This document shows positions 1 through 64,000 of a stretch of DNA of 64,000 nucleotides, in pieces. This DNA comes from Spartobacteria bacterium (GTDB taxonomy: Bacteria > Verrucomicrobiota > Verrucomicrobiia > Chthoniobacterales > Chthoniobacteraceae). The notes under the pieces were generated by a model. It was not told the DNA's origin, did no database searches, and saw only the letters and a list, made by a program, of their open reading frames with translations. Where the stretch lies: positions 124,001-188,000 of the forward strand of contig JAJPJG010000017.1 in the NCBI GenBank assembly GCA_021324395.1. The letters run 5' to 3'. Each line of letters starts with the position of its first letter. Positions within the stretch are counted from its first letter, which is position 1. A program made the position numbers and the translations under genes.

Positions 1-1
1 G

Positions 2-487
2 TGCGAGCTCGTCTGCCCGGTTGCGGCAACGGTCCACGACAGCGAAGGGCTGAACGTGCAGGTTTACAACCGCTGCATCGGAACACGCTACTGTTCCAAC
101 AACTGCCCCTACAAAGTGCGGCGCTTCAATTTTCTCGAATATGACGTAAATCAGTTCGAGTCGCCGACGACGTTGAAGCTCGCGCGCAATCCGAATGTGA
201 CGGTGCGCAGTCGCGGCGTGATGGAAAAATGCACGTATTGTGTGCAGCGAATTTCCGCGGCGCGCATTGAGGCGGAAAAGGAAAACCGCCGGATTCGCGA
301 CGGCGAAGTTGTGACTGCGTGCGCTCAGGCGTGCCCGGCCGAAGCGATTATTTTTGGCGACATAAACGATCCGAACAGCCACGTCTCAAAGCTCAAAAAG
401 CTGCCGCTGAATTATTCAATGCTCGGCGAACTCAACACGCGTCCGCGCACGACTTATCTCGCGCGGCTCACGAATCGAAATACATGA
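2..487 (+). CDS. actB: Alternative complex III subunit ActB, C-terminal part (partial at window edge)
   Basis: The reading frame is open from base 2 and the gene starts upstream of the window. The 161 visible codons are the ferredoxin-like iron-sulfur end of ActB, the large molybdopterin-like/Fe-S subunit of the quinol-oxidising alternative complex III. Several cysteine clusters that bind 4Fe-4S centres are visible: [23 protein letters not shown] and CAQACP. By family knowledge ActB sits on the periplasmic face and passes electrons toward cytochrome c. The stop overlaps the actC start by ATGA, which shows tight operon coupling. The gene order actB-C-D-E-F that follows makes the assignment secure. 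Confidence 0.93.
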
Positions 488-1860
488 ACGAATCCGCAAA
501 AGAAGCGCAACTCGGCTACCCGACTCAGCTTATCGGCGAGCGCGACAGCTACGAGTCCGCCACGCGACAAATCGGCTCGATCGTTCTCGACCAAAAACAG
601 CCGCGAAGCTGGCTCATCGGCTTCACCATTGCATTCATCGGCGTGATGTTGCTGATGGTTGCGATTAGCTATCTCTTTTTTAAAGGCGTGGGAATCTGGG
701 GAATTAACATTCCCATCGCGTGGGGCTTTGCGATTGTGAATTTCGTCTGGTGGATTGGCATCGGTCACGCCGGCACGCTGATTTCCGCGTTCCTCTTACT
801 GATGCACCAAAAATGGCGCAACTCGATCAACCGATTCGCGGAAGCAATGACGATTTTCGCCGTCGCGTGCGCGGGACTTTTTCCGTTGCTGCATCTCGGC
901 AGGCCGTGGGTTTTTTACTGGCTGCTGCCCTATCCGGACACGATGGGATTGTGGCCGCAATTTCGCAGTCCGCTCGTCTGGGACGTGTTTGCAGTGAGCA
1001 CGTATTTCACCGTGTCGCTGATTTTTTGGTATGCGGGTTTGATTCCTGATTTCGCGACATTGCGCGATCGCGCGGAGAAGCGATGGAAGCAAATTGTTTT
1101 CGGAGTGCTTTCGCTCGGTTGGCGCGGCTCCGCGCGGCATTGGGCGCGCTACGAATCGGCTTACGTGCTGCTCGCGGGACTCGCGACACCGCTGGTCGTA
1201 TCGGTGCACAGCGTCGTGTCGCTCGATTTTTCCGTCGGCATCGTGCCCGGCTGGCACTCAACGATTTTTCCGCCGTATTTCGTCGCCGGCGCAATCTACT
1301 CCGGCTTCGCGATGGTGCTCACGCTGATGATTCCGGTGCGCCGCATTTATCACCTCGAAAACATGATCACCGACCGCCACATCAACAACATGGCGAACGT
1401 GATGTTCGCGACCGGATGGATGGTCGCCTACGGCTACATCATGGAGGCGTTCATGTCGTGGTTCAGCGGCAATCGATACGATGCGTTCATGATGTCGAAC
1501 CGCTTCGCCGGTCCGTATGCACACACATTTTGGGTGCTCATTTTGTGCAATATTCTCGTGCCGCAAGCGCTCTGGTCGCGTCGCGTGCGCGACAACCACG
1601 TCGTGCTCTGGCTCATCTCGATCGTCATTAACATCGGCATGTGGCTTGAGCGCTACGTCATCGTCATCGTGAGTCTGCATCGCGATTTTGTGCCGAGCGC
1701 GTGGAGCATGTATGGCGGCACAAAATGGGATTACGCGATGCTGCTCGGGAGCATGGGATTGTTCGTCGCGCTGATTTATTTGTTCGTGCGTTTTCTGCCG
1801 ATGATCTCGATCGCGGAGGTGCGCACGCTGATTTCCGAGCGCGAGGAGGGCACGTTGTGA
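484..1860 (+). CDS. actC: Alternative complex III subunit ActC (NrfD/PsrC-like quinol-binding membrane protein)
   Basis: A 458-residue polytopic membrane protein of the NrfD/PsrC family, with about ten hydrophobic helices. It is the membrane subunit that takes electrons from quinol in alternative complex III. I chose ATG 484 because it overlaps the actB stop; the open frame extends further upstream but only inside actB. The typical NrfD-like segments [16 protein letters not shown] (about residues 85-100) and [16 protein letters not shown] are visible. The gene ends in GTGA, shared with the start of actD. Confidence 0.93.
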
Positions 1861-2405
1861 AAACCGAAACACCGCGCATTTTCGGCATCGTCGCGGAGTT
1901 TCACGATCATATGGCTTTGTTAAACGCCGCGCGCAAGGCGCACGCGAGCGGCTATCGCAAGCTCGATGCCTATACGCCGTTTCCCATCGAGGGACTCGCA
2001 TACGAAATCGGCTTTCGCAAAAATCGCGTAGCGCTCTGCTGCCTGCTCGGCGGGCTGACCGGCGGCATCGGCGGCTATTTCATGCAATGGTATGCGCTCG
2101 CGATCGATTACCCGCTCAACGTCGGCGGCCGTCCATTTCACAGCGCGCCATCGTTCATTCCGATTACGTTTGAACTCACCGTCCTCTGCGCCGCGCTCGC
2201 GACAGTCATCGGCATGCTCGCGCTCAACGGACTGCCGCGTCCGCATCATCCAATTTTCAGCGCGAGAAATTTCGCGCGCGCGACAACGGACAAGTTTTTC
2301 CTTGCCATCGAAGCGAGCGACAAAAATTTCAACGCGAGAAAAACCGCGCAATTTTTGCGCGAGTGCGGCGCGACCAATGTCTCGGAGGTAAATGATGAAG
2401 GATGA
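1857..2405 (+). CDS. actD: Alternative complex III subunit ActD (DUF3341 membrane protein)
   Basis: A 182-residue protein of the ActD/DUF3341 family. The soluble N-terminal part (IFGIVAEFHDHMALLNAARKA) is followed by two membrane helices, near residues 60-85 and 105-130. The GTG start overlaps the actC stop, as expected from translational coupling. In alternative complex III, ActD is a small membrane subunit that packs against ActC and ActF. The 3' end overlaps actE by 14 bases. Confidence 0.9.
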   Translation: MKTETPRIFGIVAEFHDHMALLNAARKAHASGYRKLDAYTPFPIEGLAYEIGFRKNRVALCCLLGGLTGGIGGYFMQWYALAIDYPLNVGGRPFHSAPSFIPITFELTVLCAALATVIGMLALNGLPRPHHPIFSARNFARATTDKFFLAIEASDKNFNARKTAQFLRECGATNVSEVNDEG

Positions 2406-3015
2406 ATGCAGAATGACGAATGCGATGTTTGCGCGGCTGCGTCGCGTGCGGGTTATTCTGCATTCTGCATTCATCCTTCTGCTTTTTTCCGCCTGCCGCC
2501 AGGGCATGTATAATCAGGCAAAACAAAAGCCGCTTTCGCAAAGCGATTTTTTCAGTGATGGCGCATCCGCGCGACCTCTGCCGCTGCACACGATTTCGCG
2601 CGAATCAGCTTCAACAGACGCTTTGATAGGCGCGACAAATCCCGACGGCACGCTCGTGACGAAGCCGCCGGTTCCACTGACGAAAGAGCTGCTTTATCGC
2701 GGCAAGGAACGTTTTGAAATTTACTGCGCCGTCTGTCACGACCGCACTGGCAGCGGCAATGGCATGATAGTGCAACGCGGCTTTCCGCATCCGCCGGCTT
2801 TCACCGAAACGCGATTACGCAACGCGCCGATCGGTCATTTTTACGACGTCATTACGAACGGTTATGGCGCGATGTATCCGTATGCGGCACGCGTTGAGCC
2901 GCGCGACCGATGGGCCATCGCCGCTTACATTCGCGCACTGCAATTGAGCCGCAGCGGGACGATCAACGACGTGCCGACTGACCAGCGCGCGGAACTCGAA
3001 TCTCAAGTGCAATGA
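2392..3015 (+). CDS. actE: Alternative complex III subunit ActE (mono-heme cytochrome c lipoprotein)
   Basis: A 207-residue lipoprotein-type cytochrome c. A hydrophobic stretch ends in the lipobox LFSAC, with the acylated cysteine at about residue 35. The haem motif CAVCH lies at residues 112-116, and Met161 (GYGAMYPYA) is a likely axial ligand. ActE is the mono-haem subunit that hands electrons on from the complex. A GGAGG at 2384-2388 suits ATG 2392 or 2395; ATG 2413 and 2425 are alternatives. Oddly, the first codons lie inside a 19-bp perfect inverted repeat (2397-2415 and 2461-2479), and its right arm encodes the core of the signal sequence (HSAFIL). Confidence 0.9.
   Translation: MMKDECRMTNAMFARLRRVRVILHSAFILLLFSACRQGMYNQAKQKPLSQSDFFSDGASARPLPLHTISRESASTDALIGATNPDGTLVTKPPVPLTKELLYRGKERFEIYCAVCHDRTGSGNGMIVQRGFPHPPAFTETRLRNAPIGHFYDVITNGYGAMYPYAARVEPRDRWAIAAYIRALQLSRSGTINDVPTDQRAELESQVQ
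2397..2479. repeat. 19-bp perfect inverted repeat inside the start of actE
   Basis: Bases 2397-2415 (GAAGGATGAATGCAGAATG) are the exact reverse complement of 2461-2479, separated by a 45-base loop. The element covers most of the signal-peptide region of actE. It resembles the short palindromic GAATGCAGAATG-type repeats I associate with Verrucomicrobia and Planctomycetes genomes (from memory, not searched). No second copy was seen in this window. Confidence 0.85.
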
Positions 3016-4124
3016 ACCGCGCCGCGCCTTTATTAATCGGACTTGCCGCACTGCTGGTCAGCGTCATCGGCGCGTTCGCGAATGGCGCGCGATTTTTCGA
3101 TGCTTATTTGTTCGGCTATCTTTTCTGGCTCGGGCTCGCGCTCGGCTGTTTCGGGCTGCTGATGCTGAATCATCTTGTCGGCGGAAAATGGGGATTCGTC
3201 ACGCGGCGTTTCTTTGAAGCCGGTCTCGGCACGTTGCCGCTGATGGCAATTTTGTTTGTGCCGCTGCTGTTTGCACTTCGCGTTCTTTACGGCTGGGCGC
3301 GTCCCGATGATGTCGCAGCGAACGACGTGCTCCAGCACCGTCACGTTTATTTAAACATCCCGTTTTTCATCGCGCGCGTCATCGGCTACTTCGCCGTTTG
3401 GCTTTGGCTCACGCTCAAGCTGCGCAGAGGCTCGCACGCGCAGGACGCGACAAGCGACATTAAGCCAACGAGAAACTTGCGCACGCTGAGCGGACCGGGC
3501 CTGGTGATTTACGTTTTGATTACGACGTTCGCCTATATCGATCTCGTGCTCTCGCTTGAGTCGGACTGGTATTCGACGATTTTTCCGATCCTCATCATCG
3601 TCGGCCAGGCGCTCTCCGCGCTTGCTTTTTCGATTATGCTCCTCGCGTTTTACTCGCGAAAAGCGCCTCTCGCGCCGGTGCTCACGCCCGCGCATTTTCA
3701 CGACCTCGGCAATCTGCTCCTCGCTTTCGTGATGCTATGGGCCTACATGTCGTTCGCGCAATTCCTGATCATCTGGAACGGGAACATGCCCGACGAAATC
3801 TCGTGGTATCTGCATCGCAGCAGCAGCGGCTGGAAAATGGTCGCGCTCGTGCTCGGCATGTTTCATTTCGCCGTGCCGTTCGCCCTGCTGCTCTCGCGCG
3901 AATCGAAGCGCCGGCTCGGTATTTTGTGCACGATTGCATGCGCGGTGCTACTCGTTCACGTGCTCGACGTTTACTGGCTCATTGCGCCGTCGCTGCACAT
4001 CCACGCGCACTGGCTCGATTTCACGCTGTTCGCCGGCATCGGCGGTTTGTGGCTGACTGTTTTTGCAAAAAATCTCGCCGCATATCCCCTGCTCCCTCTC
4101 AACGATCCGCGTTACGCAACATGA
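3012..4124 (+). CDS. actF: Alternative complex III subunit ActF (integral membrane protein)
   Basis: A 370-residue polytopic protein with about ten hydrophobic segments, matching ActF, the second large membrane subunit of alternative complex III. Typical features are the segment VLSLESDWYSTIFPILIIVG and the later LIIWNGNMPDEISWY. The ATG overlaps the actE stop (ATGA) and the gene ends in another ATGA with the next small gene. Position and length both fit the family. Confidence 0.92.
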   Translation: MNRAAPLLIGLAALLVSVIGAFANGARFFDAYLFGYLFWLGLALGCFGLLMLNHLVGGKWGFVTRRFFEAGLGTLPLMAILFVPLLFALRVLYGWARPDDVAANDVLQHRHVYLNIPFFIARVIGYFAVWLWLTLKLRRGSHAQDATSDIKPTRNLRTLSGPGLVIYVLITTFAYIDLVLSLESDWYSTIFPILIIVGQALSALAFSIMLLAFYSRKAPLAPVLTPAHFHDLGNLLLAFVMLWAYMSFAQFLIIWNGNMPDEISWYLHRSSSGWKMVALVLGMFHFAVPFALLLSRESKRRLGILCTIACAVLLVHVLDVYWLIAPSLHIHAHWLDFTLFAGIGGLWLTVFAKNLAAYPLLPLNDPRYAT

Positions 4125-4549
4125 ACGAACCGCGCGTCACGCACGAAAAACGCGATGTCGATGTCACGTCGATTTTTCTTATCGCGGCTTTGCTCGTGAT
4201 GGCCGGCATTGTCACTGCGGTTGCGACGGCTGGTTTGTTCAACGTCTATTTTCGTCACTTCGTTGCGAGCGAAAAAGCGCCGCCGAAAATCTCGGAGGAG
4301 CGTGTCGATTTTCCGCAACCGCGGCTCGAGGTGACGGCTCCGCAGGAGCTCGCAAAATTCCGCGAGCACGAAGAGCACGATCTGAATACCTACGGCTGGA
4401 TTGATCATCGCAACGGTGTCGTGCGACTGCCCATCGATCGCGCGATCGAACTGCTCTCCGAGCGCGGTCTGCCCGAAGCCGGCGCGGGTGTGACGAATTT
4501 ACAGCTCATGCAAAACGTGCCTTTGCAAAATGAAAATCGCGCACCTTAG
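4121..4549 (+). CDS. Small membrane-anchored protein of the act/cox operon
   Basis: A 142-residue protein with one membrane helix (about residues 17-42) and a soluble tail. The tail carries YGWIDHRNGVVRLPIDRAIE near residues 91-110. From memory, similar short proteins with this YGW-D-G-V-R-PID-A motif sit between actF and sco in many alternative complex III loci, but no biochemical role is established. ATG 4121 overlaps the actF stop. The 3' end overlaps the SCO1 start by 20 bases. A role in assembly of the complex or oxidase is inference from position only. Confidence 0.75.
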   Translation: MNEPRVTHEKRDVDVTSIFLIAALLVMAGIVTAVATAGLFNVYFRHFVASEKAPPKISEERVDFPQPRLEVTAPQELAKFREHEEHDLNTYGWIDHRNGVVRLPIDRAIELLSERGLPEAGAGVTNLQLMQNVPLQNENRAP

Positions 4550-5318
4550 CCTGCTCTGTATTTTCGCCGCGACAATCCCTGCGTTCGGCGAGATCGATTT
4601 AAAAAGCGTTCGTTTCGAGCAGCGACTCAACGCGCGGCTTTCGCTCGACACGAAGTTCACCGACGAAAACGGACGCGCCGTTTTGCTCCGCGATTTTTTC
4701 GGCAAAAAACCGGTCGTCCTCGTGCCCGGTTACTACGGCTGCCCGATGCTCTGCACACTCGTCGCAAACGGCCTCATCGAGAGCTTGCAGGAATTGCGGC
4801 TGGATATCGGGCGCGATTTTGAAGTCGTCCATTTCAGCATCGATCCGCGCGAAACGCCGCACGACGCGCTCGCGAAAAAACAAACGTATTTGAAACGCTA
4901 TGGACGCAGCGACGCAGAAAACGGCTGGCATTTTCTCACCGGCACGTCGGAGGCGATTCAGCACCTCGCGGACGAAATCGGTTTTCACTATGTTTACGAC
5001 GCGTCGAGCAAGCAATACGCGCATCCGAGCGGCTTTGTGGCCGTAACGCCCGAGGGAAAAATCGCGCGCTATTTTTTCGGTGTGAATTTTTCGCCGAATG
5101 AAATGCGAGTCGCGTTGTTCGATGCATCGGCGCGAAAAACCGGTTCGCCGATCGAGCAGCTTTTGCTGCTCTGTTTTCACGACACGCCGATCTCTGGAAA
5201 ACATGGCGCGCTGATCATGAATGTGCTGCGGGCATTTGCCGCGGCAACCGCGCTCGCAATCGGCGGTTTCGTTGCGTTTGCAATTCAACGGGAGCGCGCG
5301 CGGCGTGGCGCGAATTGA
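4530..5318 (+). CDS. SCO1/SenC-type copper chaperone for cytochrome oxidase
   Basis: A 262-residue protein with an N-terminal signal peptide, a thioredoxin-like SCO domain and a C-terminal membrane helix (about residues 228-252). The copper-binding residues are present: Cys71 and Cys75 in GCPMLC, and His165 in YAHPSGF. SCO proteins load copper into the CuA site of oxidase subunit II, and the gene for that subunit follows three bases downstream. Start ATG 4530 lies inside the preceding gene and gives a clean signal peptide. Confidence 0.93.
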   Translation: MKIAHLSLLCIFAATIPAFGEIDLKSVRFEQRLNARLSLDTKFTDENGRAVLLRDFFGKKPVVLVPGYYGCPMLCTLVANGLIESLQELRLDIGRDFEVVHFSIDPRETPHDALAKKQTYLKRYGRSDAENGWHFLTGTSEAIQHLADEIGFHYVYDASSKQYAHPSGFVAVTPEGKIARYFFGVNFSPNEMRVALFDASARKTGSPIEQLLLLCFHDTPISGKHGALIMNVLRAFAAATALAIGGFVAFAIQRERARRGAN

Positions 5319-5321
5319 GCG

Positions 5322-6266
5322 ATGTGGACATTTCGCCTTTTTCCCGAAGCGGCCTCGACCGGCGCGCGCGAGGTGGATTTGCTCTATTTTGCGCTCATCG
5401 CGATCAGCGCGTTTTTCATGGTTGTCGTTTTCGGGCCGTTGATTTTTTTTGCGATCAAATATCGCCGCCGCTCAAAAGCGGATCGCACAAATCCACCGCA
5501 CGGCTCGTTCGCGCTGGAGATGACGTGGACGGCGATTCCGCTTTTCATTTCATTCGGCCTTTTTACGTGGGGCGCGATGGCGTATTTCGACATCGAGCGC
5601 GCGCCAAAAAACGCACTGCGCATCGACGTCGTGGGCAAGCAATGGATGTGGAAACTCCAGCACGCCGAAGGCAAACGCGAGATCGATGAACTGCACGTGC
5701 CGGTCGGTCAGACGGTGCTCCTGACGATGACTTCGCAGGACGTGATCCATTCGTTTTACGTGCCGGCATTCCGCGTGAAGCAGGATGTGTTGCCGGGACG
5801 TTACACAACCGAGTGGTTTAAACCGACGCGAACGGGAGAGTATCATCTCTTTTGCGCAGAATTTTGCGGCACGGAGCACTCCGGAATGATCGGCCGCGTG
5901 GTCGTGATGGAACCGAATGCTTACGAGCAATGGCTCACAACCGGTGATGTCGCGTTGCCGTCCGTCGCGGCGGGGCAGCGATTGTTTACGCAACTCGGCT
6001 GCAGCGGATGCCACGGCGATTCCTCAAAAATCCCCGCCCCACGGCTTGAGGGAATTTTCGGAAAACCGGTTCCGCTTAACGGAGGCGCGACCACCATCGC
6101 CGACGAAAAATACATCCGCGATTCGATCCTAATGCCCGGCGCGCAAATCGCCGCCGGCTACGAAAATCTAATGCCGACCTTCAAAGATCGCATCACCGAG
6201 GAAGAGTTGATGCAGGTCATTACCTACATTCGCAGCCTGTCGGAGACGAACACGCCCGCACGTTAG
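5322..6266 (+). CDS. ctaC: Cytochrome c oxidase subunit II with C-terminal haem c (caa3 type)
   Basis: A 314-residue subunit II. Two N-terminal membrane helices (about residues 18-46 and 66-90) precede the cupredoxin CuA domain, with ligands His143, Cys178, Cys182, His186 and Met189 (CAEFCGTEHSGM). A cytochrome c domain follows with CSGCH at 227-231. The covalent haem domain marks a caa3-type oxidase that takes electrons directly from a cytochrome c such as ActE. It is the last gene of the + strand respiratory run; subunits I, III and IV lie on the opposite strand at 9331-11974. Confidence 0.95.
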   Translation: MWTFRLFPEAASTGAREVDLLYFALIAISAFFMVVVFGPLIFFAIKYRRRSKADRTNPPHGSFALEMTWTAIPLFISFGLFTWGAMAYFDIERAPKNALRIDVVGKQWMWKLQHAEGKREIDELHVPVGQTVLLTMTSQDVIHSFYVPAFRVKQDVLPGRYTTEWFKPTRTGEYHLFCAEFCGTEHSGMIGRVVVMEPNAYEQWLTTGDVALPSVAAGQRLFTQLGCSGCHGDSSKIPAPRLEGIFGKPVPLNGGATTIADEKYIRDSILMPGAQIAAGYENLMPTFKDRITEEELMQVITYIRSLSETNTPAR

Positions 6267-6353
6267 TTCAAAAAATCCGCAAAACTCTCGACGTGCTTTC
6301 GAAGGTGAGTCTTTTGCTTTGGAATTTCACCCGCGACCGCTAACGATTGCGCC

Positions 6354-6746
6354 ATGTTGAAGACCGGCATTCTGAACCCGCACATTCTTTCGCTGCTAAG
6401 CCGCGTGAGACACACGAACACCATCGTGATTAGCGATCGCGGGTTTCCGTTTTGGCCGATGATCGAAACAGTCGATATCTCGCTGGTCGATGGTGTGCCG
6501 ACGGTGCTTCAAGTGCTCGCGGCAGTGCGGGAGAACTTTGTGGTTGGAAGGGCGTTCATGGCCGAGGAATTTCTCGCGCACAACGAGGAAGAGACGAAAG
6601 CGGTGTTCGCGCGCGCGCTCGATGGTGTGCCGGTGACATACGAGCCGCACGAGGCAAAATTCAAGCCGCGTGTGCCGGGCGCGATCGGTCTTATTCGCAC
6701 AGGCGATACGACGCAATACGCAAACATGATTTTGGTTTCCGCGTAG
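6354..6746 (+). CDS. RbsD/FucU-family sugar mutarotase
   Basis: A 130-residue protein matching the RbsD/FucU family, which interconverts pyranose and other anomeric forms of ribose or fucose. Family landmarks are KTGILNP at the start, SRVRHTNTIVISD (the catalytic His region near residue 20), VDGVPTVLQVL and the C-terminal TTQYANMILVSA. The substrate cannot be told from sequence; the family DxG becomes DRGFP here. It lies 87 bases after ctaC and just before a GH127 arabinofuranosidase, so a pentose or deoxyhexose is plausible. Confidence 0.85.
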   Translation: MLKTGILNPHILSLLSRVRHTNTIVISDRGFPFWPMIETVDISLVDGVPTVLQVLAAVRENFVVGRAFMAEEFLAHNEEETKAVFARALDGVPVTYEPHEAKFKPRVPGAIGLIRTGDTTQYANMILVSA

Positions 6747-6827
6747 TGCTGCGCACCGCTGATTTGGGTGATTCGCATCCATGGAGCCTTTGGTGATGCG
6801 CGTGCGAGGACTTGCTATTACCAATCT

Positions 6828-9158
6828 ATGTCTCTCCCGAACAAACTCACTGTTCGTTCCGTTTCACTCAGCGAAGTCCGTCTGCTTGATGGCAGCATTT
6901 TCAAAGAGCGGCAGGATGTGCACGCGGGCTATCTGTTATCAGTCGAAGCGGATAGATTGCTCGCGCCTTTCCGCGCGCAGGCGGAATTGCCCGCAAAAGC
7001 GGAGCGCTATGGCGGATGGGAGTCGCGGGACATCAGCGGACATTCGCTGGGACATTATCTCTCCGCGGCAAGCCTGCTCTATGCCAGCACGGGTGATAGT
7101 CGTGCATGCGAGCGGGTAACCTATATTGTGGATGAGCTTGCAGCGTGTCAGGCGGCGAATGGCGACGGCTATGTCCTGCCTGTTGATAAGCGCGCGTTCG
7201 AGCAGTTGCGCGAGGGAAAGATGAACGTATCGCCCTTTTCACTGAATGGCGTATGGGTTCCTTTCTATACGCAGCACAAAGTCTTTGCAGGATTACGCGA
7301 TGCTTATCGTCTCACGGTTAACTCCAGGGCTTTGGAAGTAGCGCGTAAGATCGCAGACTGGCTCGATGGTATTCTTTCGGGCCTAGATGATGCGCAAATC
7401 CAGGAAGTATTGCATTGCGAGCATGGCGGGATGAATGAAGTATTAGCCGACCTGGCGTCGGACTTGGGTGACAAGCGTTACCTACAAATGGCGGCGAAGT
7501 ATTTTCATCACGATGCTGTCTTAGCACCTATGTTGCGCGGCGAGGACAAGCTGGATGGTCTCCATGGCAACACTCAAATCCCGAAAGTCATCGGACTGGC
7601 TCGCGAGTATGAATTAACCAACGAGCAGAGCTATCACACTGCCGCGACGACTTTCTGGGCTAACGTAGTGAATCGTCGCTCGTTCGCAATCGGTGGCCAT
7701 GGCGAAAGTGAACACTTTTTTCCGGTGGAGCAATTCCCTCAGCGGCTCACGCCGAATACCTGCGAGACCTGCAACACATATAATATGCTAAAGCTCACGC
7801 AGCATCTCTTCGCATGGGAGCCGCGTGCCGAGCAGATGGACTTTGTCGAGCGAGCGATGATCAATCATCTCGCTGCAAATATCGGGCGCAAGCCCGGAGA
7901 GTTTGGCTACTTCTTAGGCCTAGGTTCAGTCGGCGTGAAGGTCTTCTCGACGCCGTTTGACTCATGGTGGTGTTGCGTCGGCACCGGGCTGGAAAATCCG
8001 GCGCGCTACGGCGAGCAGATCTACTCGCGCTCCGACGATGCGCTTTGGGTAAACCTATACATCGCGAGCAGCCTTAGCTCTGAGAGTGGATTAGAGCTAA
8101 GACAGGAGACTCATTTTCCGGAAGAAGAGATAGTGCGGTTTTCTTTTAGCTGCCGCGAGCCGCGGAAGTGCGCGTTGAAGCTTCGTCATCCCTATTGGTG
8201 CGAGAAAGTTGAGGTGAAGCTAAACGGAGAGAAACTCGAGATAGTTTCCAATCCATCGAGCTACTTTACCATTAAGCGGACTTGGAAAACGGGTGACGTG
8301 ATAGAGCTAAGCTTGCCAATGGAGCTAAGGCTCGAGCCGCTGCAGCACTCGGAAGGAAAGATCTTCGCGCTGATGCATGGCCCGACGGTTCTCGCCGCGA
8401 TTATTCCCGATGAACCGGGTATTCCAAATCCGGCGAAGCAACGCTTTAGCGAGCACCTCAACGCACGCGGCAAAACCGATGCCTTCCCGCCGCTTTTTGT
8501 CGCGTCGAGTCCTGACGAAGTGCTCGCGCATTTGAGTCCTGATAAAGTGCGTTCCGGCGAATTTGTTAGCGATGGCGTCGTGAAGCCGAACGATCTGCGC
8601 TTCATGCCGTTTCATCGCATTTATGAAGAGCAATACGCCGTTTACTTCCCACTCATGACTACCGCCGAGTGGACGCAACGCGAAGGCGAACTGCGCGCGC
8701 AACGCGAGGAACAGCGCCGCACCGAAGCGGCCACGCTCGATTCCATCACGCCCGGTTATCAGCAGCCGGAAGTTGAGCATGCGTTACGCGAAGAGAAGAG
8801 CGAGATCGAGGATTTCGCCGGACGCAAGTGCCGGCTCGCGCGCGAAGGCGGCTGGTTTTCCTACGAAATGTCCGTCGCGCCGGATGAGCCGTGCACGTTG
8901 GTGATTACTTACTGGGGCGGCGTCTGGCACGCCCGAACTTTCGATGTGCTGCTCGACGGGGAAAAAATCGCGACGCAAAAACTCCACACGAATCGTCCCG
9001 GCGATTTTTTCGAAGTAACGCATGAAATTCCGCCGCAACTCACGCGCGGAAAAACTAAGGTGATTTTGCGTTTCCAATCGCGCGGCGGCGATATCGCGGG
9101 CGGCGTTTTCGGATTGCGGATGATGCGCGTGAGAAATGGCTCCAGCGGTAGGATTTGA
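6828..9158 (+). CDS. GH127 beta-L-arabinofuranosidase
   Basis: A 776-residue GH127 (former DUF1680) enzyme without a signal peptide. By analogy with HypBA1, the zinc/catalytic set is visible: Glu313 and Cys315 (ETCNTYNMLKL) and adjacent Cys382-Cys383 (WWCCVGTG), one of which is the expected nucleophile. A candidate acid/base lies in GESEHF near residues 293-295. The C-terminal 150 residues resemble the DUF6805-type beta domain often fused to GH127. I chose ATG 6828 (MSLPNKL); the frame is open 60 bases further upstream. The last 22 bases overlap the 3' end of tRNA-Asn on the other strand. Codon use in the first two thirds is less GC-biased than in neighbours, which hints at transfer. Confidence 0.92.
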   Translation: MSLPNKLTVRSVSLSEVRLLDGSIFKERQDVHAGYLLSVEADRLLAPFRAQAELPAKAERYGGWESRDISGHSLGHYLSAASLLYASTGDSRACERVTYIVDELAACQAANGDGYVLPVDKRAFEQLREGKMNVSPFSLNGVWVPFYTQHKVFAGLRDAYRLTVNSRALEVARKIADWLDGILSGLDDAQIQEVLHCEHGGMNEVLADLASDLGDKRYLQMAAKYFHHDAVLAPMLRGEDKLDGLHGNTQIPKVIGLAREYELTNEQSYHTAATTFWANVVNRRSFAIGGHGESEHFFPVEQFPQRLTPNTCETCNTYNMLKLTQHLFAWEPRAEQMDFVERAMINHLAANIGRKPGEFGYFLGLGSVGVKVFSTPFDSWWCCVGTGLENPARYGEQIYSRSDDALWVNLYIASSLSSESGLELRQETHFPEEEIVRFSFSCREPRKCALKLRHPYWCEKVEVKLNGEKLEIVSNPSSYFTIKRTWKTGDVIELSLPMELRLEPLQHSEGKIFALMHGPTVLAAIIPDEPGIPNPAKQRFSEHLNARGKTDAFPPLFVASSPDEVLAHLSPDKVRSGEFVSDGVVKPNDLRFMPFHRIYEEQYAVYFPLMTTAEWTQREGELRAQREEQRRTEAATLDSITPGYQQPEVEHALREEKSEIEDFAGRKCRLAREGGWFSYEMSVAPDEPCTLVITYWGGVWHARTFDVLLDGEKIATQKLHTNRPGDFFEVTHEIPPQLTRGKTKVILRFQSRGGDIAGGVFGLRMMRVRNGSSGRI

Positions 9159-9211
9159 ACCTACGACCAATCGGTTAACAGCCGACCGCTCTACCACTGA
9201 GCTACGCTGGA
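9137..9211 (-). tRNA. tRNA-Asn (anticodon GTT), CCA encoded
   Basis: On the minus strand, a 75-base cloverleaf runs from TCCAGCG at 9211 down to CGCTGGA, discriminator G and an encoded CCA at 9139-9137. The seven-base acceptor stem pairs fully. The anticodon loop CTGTTAA carries GTT, and the T-arm GGTTCAAATCC is standard. It overlaps the final 22 bases of the convergent GH127 gene. tRNA genes are common integration points, which matters for the interruption of the oxidase cluster here. Confidence 0.97.
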
Positions 9212-9330
9212 GTAGTCGCCGGCGCGCAGAGGAAATCAGGGGCTCCGCCGCCGTGGTGATACGCGTTTACTGGTGGCGTTTCCGGACGCGAACGTCAAGA
9301 GCCAATCTGCCGATTTTTACAAAAAAATGC

Positions 9331-9630
9331 TCAGTGTTGCGCGACGGGAAGCCAGCCGCGCGAAATGTAATCGCCGAGCGTGAGCGCGAGCAGAATGCCG
9401 AGCCAGAGCAAGCCTGCGCCGGCGGCGAGATGGAGCATTTTTCCGCCCCAGCGAATGTGCATGAAAAAAAGCGCAATGAGCGCGGTCTTGGTCAGCGAGA
9501 TGAGCATGGCGAGCACGAAATTGAGCGGGCCGAGGTCGAGATAAGCAGCGCCGATCGTGAGCAGCAGCAGCACGATCAGCGCGCCGAAGTTTTTAAAATA
9601 AATACGCGGAGAAATAATTTCGTCGCTCAT
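9331..9630 (-). CDS. ctaF: Cytochrome c oxidase subunit IV (small membrane subunit)
   Basis: A 99-residue protein with three hydrophobic helices, matching the prokaryotic cytochrome c oxidase subunit IV family; the segment SLTKTALIALFFMHIRW is characteristic. The ATG overlaps the subunit III stop (ATGA), so the two are translationally coupled. It is the last gene of the minus-strand oxidase block and is followed by tRNA-Asn 119 bases on. Confidence 0.9.
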   Translation of the reverse strand: MSDEIISPRIYFKNFGALIVLLLLTIGAAYLDLGPLNFVLAMLISLTKTALIALFFMHIRWGGKMLHLAAGAGLLWLGILLALTLGDYISRGWLPVAQH

Positions 9631-10277
9631 CAGCGTGCTCCGGCGAGGTAGTAAAGGGGAAACAAAAAGACCCAGACGACATCAACGAAATGCCAGTAGA
9701 GGCCGGCAATCTCGACGGTCATGAATCGTGCGGCGGTGATTTTTTCCAGAAGCACCAGCACTGCGAGCACGAGCATTAGCGCCACTCCGATGAGCACATG
9801 CAGGCTGTGCAGGCCGGTCGTCGCGAAGTAGAGCCAGAAAAACATTTGGGCGCGGTGCGGATCAGCGCCTTCAAATGCAAACGAGCCGCCGGGCACGAGG
9901 TGCTCGGTCCATTCGTGGTGATATTCGAAGCCGTGGATGACGAGAAAACCGGCGCCAAACACTGCGGTGACACCTAGCAGCAAAATACTCATCCAGCGTT
10001 GTCCGAGCCGGACCGCACGCACAGCGAACGCCATCGTGAGGCTGCTGCAAAGGAGCACCGCGGTATCGATTGCACCCGCGAGGACATCGAGGTGATGGCT
10101 CGCCGCGTAAAAAACGTGCGGAAACGAAAAGCGATACACAGCGTAACCTGCGAACAATCCACCGAAGAACATCACTTCCGTCGCGAGAAAAATCCACATG
10201 CCGAGCGTATCGGCGCTGTGTTGTTGCTCGATTTCGTCGAACTGCTCGGCGAGCACGGTGTCTGTCGCGCTATCCAT
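9630..10277 (-). CDS. ctaE: Cytochrome c oxidase subunit III
   Basis: A 215-residue haem-copper oxidase subunit III with five membrane helices. Typical segments are LGMWIFLATEVMFFGGLF near the start, FWLYFATTGLHSLHVLIG in the middle and the terminal LYWHFVDVVWVFLFPLYYL. I prefer ATG 10277; a GTG at 10298 in the same frame is an alternative with a GGAG closer to it. Subunit I lies 59 bases upstream and subunit IV overlaps downstream. Confidence 0.93.
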   Translation of the reverse strand: MDSATDTVLAEQFDEIEQQHSADTLGMWIFLATEVMFFGGLFAGYAVYRFSFPHVFYAASHHLDVLAGAIDTAVLLCSSLTMAFAVRAVRLGQRWMSILLLGVTAVFGAGFLVIHGFEYHHEWTEHLVPGGSFAFEGADPHRAQMFFWLYFATTGLHSLHVLIGVALMLVLAVLVLLEKITAARFMTVEIAGLYWHFVDVVWVFLFPLYYLAGAR

Positions 10278-10336
10278 TCGATTTATGATTCGTGTCACTC
10301 CGTGTTTTAGCGGGTGAAAAGCGTCGCGGAGAAAAC

Positions 10337-11974
10337 CTAAACTGCGCTCGTTTGCTGCATCAATCCCTCCTGCGGTTCCTCCTTGCCCGTGACTGCGTCA
10401 TATGCATACGGCTCCCGCGTGACGACCGGCGTTTTTTCAAAGTTATGCGTCGGCGGCGGCGACGGCGTTTGCCATTCGAGCCCGGTCGCTTCCCACGGAT
10501 TGCCGCTCGCAACGCGTCCCCATTTCAGCGACCACAAAAAATAAAGAAACGGCAGCAGATAACCGACGCCGAGAATCGACGCGCCTGCGGTCGAGAGAAT
10601 GTGGAAAAACTGAAACTCCGGCGGATAGGCGTGATAGCGGCGCGGCATGCCGAGATAGCCGAGAATGAATTGCGGAAAAAACGTCAGATTGAACCCGATG
10701 AACGTAATCATCGCCGCGAGTTTCCCGGCGAATTCCGGATACATGCGGCCCGTGATTTTCGGCCACCAATAGTGCAACCCGCCCATGAATGCCATGACCA
10801 TTCCGCCGACCATGATGTAGTGAAAATGCGCGACAACGAAATACGTGTCGGTCACATGCACATCGACCGCGAGCGCCGCGAGAAACAATCCTGTGAGTCC
10901 GCCGATCGTAAACAATCCGATAAACCCGAGCGCGTAGAGCATGGGCGTCGCGAACGAAATGGAGCCTTTGTGGAGTGTTGCCGTCCAGTTAAACACCTTA
11001 ATCGCCGACGGGATCGACACCATGTAGCTCAAAATCGAAAACATCATGCCGGAGTAAACCGATTGCCCGGCGACGAACATGTGATGTCCCCACACGACGA
11101 ACCCGAGCACCGCGATCGCCATGCTCGCCGCCGCGACATACCCGTAGCCGAAAATCCTCCGCCGCGAAAAACAGGTGATCAACTCGCTCACCACGCCCAT
11201 TCCCGGCAGGATCATGATGTAAACCGCCGGGTGCGAGTAGAACCAAAACAGATGCTGAAACAGCACCGGGTCGCCGCCGATTTTCGGATCGAAAATGCCG
11301 ACGCCCCACACGCGCTCCACGCTCATCAATGCGAGCGTGATCGCCAGCACCGGTGTCGCCAGCACCATGATCAGACTCGTTGCATAGAGCGACCACACCA
11401 ACAGCGGCAGCCTGAACCAGCGCAGCCCCGGCGCGCGCATCTTGTGCACCGTCACCATGAAATTCATCCCCGTGATGATCGACGAAAACCCCGCGACAAA
11501 CACGCCCGCCGCCATCGAGATCACGTGGCTGTTTGAATACGTGCTGCTATACGGCGTGTAAAACGTCCATCCCGTATCGACCCCGCCGTGGATCAGCGAC
11601 CAGAGCGCCAGCACGCCGCCCGCGATGAAAATATACCAGCTCAGCAGATTCAGCCGCGGAAACGCCACATCACGCGCCCCGAGCATCATCGGCAGGATGA
11701 AATTGCCCAGCACCGCCGGGATCGACGGAATCAAAAAAAACCACACCATCAGCACGCCGTGAATCGTGAATAGCTTGTTGTAAGTTTCGCTCGTCACCAG
11801 GTCACCTTGCGGCGTCACCAGCTCGATCCGCATCAACGCCGCCGCCACGCTCGCAATTGCAAAAAAAACGATGATCGTGAGCAGATACAAAATGCCGATC
11901 CGCTTGTGATCGTGCGTCAAAAGCCACGACCGCACTGTGTGCTCAGCAAGGTAGGATTGGGGTTGGAGCTTCAT
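10337..11974 (-). CDS. ctaD: Cytochrome c oxidase subunit I
   Basis: A 545-residue catalytic subunit with about twelve helices. The haem a ligand region ([12 protein letters not shown]), the CuB His-Tyr cross-link motif ([13 protein letters not shown]), the CuB HH pair ([10 protein letters not shown]) and the haem a3 histidine region ([12 protein letters not shown]) are all present. It reduces oxygen and pumps protons together with ctaC, ctaE and ctaF. ATG 11974 ([14 protein letters not shown]) is chosen; the frame extends 69 bases upstream without family-like sequence. The start faces away from ctaC, so the oxidase genes are split into convergent blocks. Confidence 0.95.
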
Positions 11975-12081
11975 GCGAAAGATCGCCGCTTTTAAAAGTG
12001 AAACGCGCCCCGCTGCGCGCACGCGCGTGGAGACGAACAGCACAATGGAAGAACGAGCGCCGTCTCGGCCCTGTTTACGTT

Positions 12082-12116
12082 CCGCTTTAGAAGCGGGATG
12101 GGACGGAGCCCGTCCC
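12082..12116. repeat. Paired short palindromes at the 3' end of the MbnP-MbnH fusion gene
   Basis: Two adjacent inverted repeats are visible: CCGCTT-tag-AAGCGG (12082-12096) and GGGACGG-agc-CCGTCCC (12100-12116). The stop codon and the last residues of the upstream gene (tail [10 protein letters not shown]) lie within this element. It resembles the GGGACGG...CCGTCCC extragenic repeats I recall from related phyla. No T-tract follows, so a terminator role is uncertain. Confidence 0.6.
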
Positions 12117-13856
12117 TCCAGCGGATGCGCCGGTGAGTGTTTTTAAAAACGCGACCAGGGCGCGCTGGTCAGCTTCGCTGAGGTGCAGGCCGTCGGGCGG
12201 GTGCTTGGCGAGGTTCGGGTCGAGCGTAGAGCTTTGTTTCACGCCGTGATCGTAGTGCGCGACGACTTCCTCGAGTGTGGCGAAACGGCCGTCGTGCATG
12301 TAGGGCGCGGTGAGGGCGACGTTGCGCAGCGACGGCACGGCGAATTTGCCGCGGTCGGCTTCGTCGTGCGTGATGGCGTATCGGCCCGGGTCTCGCGGCG
12401 TGGCATCGAGGCCGTTGTTCGCGAAGCGGTGATTCGTAAAATCCGCGCCGCCGTGGCAGTGGAAACAATCCGCGCCGAATTGCTGTGTGCGCGAATCGTA
12501 TTCGGTGAAAAAAAGCTGAAAGCCGCGCTTCTCCTCATCGCTGAGCTGCGCCTCGCCGCGAAAGGAGCGATCAAATTTTGAATCGCACGAAACGCGTGTG
12601 AGCAAAAACTGCTCGAGCGCGAGTGCGATTTTTTCGGCGGTGATTTTCCCCGGCCCGAACGCGTTTTCGAACAACTGCGGATACTCCGGCGCGGCGCTCA
12701 ATTTCTCCACGATCGCCGGCAGCGTCTCGTGCATTTCGCGCGGATCGGTGATCGGCACACGCACCTGCTCACGCAGCGACGCCGCACGCCCGTCCCAGAA
12801 AAATCGCGTCTTCCACGCGAGGTTAAAAAGCGGCATCGCGTTGCGGGTGCCCGCCGCGCCTTCCGCGCCGAGGCTGTAACGGCGAGGGCTGTCGGTGAAT
12901 GCGTGCGTGTCCTGGTGGCACGATGCGCAAGACTGCGCGCCGTTCACCGAAAGCCGCGGATCGTGGAAAAGTTTTGCGCCGAGCGCGACACCTTCGTTCG
13001 TCAGCGGATTGTCGCGCGGCAAATCGGGAATTGGAAAAACGCGGCTGAACGTCAGCCGATATGGCGTCGCAGTTAACGGCAAGGTTGGTGCGATTGCGGT
13101 TGCGACAGACGTGTGGTTCGGTTCAGCGATTTCCACGAAAGAAAAAGCGTGCTCGATATTTTCGCGAAGCTGATCCGCAATTTTGTCGCCGTCGCGCGAA
13201 TGCGTCGATGTCGCATCGGCGATTTGCAGCCGGTTCGGTGTGTTAAAAACGCGTTCCGCATCGAGCGCCAGCCGCAACGTCCGGTCGCGCACGAGGTCGA
13301 GCGCGACCGGCATCTCGACCGTCATCAATTCGCGATCGTTGGCGATGTGAAACGAGTAGCCGCTTTTTTCCGGGGGCTTGCCGCGCGCGCTCCAGCAACC
13401 TTCGAGCGCGAGAAAAATGTAACCACCCTGCCAGCCCCAGTGCAGGCCGTTGACATCGGGATGCAGCGGCTCGCCCGCGGGAACTTTTGCCGGATCGCGA
13501 TGGTTCAACTCCGGCGCGAGGCCGACGTGAAAACGGATCGCGGTAAATTTTTCCGGCGACGCATTCGCGATGTGCAGCGTGTTGCGTTTTTCCGCCGTGC
13601 TCATGTAGCCGGCGAAGTCACGCGCCTCCCACCAGGAGCCATCTTCGCGGCGCAACGCGATGTCCGAAACCAGGAAATCGAGCCGCGTCACGGAAATCGT
13701 TTCGCCGGATGCGATGGAAAATTCCGCCTGATCGAGCAGCAGCGGCGCACCGCGAAATTGCGGGGCGATTTCCACATCAAGCTGCGAGGCAATCACGTCT
13801 GCACAGCAAAACAGCGCGATAAACAAAACCACACGGCTCGTTTTTGCAAAGCGCAT
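12087..13856 (-). CDS. MbnP-like copper-site domain fused to MbnH/MauG-type diheme enzyme
   Basis: A 589-residue exported protein with two parts. Residues about 25-215 match the MbnP/MopE-type copper protein family, with the segment [16 protein letters not shown] (Trp140, Trp142) at the place where family members carry a tryptophan oxidised to kynurenine. Residues about 265-575 are a diheme cytochrome c peroxidase/MauG-like enzyme with CASCH (310-314), CFHCH (464-468), the conserved FFWDGRA tryptophan (Trp354) and APYMHDGRF near 520. In known systems MbnH is a separate enzyme that modifies MbnP; here both are in one chain. It lies five bases after the YHYH gene and 112 bases before ctaD. The signal peptide covers residues 1-23. 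Confidence 0.85.
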
Positions 13857-13861
13857 GACAG

Positions 13862-15697
13862 CTACCGGCTGCGTTTTCTAATCGAGCGAGCGGTAAGCGC
13901 GCTCTGGGTGATGGTAAACGCGTTCGCCTGCGTGTAGCTCGGGCCGCTGGGTTGCCCCTGCGGCGGCTGGAACGTGATCGTGACCGTTTGCGAGCCAGTC
14001 GCAGCCGCACCCGGAATCGTGAGCGTGCCGGTGACGACATACTGACTCGTGTGCACGGGGCTCGTGACGGAAATCGAGCCGACGGTGAAGCTGCTAACAC
14101 CCGCGTTTTGCGGCGGCACGGTCGGTGTCGCGGAACTGTTGATCGTCGCCGTCACGGTAAACGTCGAGCCGCGCGCCCCCGAGGTCGGTGACATCGTGAT
14201 AGTCGCGGTGCCGCTGGTCGTGGTCGTGCCGGTCGTCACCGCGTCGTAGCTCGCGAGCGACATGCGCGTGACGCGATAAAAACGCTTCATCGTCCCGACC
14301 GCGCCGTTGGTTTCCAAAACAGTCGTCTTCGTGCCGGCGGATGCCGTCGCTGTCGTGGTCAACGTCGCATAGCTCGTCGTGAGATCGTTCGTCCCTTCGA
14401 GTTTGTAGACACCGCCTTCCACGCTATTCCAGGCAATGGTGACGTCGTTGCCCGAAGGCGTCGCGGAGTCCATCGTGTCCGCCAGGTCGGGCCCGCCGTC
14501 GAAATAAGTCGTCACCGTTTCACCGATGCTTGTCTGCGTGCTGCCGGTGGGATTGCCGTAAAAGGCGCGGCCAATGTTATAGGGAAAAACGGGCGTGCCG
14601 CTGGTGCTGATCGCGACGAAGTAAGCGTAGGTGCCGTTCGGATATTCCGGCGTCACGCAGTAGCGGCCATTGTATTCGTCGAGATCATAGTCAACGCCCT
14701 GCTGGTATTTTGTCGTGCCGCTTTTCACCAGATCGCCGAGGTAGGCGTAATCCTCCATGTAACGCCCGAGCGGGTAAGTCCCGCTCACAGTCGGCCCGCT
14801 CTGGCTCGCGCTCACGCCGTAAACCCGCTGCGCCCACGCCGGGATCGTGCTGCGAGTGGTCAGCGTGTCCGAGCCGTTCTGACCATTGCGCAATTGATAG
14901 CCGCTGATCATCCGCCGCAAACCGCTGGTCGCATCGAGCGCGCTGCTGTAGCCGTAAGGCCCGTAGATCGGATAGCCGTCGCGCACCCAGCCGAGAATCG
15001 GCGAGTGCTTCGTCACCGTGCTCGTCGATTCCTGATACGAGCCGCTCGCCGCGAGGTAATCGACATGGTCCCCGAGCAGGTAACGCAGCGCGATCGGATC
15101 GGCGTGATAGTGGTGCGTGCCGGTATTTTCCTGATGCGCATAGCCTGGATCGAACGTCACGCTCTCGTTCACATACGCTTCGCGATTCCAGTAGCCCGTG
15201 CCACTGCTGCTCTCGGCGCTACCCGTCCACACATAACCATCACGCGTATCAAACATCGCCACGCCATCGACAAAATAACCGATTGCGCCGAGCGCAGTCA
15301 GCGTCTTCGTAGTCGGCGCGGTCGTGAGCGTCGACGTGCGCGGAAAGCGATACAGCACGTGCTGGTTCACCGGCAGATTCGGAAAGGTCGAAGTGTGTGC
15401 CGAGTTCAAATACCACGGCCCCATGACGTGCGCCGCCAGCCCCGTCGTGCGGATGTAGAGCCACGAACCCGAGTAATACACCTGCTGCACCCCGCAATAT
15501 GCCGGCAGGCTTTGCGTCTGACTGCCATTCGTCCAGGTCGTCACGCTCGTGCCCGCCAGCTTGTTCGCATCCGATGTATAAATCCGCGCGTATTGCGTGG
15601 AGTAAGTCTTCAACCACGCATCGAGCTGCCCATCATAAGCCCTCGCGGCAACCGCCGGCAAAAACAAAACCGCGACGCTAAAGAAAAAGGATTTCAT
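13862..15697 (-). CDS. Exported YHYH-domain protein
   Basis: A 611-residue secreted protein. I chose ATG 15697, which opens a clear signal peptide ending AARA; the frame extends 240 bases upstream but with unlikely sequence. The core, about residues 40-400, is a YHYH-family domain with the name motif as GTHHYHADPIALRYLLGD near residue 200. The later part has EGGVYKLEGTNDL, a short repeat common in surface proteins of this phylum, and a Thr/Ser-rich Ig-like tail. The function of YHYH proteins is unknown. It heads a minus-strand run with the MbnP-MbnH fusion and the oxidase genes, so a link to copper or oxidase biogenesis is possible but inferred. Confidence 0.8.
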   Translation of the reverse strand: MKSFFFSVAVLFLPAVAARAYDGQLDAWLKTYSTQYARIYTSDANKLAGTSVTTWTNGSQTQSLPAYCGVQQVYYSGSWLYIRTTGLAAHVMGPWYLNSAHTSTFPNLPVNQHVLYRFPRTSTLTTAPTTKTLTALGAIGYFVDGVAMFDTRDGYVWTGSAESSSGTGYWNREAYVNESVTFDPGYAHQENTGTHHYHADPIALRYLLGDHVDYLAASGSYQESTSTVTKHSPILGWVRDGYPIYGPYGYSSALDATSGLRRMISGYQLRNGQNGSDTLTTRSTIPAWAQRVYGVSASQSGPTVSGTYPLGRYMEDYAYLGDLVKSGTTKYQQGVDYDLDEYNGRYCVTPEYPNGTYAYFVAISTSGTPVFPYNIGRAFYGNPTGSTQTSIGETVTTYFDGGPDLADTMDSATPSGNDVTIAWNSVEGGVYKLEGTNDLTTSYATLTTTATASAGTKTTVLETNGAVGTMKRFYRVTRMSLASYDAVTTGTTTTSGTATITMSPTSGARGSTFTVTATINSSATPTVPPQNAGVSSFTVGSISVTSPVHTSQYVVTGTLTIPGAAATGSQTVTITFQPPQGQPSGPSYTQANAFTITQSALTARSIRKRSR

Positions 15698-15850
15698 CGG
15701 GAGGAAAAACGTCGCGATTTTCCCTATCCCGAAGCCCGCCGACAACGCAAGAATTGTAAAGGATTGGTAAAAGTTGGATGCGAACAGTCCACTGCCGTAA
15801 ACCGGACTCCGACGCCGGAAAATCGGAACCCGAATAAGCAGAGCGGCTTT

Positions 15851-15862
15851 CTTCAATTGAAG
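15851..15862. promoter_or_regulatory. 12-bp perfect palindrome between divergent genes
   Basis: CTTCAATTGAAG is a perfect palindrome in the 199-base gap between the YHYH gene (-) and a small membrane protein gene (+). It could be an operator, but nothing else supports this and a 12-bp palindrome can occur by chance. Confidence 0.25.
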
Positions 15863-15896
15863 ACCGGCGGTGCTCGCAATAGCATCGGCGAACTCC

Positions 15897-16292
15897 ATGC
15901 GCTCCCCTGCCCTGCAAATTCGCTGGCTGCGACTCATCCTCGGGGCGGTGGCTGTGGAAAGCGGCGCGATTTTGGCGCTGTTTATCGTCGTGGCGATTTT
16001 CGGGCCGCGGGACGCTGCGGCGGCGCAGGCTTACGCGGAAAAAATGGGACGATGGGTTGGGCCGTTGGCGGGAATGGTGCTCTGCTTTTTCGGCGGGTGG
16101 ATCGTGGCACGAAAGGCGACGGGCTCCGAGTTGCTGCACGGATTGTTGTTTGGCACGCTGACGGCGCTGATCGACGTCGCGTTGCTCATCGCGATGCACG
16201 CGCATTTCGAGCCGCTCTTCGTGGTGTCGGATCTGGCGAAAGTAGTCGCGGCAAGCGCCGGCGGAGTGTGCGCGTTTGCGCGGCGACGCTAG
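15897..16292 (+). CDS. Small four-helix membrane protein, unknown function
   Basis: A 131-residue protein with four hydrophobic helices (about residues 11-32, 50-68, 78-98 and 106-125). No family was recognised. ATG 15897 is chosen (MRSPALQIRW), with an upstream start at 15870 possible. It is divergent from the YHYH gene, and its stop overlaps the convergent pyrophosphatase gene by four bases. Confidence 0.65.
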   Translation: MRSPALQIRWLRLILGAVAVESGAILALFIVVAIFGPRDAAAAQAYAEKMGRWVGPLAGMVLCFFGGWIVARKATGSELLHGLLFGTLTALIDVALLIAMHAHFEPLFVVSDLAKVVAASAGGVCAFARRR

Positions 16293-17929
16293 CTTTTCAG
16301 CAGCGACAACAAATGCGGCAGCAGTTGTTTTTTCCGCGATACGACACCGGGTAATTCCCAGAGGTTGTCGTGTTTCATCGGGAAGTCGATTTTTCGCAAA
16401 AACTCCGGGGGCGCGGAGAGGAGCAGCAGGGAATCCTGCGTATTCACGTCGGTGACAAATAGCGCGGAGAAGTAGAGGCCGTGTTTGCCGCGGAATGCGG
16501 AAAGCGCGTCGGCGAGCTCGGTTTCGCGCTCGTAGAATCGCGTGAAATTCATCTCCTCAATCTGTGCGACGGTGAAGCGGACGTTGGCTTCGTCGTATTC
16601 CTTGCAATCGGCGGTGACGACGTGCTCCGCGGTCATCGTGGAAAGCGGCGAGCCGACGGAGAAGATCTGCTCGGCGAGTATGGACGGCTCAATGTCGGCG
16701 ATGTCGGCGAGAAGTTGCGCGACGCGGCAATCGGTCGGCGTCGTGGTGGGCGAAGTGAGGTTGAGCGTGTCGGAGATGAGTCCGGCCATGAGCAAGCCTG
16801 CGATATCGCGCGGGATCGACACGCGCATTTGCTCGTAACAAAGCGCGACGATCGTGCTCGTGGAGCCGACGGGATAATTCCAAAAGTGAATGGGCGACGC
16901 CGTGGAAAAGCCGCCGAGCCTGTGGTGATCGAGCACTTCGATGATCGGCAGTTTGTCCGCGCCGGCAACGGCCTGCGAAAGCTCGTTGTGATCGACGAGG
17001 ATCAACTGGCGCGGAACCGGTTTGATGAAATCGCTTTTTGACAATATGCCGACCAGTGCGCCGTGGTCGTCGAGGATCGGAAATACGAACGCGTGCGATG
17101 TGGCGGCGATCTCGCGCGCGTCGGCGAGCGAGGTCTCGGGTTTGAATGTCTTCAGCTCCGAGCTGAGCATGCGCTCGACCTTGATCGCGCCGCGCGAAAG
17201 CAGCACCGATGTCGCCGTGTCTTGCGGCGAGCTGATAAGCGTGACGCCGGCGCGCTTCGCGCCTTCGCGGACTCGGTCGGTCGCGGAAAGGCCGCCCGTG
17301 ATGACGATCGCGCGCACGCCGTCGGCGATGGCGTTGAGCTGGATTTGTTCGCGGTCGCCGACGAGCAGGATCATGTTTTGCCCGCGCAGTTTTTCGAGCC
17401 GCTTCGTAAACGAGTCGGTCTGCATCGCCGCGATGACTAGGACGAATTTCTCGATGGCGTCGCTTTTTTCACCGCTGATGATTTTGCCACCGAAGCTCTC
17501 AACGATGTCCGCGAGTGTCGCGGTGACGGTGCGCGCTGCGAGCGCTTCATCGCGCGGCGGGAAGAGGTAGTGGTTGACCTTGAACGTCGAGAGCAGGCCG
17601 AGGCAGCGGTTGTCCGCATCGACGACCGGCAGACCGCGCAGGCGATTGCGCTCGATGATTTGCACCGCGTCGTAAATCACGGAATCGGCGCGCACGGAAA
17701 TCACTTCGCGCTGCATTACGTCGACCACGCGCGGCGAGACGTCGTTGATGAAGGCGGGCGCATCGACGCCGAATTTTGCGAGAACGAAATCGATGCGCTC
17801 GTTCGTATTGCCGGCGCGCGCAGCGATCACGTCGGGCACGCCGCTCAGGGTCTTCAAGCGCGCGTAACCGATCGCCGCGCAGATCGAATCCATGTCGGGA
17901 TTCTTATGGCCGATGACGATGGTTTGCAT
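16289..17929 (-). CDS. CBS-DRTGG-type family II (manganese-dependent) inorganic pyrophosphatase
   Basis: A 546-residue DHH-family phosphoesterase. The N-terminal GHKNPDMDSICAA is the family II pyrophosphatase metal motif. It is followed by a first CBS domain (about 65-120), a DRTGG-like domain (about 150-245), a second CBS domain (about 250-305), the remaining DHH motifs (LVDHNE, LDHHRL) and a DHHA2 domain. CBS-containing family II enzymes hydrolyse pyrophosphate to phosphate and are regulated by adenine nucleotides through the CBS pair. A family I pyrophosphatase is also encoded at 34762-35280. The start is ATG 17929, directly at the DHH domain. Confidence 0.92.
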   Translation of the reverse strand: MQTIVIGHKNPDMDSICAAIGYARLKTLSGVPDVIAARAGNTNERIDFVLAKFGVDAPAFINDVSPRVVDVMQREVISVRADSVIYDAVQIIERNRLRGLPVVDADNRCLGLLSTFKVNHYLFPPRDEALAARTVTATLADIVESFGGKIISGEKSDAIEKFVLVIAAMQTDSFTKRLEKLRGQNMILLVGDREQIQLNAIADGVRAIVITGGLSATDRVREGAKRAGVTLISSPQDTATSVLLSRGAIKVERMLSSELKTFKPETSLADAREIAATSHAFVFPILDDHGALVGILSKSDFIKPVPRQLILVDHNELSQAVAGADKLPIIEVLDHHRLGGFSTASPIHFWNYPVGSTSTIVALCYEQMRVSIPRDIAGLLMAGLISDTLNLTSPTTTPTDCRVAQLLADIADIEPSILAEQIFSVGSPLSTMTAEHVVTADCKEYDEANVRFTVAQIEEMNFTRFYERETELADALSAFRGKHGLYFSALFVTDVNTQDSLLLLSAPPEFLRKIDFPMKHDNLWELPGVVSRKKQLLPHLLSLLKS

Positions 17930-17950
17930 CTCGCGCCCGCCGTGCGGTGG

Positions 17951-19144
17951 CTAGTATTTCGGCACGCTCGGGTCGACTTCGTCGGCCCACGCAGTGATGC
18001 CGCCCTCGACGTTCGCGAGCTTGGCGAAACCGGCTTCGCGAAGAAGTTTGAGTGCTTTCGCGCTGCGCACGCCGCTCTTGCAGTGCAGGACGATCTCGTC
18101 CGCGCTATCGAGCTCGCTCATACGCGACGGCAGTTCGCCGAGCGGGATCAATTTCGCGCCCGGAATGCGCGCGATGTCGTATTCGAAATTTTCGCGGACA
18201 TCGACGAGCACGAATTTTTCCTTCGCATCGAGTTTGCGTTTCAAATCGCGCACGGAGATTGTCGGGATTGGCTCCTCGGCTGCTTCCGCCGCCGCGGCTT
18301 GCGGGATGCCGCAGAATTGGTCGTAGTCAATCAGCTCGGTGATTGTCGGATTGTCACTGCAGACCGGGCATTTCGGATCGCGGCGCAGTTTAAACTCGCG
18401 GAATTTCAGTTTTAACGCATCGAAATGCACAAGCCGGCCGATGAGCGGCTCGCCGATGCCGATGATCAGCTTGATCGCCTCGATCGCCTGCATGACGCCG
18501 ATGATGCCGGGCAAAACACCGAGCACGCCGCCTTCCGCGCAGCTCGGGACCATGCCGGGCGGCGGCGGCTCCGGGAACATGCAGCGATAACACGGGCCGC
18601 CGAGATGCGGCGCGAAGACCGTGCACTGGCCGTCGAAGCGGAAAATCGAGCCGTAGATGTTCGGCTTTTTCAAAAAGATGCAGATGTCATTGGAAAGATA
18701 ACGCGTCGGAAAATTATCCGTACCGTCGATGACGATGTCGTAAGGCTCGGTGATCTCGCGCGCGTTTTCGCTCGTGAACATCGCATCGTGCAGATCGATC
18801 TGGACGTTCGGATTGATCTCGCGAATGCGATCGCGCGCGGAGTTCAGCTTTTTGCGGCCAACGTCTTTCGTGCCGTGCAAAATCTGGCGCTGAAGATTGG
18901 AGAAATCGACCACGTCGCCATCGACCAGCCCCATGCGACCAATGCCCGCGGCGGCAAGATAGAGCGCGATCGGCGAGCCGAGACCGCCGGTGCCGATGCA
19001 AAGCACGCTCGCGGCTTTAAGCCGCTTTTGGCCCTCGAGCGTCACTTCCGGCATGATGAGATGGCGCGAGTAGCGGGCGATTTCGTCGTTGCTAAACTCG
19101 ATCTTCTCGAGCCGGCTCGGGTCAATGATGCTGTTGGTGGTCAT
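17951..19144 (-). CDS. moeB: MoeB/ThiF-type sulfur-carrier adenylyltransferase with rhodanese domain
   Basis: A 397-residue E1-like enzyme fused to a rhodanese domain. The ATP-binding loop GTGGLGSPIALYLAA lies near residue 48. Zinc cysteines are in GPCYRCMFPEP and KCPVCS, and the C-terminal rhodanese has the active loop CKSGVRS. Such proteins adenylate and sulfurate small sulfur carriers (MoaD, ThiS or CysO types) for molybdopterin, thiamine or cysteine synthesis; the exact partner cannot be told here. ATG 19144 (MTTNSIIDPS) is chosen. It lies 21 bases upstream of the pyrophosphatase gene on the same strand. Confidence 0.9.
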   Translation of the reverse strand: MTTNSIIDPSRLEKIEFSNDEIARYSRHLIMPEVTLEGQKRLKAASVLCIGTGGLGSPIALYLAAAGIGRMGLVDGDVVDFSNLQRQILHGTKDVGRKKLNSARDRIREINPNVQIDLHDAMFTSENAREITEPYDIVIDGTDNFPTRYLSNDICIFLKKPNIYGSIFRFDGQCTVFAPHLGGPCYRCMFPEPPPPGMVPSCAEGGVLGVLPGIIGVMQAIEAIKLIIGIGEPLIGRLVHFDALKLKFREFKLRRDPKCPVCSDNPTITELIDYDQFCGIPQAAAAEAAEEPIPTISVRDLKRKLDAKEKFVLVDVRENFEYDIARIPGAKLIPLGELPSRMSELDSADEIVLHCKSGVRSAKALKLLREAGFAKLANVEGGITAWADEVDPSVPKY

Positions 19145-19207
19145 GGAAAAAGGGCGACACGCTAGCATGTCGCTTCCCGTGCGGCAAGGGGCGCCCGCGC
19201 GGGAAAA

Positions 19208-20080
19208 TCATTGCACGTCCGGCAGGACCGGCTGACGTAGCCAGTCGGCGAAGCCTGAAAACACGCGTTCGCTAATGTCACGCACCCAGAGAAGGCTCGC
19301 ATTGTTTCCGTGAAACCGAATCGGGCGCACAGTCCCGATCGAACGCAGCCGCGTGCCGTCGCCGCGCAGGATGGAAAACTCGACCGGATGCGCGCTCACC
19401 GTGCGAATGTGTGTGAGCACCTGCACGTGCGATTCCGGCGCGATGAAATTAAGAATGCTTTTGCCGCTGCACTCATCGACACACAGTCCGAGCATCGCTG
19501 CGAACGCGGGATTAACCGAAAGCAAACAACCGTCCTGATGAATCGCGATGCCCTCGAACGCAGTTTCGAAAAGCACCTGGAAATTATCCGCTGTTTCCCG
19601 GAGCCGATCCGCAGTTTTTTTACGCTCCGTGATATCTTCGATGATGATCAGCCGTGCCGGTCTCTCGCAGTAACGCACGGTCGCGCCCTTGCATTCGACA
19701 TCGATGATCGTGCCGTCTTTTGTCCGGTGCCGCCATTGCGTCGCTGCGCCGAATTCCATGAACGCGAGTGTGAGCTGCGAGCGATATTCCAAGAAACTCG
19801 GCAACTCGGACTGCGGCCGCATTTCGCTCACCGTCATCTTCATGAACTCCGAGCGCGTGTAGCCGTAGTGCCGGATCGCGGCCTCGTTCACAGCGAGAAA
19901 TTCCAGCGTTTCCTCCGCGAACACCCACATCGGTTGCGGATTGCTCTCGAACAGGAGACGAAACGGTCCGTCCTGCATGTAACCGCGGACTTCGTAGGTT
20001 TTAACCAATTCGATCATAGTTCCATCGCGTGTTCCGATTTGAACACGCGCTCTCCTAAATTGTTCCGCGACAAGTGTCAA
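19208..20080 (-). CDS. Two-PAS-domain protein without output domain
   Basis: A 290-residue soluble protein with PAS domains at about residues 38-155 and 165-275, each followed by a PAC-like end (IIIEDITERK and LLWVRDISER). No kinase, GGDEF, HTH or methyl-accepting region follows, so it is a sensor module alone. It may act through a partner or by heterodimerising with another PAS protein; this is inference. An in-frame internal ATG (MIELVKTYEV) about 21 codons in could be the true start. It lies in the same direction as, and ten bases after, the GT2 gene. Confidence 0.8.
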   Translation of the reverse strand: MTLVAEQFRRARVQIGTRDGTMIELVKTYEVRGYMQDGPFRLLFESNPQPMWVFAEETLEFLAVNEAAIRHYGYTRSEFMKMTVSEMRPQSELPSFLEYRSQLTLAFMEFGAATQWRHRTKDGTIIDVECKGATVRYCERPARLIIIEDITERKKTADRLRETADNFQVLFETAFEGIAIHQDGCLLSVNPAFAAMLGLCVDECSGKSILNFIAPESHVQVLTHIRTVSAHPVEFSILRGDGTRLRSIGTVRPIRFHGNNASLLWVRDISERVFSGFADWLRQPVLPDVQ

Positions 20081-20089
20081 CCGCCGAAA

Positions 20090-21022
20090 TCAAGCCCGAT
20101 CCGCCTCGTGCGTGCCGACGTTGCGCATGCGCATCAGCGCGCGCTCGCGCTCGTAGCGAACGATCGTATCGAGAATCACGCCGCACGCCATGCTCAGCGC
20201 GAAAAACGTCGCGAGTCCGGTTGCCAGAATCGCGAGCGGAACATGATAGATGTATTCGTAGCGGATGTAGTCGAGCACTGGAAAAATGCCGACGACGATC
20301 GACAGCGCGAGAAAAAGTGCCGCGAGCGTGGAGAAAAAGAGCAGCGGCTTGAAGTCCTTGATGATCGCGAGAATCGCGCGCAGCACGCGAAAGCCGTCGC
20401 GAAATGTGTGCAGTTTCGATTCGGAGCCGGCGGGGCGGCTGCGGAAGTGGATTCCGACTTCGTGTTGGGAAAAACCTTTGTCGATTGTTTGCAGCGCAAG
20501 TTCCGTTTCGATTTCAAAGCCGGTCGCGAGCAGCGGAACATTGCGATAAAACGCACGGTTAAACAATCGGTAGCCCGAAAACAAATCACCGCATGATGCT
20601 TTAAAAACTGTTTCGATAAAGCGCGACAAAAATTCGTTTGCCCATGTATGTGTGGCTTTGAATGCGCTCTCATCGTCGCTCATGCGGCAGCCGACGACCG
20701 TATCGCTGTTGTTCGCGAGCGCGGTCGCGATCAGCTTCAGCGCCTCTTCGGCCGGATAGGTGTCGTCGCCGTCCACCATGATCAAATAATCGGAGTGCGT
20801 TTCGCGAAAGAGCCGCTGGACGGCATTTCCCTTTCCTTTTCGCCGCTCGGCGATGACCTCCGCGCCATGCTCCCGCGCGATGCGGGATGTATCGTCGGTG
20901 CTCGCGTTGTCGATGACGAGAATGCGCGCATGCGGAAAAACGCTGCGGAAATCGTCGATGACTTTGCCAATCGTCTGCGCCTCGTTGAAACACGGGATGC
21001 CGATGGTCAGCGACTTTGTCAT
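20090..21022 (-). CDS. Family 2 glycosyltransferase with C-terminal membrane helices
   Basis: A 310-residue GT2 enzyme of the dolichyl/polyprenyl-phosphate sugar synthase kind. The N-terminal GT-A fold shows IGIPCFNEAQTIGKV, the nucleotide/metal motif VDGDDTYP (DxD) and the acceptor region GDLFSGYRLFNR. Two C-terminal helices (about 220-245 and 255-285) anchor it. Such enzymes make polyprenyl-phosphate sugars used by GT-C transferases; the overlapping upstream gene is a membrane protein of that general type. ATG 21022 is chosen because it overlaps that gene's stop and begins at the domain. Confidence 0.88.
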   Translation of the reverse strand: MTKSLTIGIPCFNEAQTIGKVIDDFRSVFPHARILVIDNASTDDTSRIAREHGAEVIAERRKGKGNAVQRLFRETHSDYLIMVDGDDTYPAEEALKLIATALANNSDTVVGCRMSDDESAFKATHTWANEFLSRFIETVFKASCGDLFSGYRLFNRAFYRNVPLLATGFEIETELALQTIDKGFSQHEVGIHFRSRPAGSESKLHTFRDGFRVLRAILAIIKDFKPLLFFSTLAALFLALSIVVGIFPVLDYIRYEYIYHVPLAILATGLATFFALSMACGVILDTIVRYERERALMRMRNVGTHEADRA

Positions 21023-22614
21023 AACTGCGCGGGCGCTGCTTCGTGCACTGGGACTTGCGGGCGGAATCTCAAAACGAGCGCATAAACAGACGTAAAAACG
21101 CAATCCAGCACAAAGAACACGTAAATCAGACAAAACGATTCGAAAGCGAATCGATAACGCGGATTTACCACACCCGTCAGCATCACCCCAAACCAAAGCC
21201 CAAACAACGCCGCGAGCCACGCCACGTGCAGCGCGCGCATTTTGCCGGGGCGCACCAGTGCGAGCGCCATTCCGAACAGTGCGATCTGGAAGAAATAAGG
21301 CGTGGAGGGAAACTGCGCGCGCTTCGGCTCACGCGGGCGCACTTTGAGCGTGTAGTGCCGCCATTTCGCATCGAGCTTGTCATACCATTTCAGCGGCTGG
21401 TAGTGCGCATGAACGAACGCGTCGATCTCCGCGCGATCGGTGAATGGATGCCCGACCAGAAACCGCGCAAAATCCGGCAGCCAGCCTTTGCGCATGAAAC
21501 CGATGATCTGCTTGTCGTAAAGCGTGCGGTTGTTGAAGCCGACGCTGACCGGGCTGATTGTCCCGAGCAGGAATTTTTTCCATGCAATCACCGGCAGCCT
21601 GAACGGATGCGTGAGCATTGCCTCAACCGCGAGCTTCTCGCAAAACGCGTTGATTTCCATTTTCCGCTCCTTGCCACTGCGCGAACTCAGATACCATTTT
21701 GCGAGATCGCCGATGTTTTTTTCGAGCGTGGTTAATTTCGTCGGCACATCGCCGAACTCGGCGCGGGTCTGATCGCGCAATGGAAGGATCCACGAGCTGA
21801 AATCAGGCGCAACTTTCGATTGATCGGGACTGAGCGGGAGCACGGTCGAATAAAGCAACTGCCCGGCCTGGCTGGAACGCGTCGAGGCGTTCGTAATAAG
21901 CGCCACCGCTAGCATGATGGCCATTTTGATCGCCAGATTTTTCCAATTGCGCCAGCAAACGAAAAGCACGAGCAAAAATCCGAACGGCAGCAGTAGCTTG
22001 CCCTCGGGCCGCGCACCTGCCGTCAGAAAAAACATGAGCATCAGCCACGCAAAACGTCCGGCCGATTGCTTGCGCACAAACAGCGTTCCCGCCAGCGCGA
22101 GCATGACGATGCAGAATAAGTAAACTGCCTCACCGAGCAGCGCATGTTCAAACCAGAGCAATACTGGATTTAATGCCGTGATTAGCGTCACCGGCACGAT
22201 AAGCCATTTCCACCATGCGAACCAAAACCGGACCAGCGCACCGATCATCCAGACGATGCCGAGTCCGAGCAAGTGCTGCAGCATCGGAATCACAATCAGC
22301 ACCGGCAATCGCACGAGACACGGCAGGGTGAAGAAAATCGGCACGAGGAACGTTTTTTTTCCGTGGATGACGAGATCGCCATGCGTCATGAAACGCCAGG
22401 CCGTGATCAAGTAATCGCCCGTGTCGAATTGCATGTAGCCATACGGCATCTGTGCGGTGAGCAGCGCGCGCACAACAAAACCGACCAGCAGCGCCGGCGC
22501 GCTAAATCGCAGGATTTCACGAAGAATCGGCTCCTGCGGGAGCCGTCGCAAGGAATTGAGCAGACGATGAACAACGGGCATTAAAGGAGAATTCAACACG
22601 CGCAATTTGCTCAC
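21019..22614 (-). CDS. Polytopic membrane protein, GT-C/GT39-like
   Basis: A 531-residue protein with about ten hydrophobic segments and a long soluble stretch (about 270-420) between helices. The N-terminal loop YMQFDTGDYLITAWR contains acidic residues where GT-C transferases (PMT/ArnT-like) place the catalytic Asp, but the match is weak and I do not assign a substrate. The 3' end overlaps the GT2 gene by ATGA. Together they look like a polyprenyl-sugar synthesis and transfer pair. Confidence 0.75.
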   Translation of the reverse strand: MSKLRVLNSPLMPVVHRLLNSLRRLPQEPILREILRFSAPALLVGFVVRALLTAQMPYGYMQFDTGDYLITAWRFMTHGDLVIHGKKTFLVPIFFTLPCLVRLPVLIVIPMLQHLLGLGIVWMIGALVRFWFAWWKWLIVPVTLITALNPVLLWFEHALLGEAVYLFCIVMLALAGTLFVRKQSAGRFAWLMLMFFLTAGARPEGKLLLPFGFLLVLFVCWRNWKNLAIKMAIMLAVALITNASTRSSQAGQLLYSTVLPLSPDQSKVAPDFSSWILPLRDQTRAEFGDVPTKLTTLEKNIGDLAKWYLSSRSGKERKMEINAFCEKLAVEAMLTHPFRLPVIAWKKFLLGTISPVSVGFNNRTLYDKQIIGFMRKGWLPDFARFLVGHPFTDRAEIDAFVHAHYQPLKWYDKLDAKWRHYTLKVRPREPKRAQFPSTPYFFQIALFGMALALVRPGKMRALHVAWLAALFGLWFGVMLTGVVNPRYRFAFESFCLIYVFFVLDCVFTSVYALVLRFRPQVPVHEAAPAQL

Positions 22615-22628
22615 TCATGGCTCGCTCA

Positions 22629-22642
22629 TTACACAAATGTAA
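22629..22642. promoter_or_regulatory. Inverted repeat TTACA-N4-TGTAA upstream of response regulator
   Basis: TTACACAAATGTAA has 5-bp arms around a 4-base spacer. It lies 47 bases before the response regulator ATG, in the 75-base gap between divergent genes. Palindromes of this size are typical targets of OmpR-family regulators, so autoregulation is a reasonable guess; no second box was found. Confidence 0.35.
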
Positions 22643-22689
22643 CGCCATGCCGGTTGCCGAGCGTGCACGACTGGTTTAAATATCCGCGC

Positions 22690-23364
22690 ATGCGACTCCT
22701 ACTTGTTGAAGATGACCAGAAAATCGCGTCGTTCGTCACTCGCGGCTTGAAAGAAGCCGGCTTCGCTGTCGATCACGCGATTGACGGCCGCGACGGTCTG
22801 CACTTTGCGCTGCACGAAAAATACGACGCGGCGGTTGTCGACCTCATGCTGCCGCATATCGATGGCCTCAAGCTCATCGAAAGCATGCGCCGCGAGAAAA
22901 TCCAGACGCCGGTGATCGCGCTGACGGCCAAACGTTCCGTTGACGATCGTGTAAAAGGACTCGAAACCGGTTGCGATGACTACCTGACGAAACCATTTGC
23001 GTTTTCCGAGCTGCTCGCGCGTGTGAATGCGCTGATCCGTCGTTCCACCGACCAGGCCGAACCGTCGCGTCTTGTCGTCGGCAATCTGTCGATGGATTTG
23101 CTCAAGCGACTGGTCGAGCGCGGCGAACAGGAAATCGAGTTGCAGCCGCGCGAGTTTTCGCTGCTCGAGTATTTGATGCGGAACGCGGGTCGCGTCGTTT
23201 CGAAGACACTGATCATGGAACACGTTTGGAATTACCATTTCGATCCGCAAACAAACGTCGTCGATGTGCTGGTTTGCCGTTTGCGCAATAAAATCGACCG
23301 CAACTTCGATGCGCCGATGATCCACACGATTCGCGGCGTCGGATACGTTTTGAAAACCGCATGA
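22690..23364 (+). CDS. OmpR-family response regulator
   Basis: A 224-residue two-component regulator. It has a receiver domain with the acidic pair Glu-Asp-Asp at residues 7-9, phospho-acceptor Asp51 (VVDLMLP) and TKPF near residue 100. A winged-helix DNA-binding domain ends in IRGVGYVLK. It most resembles the CusR/QseB-type group linked to metal or envelope stress, though the signal is unknown. ATG 22690 (MRLLLVEDD) is chosen over an upstream start at 22654. It overlaps the DUF347 gene by ATGA and shares the operon with a histidine kinase. Confidence 0.92.
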   Translation: MRLLLVEDDQKIASFVTRGLKEAGFAVDHAIDGRDGLHFALHEKYDAAVVDLMLPHIDGLKLIESMRREKIQTPVIALTAKRSVDDRVKGLETGCDDYLTKPFAFSELLARVNALIRRSTDQAEPSRLVVGNLSMDLLKRLVERGEQEIELQPREFSLLEYLMRNAGRVVSKTLIMEHVWNYHFDPQTNVVDVLVCRLRNKIDRNFDAPMIHTIRGVGYVLKTA

Positions 23365-24122
23365 AGACGAAGGTCCCGCAGGTCACCATCGCATTCTGGC
23401 TCGTCAAGATCGCGGCCACGACACTCGGCGAAACGGGCGGCGATGCGCTGTCGATGACGCTGAATCTCGGCTATCTCGTCAGCACAGTAATTTTCGCTGC
23501 GTTCTTTCTCGCGACCGCAGCCGCACAGATTTCGGCGAAAAAGTATCACCCGTTTTTGTATTGGGCGGTGATCATCGCGACAACGACCGTCGGCACGACG
23601 ATGTCGGATTTTCTCACGCGCAGCGCAGGGCTGGGATACGTGCGTGCTTCGGTTTTGCTGCTGGCAATGGTGCTCATCGTGCTCGGCATTTGGAAAGCCG
23701 CTGTCGGCACCGTTTCGGTTAATCGCATTACGACTCGCAAAGCGGAGAGCTTTTATTGGCTGACGATTCTTTTTTCCAACACGCTCGGCACCGCACTCGG
23801 CGATTCATTTGCCGACGAGGAACTCGGCGGCTTCGGGTTCGGCTACGAAAAAGCCGCGCTGATTTTTGCCGGTGCGCTGGCGCTGATTGCGGCCTTTTAC
23901 TTTTACACAAAAATTTCGCACACCATTTTGTTTTGGAGCGCGTTCATTCTCACGCGGCCGCTGGGTGCGACGCTCGGTGACATTTTAACGAAACCGATCG
24001 CGCACGGTGGACTGAATCTCGGGCGCGGCGCTTCCTCGCTTGTGATTGCGGTTTTCATGGTGATTTGCATTTTGCTGATGCCGCAAAAATCCGAGGAGAG
24101 ACTACCGGAACCCGCCGCGTGA
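23361..24122 (+). CDS. DUF347/COG4705 membrane protein with four internal repeats
   Basis: A 253-residue polytopic protein made of four similar units, each with a G-x-x-x-x-D signature: TTLGETGGD (about 20), TVGTTMSD (about 77), TLGTALGD (about 143) and PLGATLGD (about 201). This matches the DUF347 repeat family, whose function is not established; a transport role is often supposed. It sits between a response regulator and its kinase with four-base overlaps on both sides, so it is probably the regulated output or an accessory sensor. Confidence 0.85.
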   Translation: MKTKVPQVTIAFWLVKIAATTLGETGGDALSMTLNLGYLVSTVIFAAFFLATAAAQISAKKYHPFLYWAVIIATTTVGTTMSDFLTRSAGLGYVRASVLLLAMVLIVLGIWKAAVGTVSVNRITTRKAESFYWLTILFSNTLGTALGDSFADEELGGFGFGYEKAALIFAGALALIAAFYFYTKISHTILFWSAFILTRPLGATLGDILTKPIAHGGLNLGRGASSLVIAVFMVICILLMPQKSEERLPEPAA

Positions 24123-25513
24123 CGATGTTCCGGAAGCTGCACGATCTGTTTTTGCGCGCCGTCGGCGTGCGCCTCACCGTTTGGTATTCAGCGCTCTTTA
24201 TCGTGAGCCTGGTCGGGCTTTTTCTGACCGTTTACTTCATGCTGTCATCGCTGCTGCAGAAAAAGGATTTCGAGATAATCCACACACGGCTCAACGAGAT
24301 GGTCGAGGAATACAAGGAAGGAATTCCCGAGGTTCAAAAAGTCAGCGACAAACGCTTCAACGGTTTCCTGGTGCGCGTGGCGGATCGGAACAACAGCACG
24401 CTGTTTGCGACTGTGCCCGATGAAGATGAACTCGCGGGACCGGAAATAGTGGCGCAACTCGAAAAGCAAAAACCAGCCGAGGGCCGCTGGCTGTCGATCT
24501 CGGTTCTGCATCACGGCACGTTCGAAATCGCCAACAAACAAATGCGCGACGGCAGTTACGTGCAGGTCGGGCGCACTTCGCGGCACCGGCAGATTTTTCT
24601 GAACCGCTTCCGCAAAGTGAGCGCGCTTGTCATTTTTCCGATGTTCCTGCTGGCAATTGGCGGCGGCGCGTTTGTGTCGCGTCGCGCGCTCGCGCCGATT
24701 CACCAGCTCAACAAAGCCGTCCACGACATCATCACGACCGGCAAAATGGACGCTCGCATTTCACCCCGGCACACGGATGGCGAGCTGCGCGAACTCGTCG
24801 TGTCGTTCAACCAAATGATGGACCGCATCGAGGCGCTGATTTTTGGCATGCGTGGTGTGCTCGACAACGTCGCACACGATTTGCGCACGCCATTGACCCG
24901 GCTGCGCGGCATCGCGGAAATGGCGCTGCAAAATCCGTGCGATTCGAATACCGCGCAGGAAGCGCTGGCGGATTGTATCGAGGAAAGCGAGCGCGTGACG
25001 ACGATGTTGAATACGCTGATGGACATCTCGGAAGTCGAGACCGGCGCGATGCATTTGAATCTCACGAATGTCCACATCGCAACGATTGTCGAACAGATCG
25101 TCGACCTTTACCGCGACGTCGCCGACGAAAAATCGCTCCAGCTTTCCACCGCAATCGGCGGCGACTGGATCGTGAGCGCTGACGAAAACCGGCTGCGGCA
25201 GGCAGTCGGCAATTTGCTCGATAACGCCGTGAAATACACGCCGGAAGGCGGCAAGGTTTGCATCGAGGTGAATCGCGCCGACGGGTTCGTCACGATCGGC
25301 GTGCGCGATTCCGGCATCGGCATTCCGACCGAGGAAATTCCGCACGTCTGGGAGCGATTGTATCGCGGTGACAAGAGCCGCTCGCAACGCGGGCTCGGGC
25401 TTGGATTGAGCCTGGTCAAAGCGATCGCACAAGCGCACAGCGGCGTTTGCGAAGTGGAGAGCGCGCCAGGAGCAGGCTCGCTTTTCCAACTCCGCCTGCC
25501 GGCGACGACGTGA
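24119..25513 (+). CDS. Membrane histidine kinase (HAMP, HisKA, HATPase)
   Basis: A 464-residue sensor kinase. Two membrane helices (about residues 15-43 and 165-190) flank a periplasmic domain of about 120 residues. A HAMP segment, the H-box VAHDLRTPLTRLR, the N-box NLLDNAVKYTPEGG and the G-boxes DSGIGIP and GLGLGLS follow. It should phosphorylate the response regulator two genes upstream. GTG 24119 overlaps the preceding stop; ATG 24125 two codons later is an equally good start. Confidence 0.92.
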   Translation: MTMFRKLHDLFLRAVGVRLTVWYSALFIVSLVGLFLTVYFMLSSLLQKKDFEIIHTRLNEMVEEYKEGIPEVQKVSDKRFNGFLVRVADRNNSTLFATVPDEDELAGPEIVAQLEKQKPAEGRWLSISVLHHGTFEIANKQMRDGSYVQVGRTSRHRQIFLNRFRKVSALVIFPMFLLAIGGGAFVSRRALAPIHQLNKAVHDIITTGKMDARISPRHTDGELRELVVSFNQMMDRIEALIFGMRGVLDNVAHDLRTPLTRLRGIAEMALQNPCDSNTAQEALADCIEESERVTTMLNTLMDISEVETGAMHLNLTNVHIATIVEQIVDLYRDVADEKSLQLSTAIGGDWIVSADENRLRQAVGNLLDNAVKYTPEGGKVCIEVNRADGFVTIGVRDSGIGIPTEEIPHVWERLYRGDKSRSQRGLGLGLSLVKAIAQAHSGVCEVESAPGAGSLFQLRLPATT

Positions 25514-25579
25514 TTACAAAAGTGTCATTCGCACGTAAGTGGCGGAGCGGAAGCTTGCGCTAAACTGCGCGTCATCTAA

Positions 25580-27289
25580 ATGGAAGCACTCTCCTCAGTT
25601 TCCCCAACCATTTCGACTTCCCAGCCAGGGAGAGGCCGCGCGCTGTCGTTCACTGCTGAGCGCTGCGTCGCGGCCGTTTTGGTGGTCGCGCTCATCGCGT
25701 GGAAGATTTTCGCCGCACTGCATTATCGCGTCGATTCCGACGAGCCGCAGCACCTGCACGTCGTCTGGGGCTGGGCCAACGGCTTTCTGCAATACCGCGA
25801 TCTTTTCGATAACCACAGTCCGCTTTTTCAAATGCTGTGCGCGCCGCTATTTCGCGCGCTCGGCGAACGCGCGGACATTCTCGTGCCGATGCGGCTCGCG
25901 ATGATTCCGCTCTTTTTTCTCAGCCTTTGGTGCATCTATAAAATTGGCGCACGGCTCTGGAACCCGCTTGGCGGCTGGATTGCAGCGGCCCTGACTGCAG
26001 TCGCGCCAACCTTTTTTTACTCCACGACGGAATTTCGCACCGACGATTTGTGGGGCGCGCTCTGGATGGTCGCGCTGCTGATTTTTGCGAGCGGTGAATT
26101 TAACAGCAAACGCGCGTTTTGGTTCGGATTGACCCTTGGCGCAGCGTTCGCGACATCGATGAAAACATCGCTGCTGGCAGGTTCGCTTGCGATTGCCGCG
26201 CTCGCAGTGCTCGGGTTCCGTCGCATTGCCGGGGAACGATTCGATTTGGCAAAAATACTGACGCCACTCGTGCTAGCAATCGCCGGAGCGTTGATCATTC
26301 CCACGGTGCTCGTCGCCTTTTTCGCCGCCAAAGGCGCGCTGCCGCAGATGATTTATTGCGTGATACAGCACAACGCGCTGCCGGGACTTGGTAAACTCGG
26401 GAAGCTCGGTTTTCACGAGTTTATTTTTCCGCTGGTTTTGCCGCTGCTCTTGCTGCCCGGCTGGCTTTATTTTTGTTCGCACAACGATCGCCGCATCGGC
26501 GCACAACGCGCGACGATCATGATGGCTGCGGGCATTTACATGGCGTTTCTGCGGAGCTACTGGCCGCTCGTGACAGTGCAGGATTGGATTCCGTTCCTGC
26601 CGATGTTTTTCCTGGCGGTGACGCCTTTAATTCTTGCGATTGGAAATTGGTGCGCGCGTTTTCATCCCGCGCTGCGGTTCGCTCTGCCGACGTTGCTGGT
26701 CGCTCTGGAGATTTGCTTTTGTTATCGCGTGTCCCCCTTTTCAAAAGACGACCTGACGCCGAACACGCGCCATCTCGCGGAACTCCTGAAGCTGACCGAT
26801 CCCGGGCAATACGTCATGGATGCAAAGGGCGATTCGATTTTCCGCCCACGGCCATTTTACTGGGTGCTCGAGGGCGTGACCATCGCTCGCATGCATCGCG
26901 GATTGATTGCAGACGATCTACCGCAGGCGCTGATCAAAACGTCGACATGCGTCGTTTCCCCACGCCGGCTCAGCGAGGTCGACTACGCGTTCATCGATAA
27001 CAACTACATTCGCATCGCAGAGCACCTGCTCGTCGCCGGAAAATCGCTGGGCGACATCAAGGCCGGCGAAACTGTTACCTTCCAGACGCTCTGGCCGGCC
27101 CGCTACAAAATAACCTGTCAGGACGGCACCCTCAAAGGCACCCTGGACGGCGAACCGCTGCATGGCGCATTCACGTTGCCGCCGGGCACGCACGCGCTGC
27201 AACTGAGCAACGGCGCGAAACAGGTGGCGCTCGTGTGGGCGCAGGCGCTTGAGCGCGGCTTCACCCCATTTTCCGGCAAACACAAATGA
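25580..27289 (+). CDS. Polytopic GT-C/GT39-like glycosyltransferase
   Basis: A 569-residue protein with about twelve hydrophobic segments and a soluble C-terminal tail. The first periplasmic loop has YRVDSDEPQHLHVVWGWANG, where the acidic pair before a His is typical of GT-C lipid-linked sugar transferases (GT39/GT83 group). It therefore probably moves a sugar from a polyprenyl-phosphate donor to an envelope acceptor; neither is known. The stop overlaps the next gene by ATGA. Confidence 0.78.
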   Translation: MEALSSVSPTISTSQPGRGRALSFTAERCVAAVLVVALIAWKIFAALHYRVDSDEPQHLHVVWGWANGFLQYRDLFDNHSPLFQMLCAPLFRALGERADILVPMRLAMIPLFFLSLWCIYKIGARLWNPLGGWIAAALTAVAPTFFYSTTEFRTDDLWGALWMVALLIFASGEFNSKRAFWFGLTLGAAFATSMKTSLLAGSLAIAALAVLGFRRIAGERFDLAKILTPLVLAIAGALIIPTVLVAFFAAKGALPQMIYCVIQHNALPGLGKLGKLGFHEFIFPLVLPLLLLPGWLYFCSHNDRRIGAQRATIMMAAGIYMAFLRSYWPLVTVQDWIPFLPMFFLAVTPLILAIGNWCARFHPALRFALPTLLVALEICFCYRVSPFSKDDLTPNTRHLAELLKLTDPGQYVMDAKGDSIFRPRPFYWVLEGVTIARMHRGLIADDLPQALIKTSTCVVSPRRLSEVDYAFIDNNYIRIAEHLLVAGKSLGDIKAGETVTFQTLWPARYKITCQDGTLKGTLDGEPLHGAFTLPPGTHALQLSNGAKQVALVWAQALERGFTPFSGKHK

Positions 27290-28386
27290 AACTCTCCGCT
27301 CGCGATCGTGTTTTAATCGTCGCTCCGCATCCCGATGACGAGTCGCTGGCTTGCGGCGGTCTGATCCAGCGCGCGCATTCCGCCGGTGCGGACGTGCACA
27401 TTGTGTTCGTCACCAATGGCGATGACAATCCGTGGCCGCAGCGTTTCGTCGAGCGCCGGCTAAAAGTAAGTCACAGCGACAAAAAACGCTGGGGACGCCG
27501 TCGTCGCGCGGAGGCACTTGCTGCCATGGCTGCGCTCGGTCTTCCGGAATCCGCCGCATCGTTTCTCTCGCTGCCCGATCAGGGGCTGACGCAGCTTTTG
27601 CTCAATGCCGATGAAGGCGTGCTCCGCACCTTCACGCGCGAGATCGAGCGCTGGCGTCCGACGCTGCTCGTCGTGCCTTCCGGAGCTGACACGCATCCGG
27701 ATCACAGCGCCGTTTTTGTGCTGTCGCAGCTTGCGCTTGCGCGTCTCGATGAAACACCGCGCCAACTCCGCTACATCGTCCATTTCCCGCGCAAACACAG
27801 CGAGCGCCGCGGCTGGACCGTGCGTCTGGGCGCTGGTGAAATTTCCACCAAGCGGCAGGCGATCCGGCGTCACGAAACACAAATGGCGCTCAGCCGCCAC
27901 CGCTTTCTCGCCTACGCCAAGCCTCACGAAGTTTTCTACGCCGCCGACGGCCCGAACGAAGCCGACGCGCATCATCCGATCATTTCCGGCGCGGTCTATC
28001 GCGGTGCGCTGCGGATGCAAATCCGCCTGCCGAAACCGCGCGCGACCTTCAACGGCCTGAAGCTCTGCGTGGCCTTCGAGAGCCTCGTCGCCGGCAGCGT
28101 CCGCTGGTCGCTCACCCTGCCCGCCACTTCCGGTCGCGTCGGGATCGAAAATCTCGTCACCGGCGAATCCGTGCGTTTCGCAGCGGCGCGCATTCGCGGA
28201 CGGCTCGCGGAGCTGGTTCTGCCCGTGTCCTCGCTGCAACCGTTGCGGCAGGTCTTTGTAAAATTAAAACGCCGCACGTTGTTTTTCGACGACGCCGGCT
28301 GGCGCGAAATTCCCGCGGCTACGCGCAATGAGCAGTTGCCAGTCGCCGGTAATCCGTTATCAGTCATCCGCCCCACGGAACGCTGA
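27286..28386 (+). CDS. PIG-L/LmbE-family deacetylase
   Basis: A 366-residue protein whose first about 220 residues are a PIG-L/LmbE zinc hydrolase. The metal motif APHPDDES (His15, Asp18) and the second site GADTHPDHSAV are intact. The family removes acetyl groups from N-acetylglucosamine-type substrates. The C-terminal 140 residues look like a beta domain I do not recognise. It lies between two GT-C-type genes, overlapping the first by ATGA, so an envelope glycolipid is the likely substrate (inferred). Confidence 0.88.
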   Translation: MKLSARDRVLIVAPHPDDESLACGGLIQRAHSAGADVHIVFVTNGDDNPWPQRFVERRLKVSHSDKKRWGRRRRAEALAAMAALGLPESAASFLSLPDQGLTQLLLNADEGVLRTFTREIERWRPTLLVVPSGADTHPDHSAVFVLSQLALARLDETPRQLRYIVHFPRKHSERRGWTVRLGAGEISTKRQAIRRHETQMALSRHRFLAYAKPHEVFYAADGPNEADAHHPIISGAVYRGALRMQIRLPKPRATFNGLKLCVAFESLVAGSVRWSLTLPATSGRVGIENLVTGESVRFAAARIRGRLAELVLPVSSLQPLRQVFVKLKRRTLFFDDAGWREIPAATRNEQLPVAGNPLSVIRPTER

Positions 28387-28412
28387 ACGCAGATCACCGT
28401 CACATTCCCAAA

Positions 28413-30041
28413 GTGCAGCCCACACTCCGTCCGCGCAGCATTGCCTGCCTCATCATCATTTGTTTCGTCGTTTTTTGGTGGCGTCTCGGCTCGATCGGCC
28501 TGATCGATCCAGACGAGCCGTTCTACGCGGAGACCGCGCGCGAAATGGTCGAGACCCACGACTGGATCACGCCGCGCATTTTCGGCCAGCCGCAGTTTGA
28601 AAAGCCGATCGCTTTTTACTGGATGGCCGCTGCGTCATTCAAAATTTTCGGCATCAACGAATTTGCCGCGCGGCTTCCCTCGGCGCTTTTCGCGACGTTG
28701 ATCGTCCTGATGGTTTACGCGTTTGGCACGCGTGTCTGGAATGAACGCGCCGGATTTCTTTCCGCGCTCGTGCTCGGCACCGGGCTCGAGTTCGCCGTCA
28801 TGTCGCGACTGATGCTCACCGACATTGCGCTCGCATTTTTCATCGGCGCATCGCTCTTCAGCTACTGGTCTGCGATGCAGGACAAAGCTCGCGCGAATCG
28901 CTGGCTGTTCTCGTATTTCGTCTTCGCGGGACTCGCCGTTTTGACGAAAGGTCCCATCGGCTGGCTGGTCGGCTCGATGGCTACCAGTGCGTTTCTCATC
29001 ACGGGCGGACGCGGTTTTCCCTTTCGCGGAAGATGGCTCTGGATAGGCGCCGCGACATACGCGGCTATCTCCGTGCCGTGGTTCGCGATCATGCTCTGGA
29101 AATTCGGCTGGCGCTATTTCAACGAGTTTTTCATCCACGAAAACGTGATGCGGCTCATCCACGCCGAGCACCCGACCAACAACCACTTTTACTACTACAT
29201 CGCCATCCTGCTCGGCGGCTCGCTGCCGTGGGTGCCCGTGCTTTTGCTCACGCTCTGGCGCGCACGCAAAGGCAGTCGCGACGAGATCACCGCGTTCCTC
29301 TGGTGCTGGATCGGCACGAGCTTTGTCTTCCTCACAATCGCGCAATCGAAGCTCCCCTCTTACATCTTTTTCCTCTTCGTCCCGATCGCGCTTTGCGTCG
29401 GGAAAACGCTCGACGATTTTCTCGCCAACGGCTTTCGCTCGACCGGCGAACGCATCCTCGTCTTCGTCGTCAGCGCGCTGCAAATCGCCATCGCCTTCGC
29501 AGCGCCGCTCATCAAACCTGCGCGTCCATTTGAAATGCCCGCGATGCTTCTCGGCGGCTGCCTCGCCATTGCGCTCGTCCTGCTTTTGCTAAAACAAACC
29601 CGCGCATGGGTCACCGCGCATGCAATCGGCACCTGCCTGCTGCTCGTCGGAGCGCTCACCGCATCGCGCGAACACGTCGAGGAAATGAGTTCCGCGCGAC
29701 CGATCGCCAACGCGCTCATGCAAGCTCGCACCGGCGACGAGCCGATCCTCGCCGACAAATTCCTCGCGCGCGGAATCTACTTTTACACGCAACAACCCGT
29801 GCGCGTCCTCGCCAACAAAGCGCAGCCATTCTGGAGCGCACACCCGCTGCCCGTCGTCGCCGGTCGGGAGCAATTCGCAAAGCTGCTTGAGGATAGCGGC
29901 ACCGTCCTCTGCGCACTGCGCAAAGGCGATTCGCCGATATGGGAAAAAATCGGCGTCTTCGATGCCGCCAAAGACACCCAAGCCTTCGGCAACAACCTCC
30001 TCATCCGCGCAACGAAGCACAGCGCTATCGGGGAAAGGTAA
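28413..30041 (+). CDS. ArnT/GT83-like membrane glycosyltransferase
   Basis: A 542-residue polytopic enzyme of the PMT/ArnT group. The first loop IGLIDPDEPFYAETAREM carries the catalytic-type Asp-Glu pair near residues 30-32, and GQPQFEKPIAFYWM is a second family hallmark. Such enzymes transfer a sugar from undecaprenyl phosphate, for example aminoarabinose to lipid A, but the acceptor here is unknown. The start is GTG 28413, 26 bases after the PIG-L gene. Confidence 0.87.
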   Translation: MQPTLRPRSIACLIIICFVVFWWRLGSIGLIDPDEPFYAETAREMVETHDWITPRIFGQPQFEKPIAFYWMAAASFKIFGINEFAARLPSALFATLIVLMVYAFGTRVWNERAGFLSALVLGTGLEFAVMSRLMLTDIALAFFIGASLFSYWSAMQDKARANRWLFSYFVFAGLAVLTKGPIGWLVGSMATSAFLITGGRGFPFRGRWLWIGAATYAAISVPWFAIMLWKFGWRYFNEFFIHENVMRLIHAEHPTNNHFYYYIAILLGGSLPWVPVLLLTLWRARKGSRDEITAFLWCWIGTSFVFLTIAQSKLPSYIFFLFVPIALCVGKTLDDFLANGFRSTGERILVFVVSALQIAIAFAAPLIKPARPFEMPAMLLGGCLAIALVLLLLKQTRAWVTAHAIGTCLLLVGALTASREHVEEMSSARPIANALMQARTGDEPILADKFLARGIYFYTQQPVRVLANKAQPFWSAHPLPVVAGREQFAKLLEDSGTVLCALRKGDSPIWEKIGVFDAAKDTQAFGNNLLIRATKHSAIGER

Positions 30042-30064
30042 GTCGACCGGGTTGCTATCGCGCG

Positions 30065-31420
30065 CTATTTATGCGTCCCGGTTTTTGCCGGCGCGAGTGC
30101 GAGGGCGATGGCAAGGACGGCGGCGAGCGAGACGTCCATGATAAGGCGCGGGAGCGACGTGCTGACGTGGGCGCGCCAGTTTGGCCATGCGCTGAAGATG
30201 TAGACGGCGCTGTAGATGGCGACGGGCAACGCGATCGTGGCGGTGAGCAGGACGGCGTGGCGTTCGCGGCCGCGGCGGGCGAGGTCGCACAGCGCGACGA
30301 GCATCACGAGCCAGAGCACGCCCCATCGGCTCCAGCGGATGGCTTCGCCGGCGAGGAATTTTGCAACGAAGCCGATGCGGTCCCAGTTTTCGAGAAAGGT
30401 GTCCGGGGTGAACGGCAGGAAGTCGCTCTGCGGCGGCGCGTGCATTGCAGCGAGGAAGATTTTCCAGCCGATGACGACGATGGCGAGCGGGATGGCAGCG
30501 AGGAGCATCGGCGTGAGTTCGCGGCGCGGCAGCGCGACGAAGATGCCGATGAGAAAGAGGCAGCCGGCGAGGATGACGCCTTCCTGTTTCGTCCACGGCA
30601 GTAACGCGGCGCAAAGCGAGAAGAGACGGAGCGAAGCGCGCGTAGCGTTCGTGGCGTAATCGACCAGGTAAAAAACTGCGGCGAGGTAAACGGTCGCGAT
30701 CGGAAAATCGGCCCATCCACAGCTTGCGCTGCCCGGCCCGACGATGAGGCATGGCACGAAAAACGGCAGCGCCGCAGCCGTGAGCGCGATGCGAATATCG
30801 CCGGTGATTCTTTTTCCCGCAACGAAGAGCAACGCAATCGCGGCGATGTAAACGAATGGAAACAGCACTTTCACCAAGCCTTGGTGCGGCTCGCCGAGCC
30901 AGCAGTAGAGCCAGTCTTCGAGCATCGGCAGTCCGAACGGATACTGCGGATGACTCCACGCGCGCGACCAGTCGGTGAAGTATGCGGAGGGGATGCGTCC
31001 ACCGTTGAGGAAAGCGATGTGCGCTTTGATTTCCCACGCGAAGACGCCGTCCCAGCGGAGCGTTTGCGCAATCGATTGCCATGTGACGAGGATGGTTTGG
31101 GCGAAGACGAGCGCGAGCAGCGTCAGGCAAAGCGCGCCGGAGAATCGCGGCCATTCGAATGCGAAAGTTTTGCGCGTTTTGAAAAAGCCGATTGCCCCGA
31201 GCAGCAGCGCGCACGAGGAGACGGCGATGCGCAACAGCGGATCGGCGCAAACAACGCCGCACAAAAACATCGCGAGCGAAACAAAAGCGCCGCCAAACAA
31301 AATCGCCACCGCGACAAACTCCGGCACGTCGGTTCGGCCACGCGGCAACGCCAGCGCGGCTGCGCCGAATCCGGCGCACGCGATGAGCAGCAGTGCGATG
31401 AGAATTTCGACCGCGGTCAC
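30065..31420 (-). CDS. Polytopic membrane protein, GT39-like
   Basis: A 451-residue protein with about eleven hydrophobic segments. The loop LRWDGVFAWEIKAHIAFLNGG holds acidic residues typical of GT-C fold transferases, but overall similarity is too weak for a substrate. The ATG overlaps the stop of the upstream small gene (ATGA). A second long frame inside this gene on the same strand is an Arg-rich shadow and is not coding. It is convergent with the ArnT-like gene, with a 23-base gap. Confidence 0.78.
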   Translation of the reverse strand: MTAVEILIALLLIACAGFGAAALALPRGRTDVPEFVAVAILFGGAFVSLAMFLCGVVCADPLLRIAVSSCALLLGAIGFFKTRKTFAFEWPRFSGALCLTLLALVFAQTILVTWQSIAQTLRWDGVFAWEIKAHIAFLNGGRIPSAYFTDWSRAWSHPQYPFGLPMLEDWLYCWLGEPHQGLVKVLFPFVYIAAIALLFVAGKRITGDIRIALTAAALPFFVPCLIVGPGSASCGWADFPIATVYLAAVFYLVDYATNATRASLRLFSLCAALLPWTKQEGVILAGCLFLIGIFVALPRRELTPMLLAAIPLAIVVIGWKIFLAAMHAPPQSDFLPFTPDTFLENWDRIGFVAKFLAGEAIRWSRWGVLWLVMLVALCDLARRGRERHAVLLTATIALPVAIYSAVYIFSAWPNWRAHVSTSLPRLIMDVSLAAVLAIALALAPAKTGTHK

Positions 31421-31875
31421 TGCAGCGTCACGATTTTGAGATCTTGCGCGAGAGTCAGCGCGTGTGCGGCAAGTTCCGGCGGCGGCTCGGAAATGTAGAA
31501 AAGCATCGCCGCCGGCTTGACGTCATCTTTCGGCAAATAGCTAAAAATCGAGAGATGCCCGGCTTCAACCTGCCCGAGCGCCCAGACCGGACGCGGCCAC
31601 GCCACGTAGCTCGCGAGGTATTGCATTTCGGAGAGCCGCCAGTCCATGCCCGGGCCAACGACCATCAGCGCGCTGTCTTGCGGAAATTTTTCGAGCGCCT
31701 TCGCGAGCAACTCCGTGCCGTTGTTGCTGCCGAAAAGTGATTGCGCGACTTCATCGGTCGTTGAAGTCGCGCTGCGAAAAACGGGCGGCCGCCATTCGAT
31801 CCGCTGCACGACGCCACAGACACCGACGACGGCAAATGCGCCAAGAAGCAAAATCCAGAGGACGGTGCGAATCAC
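31417..31875 (-). CDS. Small membrane-anchored protein, unknown
   Basis: A 152-residue protein with one N-terminal hydrophobic helix (VLWILLLGAFAVVGVCGVV) and a periplasmic remainder. No family was recognised. I place the start at GTG 31875 because the longer frame would begin inside the terminator of the upstream protease gene. It overlaps the following GT39-like gene by ATGA and may be an accessory to it. The segment DSALMVVGPGMDWRLSE is reminiscent of the soluble end of other membrane glycosyltransferases, a weak hint. Confidence 0.6.
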   Translation of the reverse strand: MIRTVLWILLLGAFAVVGVCGVVQRIEWRPPVFRSATSTTDEVAQSLFGSNNGTELLAKALEKFPQDSALMVVGPGMDWRLSEMQYLASYVAWPRPVWALGQVEAGHLSIFSYLPKDDVKPAAMLFYISEPPPELAAHALTLAQDLKIVTLQ

Positions 31876-31923
31876 GTGCGCAGAGTTGCCGCTACGAAAG
31901 GCGAAAGCACGCGAATTTTGCGC

Positions 31924-31959
31924 AAAAAAAACGGCCGATGCCCGTGAGGACATCGGCCG
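31924..31959 (-). terminator. Intrinsic terminator of the degP-type gene
   Basis: Read on the minus strand, CGGCCGATG pairs perfectly with CATCGGCCG (31959-31951 and 31940-31932) around a 10-base loop, followed by eight T residues (31931-31924). It lies 18 bases after the protease stop codon. Confidence 0.92.
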
Positions 31960-31977
31960 CCCCAACCAAGGAGAGTG

Positions 31978-33447
31978 TTAGTGCGTCTTCAAGACCGCGT
32001 AAGTTTTTTGACCATTACGCTCGATAAACAATAGCACACCTTTCGCCGGATCGTGATTTTTTAGCGCAACACGGAAGCTTGCGGCGTTGGTGATTGGTTT
32101 TTCGTCCACTTCAGTAATTACGTCGTTCGCCTCGATGCCGGCTTCATCCGCGGGGCTCCCCTGCTCCACGTCGGTCACCAGGACTCCGCCGCCGGATTTC
32201 GTCTTCATGCGCTGCGCGAGTTCCTTGCTCAAATCCTCGACTTTCAAGCCGTAGCCATCGGCTTTGGCGTCGGGAGCTTTTTTTGGCATGGTGTTCGCGA
32301 CCTTCGCAAAATCATTCGGCAACTCGCCGGTCGTCACAGCAATTTTCATCGCCCTTCCATCGCGCCACACGGACAACTCAACGGGCTGGCCGACTTTCTT
32401 TTTGAGCACTTCCTTTTGCAAATCGCGCGCACTTGCCACCGCCACGCCGTCGACTTGCGTAATCACGTCCGCCGGTCGCAGATCGCTTTTATAAGCAGGG
32501 GCGTCGGGTTCGATCGTGTCGACGACCACGCCTTTGTCGATGCCTTTGACCTGCTCCGCGAGCGTCGGGTTGTCGCCGAGCGTCTCGATGCGGATGCCGA
32601 GCCATGGACGCGAGATTTTGCCGGTCGCGATGAGCTGATTGCCGACATCGGTGAGCATGTTTGACGGAATGGCAAACGCGAGCCCGCGGCCGATACCGTT
32701 GATGAGCGTATTCATGCCGATCACGCGGCCATCGATGTCGAAAAGCGGTCCGCCGCTGTTGCCGGGATTGATGAATGCGTCGGTCTGGATGTAGTCCTCG
32801 TATTTCGGATGCGTCGGGTCGCTCGTGAGATTGCTGCGGCCTTTCGCGCTGACGAATCCGCCGCTGAAGGAGTAGTCGAGATTGTAGGGCACGCCGATCG
32901 CGAAACACATTTCGCCCACGCGCACCGTGTCACTGTCGCCCAGTTTCGCGACGGGCAGGTTTGTCGCATCGATTTTCAAGACAGCGATGTCGGTCTTGTC
33001 ATCGGAGCCGACGACCTTCGCGGGAAAATGGCGGCCATCCTTTAGCTTCACCATCACCTGGTCGGCATCCTCGATGACGTGGAAATTCGTGAAAATGTAT
33101 CCGTCCGCACGAACGATGAATCCCGAGCCTTCGCTGCGCGTTTGCGGCTGCGGCATCTGGAACTGCCGGCGCTGGCCGTTGCCGCGCGGGTTGCCAAAGA
33201 AAAAGTCAAAGCTGTCGTCGGAGGTGTCCGCAGTCGTCTTTTTGTTTGCCTCGACGATCACCACGGCAGGCGCGACTTTTTCAAAGACACCGACGAAGGC
33301 GTCATTGAGCTGGTGGATGAAATCCTGCGCGGGCGCGGGTTGCGGCGTTTCATTTGCCGCGAAAATCGGAGCCGCCGAAACTAAAATGCAACCAACTGAA
33401 ACTGCGAAACGATAAAAGGTCATAAACCGGAATCCTTGCTTTGACAT
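31978..33447 (-). CDS. DegP/HtrA-family periplasmic serine protease
   Basis: A 489-residue Do-type protease. A signal peptide is followed by a trypsin-like domain with catalytic His123 (FTNFHVIED), Asp153 (DKTDIAVLK) and Ser231 (PGNSGGPLF), then two PDZ domains (about 285-370 and 395-485). It degrades or refolds misfolded envelope proteins. ATG 33447 is the longest start; ATG 33423 (MTFYRFAVS), with an AAGGA nine bases before it, is at least as likely. A strong terminator follows, so it is probably monocistronic. Confidence 0.93.
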   Translation of the reverse strand: MSKQGFRFMTFYRFAVSVGCILVSAAPIFAANETPQPAPAQDFIHQLNDAFVGVFEKVAPAVVIVEANKKTTADTSDDSFDFFFGNPRGNGQRRQFQMPQPQTRSEGSGFIVRADGYIFTNFHVIEDADQVMVKLKDGRHFPAKVVGSDDKTDIAVLKIDATNLPVAKLGDSDTVRVGEMCFAIGVPYNLDYSFSGGFVSAKGRSNLTSDPTHPKYEDYIQTDAFINPGNSGGPLFDIDGRVIGMNTLINGIGRGLAFAIPSNMLTDVGNQLIATGKISRPWLGIRIETLGDNPTLAEQVKGIDKGVVVDTIEPDAPAYKSDLRPADVITQVDGVAVASARDLQKEVLKKKVGQPVELSVWRDGRAMKIAVTTGELPNDFAKVANTMPKKAPDAKADGYGLKVEDLSKELAQRMKTKSGGGVLVTDVEQGSPADEAGIEANDVITEVDEKPITNAASFRVALKNHDPAKGVLLFIERNGQKTYAVLKTH

Positions 33448-33552
33448 GCTCTCATCGAAATTCGTTCAAAGCCGGGAAAGCACGGCAATTTCGCATATTT
33501 CACGCCATTGACAATCGACCCGACACGCAGTAGCTCTGCGCCCATAACACCA

Positions 33553-34749
33553 ATGCAACTTTCTTCCGCACGCTCGGAAAAGTCGTTCGTTACCCACACA
33601 CCTGGATACTGGCCGGACATTGAGCCCGCGCTTTGGAACGACTGGAAATGGCAGCTCAAAAACCGCGTCACCACGCTCGCACAACTCGAACAACACCTCG
33701 CGCTCAGCAATGAAGAGCGCTCGGGTGTTTTACTCTCCGGAAACAAGCTCTCACTTGCCGTCACGCCGCATTTTTTCAACCTGATCGAGCGCGACAATCC
33801 CGATTGCCCGATTCGCCGGCAGGTGATCCCGCGCATCGAGGAATCGTGGACTTCGCCTTACGAAATGAGCGATCCGTGCGGCGAGGATTCGCACATGCCG
33901 GTGCCGGGGCTCGTGCATCGTTATCCCGATCGCGTTTTGTTTTTGGTCACCGATCGCTGCGCGAGTTATTGCCGTTACTGCACGCGCAGCCGCGTCGTCA
34001 GCGGCGCGGGCGAGCAGGAATTGCATACGGATTTCGAGCAGGCGTTTCGCTACCTGGAGGAACACACGGAAGTTCGCGACGTGCTGCTGAGCGGCGGCGA
34101 TGCGCTCCTTTTCTCCGATGACAAACTCGAGTCGATTTTAAAACGGTTGCGCGCAATCGAGCACATCGAGTTTCTCCGCATCGGCTCGCGCGTGCCGATT
34201 TTCCTGCCGCAGCGCATCACGCCGCAGCTTTGCGCGATGCTGCAAAAGTATCATCCGCTCTGGATGAGCGTGCACGTGAACCATCCGCGCGAACTGACCA
34301 TCGAGGTAAAACAAGCGCTCGAACGCCTCGCCAACGCCGGCGTCCCGCTCGGCAACCAAAGCGTGCTGCTCCGCGGCGTGAATGACGACGCCGACACAAT
34401 GCGCGACCTCGTCCAGAAGCTCCTGATGTGCCGTGTGCGCCCGTATTATCTCTACCAGCTCGACCTCATCACCGGTTCGTCTCACTTAAAAGTGCCCGTC
34501 AGCAAAGGCATCGAGATCATCGAGGCATTGCGCGGCCACACCACCGGCTATGCGATTCCGCAATATGTCATCGACGCACCCGGCGGCGGCGGCAAAGTGC
34601 CGGTCAATCCCGGCTACACTCTTTTCCACGACGCGGAAAAAATCGTGATCCGTAACTATGAGGGCAAAGTCTTCGAGTATCCGGAAAATGGCGTTGCGTC
34701 CGTGAGCAAGCCGATGCCGAAAGTCGATCTCGATTATTTCTATTCGTGA
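33553..34749 (+). CDS. kamA: Lysine 2,3-aminomutase (KamA family radical SAM enzyme)
   Basis: A 398-residue radical SAM, PLP-dependent enzyme. The 4Fe-4S motif is CASYCRYC (Cys136, Cys140, Cys143). The PLP lysine region APGGGGKVPVNPGY and two acidic positions thought to bind the substrate amine (QLDLITGSSH and YVIDAPGGG) are kept. This favours free lysine 2,3-aminomutase over the EF-P-modifying EpmB type, whose members lack this pattern. It makes beta-lysine, used in osmoprotection, antibiotic or degradation pathways. ATG 33553 is chosen; 45 bases upstream lies a TTGACA that could be a -35 element, with a poor -10. Confidence 0.88.
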   Translation: MQLSSARSEKSFVTHTPGYWPDIEPALWNDWKWQLKNRVTTLAQLEQHLALSNEERSGVLLSGNKLSLAVTPHFFNLIERDNPDCPIRRQVIPRIEESWTSPYEMSDPCGEDSHMPVPGLVHRYPDRVLFLVTDRCASYCRYCTRSRVVSGAGEQELHTDFEQAFRYLEEHTEVRDVLLSGGDALLFSDDKLESILKRLRAIEHIEFLRIGSRVPIFLPQRITPQLCAMLQKYHPLWMSVHVNHPRELTIEVKQALERLANAGVPLGNQSVLLRGVNDDADTMRDLVQKLLMCRVRPYYLYQLDLITGSSHLKVPVSKGIEIIEALRGHTTGYAIPQYVIDAPGGGGKVPVNPGYTLFHDAEKIVIRNYEGKVFEYPENGVASVSKPMPKVDLDYFYS

Positions 34750-34761
34750 GCAGCCGCGCGC

Positions 34762-35280
34762 TTACGCCATCGCCTCTTTCACCAGCTTCACCGCCCGCTT
34801 CGGCCCGAACCGGCCCAACGGCTTGAATTTCTTTCCCTTCATCTCATTGTAGGAAATGAAAAAGTGCTCGATCTCCGCGATGAGATTCGAGTTCAGGTCC
34901 TCCAGCGTATTCACGTCCCGGTGATTGCGCGAATCATCCGCCACCGCGATCAGCCGGTCGTTGCGCTCGGTCTTCCCCTTCTCCGTCTGCTTCGCCTCGA
35001 TCACCCCGATCAGCCGCGACGGAATCACGCACCCGACAAACGCAGGGTCATCCAGCAGGATCAACACATCCAGCGGATCGCCATCCCCGCCCTTCGTCCC
35101 CGGGATGAACCCGAAGTCATACGGAAACGACATCCCCGCCGGCTCCACGCCGCTCAATTTAAAAAGCCCCATCTTCTCATCGAGCTTGTATTTATTGCGC
35201 GACCCCTTCGGCGTATCCACCACTGCGATCAGCAAGCCATCTTTGTCGAAAGGCCGAAGCTTGTCGTAAACATTTTGCAC
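34762..35280 (-). CDS. ppa: Family I inorganic pyrophosphatase
   Basis: A 172-residue soluble family I pyrophosphatase with the signature DGDPLDVLILL (metal-binding aspartates) and earlier KYKLDEKMGLFKL and SFPYDFGFIPGT segments. It hydrolyses pyrophosphate with magnesium and drives biosynthetic reactions forward. It is convergent with kamA with only 12 bases between stops. The window also holds a family II enzyme at 16289-17929, so two unrelated pyrophosphatases lie on this stretch. Confidence 0.93.
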   Translation of the reverse strand: MQNVYDKLRPFDKDGLLIAVVDTPKGSRNKYKLDEKMGLFKLSGVEPAGMSFPYDFGFIPGTKGGDGDPLDVLILLDDPAFVGCVIPSRLIGVIEAKQTEKGKTERNDRLIAVADDSRNHRDVNTLEDLNSNLIAEIEHFFISYNEMKGKKFKPLGRFGPKRAVKLVKEAMA

Positions 35281-35375
35281 ACTCCATTTACGTTTTGGAA
35301 AACGCGAATGCGCGCGTCCGCATAACTTGCCATCAATAACGAACGAACGCCATCCAGCTTCCGATTTAGGAGTAT

Positions 35376-35522
35376 ATGTTACTACTTATTGCGATCCTGC
35401 TCTTGCTGTTCTGGGGTGGCGGATTTGCCTTTCACGTTGCAGGCGGTTTGATTCACCTCCTGCTCCTGATCGCGCTGATCATGTTCATCCTCCACTTCAT
35501 CTCCGGCAACAAACGTGTTTAG
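35376..35522 (+). CDS. lmo0937/DUF5670-type small membrane protein (48 aa)
   Basis: A 48-residue protein with two hydrophobic stretches: LLLIAILLLLFWGGGFAFH and, after VAGGLIH, LLLLIALIMFILHFI. It matches the lmo0937 small membrane protein family, which has the same GFAFHVAGGLIHLLLLIA pattern; the function is unknown. A good ribosome-binding site AGGAG (35368-35372) precedes the ATG. It is transcribed away from ppa. A short hairpin without T-tract (35524-35540, CGCTGC/GCAGCG) follows the stop. Confidence 0.85.
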   Translation: MLLLIAILLLLFWGGGFAFHVAGGLIHLLLLIALIMFILHFISGNKRV

Positions 35523-35788
35523 GCGCTGCTTCTCGCAGCGAAACTCAGTCTGCAGGGATGTTGAACCTGGTTATACCGCGCCGGCTTGGGTTCGATTCGA
35601 TTTCTCACTCCAGCGCTACCACCGTATCGTAAAGGCCGTAGTGCCTGAGTCCCTCATGACTCTCGATACCCGTATATCGTAGCGATGCATCTTCGTAACG
35701 CCGGAATGCGAATACGGCTTGGTTCATCTATTCGGTATTGAACACCTTGAGCCGCACCATTGTGCAAAGCAGAGCGATTTGACTCTAT

Positions 35789-37273
35789 TCATCTCGATTG
35801 AAGCTCCTGGTATTGGAACTGTTTGAACTTCACCTCTCCGCCGCCTGCGGCCATCACGCCGGGCCGCAAAGCAAAGAAGCCTTTGAACTTGTTGTGGTGC
35901 ATCTGCGAGACATCGATGTCGGCCTGAATGGTCGTCCACGTCTTTCCATCGCTGCTGGCTTGCACGGCGCAGAGGTTGTGACGGTTTGTGATTTTCAGGA
36001 AGAAATGATCGCCGAAAGTATTCGGATGCTGGCTCTCGTGCGAAGGGTCTTCATAAATGGTGAATTGCTTTCCGTCAGAGCTGATGCCAGCGAAAGCCTT
36101 ATCGTTATAAAATAGTATGAGTCCGCCGATGCTGCCTTCGCCGAGAGTCACTTCCGCCTGAATTTCATAGCTATGATCGGTGGCTGTGACTAATAAGAGC
36201 CGGCCATCCGCCGGGCTAGTTCCCTTGGCTGTTAAGTGAAGGCTGTTGTCTTTCAGCGTAAGGCTCTTTGGATCGTAGTCCCGCCAGGTCGTCCATTGAA
36301 GGCCTAGGTCTTTGCCGGAGAAATCATCGGAGAGCTTCATGCCGTGAGCTATCTGCGCGCCCGCGGTCGCGATCGGCGTCGCTGTTTTCGCGGCGCGGAA
36401 CCAGCCGTCGGGCAGCCACTCAATAGGTTCGATGAGAGTCTGGCGGCCTAGCGGATAGTAGCCATTCTCATAAGCATGATAGATGATCCACCAGTTGCCA
36501 TTTACATCATCAACGAGAGTGCCGTGACCTTTTGACCACCATTGCTCGTCTGCGCTGTAAGTGTGGACTATCGGGTTATACGGGGAGTTTTCCCATGGAC
36601 CATTGATGCTTTTCGAGCGCGCCGCCACCACCATGTGGCTGGTCGGAGGACCTGCGGTTCCGCCTTCCGCCGAGACCATGTAGAAGTAGTCGCCTTTGCG
36701 GAATAGCTTCGGCGATTCGAGCCACATTCCCTCGGTTTCCCAATCCTTCGGGTATTCCCAACCTTTGTAAACGTCCTCGATTTTGCCGCGCACGCCCAGC
36801 CCGTCGTCCGACAGCAGCACGCGACCGCCGGCCGAGAGAAAAAGGTAACGCTTGCCGTCCTCTCCGACTGCGTGGCCGGGATCAATGCGCCCGACTTCAA
36901 GCCGCACGGGTTTGCTCCACGGGCCGCGGATGTTCGTTGCCCAAATCACCCAGTTTTTTTCCGCCGCCGGAAAGTAGATGTAGTATTTTCCCTCATGCTT
37001 GACGAGGTCGGGCGCCATCGCGGAGCCGACGACATCGGTCATCGCACGCGCAACTGGCTCCCAATCAATGAGGTTTCTCGAATGCCAGATTAGGAAACCC
37101 GGAGTGTAGAGAAACGGCGAATGGGTCATGTAATAATCGCTGCCGTCCCGAAGAATAGAGGGGTCGGGATAGTCGCCGCGAAGGATTACGCGAGGCCAGG
37201 CCTCGTTTTGAGCGAGCGCCGAACCGGTGAGAGAGAGGATAGTAACGGCAATTATATTTTGGACATCAATCAT
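35789..37273 (-). CDS. Exported GH43 glycoside hydrolase (xylosidase/arabinofuranosidase type)
   Basis: A 494-residue secreted enzyme. A signal peptide (residues 1-21) is followed by a five-bladed GH43 domain with the base Asp in GDYPDPSIL, the pKa-tuning Asp in IDPGHAVGEDG and the acid Glu in GMWLESPKLF. The C-terminal about 180 residues form a DUF1349/concanavalin-like beta domain common in GH43 enzymes. Substrate is probably an arabinose- or xylose-containing side chain. It is the distal gene of a minus-strand locus with GH35 and a second GH43-like gene. Codon use is less GC-biased than in the flanking respiratory genes. Confidence 0.88.
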   Translation of the reverse strand: MIDVQNIIAVTILSLTGSALAQNEAWPRVILRGDYPDPSILRDGSDYYMTHSPFLYTPGFLIWHSRNLIDWEPVARAMTDVVGSAMAPDLVKHEGKYYIYFPAAEKNWVIWATNIRGPWSKPVRLEVGRIDPGHAVGEDGKRYLFLSAGGRVLLSDDGLGVRGKIEDVYKGWEYPKDWETEGMWLESPKLFRKGDYFYMVSAEGGTAGPPTSHMVVAARSKSINGPWENSPYNPIVHTYSADEQWWSKGHGTLVDDVNGNWWIIYHAYENGYYPLGRQTLIEPIEWLPDGWFRAAKTATPIATAGAQIAHGMKLSDDFSGKDLGLQWTTWRDYDPKSLTLKDNSLHLTAKGTSPADGRLLLVTATDHSYEIQAEVTLGEGSIGGLILFYNDKAFAGISSDGKQFTIYEDPSHESQHPNTFGDHFFLKITNRHNLCAVQASSDGKTWTTIQADIDVSQMHHNKFKGFFALRPGVMAAGGGEVKFKQFQYQELQSR

Positions 37274-37357
37274 AGTGAAATACTCAATAAACTCGGAACT
37301 TCCTATGGCCCGGGGTAGGCGTGTCGAGCGGTTGCGGTGAGATAGGATCGCGCGGTG

Positions 37358-37510
37358 CTAAAACGATTTTAGCTTCCAGTCGTCAGCGAGCTTGCGGGCC
37401 TCGGCGGGGGTGAGAAAGCGGGTGGTAAACGTGCCGTTGTCATTGTCAGCGCGACAAGGATAGCATAGAGGAACTATTTCGTAGTCGGCTTTGCTCCGTT
37501 TCGACGTTGA
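37358..37510 (-). pseudogene. 3' remnant of a GH43-like gene
   Basis: Directly after the GH35 stop, and in the same frame, about 50 codons stay open to a TAG at 37358-37360. The last residues read FLTPAEARKLADDWKLKSF. This closely parallels the C-terminus of the GH43-like protein at 39818-40891 (PLTPAEARKVADHWKLVSF). There is no start codon or upstream domain. I read it as the tail left by deletion of a paralogue. Confidence 0.75.
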
Positions 37511-39784
37511 TTAGCGAAATTCCGCAAAGGCTCTGTCCGGCTCCATCCGCGCGGCATGCACACTAACGCCTTTGTCCAGCGGACGCAGATTCAAAACAAT
37601 GGTGTTTGTCTTGCCAGCGCCGAAATGGAGCCACGTTTCGGGAATATAAAAATCGTGCTGTGGCCCGGCCTGCCAGTAACGGCCTAGGCAGTGACCGTTG
37701 ACGTAGATAAAGCCATCGCCATTCGCTTCGAGGTGTAAATGCCAGGGGACCCACACGCCCGGTTTCTGCGCAGGCAATTCGCACTCCATCCGATACCACG
37801 TTAGCAGAGCTTCGGGAGTTGCGCCGGGATCTTGGCTAATTGAAACGGGTTTCCAATCAACTCCAGGCTTCGTTTCCGCACGCGATAGGGCTTCGCCGAA
37901 TTCGCGTTCTTTGCCAAGCGATCCACCCTCGGCAAATTGGAGCGGTGCGTTTTCGCTCGCACCCTCGACGGAAAGAATGCCGTAAGTGCCACCCGTTTCC
38001 ATCTCTTTCGGACCGTTCCGATGCCCGAGCTTATCATACAGGACGATTAGTTCTTTTGCATCCGAAGGCAGCGTGAAAGCAAAACGCTTTTTGTCTTTGC
38101 TGACAACTGCGGGCAGAGATTTTCCACCGGAACTCCCAATGACAGCGTCACCAGGAAGCACTTCAATGGTGATTGTCGCGTCGGGATTGGCGGCGATTTT
38201 GTAATACACAAAATGACTGCTAAACACGCCATGCGCTTCAATCGGTTCATTGTGCGGAAGCGGTGTCCACGTTGATGGCAAAGAATCGCTCAATCGCTGC
38301 GCCTCATTGATCGCAACCGGCGCGGGCAGTTCGGTGGGACGTTTGATTTCGGGCGCGGGCTTCGGCAGCCATTCGCCTTTACTGGCGTCGCTTTCGCCGG
38401 GTGGCAGGTAAAGCACGAGTGAACCGAACGGCTCGAGTTTGTAATCAAACGAAAATTCCGTGCCGTCCTTTTCTTTCACGTGCGCGGCACCCGAGCGCGA
38501 GTCGGCGTGATTATCCGTGCGCACAAAAAAGTAGCGACTGCCGTCAACAGCGCGGCGTTCGGCAATAGTTACATCGGTATCGGTTGTTTTCGCTTCGCTT
38601 TCCACCTGCCGGGAACGCACGAGTTTCGCGCCGTGATCGCGGATCATCTGGCCGAGTGACCAGACGCGTTGGTAACGCTCGCCGACGCCGCCGTGTTCGC
38701 GAATCGGCGCGGCATAATCGTAGGTCGTAGTGATGTTGCGGCCACCCCAGTCGTCGAAATTCGTGCCGCCAAAGAGCATGTAATAGTTAGTGATCGTCTC
38801 GCCCATCTGCCATGCGAACAAGGTGATGTTTTGTATTTGAGCCCCGGTAAGACCGTCCTGCTTTTCGCTCAGTTTACCGCCAACTACCGAAAGCCATCCG
38901 CCCTGCAATTCGGTCGTAGCGAGAGGCGCGTCCGGCTGTTCGCGGCGCAACTTAGGGATTTGCGTTCCTAGTTCTTTCACGACATTCCAGCGTGGATAGA
39001 AATTGCAACAATCGAAGATCTGTCGCAGCACGGGCTCGCTGGAGCCCCGCACTTGTTTTGTCCAGCAGGTGAAGAGCGGAACATCAATGCCGTCGGCACA
39101 CGCGAATTGGGCGAGTGCTTTGACTTGGCCTGCTTTTATTTCATCGGAAAACTTTGCTGAATCATACTCGTTTTCCACCTGCACTAAAATGACGCCCGGA
39201 TTGCCCGGTCCCTTGTGCGTGACCTGGTGTTTTGCAATGGTCGGGCAGACCGCATCGAACCAATGTTTCGTCCAGGTGAGAAATGTCGGATCGTCGGAGC
39301 GCATCCAGCCATCCTTGTGCAGCGGCGCAGCGGGTGTTTTGAGGGCACTTAGCCACAATGGAAAACCGCCGTTGTCCCACTCCGCGCAAATGTAAGGACC
39401 GGGACGGACGATGGTGTAAAAGCCAAAATCCTCGGCCATTGCGAGCCAGTCATCCAAGTCCTGCAAACCGGTGATTTTGGAAAAGTCATCGGGCGCTTTC
39501 GGCATCTCGCGCTCGTGCCAATTCCAAGGCGTGTAAGTCTCGACCGCATTGAATCCAGCATCCTTGATCTTTTGAAAACGGTCGCGCCAGAGTTCTTTCG
39601 GGCAACGAAAATAATGAAATGCGCCGCTATAGATGAAGGTGTCCCTTCCATCAATCGTCAGGCATTGCGCATCATAGCGAATGCGTTCCGGATGTGGAAA
39701 AGGACGCGGCTCGTCGGCATGGGTTAAGACCGTGAGAGAAAGGCAAAGCATCGCGGCGAGAGAAGATCTTGGGATGATTGTCAT
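37511..39784 (-). CDS. Exported GH35 beta-galactosidase
   Basis: A 757-residue secreted enzyme with a signal peptide (1-23) and a TIM-barrel GH35 domain. The family signature is seen as GVILVQVENEYD, with acid/base Glu206, and the nucleophile is Glu292 (ATTELQGGW). C-terminal beta domains (about 480-750) include the jelly-roll YVNGHCLGRYW. GH35 releases terminal beta-galactose, for example from galactan or arabinogalactan. It lies between two GH43-type genes on the same strand and is probably co-regulated with them by the divergent LacI protein. Confidence 0.93.
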   Translation of the reverse strand: MTIIPRSSLAAMLCLSLTVLTHADEPRPFPHPERIRYDAQCLTIDGRDTFIYSGAFHYFRCPKELWRDRFQKIKDAGFNAVETYTPWNWHEREMPKAPDDFSKITGLQDLDDWLAMAEDFGFYTIVRPGPYICAEWDNGGFPLWLSALKTPAAPLHKDGWMRSDDPTFLTWTKHWFDAVCPTIAKHQVTHKGPGNPGVILVQVENEYDSAKFSDEIKAGQVKALAQFACADGIDVPLFTCWTKQVRGSSEPVLRQIFDCCNFYPRWNVVKELGTQIPKLRREQPDAPLATTELQGGWLSVVGGKLSEKQDGLTGAQIQNITLFAWQMGETITNYYMLFGGTNFDDWGGRNITTTYDYAAPIREHGGVGERYQRVWSLGQMIRDHGAKLVRSRQVESEAKTTDTDVTIAERRAVDGSRYFFVRTDNHADSRSGAAHVKEKDGTEFSFDYKLEPFGSLVLYLPPGESDASKGEWLPKPAPEIKRPTELPAPVAINEAQRLSDSLPSTWTPLPHNEPIEAHGVFSSHFVYYKIAANPDATITIEVLPGDAVIGSSGGKSLPAVVSKDKKRFAFTLPSDAKELIVLYDKLGHRNGPKEMETGGTYGILSVEGASENAPLQFAEGGSLGKEREFGEALSRAETKPGVDWKPVSISQDPGATPEALLTWYRMECELPAQKPGVWVPWHLHLEANGDGFIYVNGHCLGRYWQAGPQHDFYIPETWLHFGAGKTNTIVLNLRPLDKGVSVHAARMEPDRAFAEFR

Positions 39785-39817
39785 GGCGTTTGAAAAGGAA
39801 ATGGGCGCAGAGGCGGA

Positions 39818-40891
39818 TCAGAAGGAGACCAGCTTCCAGTGGTCGGCGACTTTGCGGGCCTCGGCGGGGGTGAGCGGGATGACCGCGCCATGCTTCGGCC
39901 CGGTGCTGAAGTTAACCGTCTTCATGGCGCCTTCGTTAAAGCGGCCGATGTTGGTGAAAGTCTTGAAGTCGGTCGTTTCGCTGAAGCCGAAGTTATGCGG
40001 TTGGATGCCGTAGATGTCATACATGAGCACCCACTTGTCCTGTCCGATGCGCTTCCAGACGTTGGGCGCCTCGCAAGCCTTCGGCTCGGGATCGCACCAA
40101 GCGGGATCGTAAACGTAGCCTGACGTGAGCGAATCGGAGACGGCTTGTTTGATGCCGGGCGTGCCATCGTGGGGGACATAAAAGAGGTGAAACTTGTCGC
40201 CGGCCTGGATGATGTCGCCGTCGATGTAGGAGATGTCCTTGGGATACTCGAACAGCAGCTCGGGCTTGGTTTCAAGCCTGGTGAACGCGTCGTCCACATA
40301 GGAGTAGTAGAGCCGGTTGCGGCCCCTGCCGAAGCGCATGGTGAAATACACCATCAGCTTCTTTTTCTGCGCGTCGTAGATCGTCTCGGGCGCCCAGGCG
40401 CAGCCGATGTCCTCGAGGCCGGGGAAGGCTTTGTCCACGCGGACATTGGAACGCGTCCAGTTGATCAGATCCGTCGATCTCATGAAGATGAGCCCTCGGT
40501 TGTTGCCCCAGTCGTAGGTCTTGCGATCACGCTCCCATTCTGTGGCGCGCAGGCCTTCCTTTTGTGCGAAGATGTGCAGATCGGTCATCGAAAGGTAGAA
40601 GGCGCCGTCGGGCCCGCGCATGATGTGGGGGTCGCGGATGCCTTTCTGCTCGGCGATCGCCTTGCCGTCGATGATGGGTTTGTCGTCGTTCAGCGCGGTA
40701 AATTTGTAGCCGTCGGAGCTGAGCGCCATGTGCAGGCTGTGGGTCTCGTCATGAAAATAGACGAGCAGGTAGGCGCCTAGTTCGGATTCCTTCGGCACGC
40801 CGGCGGCGGAAGCGGTCAACGGGGAGGTGAGGAACATGAGAAGGAGGCCGATAAGACTGAGAATCGCGTTGGGTAAAATGTTGATTTTCAT
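39818..40891 (-). CDS. Exported GH43-like glycosidase
   Basis: A 357-residue secreted protein with a signal peptide (about 1-29) and a five-bladed beta-propeller of the GH43/GH117 type. IRDPHIMRGPDGAFYLSMTD gives the likely catalytic Asp, and CAWAPETIYD holds the likely acid Glu. The exact subfamily and substrate are uncertain. It is the first gene of the minus-strand locus, 164 bases from a divergent LacI-type regulator. Its last about 18 residues recur in the remnant at 37358. Confidence 0.82.
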   Translation of the reverse strand: MKINILPNAILSLIGLLLMFLTSPLTASAAGVPKESELGAYLLVYFHDETHSLHMALSSDGYKFTALNDDKPIIDGKAIAEQKGIRDPHIMRGPDGAFYLSMTDLHIFAQKEGLRATEWERDRKTYDWGNNRGLIFMRSTDLINWTRSNVRVDKAFPGLEDIGCAWAPETIYDAQKKKLMVYFTMRFGRGRNRLYYSYVDDAFTRLETKPELLFEYPKDISYIDGDIIQAGDKFHLFYVPHDGTPGIKQAVSDSLTSGYVYDPAWCDPEPKACEAPNVWKRIGQDKWVLMYDIYGIQPHNFGFSETTDFKTFTNIGRFNEGAMKTVNFSTGPKHGAVIPLTPAEARKVADHWKLVSF

Positions 40892-40993
40892 TTGTAGGAG
40901 GGAATTCGGAAGATCGAAGCCTGACGAAACGGTAACCAGTGAGCTTCCGGCGCGTGGCTGGCGTGAATCTTTGGTGAGGAATCATTCGGCGGC

Positions 40994-41003
40994 AAATGCA
41001 TTT
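40994..41003. promoter_or_regulatory. Candidate operator for the LacI-type regulator
   Basis: AAATGCATTT is a perfect 10-bp palindrome, extended to GG-c-AAATGCATTT-CC with one extra base. It lies in the 164-base gap between the divergent GH43-like and LacI-type genes. LacI-family operators are palindromes of this kind with a central CG or GC. Position and symmetry are the only support. Confidence 0.35.
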
Positions 41004-41055
41004 CCGCTTTCACATTAAACTTGATTGGCCGACTAGGTAGGTCAGCTTGGGTTTT

Positions 41056-42099
41056 ATGCCCGCGTGCCGCCGCATCACGCTCAAGGATATCGCCGCCAAG
41101 CTGGGAGTTACGCATACGACGGTGTCGCTGGCCTTGAAGAACCACCACCGCATTTCAAAGGCACGCCGCGAACAAATCCAGCGCCTGGCGAAACAGATGG
41201 GCTATGTGCCAGATCCATTTTTGTCCGGATTGTCAGCCTATCGTCGGCGGAACGCATTGGTGAATTTTCAAGGCACCATCGCGTGGATCCGGCATTGGCA
41301 GGTGATCAACATTCGGGCGAAGATGGCATATCATCGCAACCTCTGGCGGGGCGCCTGTCAGGCTGCGAAACGCTTCGGTTATCAAATCGAGGAATTCGTT
41401 TGGCAGCAGGATCTTTCGGCGAAGCGCTTTGAACAGATTCTGCTCGCCCGAGGCATTCAGGGCATTCTCATTCAGCCGCATAATGTGGTGCCGGACTGGG
41501 CGGATTTCGATTGGACCAAATTTTCCGTCATCCGCTTCGGCATGTCCGTGCCGGTGCCCGACACGAACCTAGTGACGGCGGATGCGTTTCGGAGCACGGC
41601 GATGGCGGTGCGCAAAATTTACGAATACGGCTACCGTCGGATTGGGATGGTGGTGATGGAACACGATCAGCGCATCGGCGGCAATTTCCAAGGGGGCTTT
41701 CTGCTGGCGCAAGCCGACTTGAAGCTGAGGCCGGCCATTCCGCCTCTGGTTAGCAACAGCGGCCTTTATCGCGACAATCCGAAGGAGGCCAACCGCCGGT
41801 TGCGGCAGTGGTTGGAAAAGTATCGGCCCAATGCCATCCTTACTACCGAGCCGCATCTGCCGCGCCAGTTGCGCGAGTTGCATTATCGCATTCCCGAAGA
41901 TGTCGCCGTGGCGGCCACCAACGTCCACGACGTGAAGGTGGATGCCGGCATTGACGAGCCCGCGGAAGCGGTCGGGCGCATCGCCGTGGAAATGCTCGTG
42001 AAGCAGATTAACATCAGCGAGCGCGGCGAACCGGAAGACCCGTGCCGCATCCTTGTCGAAGGCCGCTGGCAGAACGGAAAATCCCTGCCGCGCCTTTGA
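41056..42099 (+). CDS. LacI-family transcriptional regulator
   Basis: A 347-residue regulator. The N-terminal helix-turn-helix (ITLKDIAAKLGVTHTTVSLAL, about residues 7-27) with hinge is followed by a periplasmic-binding-protein-like sugar sensor domain (about 65-340). It probably binds operators in the shared upstream gap and controls the GH43/GH35 locus in response to a sugar. ATG 41056 is chosen; a TTG nine bases upstream is an alternative. No transporter gene is linked. Confidence 0.9.
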   Translation: MPACRRITLKDIAAKLGVTHTTVSLALKNHHRISKARREQIQRLAKQMGYVPDPFLSGLSAYRRRNALVNFQGTIAWIRHWQVINIRAKMAYHRNLWRGACQAAKRFGYQIEEFVWQQDLSAKRFEQILLARGIQGILIQPHNVVPDWADFDWTKFSVIRFGMSVPVPDTNLVTADAFRSTAMAVRKIYEYGYRRIGMVVMEHDQRIGGNFQGGFLLAQADLKLRPAIPPLVSNSGLYRDNPKEANRRLRQWLEKYRPNAILTTEPHLPRQLRELHYRIPEDVAVAATNVHDVKVDAGIDEPAEAVGRIAVEMLVKQINISERGEPEDPCRILVEGRWQNGKSLPRL

Positions 42100-42419
42100 G
42101 GATGATCTGCCGAGGACAAAAGGCACGCTTTCATAAAGTTGCGGCAACTGATTACTGTCAGGTGTTGACTGGAAGTTGGGAAGCTGGACGATGCCGAGCA
42201 ACTATTCACCGCCCTCGCCCTCCAGAGCATTGAGGAGCGACTACTGTTCGGCATCGCCCATCGCCTTTTTCGCGTCTTTCGCCACGATGAACACGGAGAA
42301 TTATCAGGTTGCCTCCCAATCTGCAATAGTTGCGTTCGTTCAGATCAAGCCAGACGAATCGCTGTTCCGGCGGGCGGTTTTTCGGGGTCGGCTGTCCGTT
42401 TTGCTTGTTCCCGGAACGG
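42100..42419. other. Gene-poor stretch before the palindrome array
   Basis: No convincing gene was found. One frame stays open from about 42190 into the repeat array (for example ALQSIEERLLFGIAHRL at about 42220-42270) and could be a decayed gene end, but it has no start or recognisable domain. Confidence 0.5.
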
Positions 42420-42796
42420 TTTTGTTAGGTCGCAAAGAGGTATTGCGATATCGCAAAGGGTCTTTGTTATGTCTCAAAAAGGCTTTGCGATGTCTCAAAG
42501 GGATTTTGTTATGTCGCAAAGAGTCTTTGTTATGTCTCAGAAAGGCTTTGCGATATCGCAAAGGGTCTTTGCGATGTCTCAGAAAGGCTTTGCGATATCG
42601 CAAAGGGTCTTTGCGATGTCTCAGAAGGGTTTTGGATGTTGCAGAGAGCCTTTGCGATGTCTCAAAGAGGCTTTGTTAGGTCGCAAAATGCCTTTGCGAT
42701 ATCGCAAAGAGGTTTTGTTATGTCGCAAAAAGTCTTTGCGACATCGCAGAGAGGCTTTGTTATGTCTCAAAGAGTCTTTGCGAGGTATCAAAATGG
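42420..42796. repeat. 18-copy tandem array of a 21-bp palindromic unit
   Basis: Eighteen head-to-tail units run without gaps; 17 are 21 bp and one is 20 bp (42630-42649). The core is the perfect 18-bp palindrome CTTTGCGATATCGCAAAG plus three linker bases. Units 7 and 9 (42546, 42588) are identical and alternate with a GATGTCTCAGAAAGG form, giving a 42-bp higher-order repeat. Because 21 is divisible by three, every frame stays open on both strands and reads as MSQKGFA-like or RYRKGSL-like heptapeptides. I do not regard these as genes. The 21-bp period equals two DNA helical turns. Confidence 0.93.
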
Positions 42797-42999
42797 CGGA
42801 GACAGGCGGTTTTTACGCGGCGAGATGTATACTTTTTGGTAATTAGTTGATGTCGTTACGTTTATTTATATTTATTATAAATATACTTTTAACCTCGTTG
42901 TAAAGCTGGCAAGGCTGCTGCTTTACGCTTTGGCGCGCTCGTCAATGACGGCGGGCGCTGCAAACAAAAACCAAATGCAATTAGAAAAACAAAAACAAA
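42797..42999. promoter_or_regulatory. AT-rich leader between the palindrome array and the FnIII gene
   Basis: This stretch includes a markedly AT-rich run at about 42855-42892 (TTTATTTATATTTATTATAA and following), unlike the rest of the window. Several -10-like hexamers occur, among them TATACT near 42828 and TATAAA near 42876, but no well-spaced -35/-10 pair stands out. The 30 bases before the FnIII ATG are almost all A and C, with no Shine-Dalgarno sequence. Confidence 0.5.
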
Positions 43000-43620
43000 A
43001 TGATAGTAAAACCATCAACGGACTTCATCAACCGGAGTTCGGATTCAGAGCTGGTGGCAACCACGGGTGCCATCATTATGGGTATGACCAATAACCCTGA
43101 TTACCCCACCCCGAGCCCTACGCTGGCGGACGTGAGTGCAAAAAGCACTGCATTCTCCGATGCCATGGCGGCGGCGGCGGGTGGCGGGGTGCAGTTAACG
43201 GCGGAGAAGAATGCCCGCCGTGCGGAACTCGCAGCATCGCTTCGGCTGCTGGCGAGCTACGCCCAGACCGCCTGTAACGGCGATCTCGCGGTGCTGCTGA
43301 GCAGCGGATTCCCAATCCAGAAACCGCAGCGGCAGCCTATCGGCGTCCTGCCCGCTCCTTCAGACCTGCGCGTCCGCCTCGGCGGCGTGAGCGGTGCGCT
43401 GGATGCGAGTGCGTCGCCGGTGTATGGTGCCGGTGTCTATAACTGGAAGCTGGTGGCGACCAGTGCCCCGAATGTCGTGCTCCAAACAGCACAGACGACC
43501 GGTGCGCGCACGTCGTTCACCGGGCTGACTCCGGGTGTGGAATACAGCGTCACGCTCAACGCGGTCGGCTCCGCCGGCCCGAGTGACTGGGCCAATCCCG
43601 TCTCGCAGATCGTGATCTAG
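43000..43620 (+). CDS. Fibronectin type III domain protein
   Basis: A 206-residue protein without a signal peptide. Residues 1-110 form a predicted helical region (AIIMGMTNNPDYPTPSPTL, then KNARRAELAASLRLLASYA). Residues about 118-206 form a fibronectin type III domain (SFTGLTPGVEYSVTLNAVG). From memory, this architecture recurs in Bacteroidota and Verrucomicrobiota as small proteins of unknown function. It follows the 21-bp palindrome array and an AT-rich leader, and is closed by a strong terminator, so it is probably a single-gene transcript. Confidence 0.8.
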   Translation: MIVKPSTDFINRSSDSELVATTGAIIMGMTNNPDYPTPSPTLADVSAKSTAFSDAMAAAAGGGVQLTAEKNARRAELAASLRLLASYAQTACNGDLAVLLSSGFPIQKPQRQPIGVLPAPSDLRVRLGGVSGALDASASPVYGAGVYNWKLVATSAPNVVLQTAQTTGARTSFTGLTPGVEYSVTLNAVGSAGPSDWANPVSQIVI

Positions 43621-43647
43621 GAACCAGACACGAAGCCAACCAAAAGG

Positions 43648-43687
43648 GCGCGCCGCTGAGTTTCTCATCGGCGCGCTTTTTGTTTTT
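43648..43687 (+). terminator. Intrinsic terminator after the FnIII gene
   Basis: GCGCGCCG (43648-43655) pairs with CGGCGCGC (43669-43676). An inner TGAG/CTCA pairing extends the stem around a TTT loop, and TTTTTGTTTTT follows. Confidence 0.92.
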
Positions 43688-43810
43688 CGGTCAATATGGA
43701 GGAGTGCACGTCCCTGCGCGAGGGAGTGCCTCTACAACGGCTTGCAACTCCCCTCTCCTGCGGCAAAGGTTTGTGCAGATGCATACAGGCAGCTTTGCGC
43801 ATCGCCTCCC

Positions 43811-45610
43811 ATGAGCGACGCAGCGGAAACCAACGAGCCGGACCAGCGGCAGGCGCCGGCCGCGCTGTTGCGGATGCTGAAGCTATGGGTCTGGTTCGTG
43901 GAAAGGATCGAGCCGAGCGAGCTGCAGGTGACGCTGGCATGGGCGGGCGTGGTGGGGTTTCTCGGCGCGGTGGCGTCGATCGCGTTTCGGTGGCTGGTGA
44001 ACACGGTGCATCTGCTCTTCACCGGCAATGCGGCGAACGGAATCGCGGAAAGCTTCGCGCATTTGACATGGTGGCAGCGGCTGCTGACGCCGGTGTTCGG
44101 CGGGGCGATCGCGGGCGTGGTGATCTTTTTCGGAACGCGATGGCGGGGTGAGGTGACGACGACGGACTACATGGAAGCGGTCGTGCTGGGTGACGGAAAA
44201 ATTTCGCTGCGGTTGAGCATTATTAAATGTCTCTCGGCGATGTTCACGATCGCATCGGGCGGCTCGATCGGGCGCGAAGGTCCGCTGGTGCAGCTCTCGT
44301 GCGTGCTGGCGTCGATCACCGGTCGCCTCCGCAACTGGTCTACGCCGCGTTTACGCTTGCTCGTCGGCTGCGGGGCTGCGGCGGGAATCGCGTCGGCCTA
44401 CAACGCGCCGATCGCCGGGGCGCTGTTCGTCGCGGAGATCGTGCTCGGCTCGCTGGCGATGGAAATTTTCGGGCCGCTCGTCTTTGCATCCGTGGTCGCG
44501 ACACTCACAGTGCGCGGATTTCTCGGCGGCAACCCGCTCTACGAAATCCCGCCGTTCCAACTCAACTCGACGTGGGAAATCGTGCCGCACTTTTTCCTCG
44601 GCGTGCTCGCGGGATTCGTCGCGCCGTGGTTTCTCTGGCTGCTGCGCTGGAGCGAGCGACTTTTCGCGCGGGTGCCCGCACCCGTTTACGTGCGGCTCGC
44701 ACTAGGCGGACTCGCGGTCGGATTGCTCGCAGTGATGCGCCCGGAAGTTTGCGGCAACGGCTACAGCGCCGTGAACGCGATCCTGCGCGGCGACTGGGTC
44801 TGGCAAAGCCTCGCGGTGATTCTCGTTTTCAAAATGATCGCGACCGCCGCGACGTTTGGGTCGGGTGCGGTCGGCGGTGTTTTCACTCCGACGCTCTTTG
44901 TCGGCAGCAGCCTCGGCTATTTGTTTGGCTATGGGCTGCGGCATTTCGGCCTGGCACCGATGGCGAGCCCGAGCGCGTTCGCCATTGTCGGGATGGGCGC
45001 ATTTTTGGCAGCGACAACACACGCCCCGATCATGGCGATCATCATGATTTTTGAGCTGACGCTCGATTATCAAATCATCCTGCCGCTGATGCTCGGCTGC
45101 GTCGTTGCGTATTATATTTCCGTCGGGCTCGAGAAAAACTCGATCTACACCGAGGCGCTGAAACGCAAAGGCGCCGGCAGTTTCCGCAGGCAATTCGCCG
45201 ACTTGCGTGTGCGGGACTTGATGAAACCCGAGAGCGTCTTCGTCGCGCCGACTGCGCACTTCGCGGAGATCGGGCAGAAGTTCATCGCGAATCGCTTTAA
45301 CTATCTCTACGTCGTCGATGATGCCCGGCACTTTCTCGGCGCGGTATCGCTGCACGACATCAAGAGCTACCTCAACGAGCCGCAGCTCGCCGAGCTCGTC
45401 ATCGCGCGCGACATCATGCACGAGCGTTTTCCGGCGGTGGATCCGAACGTGTCGTTGAGCGAGGCTTTGGAAAAATTCGCCCGGCACGACGGCGAGCGGC
45501 TTCCGGTCGTGGCGAGCGCGGATGGAAATCAACTCATCGGCAGCATCTCTAAAACCGATCTCGTCCTCGCGCTCGCCGGCGCGGCGAAGCCACACGCGCC
45601 CGCAGTTTAG
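43811..45610 (+). CDS. ClC-family chloride channel/antiporter with CBS pair
   Basis: A 599-residue protein with a ClC membrane domain of about 12 helices (residues about 40-440) and two C-terminal CBS domains. The gating glutamate is Glu156 in GSIGREGPLVQ, and the later selectivity motif is GSGAVGGVFTPTLFVG. It moves chloride, by channel or by H+ exchange. ATG 43811 (MSDAAETNEP) is chosen over an upstream start at 43742. Its stop overlaps the convergent small gene by four bases. Confidence 0.92.
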   Translation: MSDAAETNEPDQRQAPAALLRMLKLWVWFVERIEPSELQVTLAWAGVVGFLGAVASIAFRWLVNTVHLLFTGNAANGIAESFAHLTWWQRLLTPVFGGAIAGVVIFFGTRWRGEVTTTDYMEAVVLGDGKISLRLSIIKCLSAMFTIASGGSIGREGPLVQLSCVLASITGRLRNWSTPRLRLLVGCGAAAGIASAYNAPIAGALFVAEIVLGSLAMEIFGPLVFASVVATLTVRGFLGGNPLYEIPPFQLNSTWEIVPHFFLGVLAGFVAPWFLWLLRWSERLFARVPAPVYVRLALGGLAVGLLAVMRPEVCGNGYSAVNAILRGDWVWQSLAVILVFKMIATAATFGSGAVGGVFTPTLFVGSSLGYLFGYGLRHFGLAPMASPSAFAIVGMGAFLAATTHAPIMAIIMIFELTLDYQIILPLMLGCVVAYYISVGLEKNSIYTEALKRKGAGSFRRQFADLRVRDLMKPESVFVAPTAHFAEIGQKFIANRFNYLYVVDDARHFLGAVSLHDIKSYLNEPQLAELVIARDIMHERFPAVDPNVSLSEALEKFARHDGERLPVVASADGNQLIGSISKTDLVLALAGAAKPHAPAV

Positions 45611-46011
45611 TCGGCGTGCTTGTCGACGAAGATGTCGAGCAGCCGGCCGTCTTTATCGAACGCCCACTCGACATCGACTTCGCGCTCAATCGGCATCGGC
45701 GGCGAAAGCGTCAGCAGCACCGGATTCGCGAGATATTTGCCGAAGACGATGCGCATGCATGCCACGCCTTTGTTCGGCGAAGCCTGCGCCGCTTCGCACA
45801 TCGCGGGATGATTCTCCAGCGCGGGCGCTTTTTGTTTCAGGTCACGCGTGATGAATTCCCGCACTGCTGCCGTCGTCGAGCCGCGCGGTGTCATTTTTAA
45901 AAGCTGCACGCGAATCTGTTCGCGATGTTCCTGCGGATCGATCGTAGTCCGCGGCTCTGCGGAAACAACCGTCGCAATGAGTAAAAGCAAAAACGGAACG
46001 GCGCGTGTCAT
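45607..46011 (-). CDS. Small exported protein, unknown
   Basis: A 134-residue protein with a clear signal peptide (residues 1-18, ending VVSA). The mature part has two cysteines (AMCEAAQ and VACMRIVFGKYL), possibly a disulfide, and ends in a beta-like stretch REVDVEWAFDKDGRLLDIFV. No family was recognised. It is convergent with the ClC gene, and a DUF1573 gene on the same strand lies 45 bases upstream. Confidence 0.7.
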   Translation of the reverse strand: MTRAVPFLLLLIATVVSAEPRTTIDPQEHREQIRVQLLKMTPRGSTTAAVREFITRDLKQKAPALENHPAMCEAAQASPNKGVACMRIVFGKYLANPVLLTLSPPMPIEREVDVEWAFDKDGRLLDIFVDKHAD

Positions 46012-46056
46012 GGTGCGATGATATCTCTCGGGCGCGTGAACGCGAGATCAGTGCGA

Positions 46057-46713
46057 CTACCGCGCGACTTGCACGTGTGCGATTAACGCCCGCGGATGCT
46101 CCTTTGGAAAATCAGTCTCGATGCGCAGGACGCCGGAAAATGCCGGGCTGCCGGCACGCGGAGTGATGACGACTTCGAATTCACCCGGACGTGAACTCGC
46201 CGTGAGCTGCGCAGAAAAGTTTCCGGAATCAGATGGAGTTAGTCTAATGAGCTTCATCACTACTCCTTTCGCGGGAATGATGCGGATGCGTTTTGGGCGA
46301 AGCTCTTCACCGGGATTCCAGTAAAGCGGGTCAGGTTCCATCTCCGCGAGCTTTGGAATCGTGACTTCCATTTTTAGATTAGTCCATGACTCCGGCTCGT
46401 CTGTCTCGACGTAGATTTCCTTGGCGTCCACTCCAGCGCGTTCATCGACAGTAAACTTTGCGACGATCTCTCCTTTCTCGCCCGGCGCGTAGCTCTGTTT
46501 TGAAGGCTCAGCCGACACGCAAGTGCAGGAGGTGGTAACCGCCTTGATAGCTACCGCGTTAGTTCCCGTATTTTGAAAGTGGAAGTGAGCTATCACTTCG
46601 GTTGCGGAGATCGCCGGATGAAAGCTTAAGCTTTTCTGCTCCCAGGTCAGCCCGGCCGATGCTTTCGCGGCCAAAGAAAAGGAGAATACCAATGCAAGTG
46701 CAGGTAGTTTCAT
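46057..46713 (-). CDS. Exported DUF1573 protein
   Basis: A 218-residue secreted protein. A signal peptide (about 1-20) is followed by a DUF1573 immunoglobulin-like domain with the hallmark TTSCTCVSAEPSKQSYAPGE near residues 60-80. The family is common in Planctomycetes, Verrucomicrobia and Bacteroidetes and has no proven function. ATG 46713 is chosen since the upstream extension is Cys-rich and unlikely. The promoter region up to the ferritin gene (46714-46900) shows nothing distinctive. Confidence 0.85.
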   Translation of the reverse strand: MKLPALALVFSFSLAAKASAGLTWEQKSLSFHPAISATEVIAHFHFQNTGTNAVAIKAVTTSCTCVSAEPSKQSYAPGEKGEIVAKFTVDERAGVDAKEIYVETDEPESWTNLKMEVTIPKLAEMEPDPLYWNPGEELRPKRIRIIPAKGVVMKLIRLTPSDSGNFSAQLTASSRPGEFEVVITPRAGSPAFSGVLRIETDFPKEHPRALIAHVQVAR

Positions 46714-46900
46714 AGCGAGGATGGGAATGTTTCCGCCGCAACAGGAGGCATGGTCGCATCGTAGAGCCAACAGGCGATCTCGTAAACCTGCCTTGGAAAA
46801 TCACAACCCCTGAAGCGAAACTTCCACCTGACTCCATGCGGAACCGGAGCCCGGTAATACGTCCGTAGCGTTTATAGGTGTCGATACGGTTGCGAATCCT

Positions 46901-47356
46901 ATGCATACCGAAAACAAGATCAGCCGCGAGAAGATGATCGACCTTCTCAATGAAGACCTGGCGCGGGAGTATCAGGCAATCATCGCCTATGTGGTTTACA
47001 GTCAGACCATCAAGGGCGCCGAATTTACCGACATTGCCCGCGAGCTGGAGTTACACGCTGCGGAGGAGCTAAGTCATGCCCTGCAGATCGCCAAGCAGAT
47101 CGATTACTTTAACGGCACCCCGGTCACCAAGCCCAAGGAAGTCAAGATGTCCGACAAGGCGAAGGACATGCTCGCGTTCGACCTGGAGAACGAAAAGCGG
47201 ACGATCCAGAATTACCGCAAGCGTATCCTGCAGGCGGAGGCCATGGGAGAGTTTGCGCTAAGCGAAGTGCTGCGAAAGATCATTGCGCAGGAACAGGAGC
47301 ACTTCCTCGATCTCGCGGATGCCCTGGGTATCGATAATCCAAAAATCGGCGCATAA
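46901..47356 (+). CDS. Ferritin-like/bacterioferritin-type protein
   Basis: A 151-residue four-helix ferritin-like protein. The di-iron ligand pattern is present: Glu in DLAREYQAIIAY, ExxH in HAAEELSHALQIAKQ, a third-helix Glu in FDLENEKRTIQNY, and ExxH in IIAQEQEHFLDLAD. It probably stores iron or protects from peroxide. A haem-binding Met as in true bacterioferritin was not identified, so the narrower name is uncertain. Confidence 0.87.
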   Translation: MHTENKISREKMIDLLNEDLAREYQAIIAYVVYSQTIKGAEFTDIARELELHAAEELSHALQIAKQIDYFNGTPVTKPKEVKMSDKAKDMLAFDLENEKRTIQNYRKRILQAEAMGEFALSEVLRKIIAQEQEHFLDLADALGIDNPKIGA

Positions 47357-47434
47357 GCAGTTGGGATGTTTGAATCGGCGCGGTCTGCGACCGGTTTGGC
47401 TTGAATTGCAACACGCGGGGCGCATCGTGTGGAT

Positions 47435-48796
47435 ATGAAACGGTTGTTTGTTTTCGCGGTTGTTTTGCTCGCAGTCGCCATTGGCGCACGCGCCGGCGAT
47501 GTCGTCGTCGTGCCGCTGCACGGCGAAGTTTCCAATGCGCAGTTCCTCTTTTTGCGCCGCGCGCTGAAGGAGGCGGAGGAGAAAAAAGCGGGCGCGGTCG
47601 TGCTCGACATGGACACCTACGGCGGCTCGCTCGATGCCGCGACGAAAATCCAGAACGCGCTTTTCAAGGCGACGCTGCCGACGCTGACTTACATCAACAC
47701 GAACGCCGGTTCCGCGGGCGCGCTCATCGCGCTTTCGACCAAAAAAATCTACATGGCGCCGGTGAGCGCGATCGGCGCGGCGGCTCCGGTGACGAGCGGC
47801 GGACAGGATTTGCCCTCGACGATGCAGGACAAAGTCGTCTCGTATTTTTCCGGCTATTTCCGCAGCGCCGCCGAGCGCAACGGCTATAACCCGGACATCG
47901 CGGAAGCTTTCATCTCAAAGGAAAAGGAAGTGAAGATCGGCGACACGGTCGTGCATGCGAAAGGCTCGCTGCTCACGTTGAGCGCGCAGGAAGCGGCTCG
48001 CGCCATCAATGACAAGCCGCTGCTCGCGAGCGGCGTCGCGGATTCCATCGAGGACCTCGTGAAAAAGGCGCATCTCACGGGCGCGGTGGAGCGCTTCGAG
48101 CCGACCGGTTTTGAAACGCTCGCGTTCTGGCTCACTGCCGCCGCGCCTTTGCTGATGCTGCTCGGCATCGTCTGCGCATACATCGAGATCAAGGCGCCAC
48201 ACGGCATCGCGGGCACGATTGCCGCGATTTGTTTCGTTCTGTTTTTCGCGAGTCACTACGTCGCCGGCCTCGCAGGCTGGGAAGTGATCGCGCTTTTTGT
48301 CATCGGCGCGGCGCTGCTGCTCGGCGAATTTTTCGTGCATCCGGGCACGGTCATCCCCGGTGTCGTCGGCGCGCTGCTGATGTTTTTCGCGCTGCTTTGG
48401 GCAATGATCGACCGGTATCCGAATGAGCCGCTCTTCCCGACAACTGCGATGCTTCTGCGTCCGGTCATGAACGTTCTCATCGCCGGTGTGCTCGGCGCAA
48501 TCGCCATTGCCATCCTCGCGAAATTTCTCCCGCGCACTTCGCTTTATCACAAGCTCATCCTCGAGCGCGCGAACGCCCTTGGCCCCTCTTTCTCGCTCGA
48601 CACCGTCGGCTCACCCGCGCGCGTCGCTGTCGGCACGGAGGGAATCGCGAAGTCGATTTTGCGGCCGAGCGGCAACGCGCAGTTCGGCGACATGCTCGTG
48701 GATGTCGTCACGCGCGGCGAATTCATCGAGCCGAACTCGCAGCTCCGCGTGCTCGCCGTCGAAGGCGCGCGCATCGTGGTCGAAGAAAAGAAGTGA
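47435..48796 (+). CDS. NfeD-family membrane serine protease (ClpP-like domain plus NfeD)
   Basis: A 453-residue protein: signal peptide (1-20), a ClpP-like protease domain (about 22-215) with the catalytic serine in NAGSAGALIAL (Ser93), then four helices and the C-terminal NfeD OB-fold domain. NfeD proteins are encoded beside stomatin/SPFH proteins and take part in membrane microdomain or stomatin turnover; the SPFH gene follows 33 bases on. ATG 47435 is chosen; GTG 47429 in frame is an alternative. Confidence 0.9.
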   Translation: MKRLFVFAVVLLAVAIGARAGDVVVVPLHGEVSNAQFLFLRRALKEAEEKKAGAVVLDMDTYGGSLDAATKIQNALFKATLPTLTYINTNAGSAGALIALSTKKIYMAPVSAIGAAAPVTSGGQDLPSTMQDKVVSYFSGYFRSAAERNGYNPDIAEAFISKEKEVKIGDTVVHAKGSLLTLSAQEAARAINDKPLLASGVADSIEDLVKKAHLTGAVERFEPTGFETLAFWLTAAAPLLMLLGIVCAYIEIKAPHGIAGTIAAICFVLFFASHYVAGLAGWEVIALFVIGAALLLGEFFVHPGTVIPGVVGALLMFFALLWAMIDRYPNEPLFPTTAMLLRPVMNVLIAGVLGAIAIAILAKFLPRTSLYHKLILERANALGPSFSLDTVGSPARVAVGTEGIAKSILRPSGNAQFGDMLVDVVTRGEFIEPNSQLRVLAVEGARIVVEEKK

Positions 48797-48829
48797 CGCC
48801 GACCGCGGTTCCTGATTGAGCATCAGGGC

Positions 48830-49771
48830 ATGAAAGTCATTGAAGCCAACGGCGGAAGCGCCGCCAATCGTGTCGGGCCCATCGGCCTGCTCATCGTCCT
48901 CCTCATTGCCGGCGTCGCCGTCTGGTTCGCCGGCTCGGCGAATCCCGGGACGCCTGCCGGCTACGTCGGCTATCTCACGCAAGGCGCCGTGATTGGAAAA
49001 ACGAAATTCTACGGGTTGCAGACCGGGCCGACTTCCGCCGGACGCAACTGGATGCTAAACGTGATCAACGTCAGCGTGACGCCCTACACCTACAGCGAGG
49101 AGTTCACCGGCGCGGAATCCGTTTTGTCGAAAGACAACCTCCGCATCGCCTTTCGCGTGCATGTGCTGTGGAAAGTGCGGCCGGATAAAGTGAAGGACTT
49201 CGTCGAGCATTTCAGCACGCTGCAGCACGGCGACAACTCGGAGAGCGTCGTCGAGGTCGCCTACAAGAATTTCCTGCGCGAGCCGCTTCGCACCTTTGCC
49301 CGCGATGAAGTGCAGCAGCTCAACGGGCTGCAAATCAAGGACGAGATCACTCCCATCGGCGAACGCATTTTCAATCGCGTGCTGCATCTCACCAAGGAGA
49401 CGCCGTTCGAGGTCACGAGCGTCGTCGTCGGCAACATCCAGTATCCCGAGCAGGTCGCGAATGCCGTTTCGCTCAAGCTCGCCGCAACGCAGGACCTGGA
49501 GCGCAAGCAAATCGAAATCGAGCAGGCGAAAATGGACAAACAAAAGCGCGTGGTCGAAGCCGAGGGCATCGCGCAGTCGATGGAAATCATCAACCAGCGG
49601 CTCTCGCCCGCGTATTTGCAACACGAGGCGATCGAGGCGCAGAAGGCAATGGTCGGCTCGCCGAACCACACCGCGGTTTACATCCCCGTCGGCCCGATGG
49701 GCGTCCCGATCGTCGGCACGTTCGATGTGAGTCATCCGGCCGGCACGCCCGCGCCCGGCCCGACGCGCTAA
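48830..49771 (+). CDS. SPFH/band 7 (stomatin-like) membrane protein
   Basis: A 313-residue protein with one N-terminal helix (about 17-36) and an SPFH domain. A Gln/Glu/Lys-rich coiled-coil segment (DLERKQIEIEQAKMDKQKRV, about 224-243) and an EAEGIAQSMEIIN motif typical of prohibitin/stomatin proteins follow. It should form oligomers at the membrane and partner with the NfeD protease encoded upstream. Confidence 0.9.
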   Translation: MKVIEANGGSAANRVGPIGLLIVLLIAGVAVWFAGSANPGTPAGYVGYLTQGAVIGKTKFYGLQTGPTSAGRNWMLNVINVSVTPYTYSEEFTGAESVLSKDNLRIAFRVHVLWKVRPDKVKDFVEHFSTLQHGDNSESVVEVAYKNFLREPLRTFARDEVQQLNGLQIKDEITPIGERIFNRVLHLTKETPFEVTSVVVGNIQYPEQVANAVSLKLAATQDLERKQIEIEQAKMDKQKRVVEAEGIAQSMEIINQRLSPAYLQHEAIEAQKAMVGSPNHTAVYIPVGPMGVPIVGTFDVSHPAGTPAPGPTR

Positions 49772-49783
49772 GCAGTTTCCCGC

Positions 49784-50467
49784 GTGAGCAATCTCGACAC
49801 GCCGTCGCGCGAAGGATTGCTCCGTCCGGCCATCGGCGAGAACGCCAACGCGATCACGCACGCCACCGGCATTGCGATCAGCATCCCGGCGGTTTGGTTT
49901 CTTTTAAAACAAACGCGGACACCGCTCGAATTCTGGAGCTGCCTCGTTTACGGCATCACGCTCATCGCCGTTTACACCTCGTCCACCTGCCTGCATACCG
50001 CGAGCCGCCATCGGCTGCGTCACCGGCTCGAGCTGCTCGATCATTCCGCCATTTACCTCCTCATCGCAGGAACATTCACGCCCTTCGTCGCGCGCATCGG
50101 AGGCAAATCCGGCGCGCTGTGCCTCGCCTGCGGATGGGCGATGGCCGCAGCAGGAGTCGCCTTCAAGCTCATCTTCGGCCTCGGCCATCCCCGCATCTCC
50201 ATCGCCAGCTATCTCGTCATGGGATGGTTCCCGATCGCGCTCATGCAACCCATCCTGCGTGCCACCTCCTGGCCTGCCGTCGAATGGCTCCTCGTCGGCG
50301 GCGTCGCCTACACCGCCGGCGTCCCATTCTTCCTCATCTCCCGCAAACGCCCCCGAATGCACGTCGTCTGGCACCTCTTCGTCCTGCTCGGCAGTGCCTG
50401 TCATTACGTCGCCATTTTGATCTCCGTGCGCGGGGAGGTTGAGCGAGCTTTGACTTTGGCAAACTGA
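49784..50467 (+). CDS. TrhA/hemolysin III-family (PAQR-like) membrane protein
   Basis: A 227-residue protein with seven hydrophobic helices and the PAQR/hemolysin III motifs: ENANAITHATG near the start, STCLHTAS, LDHSAIYLLIAGTFTPF and the C-terminal HVVWHLFVLLGSACHYVA. The conserved Ser/His/Asp residues suggest a zinc-dependent hydrolase fold. TrhA proteins in bacteria are linked to membrane energetics; haemolysis is not implied. The start is GTG 49784, 12 bases after the SPFH gene. Confidence 0.88.
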   Translation: MSNLDTPSREGLLRPAIGENANAITHATGIAISIPAVWFLLKQTRTPLEFWSCLVYGITLIAVYTSSTCLHTASRHRLRHRLELLDHSAIYLLIAGTFTPFVARIGGKSGALCLACGWAMAAAGVAFKLIFGLGHPRISIASYLVMGWFPIALMQPILRATSWPAVEWLLVGGVAYTAGVPFFLISRKRPRMHVVWHLFVLLGSACHYVAILISVRGEVERALTLAN

Positions 50468-50491
50468 GTGCCGACTCAGGCAAGTCGTCCG

Positions 50492-51718
50492 TTACAACTC
50501 CCAGGTCGCACCGAATGATGCGAGGTGGTGATGGTATTCGCGGCCACTGGTGTCGGGAATGTCGCTTTCGGCCCATTCGTAGCTGTATTGCGCGGTCCAG
50601 GTGAGATGCGCGTTTTGATGCCACGTTAGCTGGACGGCGGGTGTGTAGATGGTGTCATCGCGCAATCCGGGGCGCTCGAATTCGGCGCGGTAAATGCGGA
50701 AGTCGGCTTTGGCTTCGAGGGCGTCGGTGAGTTTCCGGGTGTAGCTGGCGCGGTAGACGATGTCTTCGTAAGCGCCGCGTCCGCACGAGCTGAGTTGCTC
50801 GAACCGGCTGACGATGAGCTGCACGGTATCGCGCGCGGTCGGCAGGAGCGTGACCGTCGCGTCGGCAAAAACGCGGGTTTCATCGCGTCCGAAGATTTCG
50901 GGCACGTCGGCGGTGAAGTGGTGAAACGAAGGGCCGGCCATGGCGTTGAGTTTCAGCCAGCGCGCGGGCGAGCCTTCGATGCCGATGAGCGCGCGCTGGT
51001 AGGTGTTGTTGTATTGAATGGAGTTGTCGAAAAGGCGGTCCTGGCTCATCGCGCCGGCGCGATAACCGGCGACGATCCACGTGTCGGCCATGATCTTCGC
51101 GCCGATATCGAGGCCGCCGTTGAAATTGTTGCGGTCGACATAATTGACGTAACCGGGAATTTCGCGCTGCGCGGTCTTGAAGTCATTCAACGCGCCGCAG
51201 TAAACCGGCCGCAAAAAGAAGGAGCCGAGCGAAATGGTGATGCACGCATTTTGTTTCATCCAAAACTGCTCGCGCCGGTCGCGGAGCTGATAAGCAGCGA
51301 TAGCGGGGATGCCGCCGGGGCCGGTGTAGATGGGCGTGGTGCGGCTGCCGTTGACGTAGCAGAGCGCGTTGGTGAATTCGTAGGCGACGGAGCCGAGCGC
51401 GCCCTTGAAGTTGACGCCCATGAGATTGGCGACGTTCGTTTCGCTCGATTCGTCTGTGTAAATGGCGATGCGCGGCTGGTAGGTGACGTCGACATTCAGC
51501 GGCTGCGAGCGCCAGCCGAGGTCGACGCCGGGCTGGATCGTGGTGATGAACGAGCTGCGGTCGCCGAGCGCTGTCTCGTCCTGCAAAAACACGCTGCTGT
51601 CGTAGCCTTCCTCGACGCGGAGACTAAAGGCGCGCACCCAGTCGGCACGGACCGGCGCGGGAATTTGGGCGATGACGATGAGCAGGAGCAATGCGTGTTG
51701 TTTTAGGACAAAAAACAT
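50492..51718 (-). CDS. Outer-membrane beta-barrel protein
   Basis: A 408-residue exported protein. A signal peptide (about 1-25, ending PVRA) is followed by alternating amphipathic strands and a C-terminal aromatic strand ending in Trp-Glu-Leu, as in outer-membrane barrels. ARAFSLRVEEGYDSSVFLQD-like openings are typical of exopolysaccharide-type outer membrane barrels, but no function can be given. ATG 51718 is chosen; ATG 51736 six codons upstream is possible. It is divergent from the next gene. Confidence 0.75.
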   Translation of the reverse strand: MFFVLKQHALLLLIVIAQIPAPVRADWVRAFSLRVEEGYDSSVFLQDETALGDRSSFITTIQPGVDLGWRSQPLNVDVTYQPRIAIYTDESSETNVANLMGVNFKGALGSVAYEFTNALCYVNGSRTTPIYTGPGGIPAIAAYQLRDRREQFWMKQNACITISLGSFFLRPVYCGALNDFKTAQREIPGYVNYVDRNNFNGGLDIGAKIMADTWIVAGYRAGAMSQDRLFDNSIQYNNTYQRALIGIEGSPARWLKLNAMAGPSFHHFTADVPEIFGRDETRVFADATVTLLPTARDTVQLIVSRFEQLSSCGRGAYEDIVYRASYTRKLTDALEAKADFRIYRAEFERPGLRDDTIYTPAVQLTWHQNAHLTWTAQYSYEWAESDIPDTSGREYHHHLASFGATWEL

Positions 51719-51819
51719 GACGCAAATCCTCTCCATCGCGCAGCGTGATGCTTTGCAGATGTTGCGAATCTTTTGCCTTTTGGATTTTCGACGGCGGTTT
51801 CTTTGCTCTACTCGTAGCA

Positions 51820-52407
51820 ATGAGCACACGCCTGCGCCGTCCCGAGCCGGACCCGCGCGCGGAGCTGGTCGAGCATCGCGGAGAGTTTGTGCGGATCGCG
51901 GGCGAAATCGCGGGAATCGGTTACGAGCACGGGCGGGATGTGCGCGGGCGCGATCACATGTGGATCAGCATTCGCGCGGGACGCTTCGGGCCGCTGCGCG
52001 TTGCGATCAATACGTTTTCGGTGATCAATTTTGAAAGTGGTTTCGACGCGCGAATCAGCGTCGGTATCGCACGCTCGACTTACGAAGCGCTGCCGGAAGC
52101 GGGCGTGTTTGCGTGCGATGGATTCGACTACGCGAAGCTCGAAGCGGGCTACGCGGTGCAATACGAACTTTGCGTGCAGGAACGTGTGGAGACGCATGTC
52201 GCCGATCGCGTGCGTCGCGCGATTTTCGCGGAAGCGTGGGGCGACCTTTACGCGCGCAATCATCCCGGCGTGCATCAAGTTCATAGCCGCCGCGCGAGCT
52301 GCGCCGTGCCGCGCGACATCGTCGGACGCGATGGCGCGCTGCGGTTTTATTTTGCAGAAGAATCGCACTGCGAAACGCTCCTTTTCAAATTTTGCGGGCA
52401 ACCGTAG
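51820..52407 (+). CDS. Hypothetical protein, unknown
   Basis: A 195-residue soluble protein with no signal peptide and no family I recognise. It has a mixed alpha/beta look, with segments VAINTFSVINFESGFDARI and several late cysteines. ATG 51820 is chosen because the upstream extension is out of character. It ends 12 bases before the GH30 gene and may be co-transcribed. A long open frame on the opposite strand is a shadow. Confidence 0.6.
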   Translation: MSTRLRRPEPDPRAELVEHRGEFVRIAGEIAGIGYEHGRDVRGRDHMWISIRAGRFGPLRVAINTFSVINFESGFDARISVGIARSTYEALPEAGVFACDGFDYAKLEAGYAVQYELCVQERVETHVADRVRRAIFAEAWGDLYARNHPGVHQVHSRRASCAVPRDIVGRDGALRFYFAEESHCETLLFKFCGQP

Positions 52408-52419
52408 ATTCTGCCGAAA

Positions 52420-53859
52420 ATGATCCCCCCGGTTCGCCGCACGGCTTTTTTTCTCATCGCGCTGATGCTCGTTTTCTGCCGCGTTCATGCGGAGCTGGTG
52501 GTGCTCGACCCGGCGCAATCGCAAGGCACGTGGGAGGGCTGGGGCACGTCGCTTTGCTGGTGGGCCAAGGCGTTCGGCGATCGCGACGATCTCGCCGACT
52601 TGCTTTTCACGATGAAGAGAGTGGATGTGCTCGGACAAAAACTGCCGGGACTCGGGATGACCATCGCGCGCTACAATGTCGGAGCCTGCAGTTCCGAGCC
52701 GGTCGATGGCCGGCGGATGGCCGTCTCAAAAGCGTTCCCGCCTTACAAGCAAATGGAAGGCTTTTGGATCGACGGCGCGCACAACGATTGGCGGAGCTGG
52801 AAGTGGAACGTCGATACGAACCAGCGCGCGGCATTGCTGAAAGCGCGTGACCGCGGCGCGGATCATTTCGAGCTGTTTTCCAATTCGCCAATGTGGTGGA
52901 TGTGCAAAAACGGCAATCCGTCCGGCTCGGAGAATGGCAAGGACGACAATATCGCGCCGCAAAACTATGGAAAATTCGCGGCTTATCTCGCGACCACGGC
53001 GCGTTACGCGAAAGATCACTGGGGAATCGCGTTCACGAGCATCGAGCCTTTTAACGAAGCAAGCGCCGACTGGTGGAAAGCGACCGGAAAACAGGAGGGC
53101 TGCCACATTTCACCGGCGACACAGGCTGCAATCCTTCCCCTGCTCCGCCGCGAGCTCGATGCGCGCGGCTTGCGCGATCTGCCGATCGCCGCGTCGGACG
53201 AAAGCCTCTACGATCAGGCGGTAAACACGTGGCGCAGCTTCGATCCGCAGACAAAGGCGCTCGTCACGAAGGTGAACGTGCATGGTTATCAATATGAAAA
53301 AGGCGACCGGCATGGATTATTCGAGATGACGCGCGGCAAGACGCTGTGGAATTCGGAATACGGCGAAAACGAACCGACGGGAGAAAAGCTCGCGCGCAAT
53401 CTCGGTCTCGATTTTCGCGATCTGCGCCCGACGGCGTGGTGCTACTGGCAACCCTTCGATGGCAGAGGCTGGGCTTTCATCATCAGCGATGTCGCGAACA
53501 AAAAGCTCCAGCAGGTGAACCCGAAATTTTTCGTCGTCGCGCAATACATGCGGCACATCCGGCCCGGCATGACGATTCTAACAACCGGCGACGCGGAGAC
53601 AGTCGCGGCGCTCGATGCAAAAAACCGCAAGCTCGTGCTCGTCGCGCACAATGGCGGCGATCAACCCGCGGGCAGGAGTTACGATCTTTCAAAGTTCAAC
53701 GTGCCGGATGGCACCGTTGCGCAATGGCTCACCGAGCCGCTCGGCACGTCGCGCTATCGCGAGCAGAAAGGCGGGAACGTTTCGGCAAAGCGCCTCGACA
53801 TAACATTGCCGGCGCATTCGATTGCGACCTTCGAAGTGCAAAATGTGAGCGCACTGTAG
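52420..53859 (+). CDS. Exported GH30 glycoside hydrolase, endo-beta-1,6-galactanase-like
   Basis: A 479-residue secreted enzyme. The signal peptide (1-24) is followed by a GH30 TIM barrel and flanking beta domain. The N-terminal WEGWGTSLCWWAKAFGDR resembles the GH30_5 endo-beta-1,6-galactanase group. Acid/base Glu213 is in SIEPFNEASA and nucleophile Glu313 in LWNSEYGEN. The likely substrate is the beta-1,6-galactan side chain of type II arabinogalactan, which fits the GH127, GH43 and GH35 genes elsewhere in the window. The subfamily call is from memory. Confidence 0.85.
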   Translation: MIPPVRRTAFFLIALMLVFCRVHAELVVLDPAQSQGTWEGWGTSLCWWAKAFGDRDDLADLLFTMKRVDVLGQKLPGLGMTIARYNVGACSSEPVDGRRMAVSKAFPPYKQMEGFWIDGAHNDWRSWKWNVDTNQRAALLKARDRGADHFELFSNSPMWWMCKNGNPSGSENGKDDNIAPQNYGKFAAYLATTARYAKDHWGIAFTSIEPFNEASADWWKATGKQEGCHISPATQAAILPLLRRELDARGLRDLPIAASDESLYDQAVNTWRSFDPQTKALVTKVNVHGYQYEKGDRHGLFEMTRGKTLWNSEYGENEPTGEKLARNLGLDFRDLRPTAWCYWQPFDGRGWAFIISDVANKKLQQVNPKFFVVAQYMRHIRPGMTILTTGDAETVAALDAKNRKLVLVAHNGGDQPAGRSYDLSKFNVPDGTVAQWLTEPLGTSRYREQKGGNVSAKRLDITLPAHSIATFEVQNVSAL

Positions 53860-53910
53860 CGGGCGTTGCGAGTAAAGAAGAAACGCTTCTCTATAATTGT
53901 TAGAAAATTT

Positions 53911-53938
53911 TTGACGGTCGGAATTTGTTGGTTAAAAT
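53911..53938 (+). promoter_or_regulatory. Sigma-70-like promoter for the giant repeat protein
   Basis: TTGACG (53911-53916) and TAAAAT (53933-53938) are separated by 16 bases; each matches the consensus at five of six positions. A transcript would begin near 53945, about 43 bases before ATG 53988. This supports 53988 as the real translation start of the downstream protein. Confidence 0.6.
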
Positions 53939-53987
53939 GGACTGTCTGTCGTTTTCGAACCGCGACGGAAAACCCCTCTCCCTTTAA

Positions 53988-54061
53988 ATGTTCAGATTTG
54001 TTACTGCACTCCGTGCAGCGGGCTTGGTGGCCGTCGCTGCGTTCCTGTCGTCTCATATCAT
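53988..54061 (+). other. Signal-peptide coding segment in a different frame from the giant protein
   Basis: ATG 53988 opens MFRFVTALRAAGLVAVAAFL, a good Sec signal, which then runs into unrelated sequence. In the other frame (codons beginning one base earlier), the sequence from about 54062 reads AAAPTFSDPQFVSTAAHAND and continues straight into the 2020-residue protein. A one-base loss around 54050-54062 would explain this. The same applies if the base was missed in sequencing or if a -1 ribosomal shift occurs. Confidence 0.75.
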
Positions 54062-54121
54062 GCCGCCGCGCCGACTTTCTCCGATCCGCAATTCGTCAGC
54101 ACTGCGGCGCATGCAAACGAC

Positions 54122-57100
54122 ATGGTCATGGGCGATTTCGACAACGACGGCACGCCCGACGTGGCCGTGCTTGGGCAGGTTTTCGTGTCGGGCACGGCTG
54201 CCGGCGCGGTGGAAGTTCATTTTGGCGATGGAAACGGCGGTTTTAGAAGCGGCGTAGCAACTTTCACGGTCAATACAAGCAACAGTAATTTTCCTGGAAT
54301 GGCGGCGGCTGATCTCGACGGCGACGGGCAGTCGGAACTGATATTCGCGGCGGGTTACTCGGTGCTGATTTATGATTGGGACGGCAGCGCGTTTGCCCAA
54401 TCGAAAAGCATTGATTTAACCAACACGGAAGCCGGCGGAATCGATGCCACGAAGATCGCGGTCGGCAATTTGACCACGGCGCCCGATGGCGGGACGAGCA
54501 CGCCGGGCAGCCAGGATATCGTGGTGAGTGATGATTTTGGCAGCGTCGGTGTGGTCTGGATTCCGAATGACGGCGCGGGCAACTTTGGAACGCCGACGGC
54601 ACATGCCGCAGGCGGGTGCGGCTATTACGCGAAGCCGGTGGTCGCGGATGTAGATGGCGATGGACTCGATGACGTGGTGTTATGCCACACGCCGACTGTC
54701 GGCGTGCTGATCAATAAAGGCGATGGAACGCTGGATGCCGAATCGACCTACGGCAATTCGTCATTGTCGAATTTTCAGCCGCAATCGGTCGCTGTCGCGG
54801 ATGTCGATGGCGACGGGCGTCCCGATCTCGTGGTGACGGGCTACATTCATGATTCCCTCACTTTCCACGATACGTATCATCTCAGCGTCAATCGCAACAA
54901 CGGCGATGGGACGTTCGCGGACGGCCAGGATTTTGGCTACACGCTAAACGGCGGCAATCGAATCGATGCGTTGACGATCGCAGCGGCCGATTTGAACGGC
55001 GACGGGCAACCGGAATCGGTTGTCACACCGGCAATGGATCCGGGCGGCACCGGTTTTACGGGCTTCGTCATCACGCAGTGGGCCAGCACTAGCGGGACGC
55101 TCACGGCAACTCAGACAAAATTCCCGACAAATGACGGTATCGAGTATCAATCGCTGACGCTCGGTTATGCGAAGAACGACGGCAGTTTTGCGACTTTTAA
55201 CAACGATTCGCAAACCGACGTGCTCATCGGCACGAGTGCGGATATTTTCGGCAGCAACAACACCACGCACAGCCAGTTCGCGCTTTTTGAAAATACAACG
55301 CCGACGATTCCGAAAGGGAACAAACTCGATTTCACGAAAACGCAATTCGACGTGGCCGAGGGCGACGAACTGGATGTGACGGTTGTGCGCGGCTCGGACA
55401 GCACCGGGAAAGTTACGGAATACTTTTCCACGTTCACGCCAAGCGGCACGGCCGTGCTCGACGGGTATCAGGCAAAGGGCCAGCAGGCCGACTACCTCAT
55501 CACCGATCCTGCTTATGGTTTGAGCCAGGCTCAGCCCGTCGTTTTCCAGGACGGGGAATTCACGAAAAACATCCACATTAAAATTTACTCCGGCAAAGGC
55601 TCGGAGCCGGACAAGACCATCATCCTCACGCTGCAGCAACCGATGGGCGACGCGTATATCGATCCGAACGACACGAAAACTGTCGCGACGATCACTGTCC
55701 ACGATTCCATTCCGACACAGCTGCACACACCCGGCGGGCTTATCGTCAAGCCGACAGCGACCTTGCCTGTGCCAGTGACACTCGCCAAAGCCGGCGTGAA
55801 AGTCGCGGGCGTGACTGGTGCGGACTGGACATTCTCGACATCGCAACTGCTGCCGCCGGACGCGAAGAATCCTTCGATCAAAGTGCAATTTTCTCCGAAC
55901 GGCGGCACGAACTGGATCGATACGACCATTACGTTGACGCAAGGAAAAGGCAGTGCGTGGAGCGCCGTCAAACGACATCCGCTGCCATTCCCGTGCAGCA
56001 AAACTCTTTTCCGCACCGTCACGAGCGCCGACGGTTATCCGGATGTGATCGGTGCGCCGACGCAGCTGTTCGATGTAATCTTCGGGCCGGAACTTGGCGT
56101 TTACGTCAATCCCAAGTCCGACAGTGACGATGGCGCCGCCAGTGTGCACACGGGCGAATCGATCATTTACAATTTCAATGTCGTGAACACCATCGGCGAT
56201 GCGGACGGGAACAATGTAGTTCTGACCGTGCCGATCCCGCCGCATACGACTTATCTCAATTCGACGCTCGTCAACGGAATCGCCGCACAACAAATCAAAG
56301 ACAAGAGCGGCAAAACGACGGCGGTTTCGTGGACGTTCCCGACCATTGCAAAGGGCGCGCAATTGACGACCCCGAGTGTCACCGTGCAGGTCGATTCCGC
56401 GGGCATGTTTTCGTCGAAAGAACAAAAGAAATATCCGCAGGGCGCCGGCTACATCATCATCGAACAAAACATCGCGCTCTCCGCGATCGCACAGGGCATG
56501 AAGGCCGCGCCGGTCATCTACAACGGCACGCACGCATTCGGCAAAGATGAATGCGATACGGAGATTGTCGGCTCGCTGAAGTTTGACGCGGTGGGCAGCA
56601 ATAAGGATGAAACCCATCCGGCAAACCCCGGCGATCTCATCACGTATAACTTCGATTGCGAAAATGACGACGCGCAGCCGCTCACGGGCGCAACGGTCAC
56701 TTCTGCGATCCCGAACGGCACCGAGCTCGTGACGGTTTATTCGTTCGATTCCTACAATCCTGTCACCGGCGACGCGAACGCCCAAAATCAGCCACTGCAA
56801 AATCCTGGACCGCTGACAAATCCGGCGATCATTTACAAGCGCACCAGCTTCAACGCAGTCATCTCGCCTGCTGTTTTCGGGCTGCCGCTCGACCCGAAAA
56901 ACCTCAACGCAACGCAAAAGCAGGAGTATACGCTTTTGTTTAATATCTGGAAAGCAAAGCCCGGCACCGAGCTCGACCCGGGAACCACCACCGACGTCAC
57001 CACACTCGCGCAGCTCGACTCGGCCGCATTCCAAATTCTGCTCGAGGACGGCTTCATCACTCCCGCGAGAATCGTGTGGACGCTTGGCTCGATCGGCCCC

Positions 57101-60100
57101 TCGCCTGCTCCGCGAAGCGTCGAAGTCTCTTTCACTGTGCGCGTGCCTTACGATGGCGGGCATGTGGATCAAATCGTGAACAACGATTACGATTTTGGCG
57201 TTCTCGATCCGACGGCGTCGGCCAAACTGAAAAAATTCGTCTTCAGTCAATCCGCGCTTTACGGCGCAGATCCGAAGTCGCTGGTTGCTCCGGTTAATCG
57301 CAACGTCGAGCCTGCCACGCAGCCGCATCTCAAGATCAACAAAACCGCGCGCGGGCCGTTCCAGTTGGCGAACGCAAACTTCCACGGCGCCGGCACCGCA
57401 CTTTATCCCGGCATCGGCGATGTGGTGATCGCGGTCGCGGGACATGGCGTCGATTACGAGCTCGATTATTCCAATCTCGATTACGTCACGACGACATCGA
57501 CCACTGCCGCAGCCGACGCGCACGGCGTGGTGTTGCACGACGTGATCCCGCTCGGCATGCAGCTCGCGGGTTTTTTCAAGCAACACATCGGACCTGCGCA
57601 AAAGAGCGGACAGCTCGTCGCCGGCACGCGCTACACCATCGCGGAGTATGTCGACGGCGATAACTTCACGAACGTCGGTGCGCCATCGAACGAAACCGGC
57701 GCGAGCTTCGTCGCGACGGGAACAACGCCGACGACGTGGAGCAATGGCTCCTCACTCTACGCCGAGGCCGAGATGCATGCGGAGCAGTTCACGTTTTACG
57801 ATAAAAGCGGCGTCATTATCCCCGGCATCAATCCCGACGGCTCGGCAAACATGGCGAACGTCGCGAGCATGGATATTCGCCTCGGCGACATCGCCAATCT
57901 CACCAACGTTCCGCGAAACAGCGCCGGCTACATCACCTACACTTGCGTCCCGACCATTGGCCCGAGCGATCAAATCAAATACTCGCCCAAAGGCGAACCG
58001 GAAGGTTTCTTCGGCGGCCCCGGTTTGATCCACTCCTTCGGCGGCTTCAACAACCTCGACGACATTAGCGGACCGCTCCAGGGCTTTTACATCAGCACCA
58101 GCGACGCGCCCGACAGCCCCGCGCAAGGCACGCCCGACGACCTCGTCGTAAAGGTCAAGAACGACATCTCGTTTACCTTCTTCAACGGCGGACCGCAAAA
58201 AGGCCTGTTGATTCGCGGGCCGCTCGCCGGTCACGACCAGCGCGCACAGCCCGGCGATGTGCAGGTTTACGATTTTACGTTTACGCAAAATGGCGACCTC
58301 GCCGCCAACGGCAGCGTTCTGCTGTTCGACCTGCCGCCCGGCGTCACGCTGCTGAACGAGCAGGTCAGCGGCAATACCGCATCCGGCAACAAACCCGCGC
58401 CGAACGGCGATTTCCACGCGGTGATCATCGACGAGAGCGGCACGAGTGCCGCAAATCTTGCGCAAAGCGGCACCACCGCGCAGATCACGCTCGGCAAGGT
58501 CGATGGACACACCACACGGACCGCGCGTATTTTCCTGCTCGTCAACAATCCGGTCGATCCGGCGTTGATGGCCGGCGGGCGCTTTGAGACTGGATTCTTC
58601 CCGCTGAATTCGCACATCACTTTCCAGTTCGGCTCCACGCACGCGCACAGCGGCTTGTTCACCCGCGCGTCGTCGCCAGTGCTCAGCGGCACGTCGGGCG
58701 CGACCTCGATCGACCAGACTCCCGTCGCGCCACTCGGCGCTCCGCAGCTTTCGATCCATCGCGATGTCTCGAAGGCCGTCGTTCCGAAAGGTTCGCAGTT
58801 CACCTACACGCTTTCGTTTGCAAACAGCGGCGATTCCGATGCGACGAACGTCAAAGTCGGCATGCAAATCCCGTGGGGTGCGCAATTCGTCAGCACAGGC
58901 AACGGCACCCTCAGCGTCCTGCAATCGGGAAGCAGCGTTGTCATCCCAAACAGCAAATCGCCCACGATGACACCGCGCAACGCTGACCAGGTCAATGGCA
59001 CCGGCCCCGGCCCGGATATCATCACCTGGCATTTCGACACCCTGCCCGCACATTCCACCGGCAGGATCGACCTCCTCGTCCAGTGCTTCAACGGCTCGAA
59101 GAAGGCCGCGGCCTTTGCCGACAACCTGATCCAGGACAACTCCGTTTACATCCACGCAGACAACGCGGCCACGGCGTTCCTTTCGCCAAACCAGATCGGC
59201 GTCTGGGTCAAAGGCTCTTCTTTCGACAAGAAGAAGCCGGAGATGGTTCACAAATTCCTCGATAACTTCGGCATTCATGCAGCCGATTCCGACAAGGTCG
59301 CAGCCGACGCCGCCAACGACCTGATCAACACCCTTTCGGAAGACTCGCACATCAAAGCCGACGCCGCGCTCGATTATCTCAGCGTGATGAATCCCGCCTC
59401 CGCAGTCCACGTCTATCCGCTCGGTCAGAACCAGGTCATGATCGTCGCTTCCGGCGCGGGCAACATCGTCGCTTCCGGCGCGGGCAATCTCACAGTCCCC
59501 CTGCCCGGCAACCAGTCGATGATCGTCGCATCCGGGGCGGGCAACATCATCAGCCATGATGGCGGCACCATCGTTGCCTCCGGTGCTGGCAACATCGTCG
59601 CTTCCGGCGCCGGCAACATCGTCGCTTCGGGTGCGGGCAATATCGTCGCTTCGGGCGCGGGCAACGCCATCTCGCTCACCAACGTCGCCGGCATCGGCGG
59701 CACGCACGATTGCGCCTATCTGCTCGATCACTCGCTCGACATCGTCGCAGCCGGCGGCGGAAACATCGTCGCAGCCGGCGCAGGCAACCTCATCAGCAGT
59801 GACGGTCTTGGTAACTCCAACCTCATCAGCAACCAGGCCGGCGGAGGCATCATCGCGCCGATCACACCGGGCGAAATCGCCTCCGGCCTCGTCAACACCA
59901 ACGGCAGCAACCTCGTCATCAAAGGCGCGGGCGTCATCAGCGGCATCGGCGACATCAGCAGCATGGTCGCGCACAGCGCCGCCAATAACATCACCTTGGA
60001 AGGCCGCGACATCGCCGTAGCCGGCTCCGGAGCAGACCTCGCCAACATCAAAGGCGGTGCCATCGTCGCATCAGGCGCGGGCAACATCGTCGCATCAGGT

Positions 60101-60184
60101 GCCGGGAACATCGTCGCATCCGGCGCAGGGAACATTGTCGCCTCGGGTGCGGGCAATATCGTCGCATCCGGCGCTGGCAACTAA
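54122..60184 (+). CDS. Giant exported FG-GAP/Calx-beta/DUF11 protein with C-terminal IVASGAGN repeats
   Basis: 2020 residues from the first start codon in this frame. FG-GAP/VCBS units carry calcium-type loops (DFDNDGTPD at 5, DLDGDGQSE near 63, DVDGDGLDD near 175, DVDGDGRPD near 227, DLNGDGQPE near 290). A Calx-beta-like domain (about 400-530) and several DUF11-type modules (about 660, 815, 1070 and 1540) follow. The tail (about 1774-2020) has twelve exact IVASGAGN octapeptides, two IVAAG[GA]GN variants and related spacers, and ends on a repeat. It is probably a cell-surface or secreted adhesin-like protein. The true N-terminus with signal peptide lies in another frame at 53988, so the gene is frameshifted or the base is missing. 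No C-terminal anchor is visible. Confidence 0.88.
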   Translation: MVMGDFDNDGTPDVAVLGQVFVSGTAAGAVEVHFGDGNGGFRSGVATFTVNTSNSNFPGMAAADLDGDGQSELIFAAGYSVLIYDWDGSAFAQSKSIDLTNTEAGGIDATKIAVGNLTTAPDGGTSTPGSQDIVVSDDFGSVGVVWIPNDGAGNFGTPTAHAAGGCGYYAKPVVADVDGDGLDDVVLCHTPTVGVLINKGDGTLDAESTYGNSSLSNFQPQSVAVADVDGDGRPDLVVTGYIHDSLTFHDTYHLSVNRNNGDGTFADGQDFGYTLNGGNRIDALTIAAADLNGDGQPESVVTPAMDPGGTGFTGFVITQWASTSGTLTATQTKFPTNDGIEYQSLTLGYAKNDGSFATFNNDSQTDVLIGTSADIFGSNNTTHSQFALFENTTPTIPKGNKLDFTKTQFDVAEGDELDVTVVRGSDSTGKVTEYFSTFTPSGTAVLDGYQAKGQQADYLITDPAYGLSQAQPVVFQDGEFTKNIHIKIYSGKGSEPDKTIILTLQQPMGDAYIDPNDTKTVATITVHDSIPTQLHTPGGLIVKPTATLPVPVTLAKAGVKVAGVTGADWTFSTSQLLPPDAKNPSIKVQFSPNGGTNWIDTTITLTQGKGSAWSAVKRHPLPFPCSKTLFRTVTSADGYPDVIGAPTQLFDVIFGPELGVYVNPKSDSDDGAASVHTGESIIYNFNVVNTIGDADGNNVVLTVPIPPHTTYLNSTLVNGIAAQQIKDKSGKTTAVSWTFPTIAKGAQLTTPSVTVQVDSAGMFSSKEQKKYPQGAGYIIIEQNIALSAIAQGMKAAPVIYNGTHAFGKDECDTEIVGSLKFDAVGSNKDETHPANPGDLITYNFDCENDDAQPLTGATVTSAIPNGTELVTVYSFDSYNPVTGDANAQNQPLQNPGPLTNPAIIYKRTSFNAVISPAVFGLPLDPKNLNATQKQEYTLLFNIWKAKPGTELDPGTTTDVTTLAQLDSAAFQILLEDGFITPARIVWTLGSIGPSPAPRSVEVSFTVRVPYDGGHVDQIVNNDYDFGVLDPTASAKLKKFVFSQSALYGADPKSLVAPVNRNVEPATQPHLKINKTARGPFQLANANFHGAGTALYPGIGDVVIAVAGHGVDYELDYSNLDYVTTTSTTAAADAHGVVLHDVIPLGMQLAGFFKQHIGPAQKSGQLVAGTRYTIAEYVDGDNFTNVGAPSNETGASFVATGTTPTTWSNGSSLYAEAEMHAEQFTFYDKSGVIIPGINPDGSANMANVASMDIRLGDIANLTNVPRNSAGYITYTCVPTIGPSDQIKYSPKGEPEGFFGGPGLIHSFGGFNNLDDISGPLQGFYISTSDAPDSPAQGTPDDLVVKVKNDISFTFFNGGPQKGLLIRGPLAGHDQRAQPGDVQVYDFTFTQNGDLAANGSVLLFDLPPGVTLLNEQVSGNTASGNKPAPNGDFHAVIIDESGTSAANLAQSGTTAQITLGKVDGHTTRTARIFLLVNNPVDPALMAGGRFETGFFPLNSHITFQFGSTHAHSGLFTRASSPVLSGTSGATSIDQTPVAPLGAPQLSIHRDVSKAVVPKGSQFTYTLSFANSGDSDATNVKVGMQIPWGAQFVSTGNGTLSVLQSGSSVVIPNSKSPTMTPRNADQVNGTGPGPDIITWHFDTLPAHSTGRIDLLVQCFNGSKKAAAFADNLIQDNSVYIHADNAATAFLSPNQIGVWVKGSSFDKKKPEMVHKFLDNFGIHAADSDKVAADAANDLINTLSEDSHIKADAALDYLSVMNPASAVHVYPLGQNQVMIVASGAGNIVASGAGNLTVPLPGNQSMIVASGAGNIISHDGGTIVASGAGNIVASGAGNIVASGAGNIVASGAGNAISLTNVAGIGGTHDCAYLLDHSLDIVAAGGGNIVAAGAGNLISSDGLGNSNLISNQAGGGIIAPITPGEIASGLVNTNGSNLVIKGAGVISGIGDISSMVAHSAANNITLEGRDIAVAGSGADLANIKGGAIVASGAGNIVASGAGNIVASGAGNIVASGAGNIVASGAGN
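59441..60181 (+). repeat. 24-bp coding repeats (IVASGAGN octapeptide)
   Basis: Tandem 24-base units encode IVASGAGN: two at 59441-59488, one near 59522-59545, four at 59573-59668 and five at 60062-60181. Two IVAAG[GA]GN variants lie near 59741-59788. Codons vary at third positions (GCT/GCA/GCC, TCC/TCA/TCG, GGC/GGT), so the protein sequence is conserved beyond what recent DNA duplication would give. Confidence 0.92.
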
Positions 60185-60205
60185 TTCGGCCGAATTCCCT
60201 TGAGA

Positions 60206-60239
60206 AGCGGCGTGCCCGGAAACGGCGCGCCGCTTTTTT
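60206..60239 (+). terminator. Intrinsic terminator after the giant protein gene
   Basis: AGCGGCG (60206-60212) pairs with CGCCGCT (60228-60234) and is followed by six T (60234-60239). It lies 22 bases after the stop codon. Confidence 0.8.
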
Positions 60240-60368
60240 GTCCCATCAAGAGCCGCTCAACGGCGCAGCCAACGCAGCGCCGTCCCGCTTTCTCGGTGGC
60301 TTGTTTTGTTTGGGGCGGCTCGGCGAGCCATCCCGACCGTTTTTGCGGAGGACGTTCGGCAAAAAGAA

Positions 60369-60402
60369 AACGCGCCGGTGAATCTCTCACTGGCGCGTTT
60401 TT
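60369..60402. terminator. Bidirectional intrinsic terminator between convergent genes
   Basis: AACGCGCC-G-GTGA pairs with TCAC-T-GGCGCGTT (60369-60381 and 60387-60399). A-rich bases lie to the left and TTTTT to the right, so it can work from both sides. It lies downstream of both the giant protein gene (+) and the outer-membrane protein gene (-). Confidence 0.8.
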
Positions 60403-60448
60403 AAATGAGAATGCTGAAGCGGGGACGCGACAGGCGCGTCCGTCCAGT

Positions 60449-61351
60449 TTAGAAGCTGGCTTTGATCGCTAGCTGGATGTAAGGGGAGGGTTTGACGGTG
60501 CGGGTGTGGTCGGCGCGGAAGAAGTCGTATTCGCGCTCGATGGTGTAACCTGCGCCGGCGACGATGTCGAAGGGCTTGAAGCCGCTGTATTTTGCCTGCA
60601 CGCCGGCGCGAACTTCGCTGTATTCGACGACGGCGTTGTGCAGGTGCCATGCGGGTGTGTTGACGTCGTCGGTGCGGAAGCTGTCGTAGCTCAGGATGCC
60701 GAGGAGGCGAAATTCCCAGTCGTCATTCGGGTTATAAACAAGCGCGGGTTTCGGGAAGACGCCCTCGAGGCGGAGGTGGTCGTTGAAGAGCCAGATGATG
60801 CCGCCGCCGGGTGCGATGGGCGGGTTTTGGTAAAGTCCGCCCCCTACGCCGACGACGCCGAAGATTTTGTCTTTCACGATCGGGAAGGTGACGAAGAGCT
60901 TCCACGGAATGTCGAAGGCATCGGTGGTGATGCGATTTTCAAAATAGACGCCCGGGTCGAGCTCGATGCCGGCCCCGGCGTGATCGTGCATGATGTATTC
61001 GTAGGCGATGTGGCCGTAGAGGGCCTGGAGGTGGTTCGGCAGGCCGTTGTCGGAGCCGCCGAAGTCGAAGCGCTCATATTCGCCGCCGAGGCGGAGATAC
61101 CAGTTGCCATTCACCTGGATGCGGCGATCGGCGCTGTAGTCGCCGTAAAGCGAGTCCTGCTTGCCGAAGCGGTGATCGTGGAAGCCGCTGCGGAAGGTGT
61201 AAGTTTCCTCGCTGGAAAAAAGGTTCAGCGAGGTTTCGTCGCTCTTTTCTTGCGGCGCGACGGTTTTCGTATCGGTGACCGCCGAACCCGCAAAGGTGGA
61301 AGCGGTGATGCCGAGATAAGCGAGTGCGAGGATGCGATGGATTTTTTTCAT
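60449..61351 (-). CDS. Outer-membrane beta-barrel protein
   Basis: A 300-residue exported protein. The signal peptide (about 1-21) is followed by alternating strands (YLRLGGEYERFDFGG, HIAYEYIMHDHAGAG, FDIVAGAGYTIEREYDF) and a C-terminal strand ending IQLAIKASF with a terminal Phe, as in outer-membrane barrels. No transport or enzyme role is evident. ATG 61351 is chosen; the frame continues far upstream into the opposite-strand PAP2 gene, where it is not coding. Confidence 0.8.
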   Translation of the reverse strand: MKKIHRILALAYLGITASTFAGSAVTDTKTVAPQEKSDETSLNLFSSEETYTFRSGFHDHRFGKQDSLYGDYSADRRIQVNGNWYLRLGGEYERFDFGGSDNGLPNHLQALYGHIAYEYIMHDHAGAGIELDPGVYFENRITTDAFDIPWKLFVTFPIVKDKIFGVVGVGGGLYQNPPIAPGGGIIWLFNDHLRLEGVFPKPALVYNPNDDWEFRLLGILSYDSFRTDDVNTPAWHLHNAVVEYSEVRAGVQAKYSGFKPFDIVAGAGYTIEREYDFFRADHTRTVKPSPYIQLAIKASF

Positions 61352-61477
61352 AGTGGGGTTTGGAAGGCTTTGCCTGTGGTAGCGAATTGTTAACGTATGG
61401 ACAAGCAGGGTTTTGGCTGATTTTCGTATCAGGGCATTTGACTGGACGCCGATTGTGAATAAATTACCCGGTTCTCC

Positions 61478-62071
61478 GTGGTTCCCCCAATCGCAACACT
61501 CATCGCCAATCCCCTCGCCGTCCCCGATCATCAGCTCGCGTCGTGGTTTCACGCGCATCTGACCGCATCGTTCGCGGCTTTTCTCGAAGTGCTCAGCGAG
61601 CCCGGCTCGGGTGAATTCATCGGCCTCGTGCTCGCGATCGTCGTCGCCGTTTTGCTCTGGAAAAAGAAATGGCCTGCGCTGATCACACTCGTGCTCACCG
61701 TGCCCGGCGGCACGCTGCTGAACGAAGCGATCAAGCTCGCGGTGCATCGTCACCGGCCATTCATCGACGGGCCGTTCGTCGATTGGTCGGGCTACAGCTT
61801 TGCGAGCGGGCACACGATCGGTGCGACGCTGCTTTACGGGCAGCTTGCGATCTTTTTGCTGCCGGAAATCAAGACACGCCGCAACCAGCTCGCGGTGATT
61901 TTCACCACGATCGCGCTCGTGCTGCTCGTCGGCTTCAGCCGCATCGCGCTCGGTGCGCATTATCTCAGCGATGTGCTCGCGGCGATGTGGTTTGGTTCGA
62001 TCTGGCTGGCAGTCTGCCTGCTCTTCGTCGAGTCGATGCGCCGCAATCGCGAGCGAAATCTCCTCCACTAA
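61478..62071 (+). CDS. PAP2-family membrane phosphatase
   Basis: A 197-residue membrane protein with five or six helices and all three PAP2 phosphatase motifs: KLAVHRHRPF, YSFASGHT and SRIALGAHYLSDV. Such enzymes dephosphorylate undecaprenyl pyrophosphate or phosphatidate. The start is GTG 61478. A flippase-like gene follows 43 bases on, in line with lipid-carrier recycling, although the exact substrate is open. Confidence 0.88.
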   Translation: MVPPIATLIANPLAVPDHQLASWFHAHLTASFAAFLEVLSEPGSGEFIGLVLAIVVAVLLWKKKWPALITLVLTVPGGTLLNEAIKLAVHRHRPFIDGPFVDWSGYSFASGHTIGATLLYGQLAIFLLPEIKTRRNQLAVIFTTIALVLLVGFSRIALGAHYLSDVLAAMWFGSIWLAVCLLFVESMRRNRERNLLH

Positions 62072-62114
62072 ATCAGCGCAACGCGCAAAGCCGTCGCGAA
62101 TCATTGTGCAAACA

Positions 62115-63122
62115 ATGAAAGCGTCGGCGAAGATTCGGCTCACGATTTACGCATTCGGTTTTGCCGGTGCGGCGCTTTTCACCGTGCTGGTCGCGCGGCA
62201 GGGATTCGCCGCGGTCGGCTCGGCAATCGAGACGGCGCGCTGGGCGATTCTCGGCGTCATCGCGTTTCATCTGCTGTCGCTTTTTTGCGATGGCATCGCG
62301 TGGTGGGCGCTATTTCCAAATGAAAACCGCCCGCGTCTGCTGAGTCTCTACTGGATGCGCTGGATCGGCGAATCGATCAGCAATCTCGTGCCCTCCGCGC
62401 AGGTCGGCGGCGACATCGTCCGTGCGCGGCTCGCGGCGATTCTTTACGGCACGCCGTTGCCGATTGCCGCTGGCACCGTGCTCGCCGACATCACGCTCGG
62501 TGTGTTTACGCAAATCGTCTTCACGCTGCTCGGGCTCGGATTGCTGGTGAACGCGACCGGACACACAAACATGGTCGGGCCGATCCTGCTCGGCGCGGCG
62601 GTCGGCGTGTTTGCGATTGGCGGATTTTACGTGGTGCAACGGCTCGGGATGTTCCGGCTAATCGGTCTCATCGTGTCGAAGCTGGCGAGTTCGCCCGACT
62701 GGCATTCGCTCGTGACAAGCGGCGAAACGCTCGACCAAACCGTGCGCGCAATTTACTCGCGCATCTCCGGCGTCGTGGTCTGCTGCTCGATCACGCTGGT
62801 GTCGCTCTGCGTCGCATCGGCGGAAGTCTGGATCGTTCTTTACGTGCTCGGCATTCACGCGACGTTTGCGACGGGGCTCATTTTGCAAAGCGTCTCAATG
62901 GGCATTCGTTCCGCGCTGTTTCCCGTGCCGGGCGCGATCGGCGTCCAGGAAAGCGGCTATCTCGTCGTCGGCAATTTGCTCGGCATTCCCGGCGACACCG
63001 CGCTCGCCCTTTCCCTCATCTCACGCGTCCGCGAGCTCGCGCTCGGCATTCCCGGGCTCGTCGTCTGGCAGCTCGTGGAAGGCAGGCGCTTGTGGCGCGC
63101 GCGCCTCGCGGGCACGCGCTGA
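62115..63122 (+). CDS. HpnL/lysylphosphatidylglycerol synthase-type membrane protein (UPF0104)
   Basis: A 335-residue polytopic protein with about eight helices, matching the LPG-synthase transmembrane-region family (flippase-like, includes HpnL). The conserved region SISNLVPSAQVGGDIVRA (about 86-103) and the C-terminal PVPGAIGVQESGYLVVG are typical. Its role is probably moving or organising a lipid or hopanoid; no hopanoid gene is linked in this window. ATG 62115 is chosen. Its last 166 bases overlap the convergent kinase-like gene. Confidence 0.83.
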   Translation: MKASAKIRLTIYAFGFAGAALFTVLVARQGFAAVGSAIETARWAILGVIAFHLLSLFCDGIAWWALFPNENRPRLLSLYWMRWIGESISNLVPSAQVGGDIVRARLAAILYGTPLPIAAGTVLADITLGVFTQIVFTLLGLGLLVNATGHTNMVGPILLGAAVGVFAIGGFYVVQRLGMFRLIGLIVSKLASSPDWHSLVTSGETLDQTVRAIYSRISGVVVCCSITLVSLCVASAEVWIVLYVLGIHATFATGLILQSVSMGIRSALFPVPGAIGVQESGYLVVGNLLGIPGDTALALSLISRVRELALGIPGLVVWQLVEGRRLWRARLAGTR

Positions 63123-63943
63123 ATCCGCAGCAACTGCAGCACGCGCCGGAGCTGCTCGAGCCGGCGATTGACTTTCGCCGTCCGCGCGAAATTAATGCGC
63201 ACATTCCACCAGATGCGCGCGAGTCCGCCGGGAATCACGAGCAACCGCTCGAGCTCGTCGGTCACGCGCTGGTCGCCGTAGGCATCCAGAAAACAGATCG
63301 CGAATGGCAGCCATTGTCGCGCCGGCACGATGCCGATCATGTCGAGCAGAAACACGAGCACGTCGTCCGCGTGCCGCACCCGCGCGGAAAGCGAGCGGTC
63401 GTGCGCGAGCTCGAAATCGATGAGGCGTATTTTTCCGCTCGCGCTGTCGTAGATGAAGTTCGGCATGCTCGCATCGCCGTGCGACCACGGCCCGCGAAAA
63501 TAGCTGCTATGGAAGGAATGCGCGCGGCGCAGTTCCCTGCCCGCAGCTTCGAGCATCGCGCGAACGAGAGTGCCGTGCTTCATGTGATTCCAGAGGCTCT
63601 CGCCGGGCACTTTGTCGGCGCAGACGGTGTTTACGCCATCAGGCGATGCGGTGAATTCCGGCTCGTTTAACATGCGGAAGCAATCGATTTCCCAGCGCTG
63701 CCAGTCCGCGACTTTGCTGAAAAAACGGATCGGAATATCGGCGAGCCCGAAATACAGATTCGCCGAGTCGCAGATTTGTTCGCTGAGTTCGTGATGCATT
63801 TTTAAAACCACGCGACGCCCGTGCCGCACTTCTTCCTTCACAATATGAATATCCAGCGACTCGACCGCTGCCGTTGCCGCATCGGCCAGGCCGTTTTGCA
63901 GCAGACGTTGGGTAAAAGTCTTCGCGATTTGTGGAATCAGCAT
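62957..63943 (-). CDS. Kinase-fold (Kdo/aminoglycoside-kinase-like) protein
   Basis: A 328-residue protein with a protein-kinase-like fold. The catalytic loop appears as WSHGDASMPNF (HGD-x5-N type) and the metal-binding segment as RLIDFELAHD. This pattern fits lipopolysaccharide Kdo kinase, APH or similar small-molecule kinases. ATG 63943 is chosen; a TTG at 63964 is possible. The last about 55 codons run antisense through the end of the flippase-like gene and are Arg/Ser/Pro-rich, so the true C-terminus may have been lost and replaced by read-through. Confidence 0.7.
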   Translation of the reverse strand: MLIPQIAKTFTQRLLQNGLADAATAAVESLDIHIVKEEVRHGRRVVLKMHHELSEQICDSANLYFGLADIPIRFFSKVADWQRWEIDCFRMLNEPEFTASPDGVNTVCADKVPGESLWNHMKHGTLVRAMLEAAGRELRRAHSFHSSYFRGPWSHGDASMPNFIYDSASGKIRLIDFELAHDRSLSARVRHADDVLVFLLDMIGIVPARQWLPFAICFLDAYGDQRVTDELERLLVIPGGLARIWWNVRINFARTAKVNRRLEQLRRVLQLLRIQRVPARRARHKRLPSTSCQTTSPGMPSASSRTREMRERASAVSPGMPSKLPTTR

Positions 63944-64000
63944 CTCTCGATAATACGAAGGCAAGCGCCACTTTGTGCGTTTGGCGCGGCAAATCTTATT

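Follow-up and report, generated by a model that had tools for sequence, protein, structure and literature searches.

In multi-operator promoters and in the SV40 21-bp repeats, binding sites recur every two helical turns in front of a promoter. Plasmid iterons of the RK2 or R6K type are direct repeats of ~20-22 bp, also at two-turn spacing, which are replicon-specific and sometimes lie beside an AT-rich region (review PMC4980987). Prokaryotic satellites and minisatellites are tandem units of 10-200 bp, often of unique sequence, in intergenic or coding DNA (Subirana & Messeguer 2019, PMC6749651); a 21-nt class and Verrucomicrobia are both absent from the main text of that survey. PARCELs are protein-coding units of 25 residues (75 bp; PMC2996958), and REP/BIME palindromes are associated with RAYT (Y1) transposases (PMC3733652). 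Satellites, PARCELs, REPs and iterons all fail to fit the arrays reported here. A published description of such arrays was not found in the open-licence PMC literature (one may exist elsewhere), and no element found in the literature search fitted, in line with the first-pass annotation of the locus, which had recognised no described element in it. Bacterial repeats are usually recognised by a common sequence, whereas in these arrays it is the spacing that is fixed, the sequence being free.

The window is the whole stretch of DNA analysed (64,000 nucleotides); its own genome (G000) is 91.5% complete, and G027, G028, G031, G032 and the other genomes named below are relatives. The arrays have a common architecture with exact spacing and with conserved cores that are private to the locus, and they are linked to two gene families. 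Regarding iteron origins, the window array likewise consists of direct repeats (~17-22 bp) at helical spacing, whereas the arrays are chromosomal, number several per 400 kb with different sequences, stand mostly before small-protein genes and in one case are coding; the window array has no replication initiator gene among the neighbours checked, and a conserved AT-rich unwinding region is absent. Compared with prokaryotic satellites, the arrays have a locked period with free sequence, cores that outlast the spacers and a gene-family link. With PARCELs the arrays share a tandem arrangement of dyad-symmetric DNA repeats, which may lie in coding sequence and vary from locus to locus, but the units here are of 21 bp (some 20 or 22 bp) and mostly non-coding, which places them outside that class. 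Short palindromes at many intergenic sites per genome are shared with REP/BIME elements, but REPs are one dispersed sequence family, whereas the arrays are private and tandem, and no match to Y1_Tnp was found in G000. Nor do the arrays qualify as repeats made by a reverse transcriptase (DRT, retron or DGR), no match to RVT_1 having been found in G000 or G028; the absence of both enzymes from G000 removes two obvious drivers. Like CRISPR, the arrays combine short, partly palindromic repeats with variable spacers of fixed length, but with cores of 8-12 bp and spacers of 9-13 bp they are too short for a guide. In form the arrays match a helically phased operator or enhancer array, with dyad cores at whole-turn spacing (about half of the arrays have a significant dyad); compared with multi-operator promoters and the SV40 21-bp repeats, the arrays have 8 to 20 copies and a core of their own at each locus.

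The features of the window locus are as follows; C53 is the contig of G000 that carries the closest paralog of the small-protein gene.

42420..42796, no strand: 21-bp repeat array of 18 head-to-tail units, all of 21 bp but for one of 20 bp; the consensus unit is the dyad CTTTGCGATATCGCAAAG plus 3 bp, and alternation of units gives a 42-bp period
42420..42466, + strand: the 47 bp at the gene-distal end of the array, which match 47 bp at the corresponding place 5' of the C53 paralog with 96% identity
42821..42900, no strand: AT-rich segment that separates the array from the gene; putative promoter region, without conservation across the array class
42935..42958, + strand: predicted 5'-UTR stem-loop (GCGCGCTCGTC..GACGGCGGGCGC), z -2.7
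43000..43620, + strand: small-protein gene, 206 aa, encoding a helical bundle at the N-terminus and a fibronectin type III (FnIII) domain at the C-terminus
43643..43681, + strand: Rho-independent-type terminator, z -4.1; the C53 paralog is trailed by an identical stem-loop sequence

The first-pass annotation had described 18 palindromic 21-bp repeats, each on a perfect palindrome, two helical turns apart. The coordinates and the number of units stand, except that one unit (unit 11, 42630-42649) has 20 bp, and dyad units at two-turn spacing are supported (dyad test for this array, p=0.005). The perfection of the palindrome was overstated, since the perfect 18-bp form CTTTGCGATATCGCAAAG occurs in only three of the 18 units (at 42546, 42588 and 42692); with up to three mismatches it is found in seven, compared with 0.11 expected by chance. 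Tandem Repeats Finder reported a period of 21 (17 copies) and one of 42 (8.9 copies, 80% match), so that the 42-bp higher-order repeat, also annotated, is real. When G000 (3.68 Mb) was searched with the window array, the sole match was the 47-bp relic (96%) on contig C53, beyond which the units of the C53 array are unrelated; no second full copy was found in the 3.68 Mb. The palindrome is private to the window array and this relic, and further genomic sites do not exceed chance (3 matches at 3 mismatches; control 3), for which reason a regulon site was rejected. A coding role of the window array was also rejected, as its 7-codon frames simply follow from the 21-bp period and arrays of 20, 22, 41 and 43 bp exist.

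The AT maximum of the window lies directly behind the array (about 42826-42925), as annotated: the 60-bp window from 42833 is 83% AT and the 100-bp window from 42826 is 71% AT. In a comparison across loci, a strong AT-rich tract behind the array was found only here and at C53. A sigma-70 consensus was looked for in the putative promoter region of the window array and was not found. A hairpin is also predicted at the matching position upstream of the C53 paralog (z -1.65), and both loci have the order array, promoter region, UTR hairpin, gene. The window array is flanked by a gene for a LacI-family regulator (41047-42099) and by the 206-aa gene; its Pfam-checked neighbours are genes for the LacI-family regulator, glycosidases, a chloride channel and further metabolic or membrane functions. 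Rep or par genes, of which the annotation had likewise seen none nearby, are absent from the Pfam-checked neighbours, as are cas genes, and no Rfam CRISPR match was found within the window. A cluster of GH43 and GH35 glycoside hydrolases beside the LacI-family regulator (35789-42099), just 5' of the array, is likely a sugar-use locus.

The 206-aa protein matched Pfam fn3 with E=2e-4, weaker than the curated cut-off; its AlphaFold2 model (pLDDT 94.6) has the helical bundle N-terminally and the FnIII domain C-terminally, and Foldseek searches of the PDB and viral libraries gave FnIII matches exclusively. With folds that match FnIII alone and a median pI of 6.5 in the family, a DNA-binding role of the protein found no support and is at best a weak possibility. 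The C53 paralog encodes a protein of 66% identity. The gene family has multiple copies, which stand in neighbourhoods unrelated to each other; its loci occur in 14 of the 40 genomes of the taxonomic family, with up to 19 matches in G027. Searches of plasmids, phages and viral contigs found no relatives. A second small-protein family (A3, NRLAFLKNLK type) is unrelated to the first and likewise array-linked. In Pfam and NCBIfam there is no family for the non-FnIII part of the 206-aa protein and none for A3. Many FnIII-family proteins (L058, L059, L061-L080) have an apparent N-terminal extension with WDTPGLxWDG-like motifs, which suggests an additional module common to the family. More small-protein genes adjoin 21-bp arrays at L114:3743-4360, L128:12283-12900, L103:7314-8087, L106:4064-4510 and L125:4380-5501; those tested received no Pfam or NCBIfam assignment.

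Regarding the linkage to FnIII genes, to which the first-pass annotation had also pointed, an array was found at most 900 bp upstream in 35 of the 40 family loci of G000 and relatives that have 400 bp or more of upstream sequence (periods of 20-22 or 41-44 bp counted). The share of random 900-bp windows with an array was 2.9% for G000, 2.6% for G027, 1.0% for further members of the taxonomic family and 0.5% for other families. Nominally, the binomial P is < 1e-40, the paralogs not being independent, though their arrays are mostly unalignable. Each of the other G000 paralogs has a 21-bp-period array upstream, with different units. Regarding the A3 family, arrays stand upstream in all five loci of G000 and both loci of G027, with others in G032, G024 and G001. 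The helical bundle + FnIII family and the NRLAFL family, both uncharacterised, are marked as parts of one kind of locus.

In 400-kb samples, ~9-10 arrays each were found in G000 and G027, with a period of 21 or 42 nearly throughout; the remaining lags are mostly multiples of three. Array density is an estimate from these 400 kb of each of the two genomes, and the G000 genome contains dozens of arrays, mainly upstream of uncharacterised small-protein genes. At the same threshold, other family members (~390 kb) and other families (385 kb) yielded three arrays only, one of them in alaS (G032). Array sites that do not precede a small gene lie beside a gene for a 2,805-aa autotransporter-like protein, downstream of a tRNA gene, between two convergent genes and in alaS. 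Outside the taxonomic family, arrays of 20, 21 or 22 bp were found in G052 (same order) and in G283 and G274 (same class), and a Verrucomicrobia subdivision 3 MAG has a relative locus with a degenerate array. Confinement to one genome with random unit loss, which the annotation had named as favouring a neutral satellite, was not observed: arrays of the same architecture, but with units of unrelated sequence, recur in other genera, in other families and at the level of the class. Several contigs (L063, L067, L068, L072, L082, L085 and L089) end within a few hundred bp 5' of the gene, which is what one would expect should short-read assembly fail at arrays; the array counts are probably too low.

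A free scan for the 9-bp core of each array, with no preset period, gave distances of 21 bp (375 times), 42 bp (36), 20 bp (7) and 22 bp (5). Dyad symmetry was significant at 0.05 in 55% of 53 arrays (weighted test), whose consensus units have 5.74 of 8 complementary pairs compared with 4.87 in column-permuted controls (p=1.3e-7). Dyad-symmetric columns are better kept than the remaining columns (p=6e-4; controls near zero), and in a held-out comparison the identity was 0.73 in cores and 0.56 in spacers. At the autotransporter-like gene, the array contains 19 TTGGGCAAG cores; its 12-bp spacers are unrelated, yet 17 of the 18 gaps equal 21. The half-site geometry is not uniform between arrays, none of the 12 most homogeneous arrays has a significant dyad (unweighted test), and the relation of dyad strength to array age is a trend only (p=0.08 to 0.11). 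No 10.5-bp A/T phasing was found in the arrays, and intrinsic curvature was rejected on this ground. Unit sequences were compared for ~75 distinct arrays and are private in nearly all. Unit identity reaches 0.95 within some arrays, for which recent amplification, as read from the window array at first pass, holds; other arrays are old, with near-random spacers and spacing that is still exact. Fixed spacing in unrelated arrays across genera, families and the class implies that the constraint is either DNA geometry or a process that acts as a 21-bp ruler, and either would be new.

Paralogous and orthologous loci can differ in their arrays. Regarding four paralogs in G028, the 5' regions are 71-89% and the genes 68-81% identical, but the arrays just 12-54%. 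Orthologs in G031 and G032 (gene 98.9% identical) have like arrays save for one replaced two-unit block, the length being unchanged; L083 (G032:C140) and L085 (G031:C61) differ there by ~17 changes in ~45 bp, and no donor for the block was found outside the array itself. Contigs C117 and C9 of G027 each carry a copy of one array together with its 5' region and the first ~35 codons of a small gene; one copy precedes a different ORF, and scattered substitutions apart, exactly one 21-bp unit distinguishes the copies. This duplication (L128:12283-13300 and L249:600-1800) amounts to a promoter-capture event.

The genuine in-frame coding case among the arrays is that in the essential gene alaS, where selection on DNA can be compared with selection on protein in a natural test.

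L106:12126-12445 (G000:C17): in-frame tandem array in one alaS loop; also in L157 (G027) and L156/L197 (G032)

Most relatives have only a short loop at this site, without insert. The G000 alaS array consists of 7-residue repeats from 21-bp units with the dyad GGTGAGCTCACC; the same loop carries an unrelated 21-bp array in G027 and an array with a 42-bp period in G032. Identity in the G000 array is 0.88 in the core and 0.30 in the spacers (random 0.26), and the core codons are GGT for Gly and ACC for Thr in nearly all units.

Tentatively, and at somewhat less than even chance, the arrays are read as locus-private rows of helically phased binding sites that would serve as nucleoprotein platforms near promoters. 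The window array would then be a cis-acting DNA element in which a dyad core every 21 bp (two turns) places the sites on one face of the helix, just 5' of the putative promoter and 5'-UTR of the small-protein gene. A dimeric or cooperatively assembling DNA-binding protein might coat the array to form a regular platform, which would control the adjoining transcription unit. An array may arise by plain 21-bp tandem duplication and later retain core and spacing as the spacers drift, with blocks of one or two units gained, lost or replaced over time. Such a row of binding sites accounts for the spacing, the cores, the dyads and the place 5' of the putative promoter and UTR hairpin. It accords poorly with the arrays in alaS, 3' of a tRNA gene and between convergent genes, where a regulatory role makes little sense, and with the restriction of a significant dyad, of variable half-site geometry, to about half of the arrays. 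As each core is private, the model would require dozens of different specificities in each genome, and no DNA-binding partner linked to the arrays was found. The chief competitor, which is unlikely though to be taken seriously, is a lineage-specific satellite: a replication or repair process would make fixed 21-bp duplications where the DNA tolerates them, the upstream regions of orphan genes being permissive and the arrays without function. This would suit the unrelated units of different arrays, the gain of unrelated arrays by the tolerant alaS loop, the missing dyad in the most homogeneous arrays and the whole unit gained or lost between the two G027 copies. Neutral units, however, should diverge evenly, whereas the dyad columns are the more conserved, and conserved cores amid near-random spacers at an unchanged spacing are unexpected for a neutral satellite. 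Position should also ignore gene identity, but two families are linked, the FnIII loci far above the ~3% background, and arrays are nearly absent from sampled family members with few or none of the linked genes. Since the satellite leaves the cores and the gene link unexplained and the platform lacks a linked factor, the platform is preferred only tentatively and the satellite retains a minor share of the probability.

A mobile cassette, in which array, promoter and small gene form a non-autonomous unit and the array is the site of recombination or mobilisation, is improbable. The G027 duplication ahead of a different ORF, the 47 bp common to the window array and C53 despite proteins of such moderate identity, and a multi-copy gene family in unrelated neighbourhoods all speak for movement, but conserved ends were not seen, the Y1 transposase and reverse transcriptase are missing from G000, and phages, plasmids and viral contigs gave no match. 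The variation of array sequences between copies implies that they are not the site of one recombinase. Still less probable is a transcribed structural element whose RNA would form a long interrupted hairpin governing mRNA stability or premature termination. The array does fold much more stably than shuffled sequences (z -12.6 and -14.0) and contains terminator-like stems, but any palindromic tandem array folds in this way, so that strong MFE z-scores are trivial; the 21-bp pitch suits B-DNA rather than A-form RNA, several arrays lack a dyad, and within-unit covariation is not significant (p=0.13), which counts against an RNA hairpin per unit and led to its rejection. The resemblance to a replication or partition site drawn at first pass rests on 21-22-bp direct repeats by an AT-rich segment, as in iteron origins, and does not survive the wider comparison: several arrays with different units occur per 400 kb of chromosome (~nine in G000), mainly before small-protein genes, one lies inside alaS, the AT-rich tract is not conserved, the checked neighbours include no rep or par, and the linked gene has no plasmid or phage relative. 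A replication origin, plasmid iteron or centromere is accordingly hardly credible, and a phage, plasmid or viral origin was rejected for want of matches.

A more speculative and rather improbable reading is that of a new class of chromosomal elements in Verrucomicrobiota defined by geometry only, with a private dyad core per locus, a two-turn repeat and free spacers, which may be recognised through self-similarity. In place of a sequence-specific regulator, recognition could proceed by DNA-DNA or array-wide pairing, or by a filament more sensitive to the spacing than to the sequence, and each small-protein locus would then have a unique address.

Elsewhere in the window (59441-60181), tandem repeats of 24 bp / 48 bp (ATCGTCGCTTCCGGCGCGGGCAAC) are probably coding.
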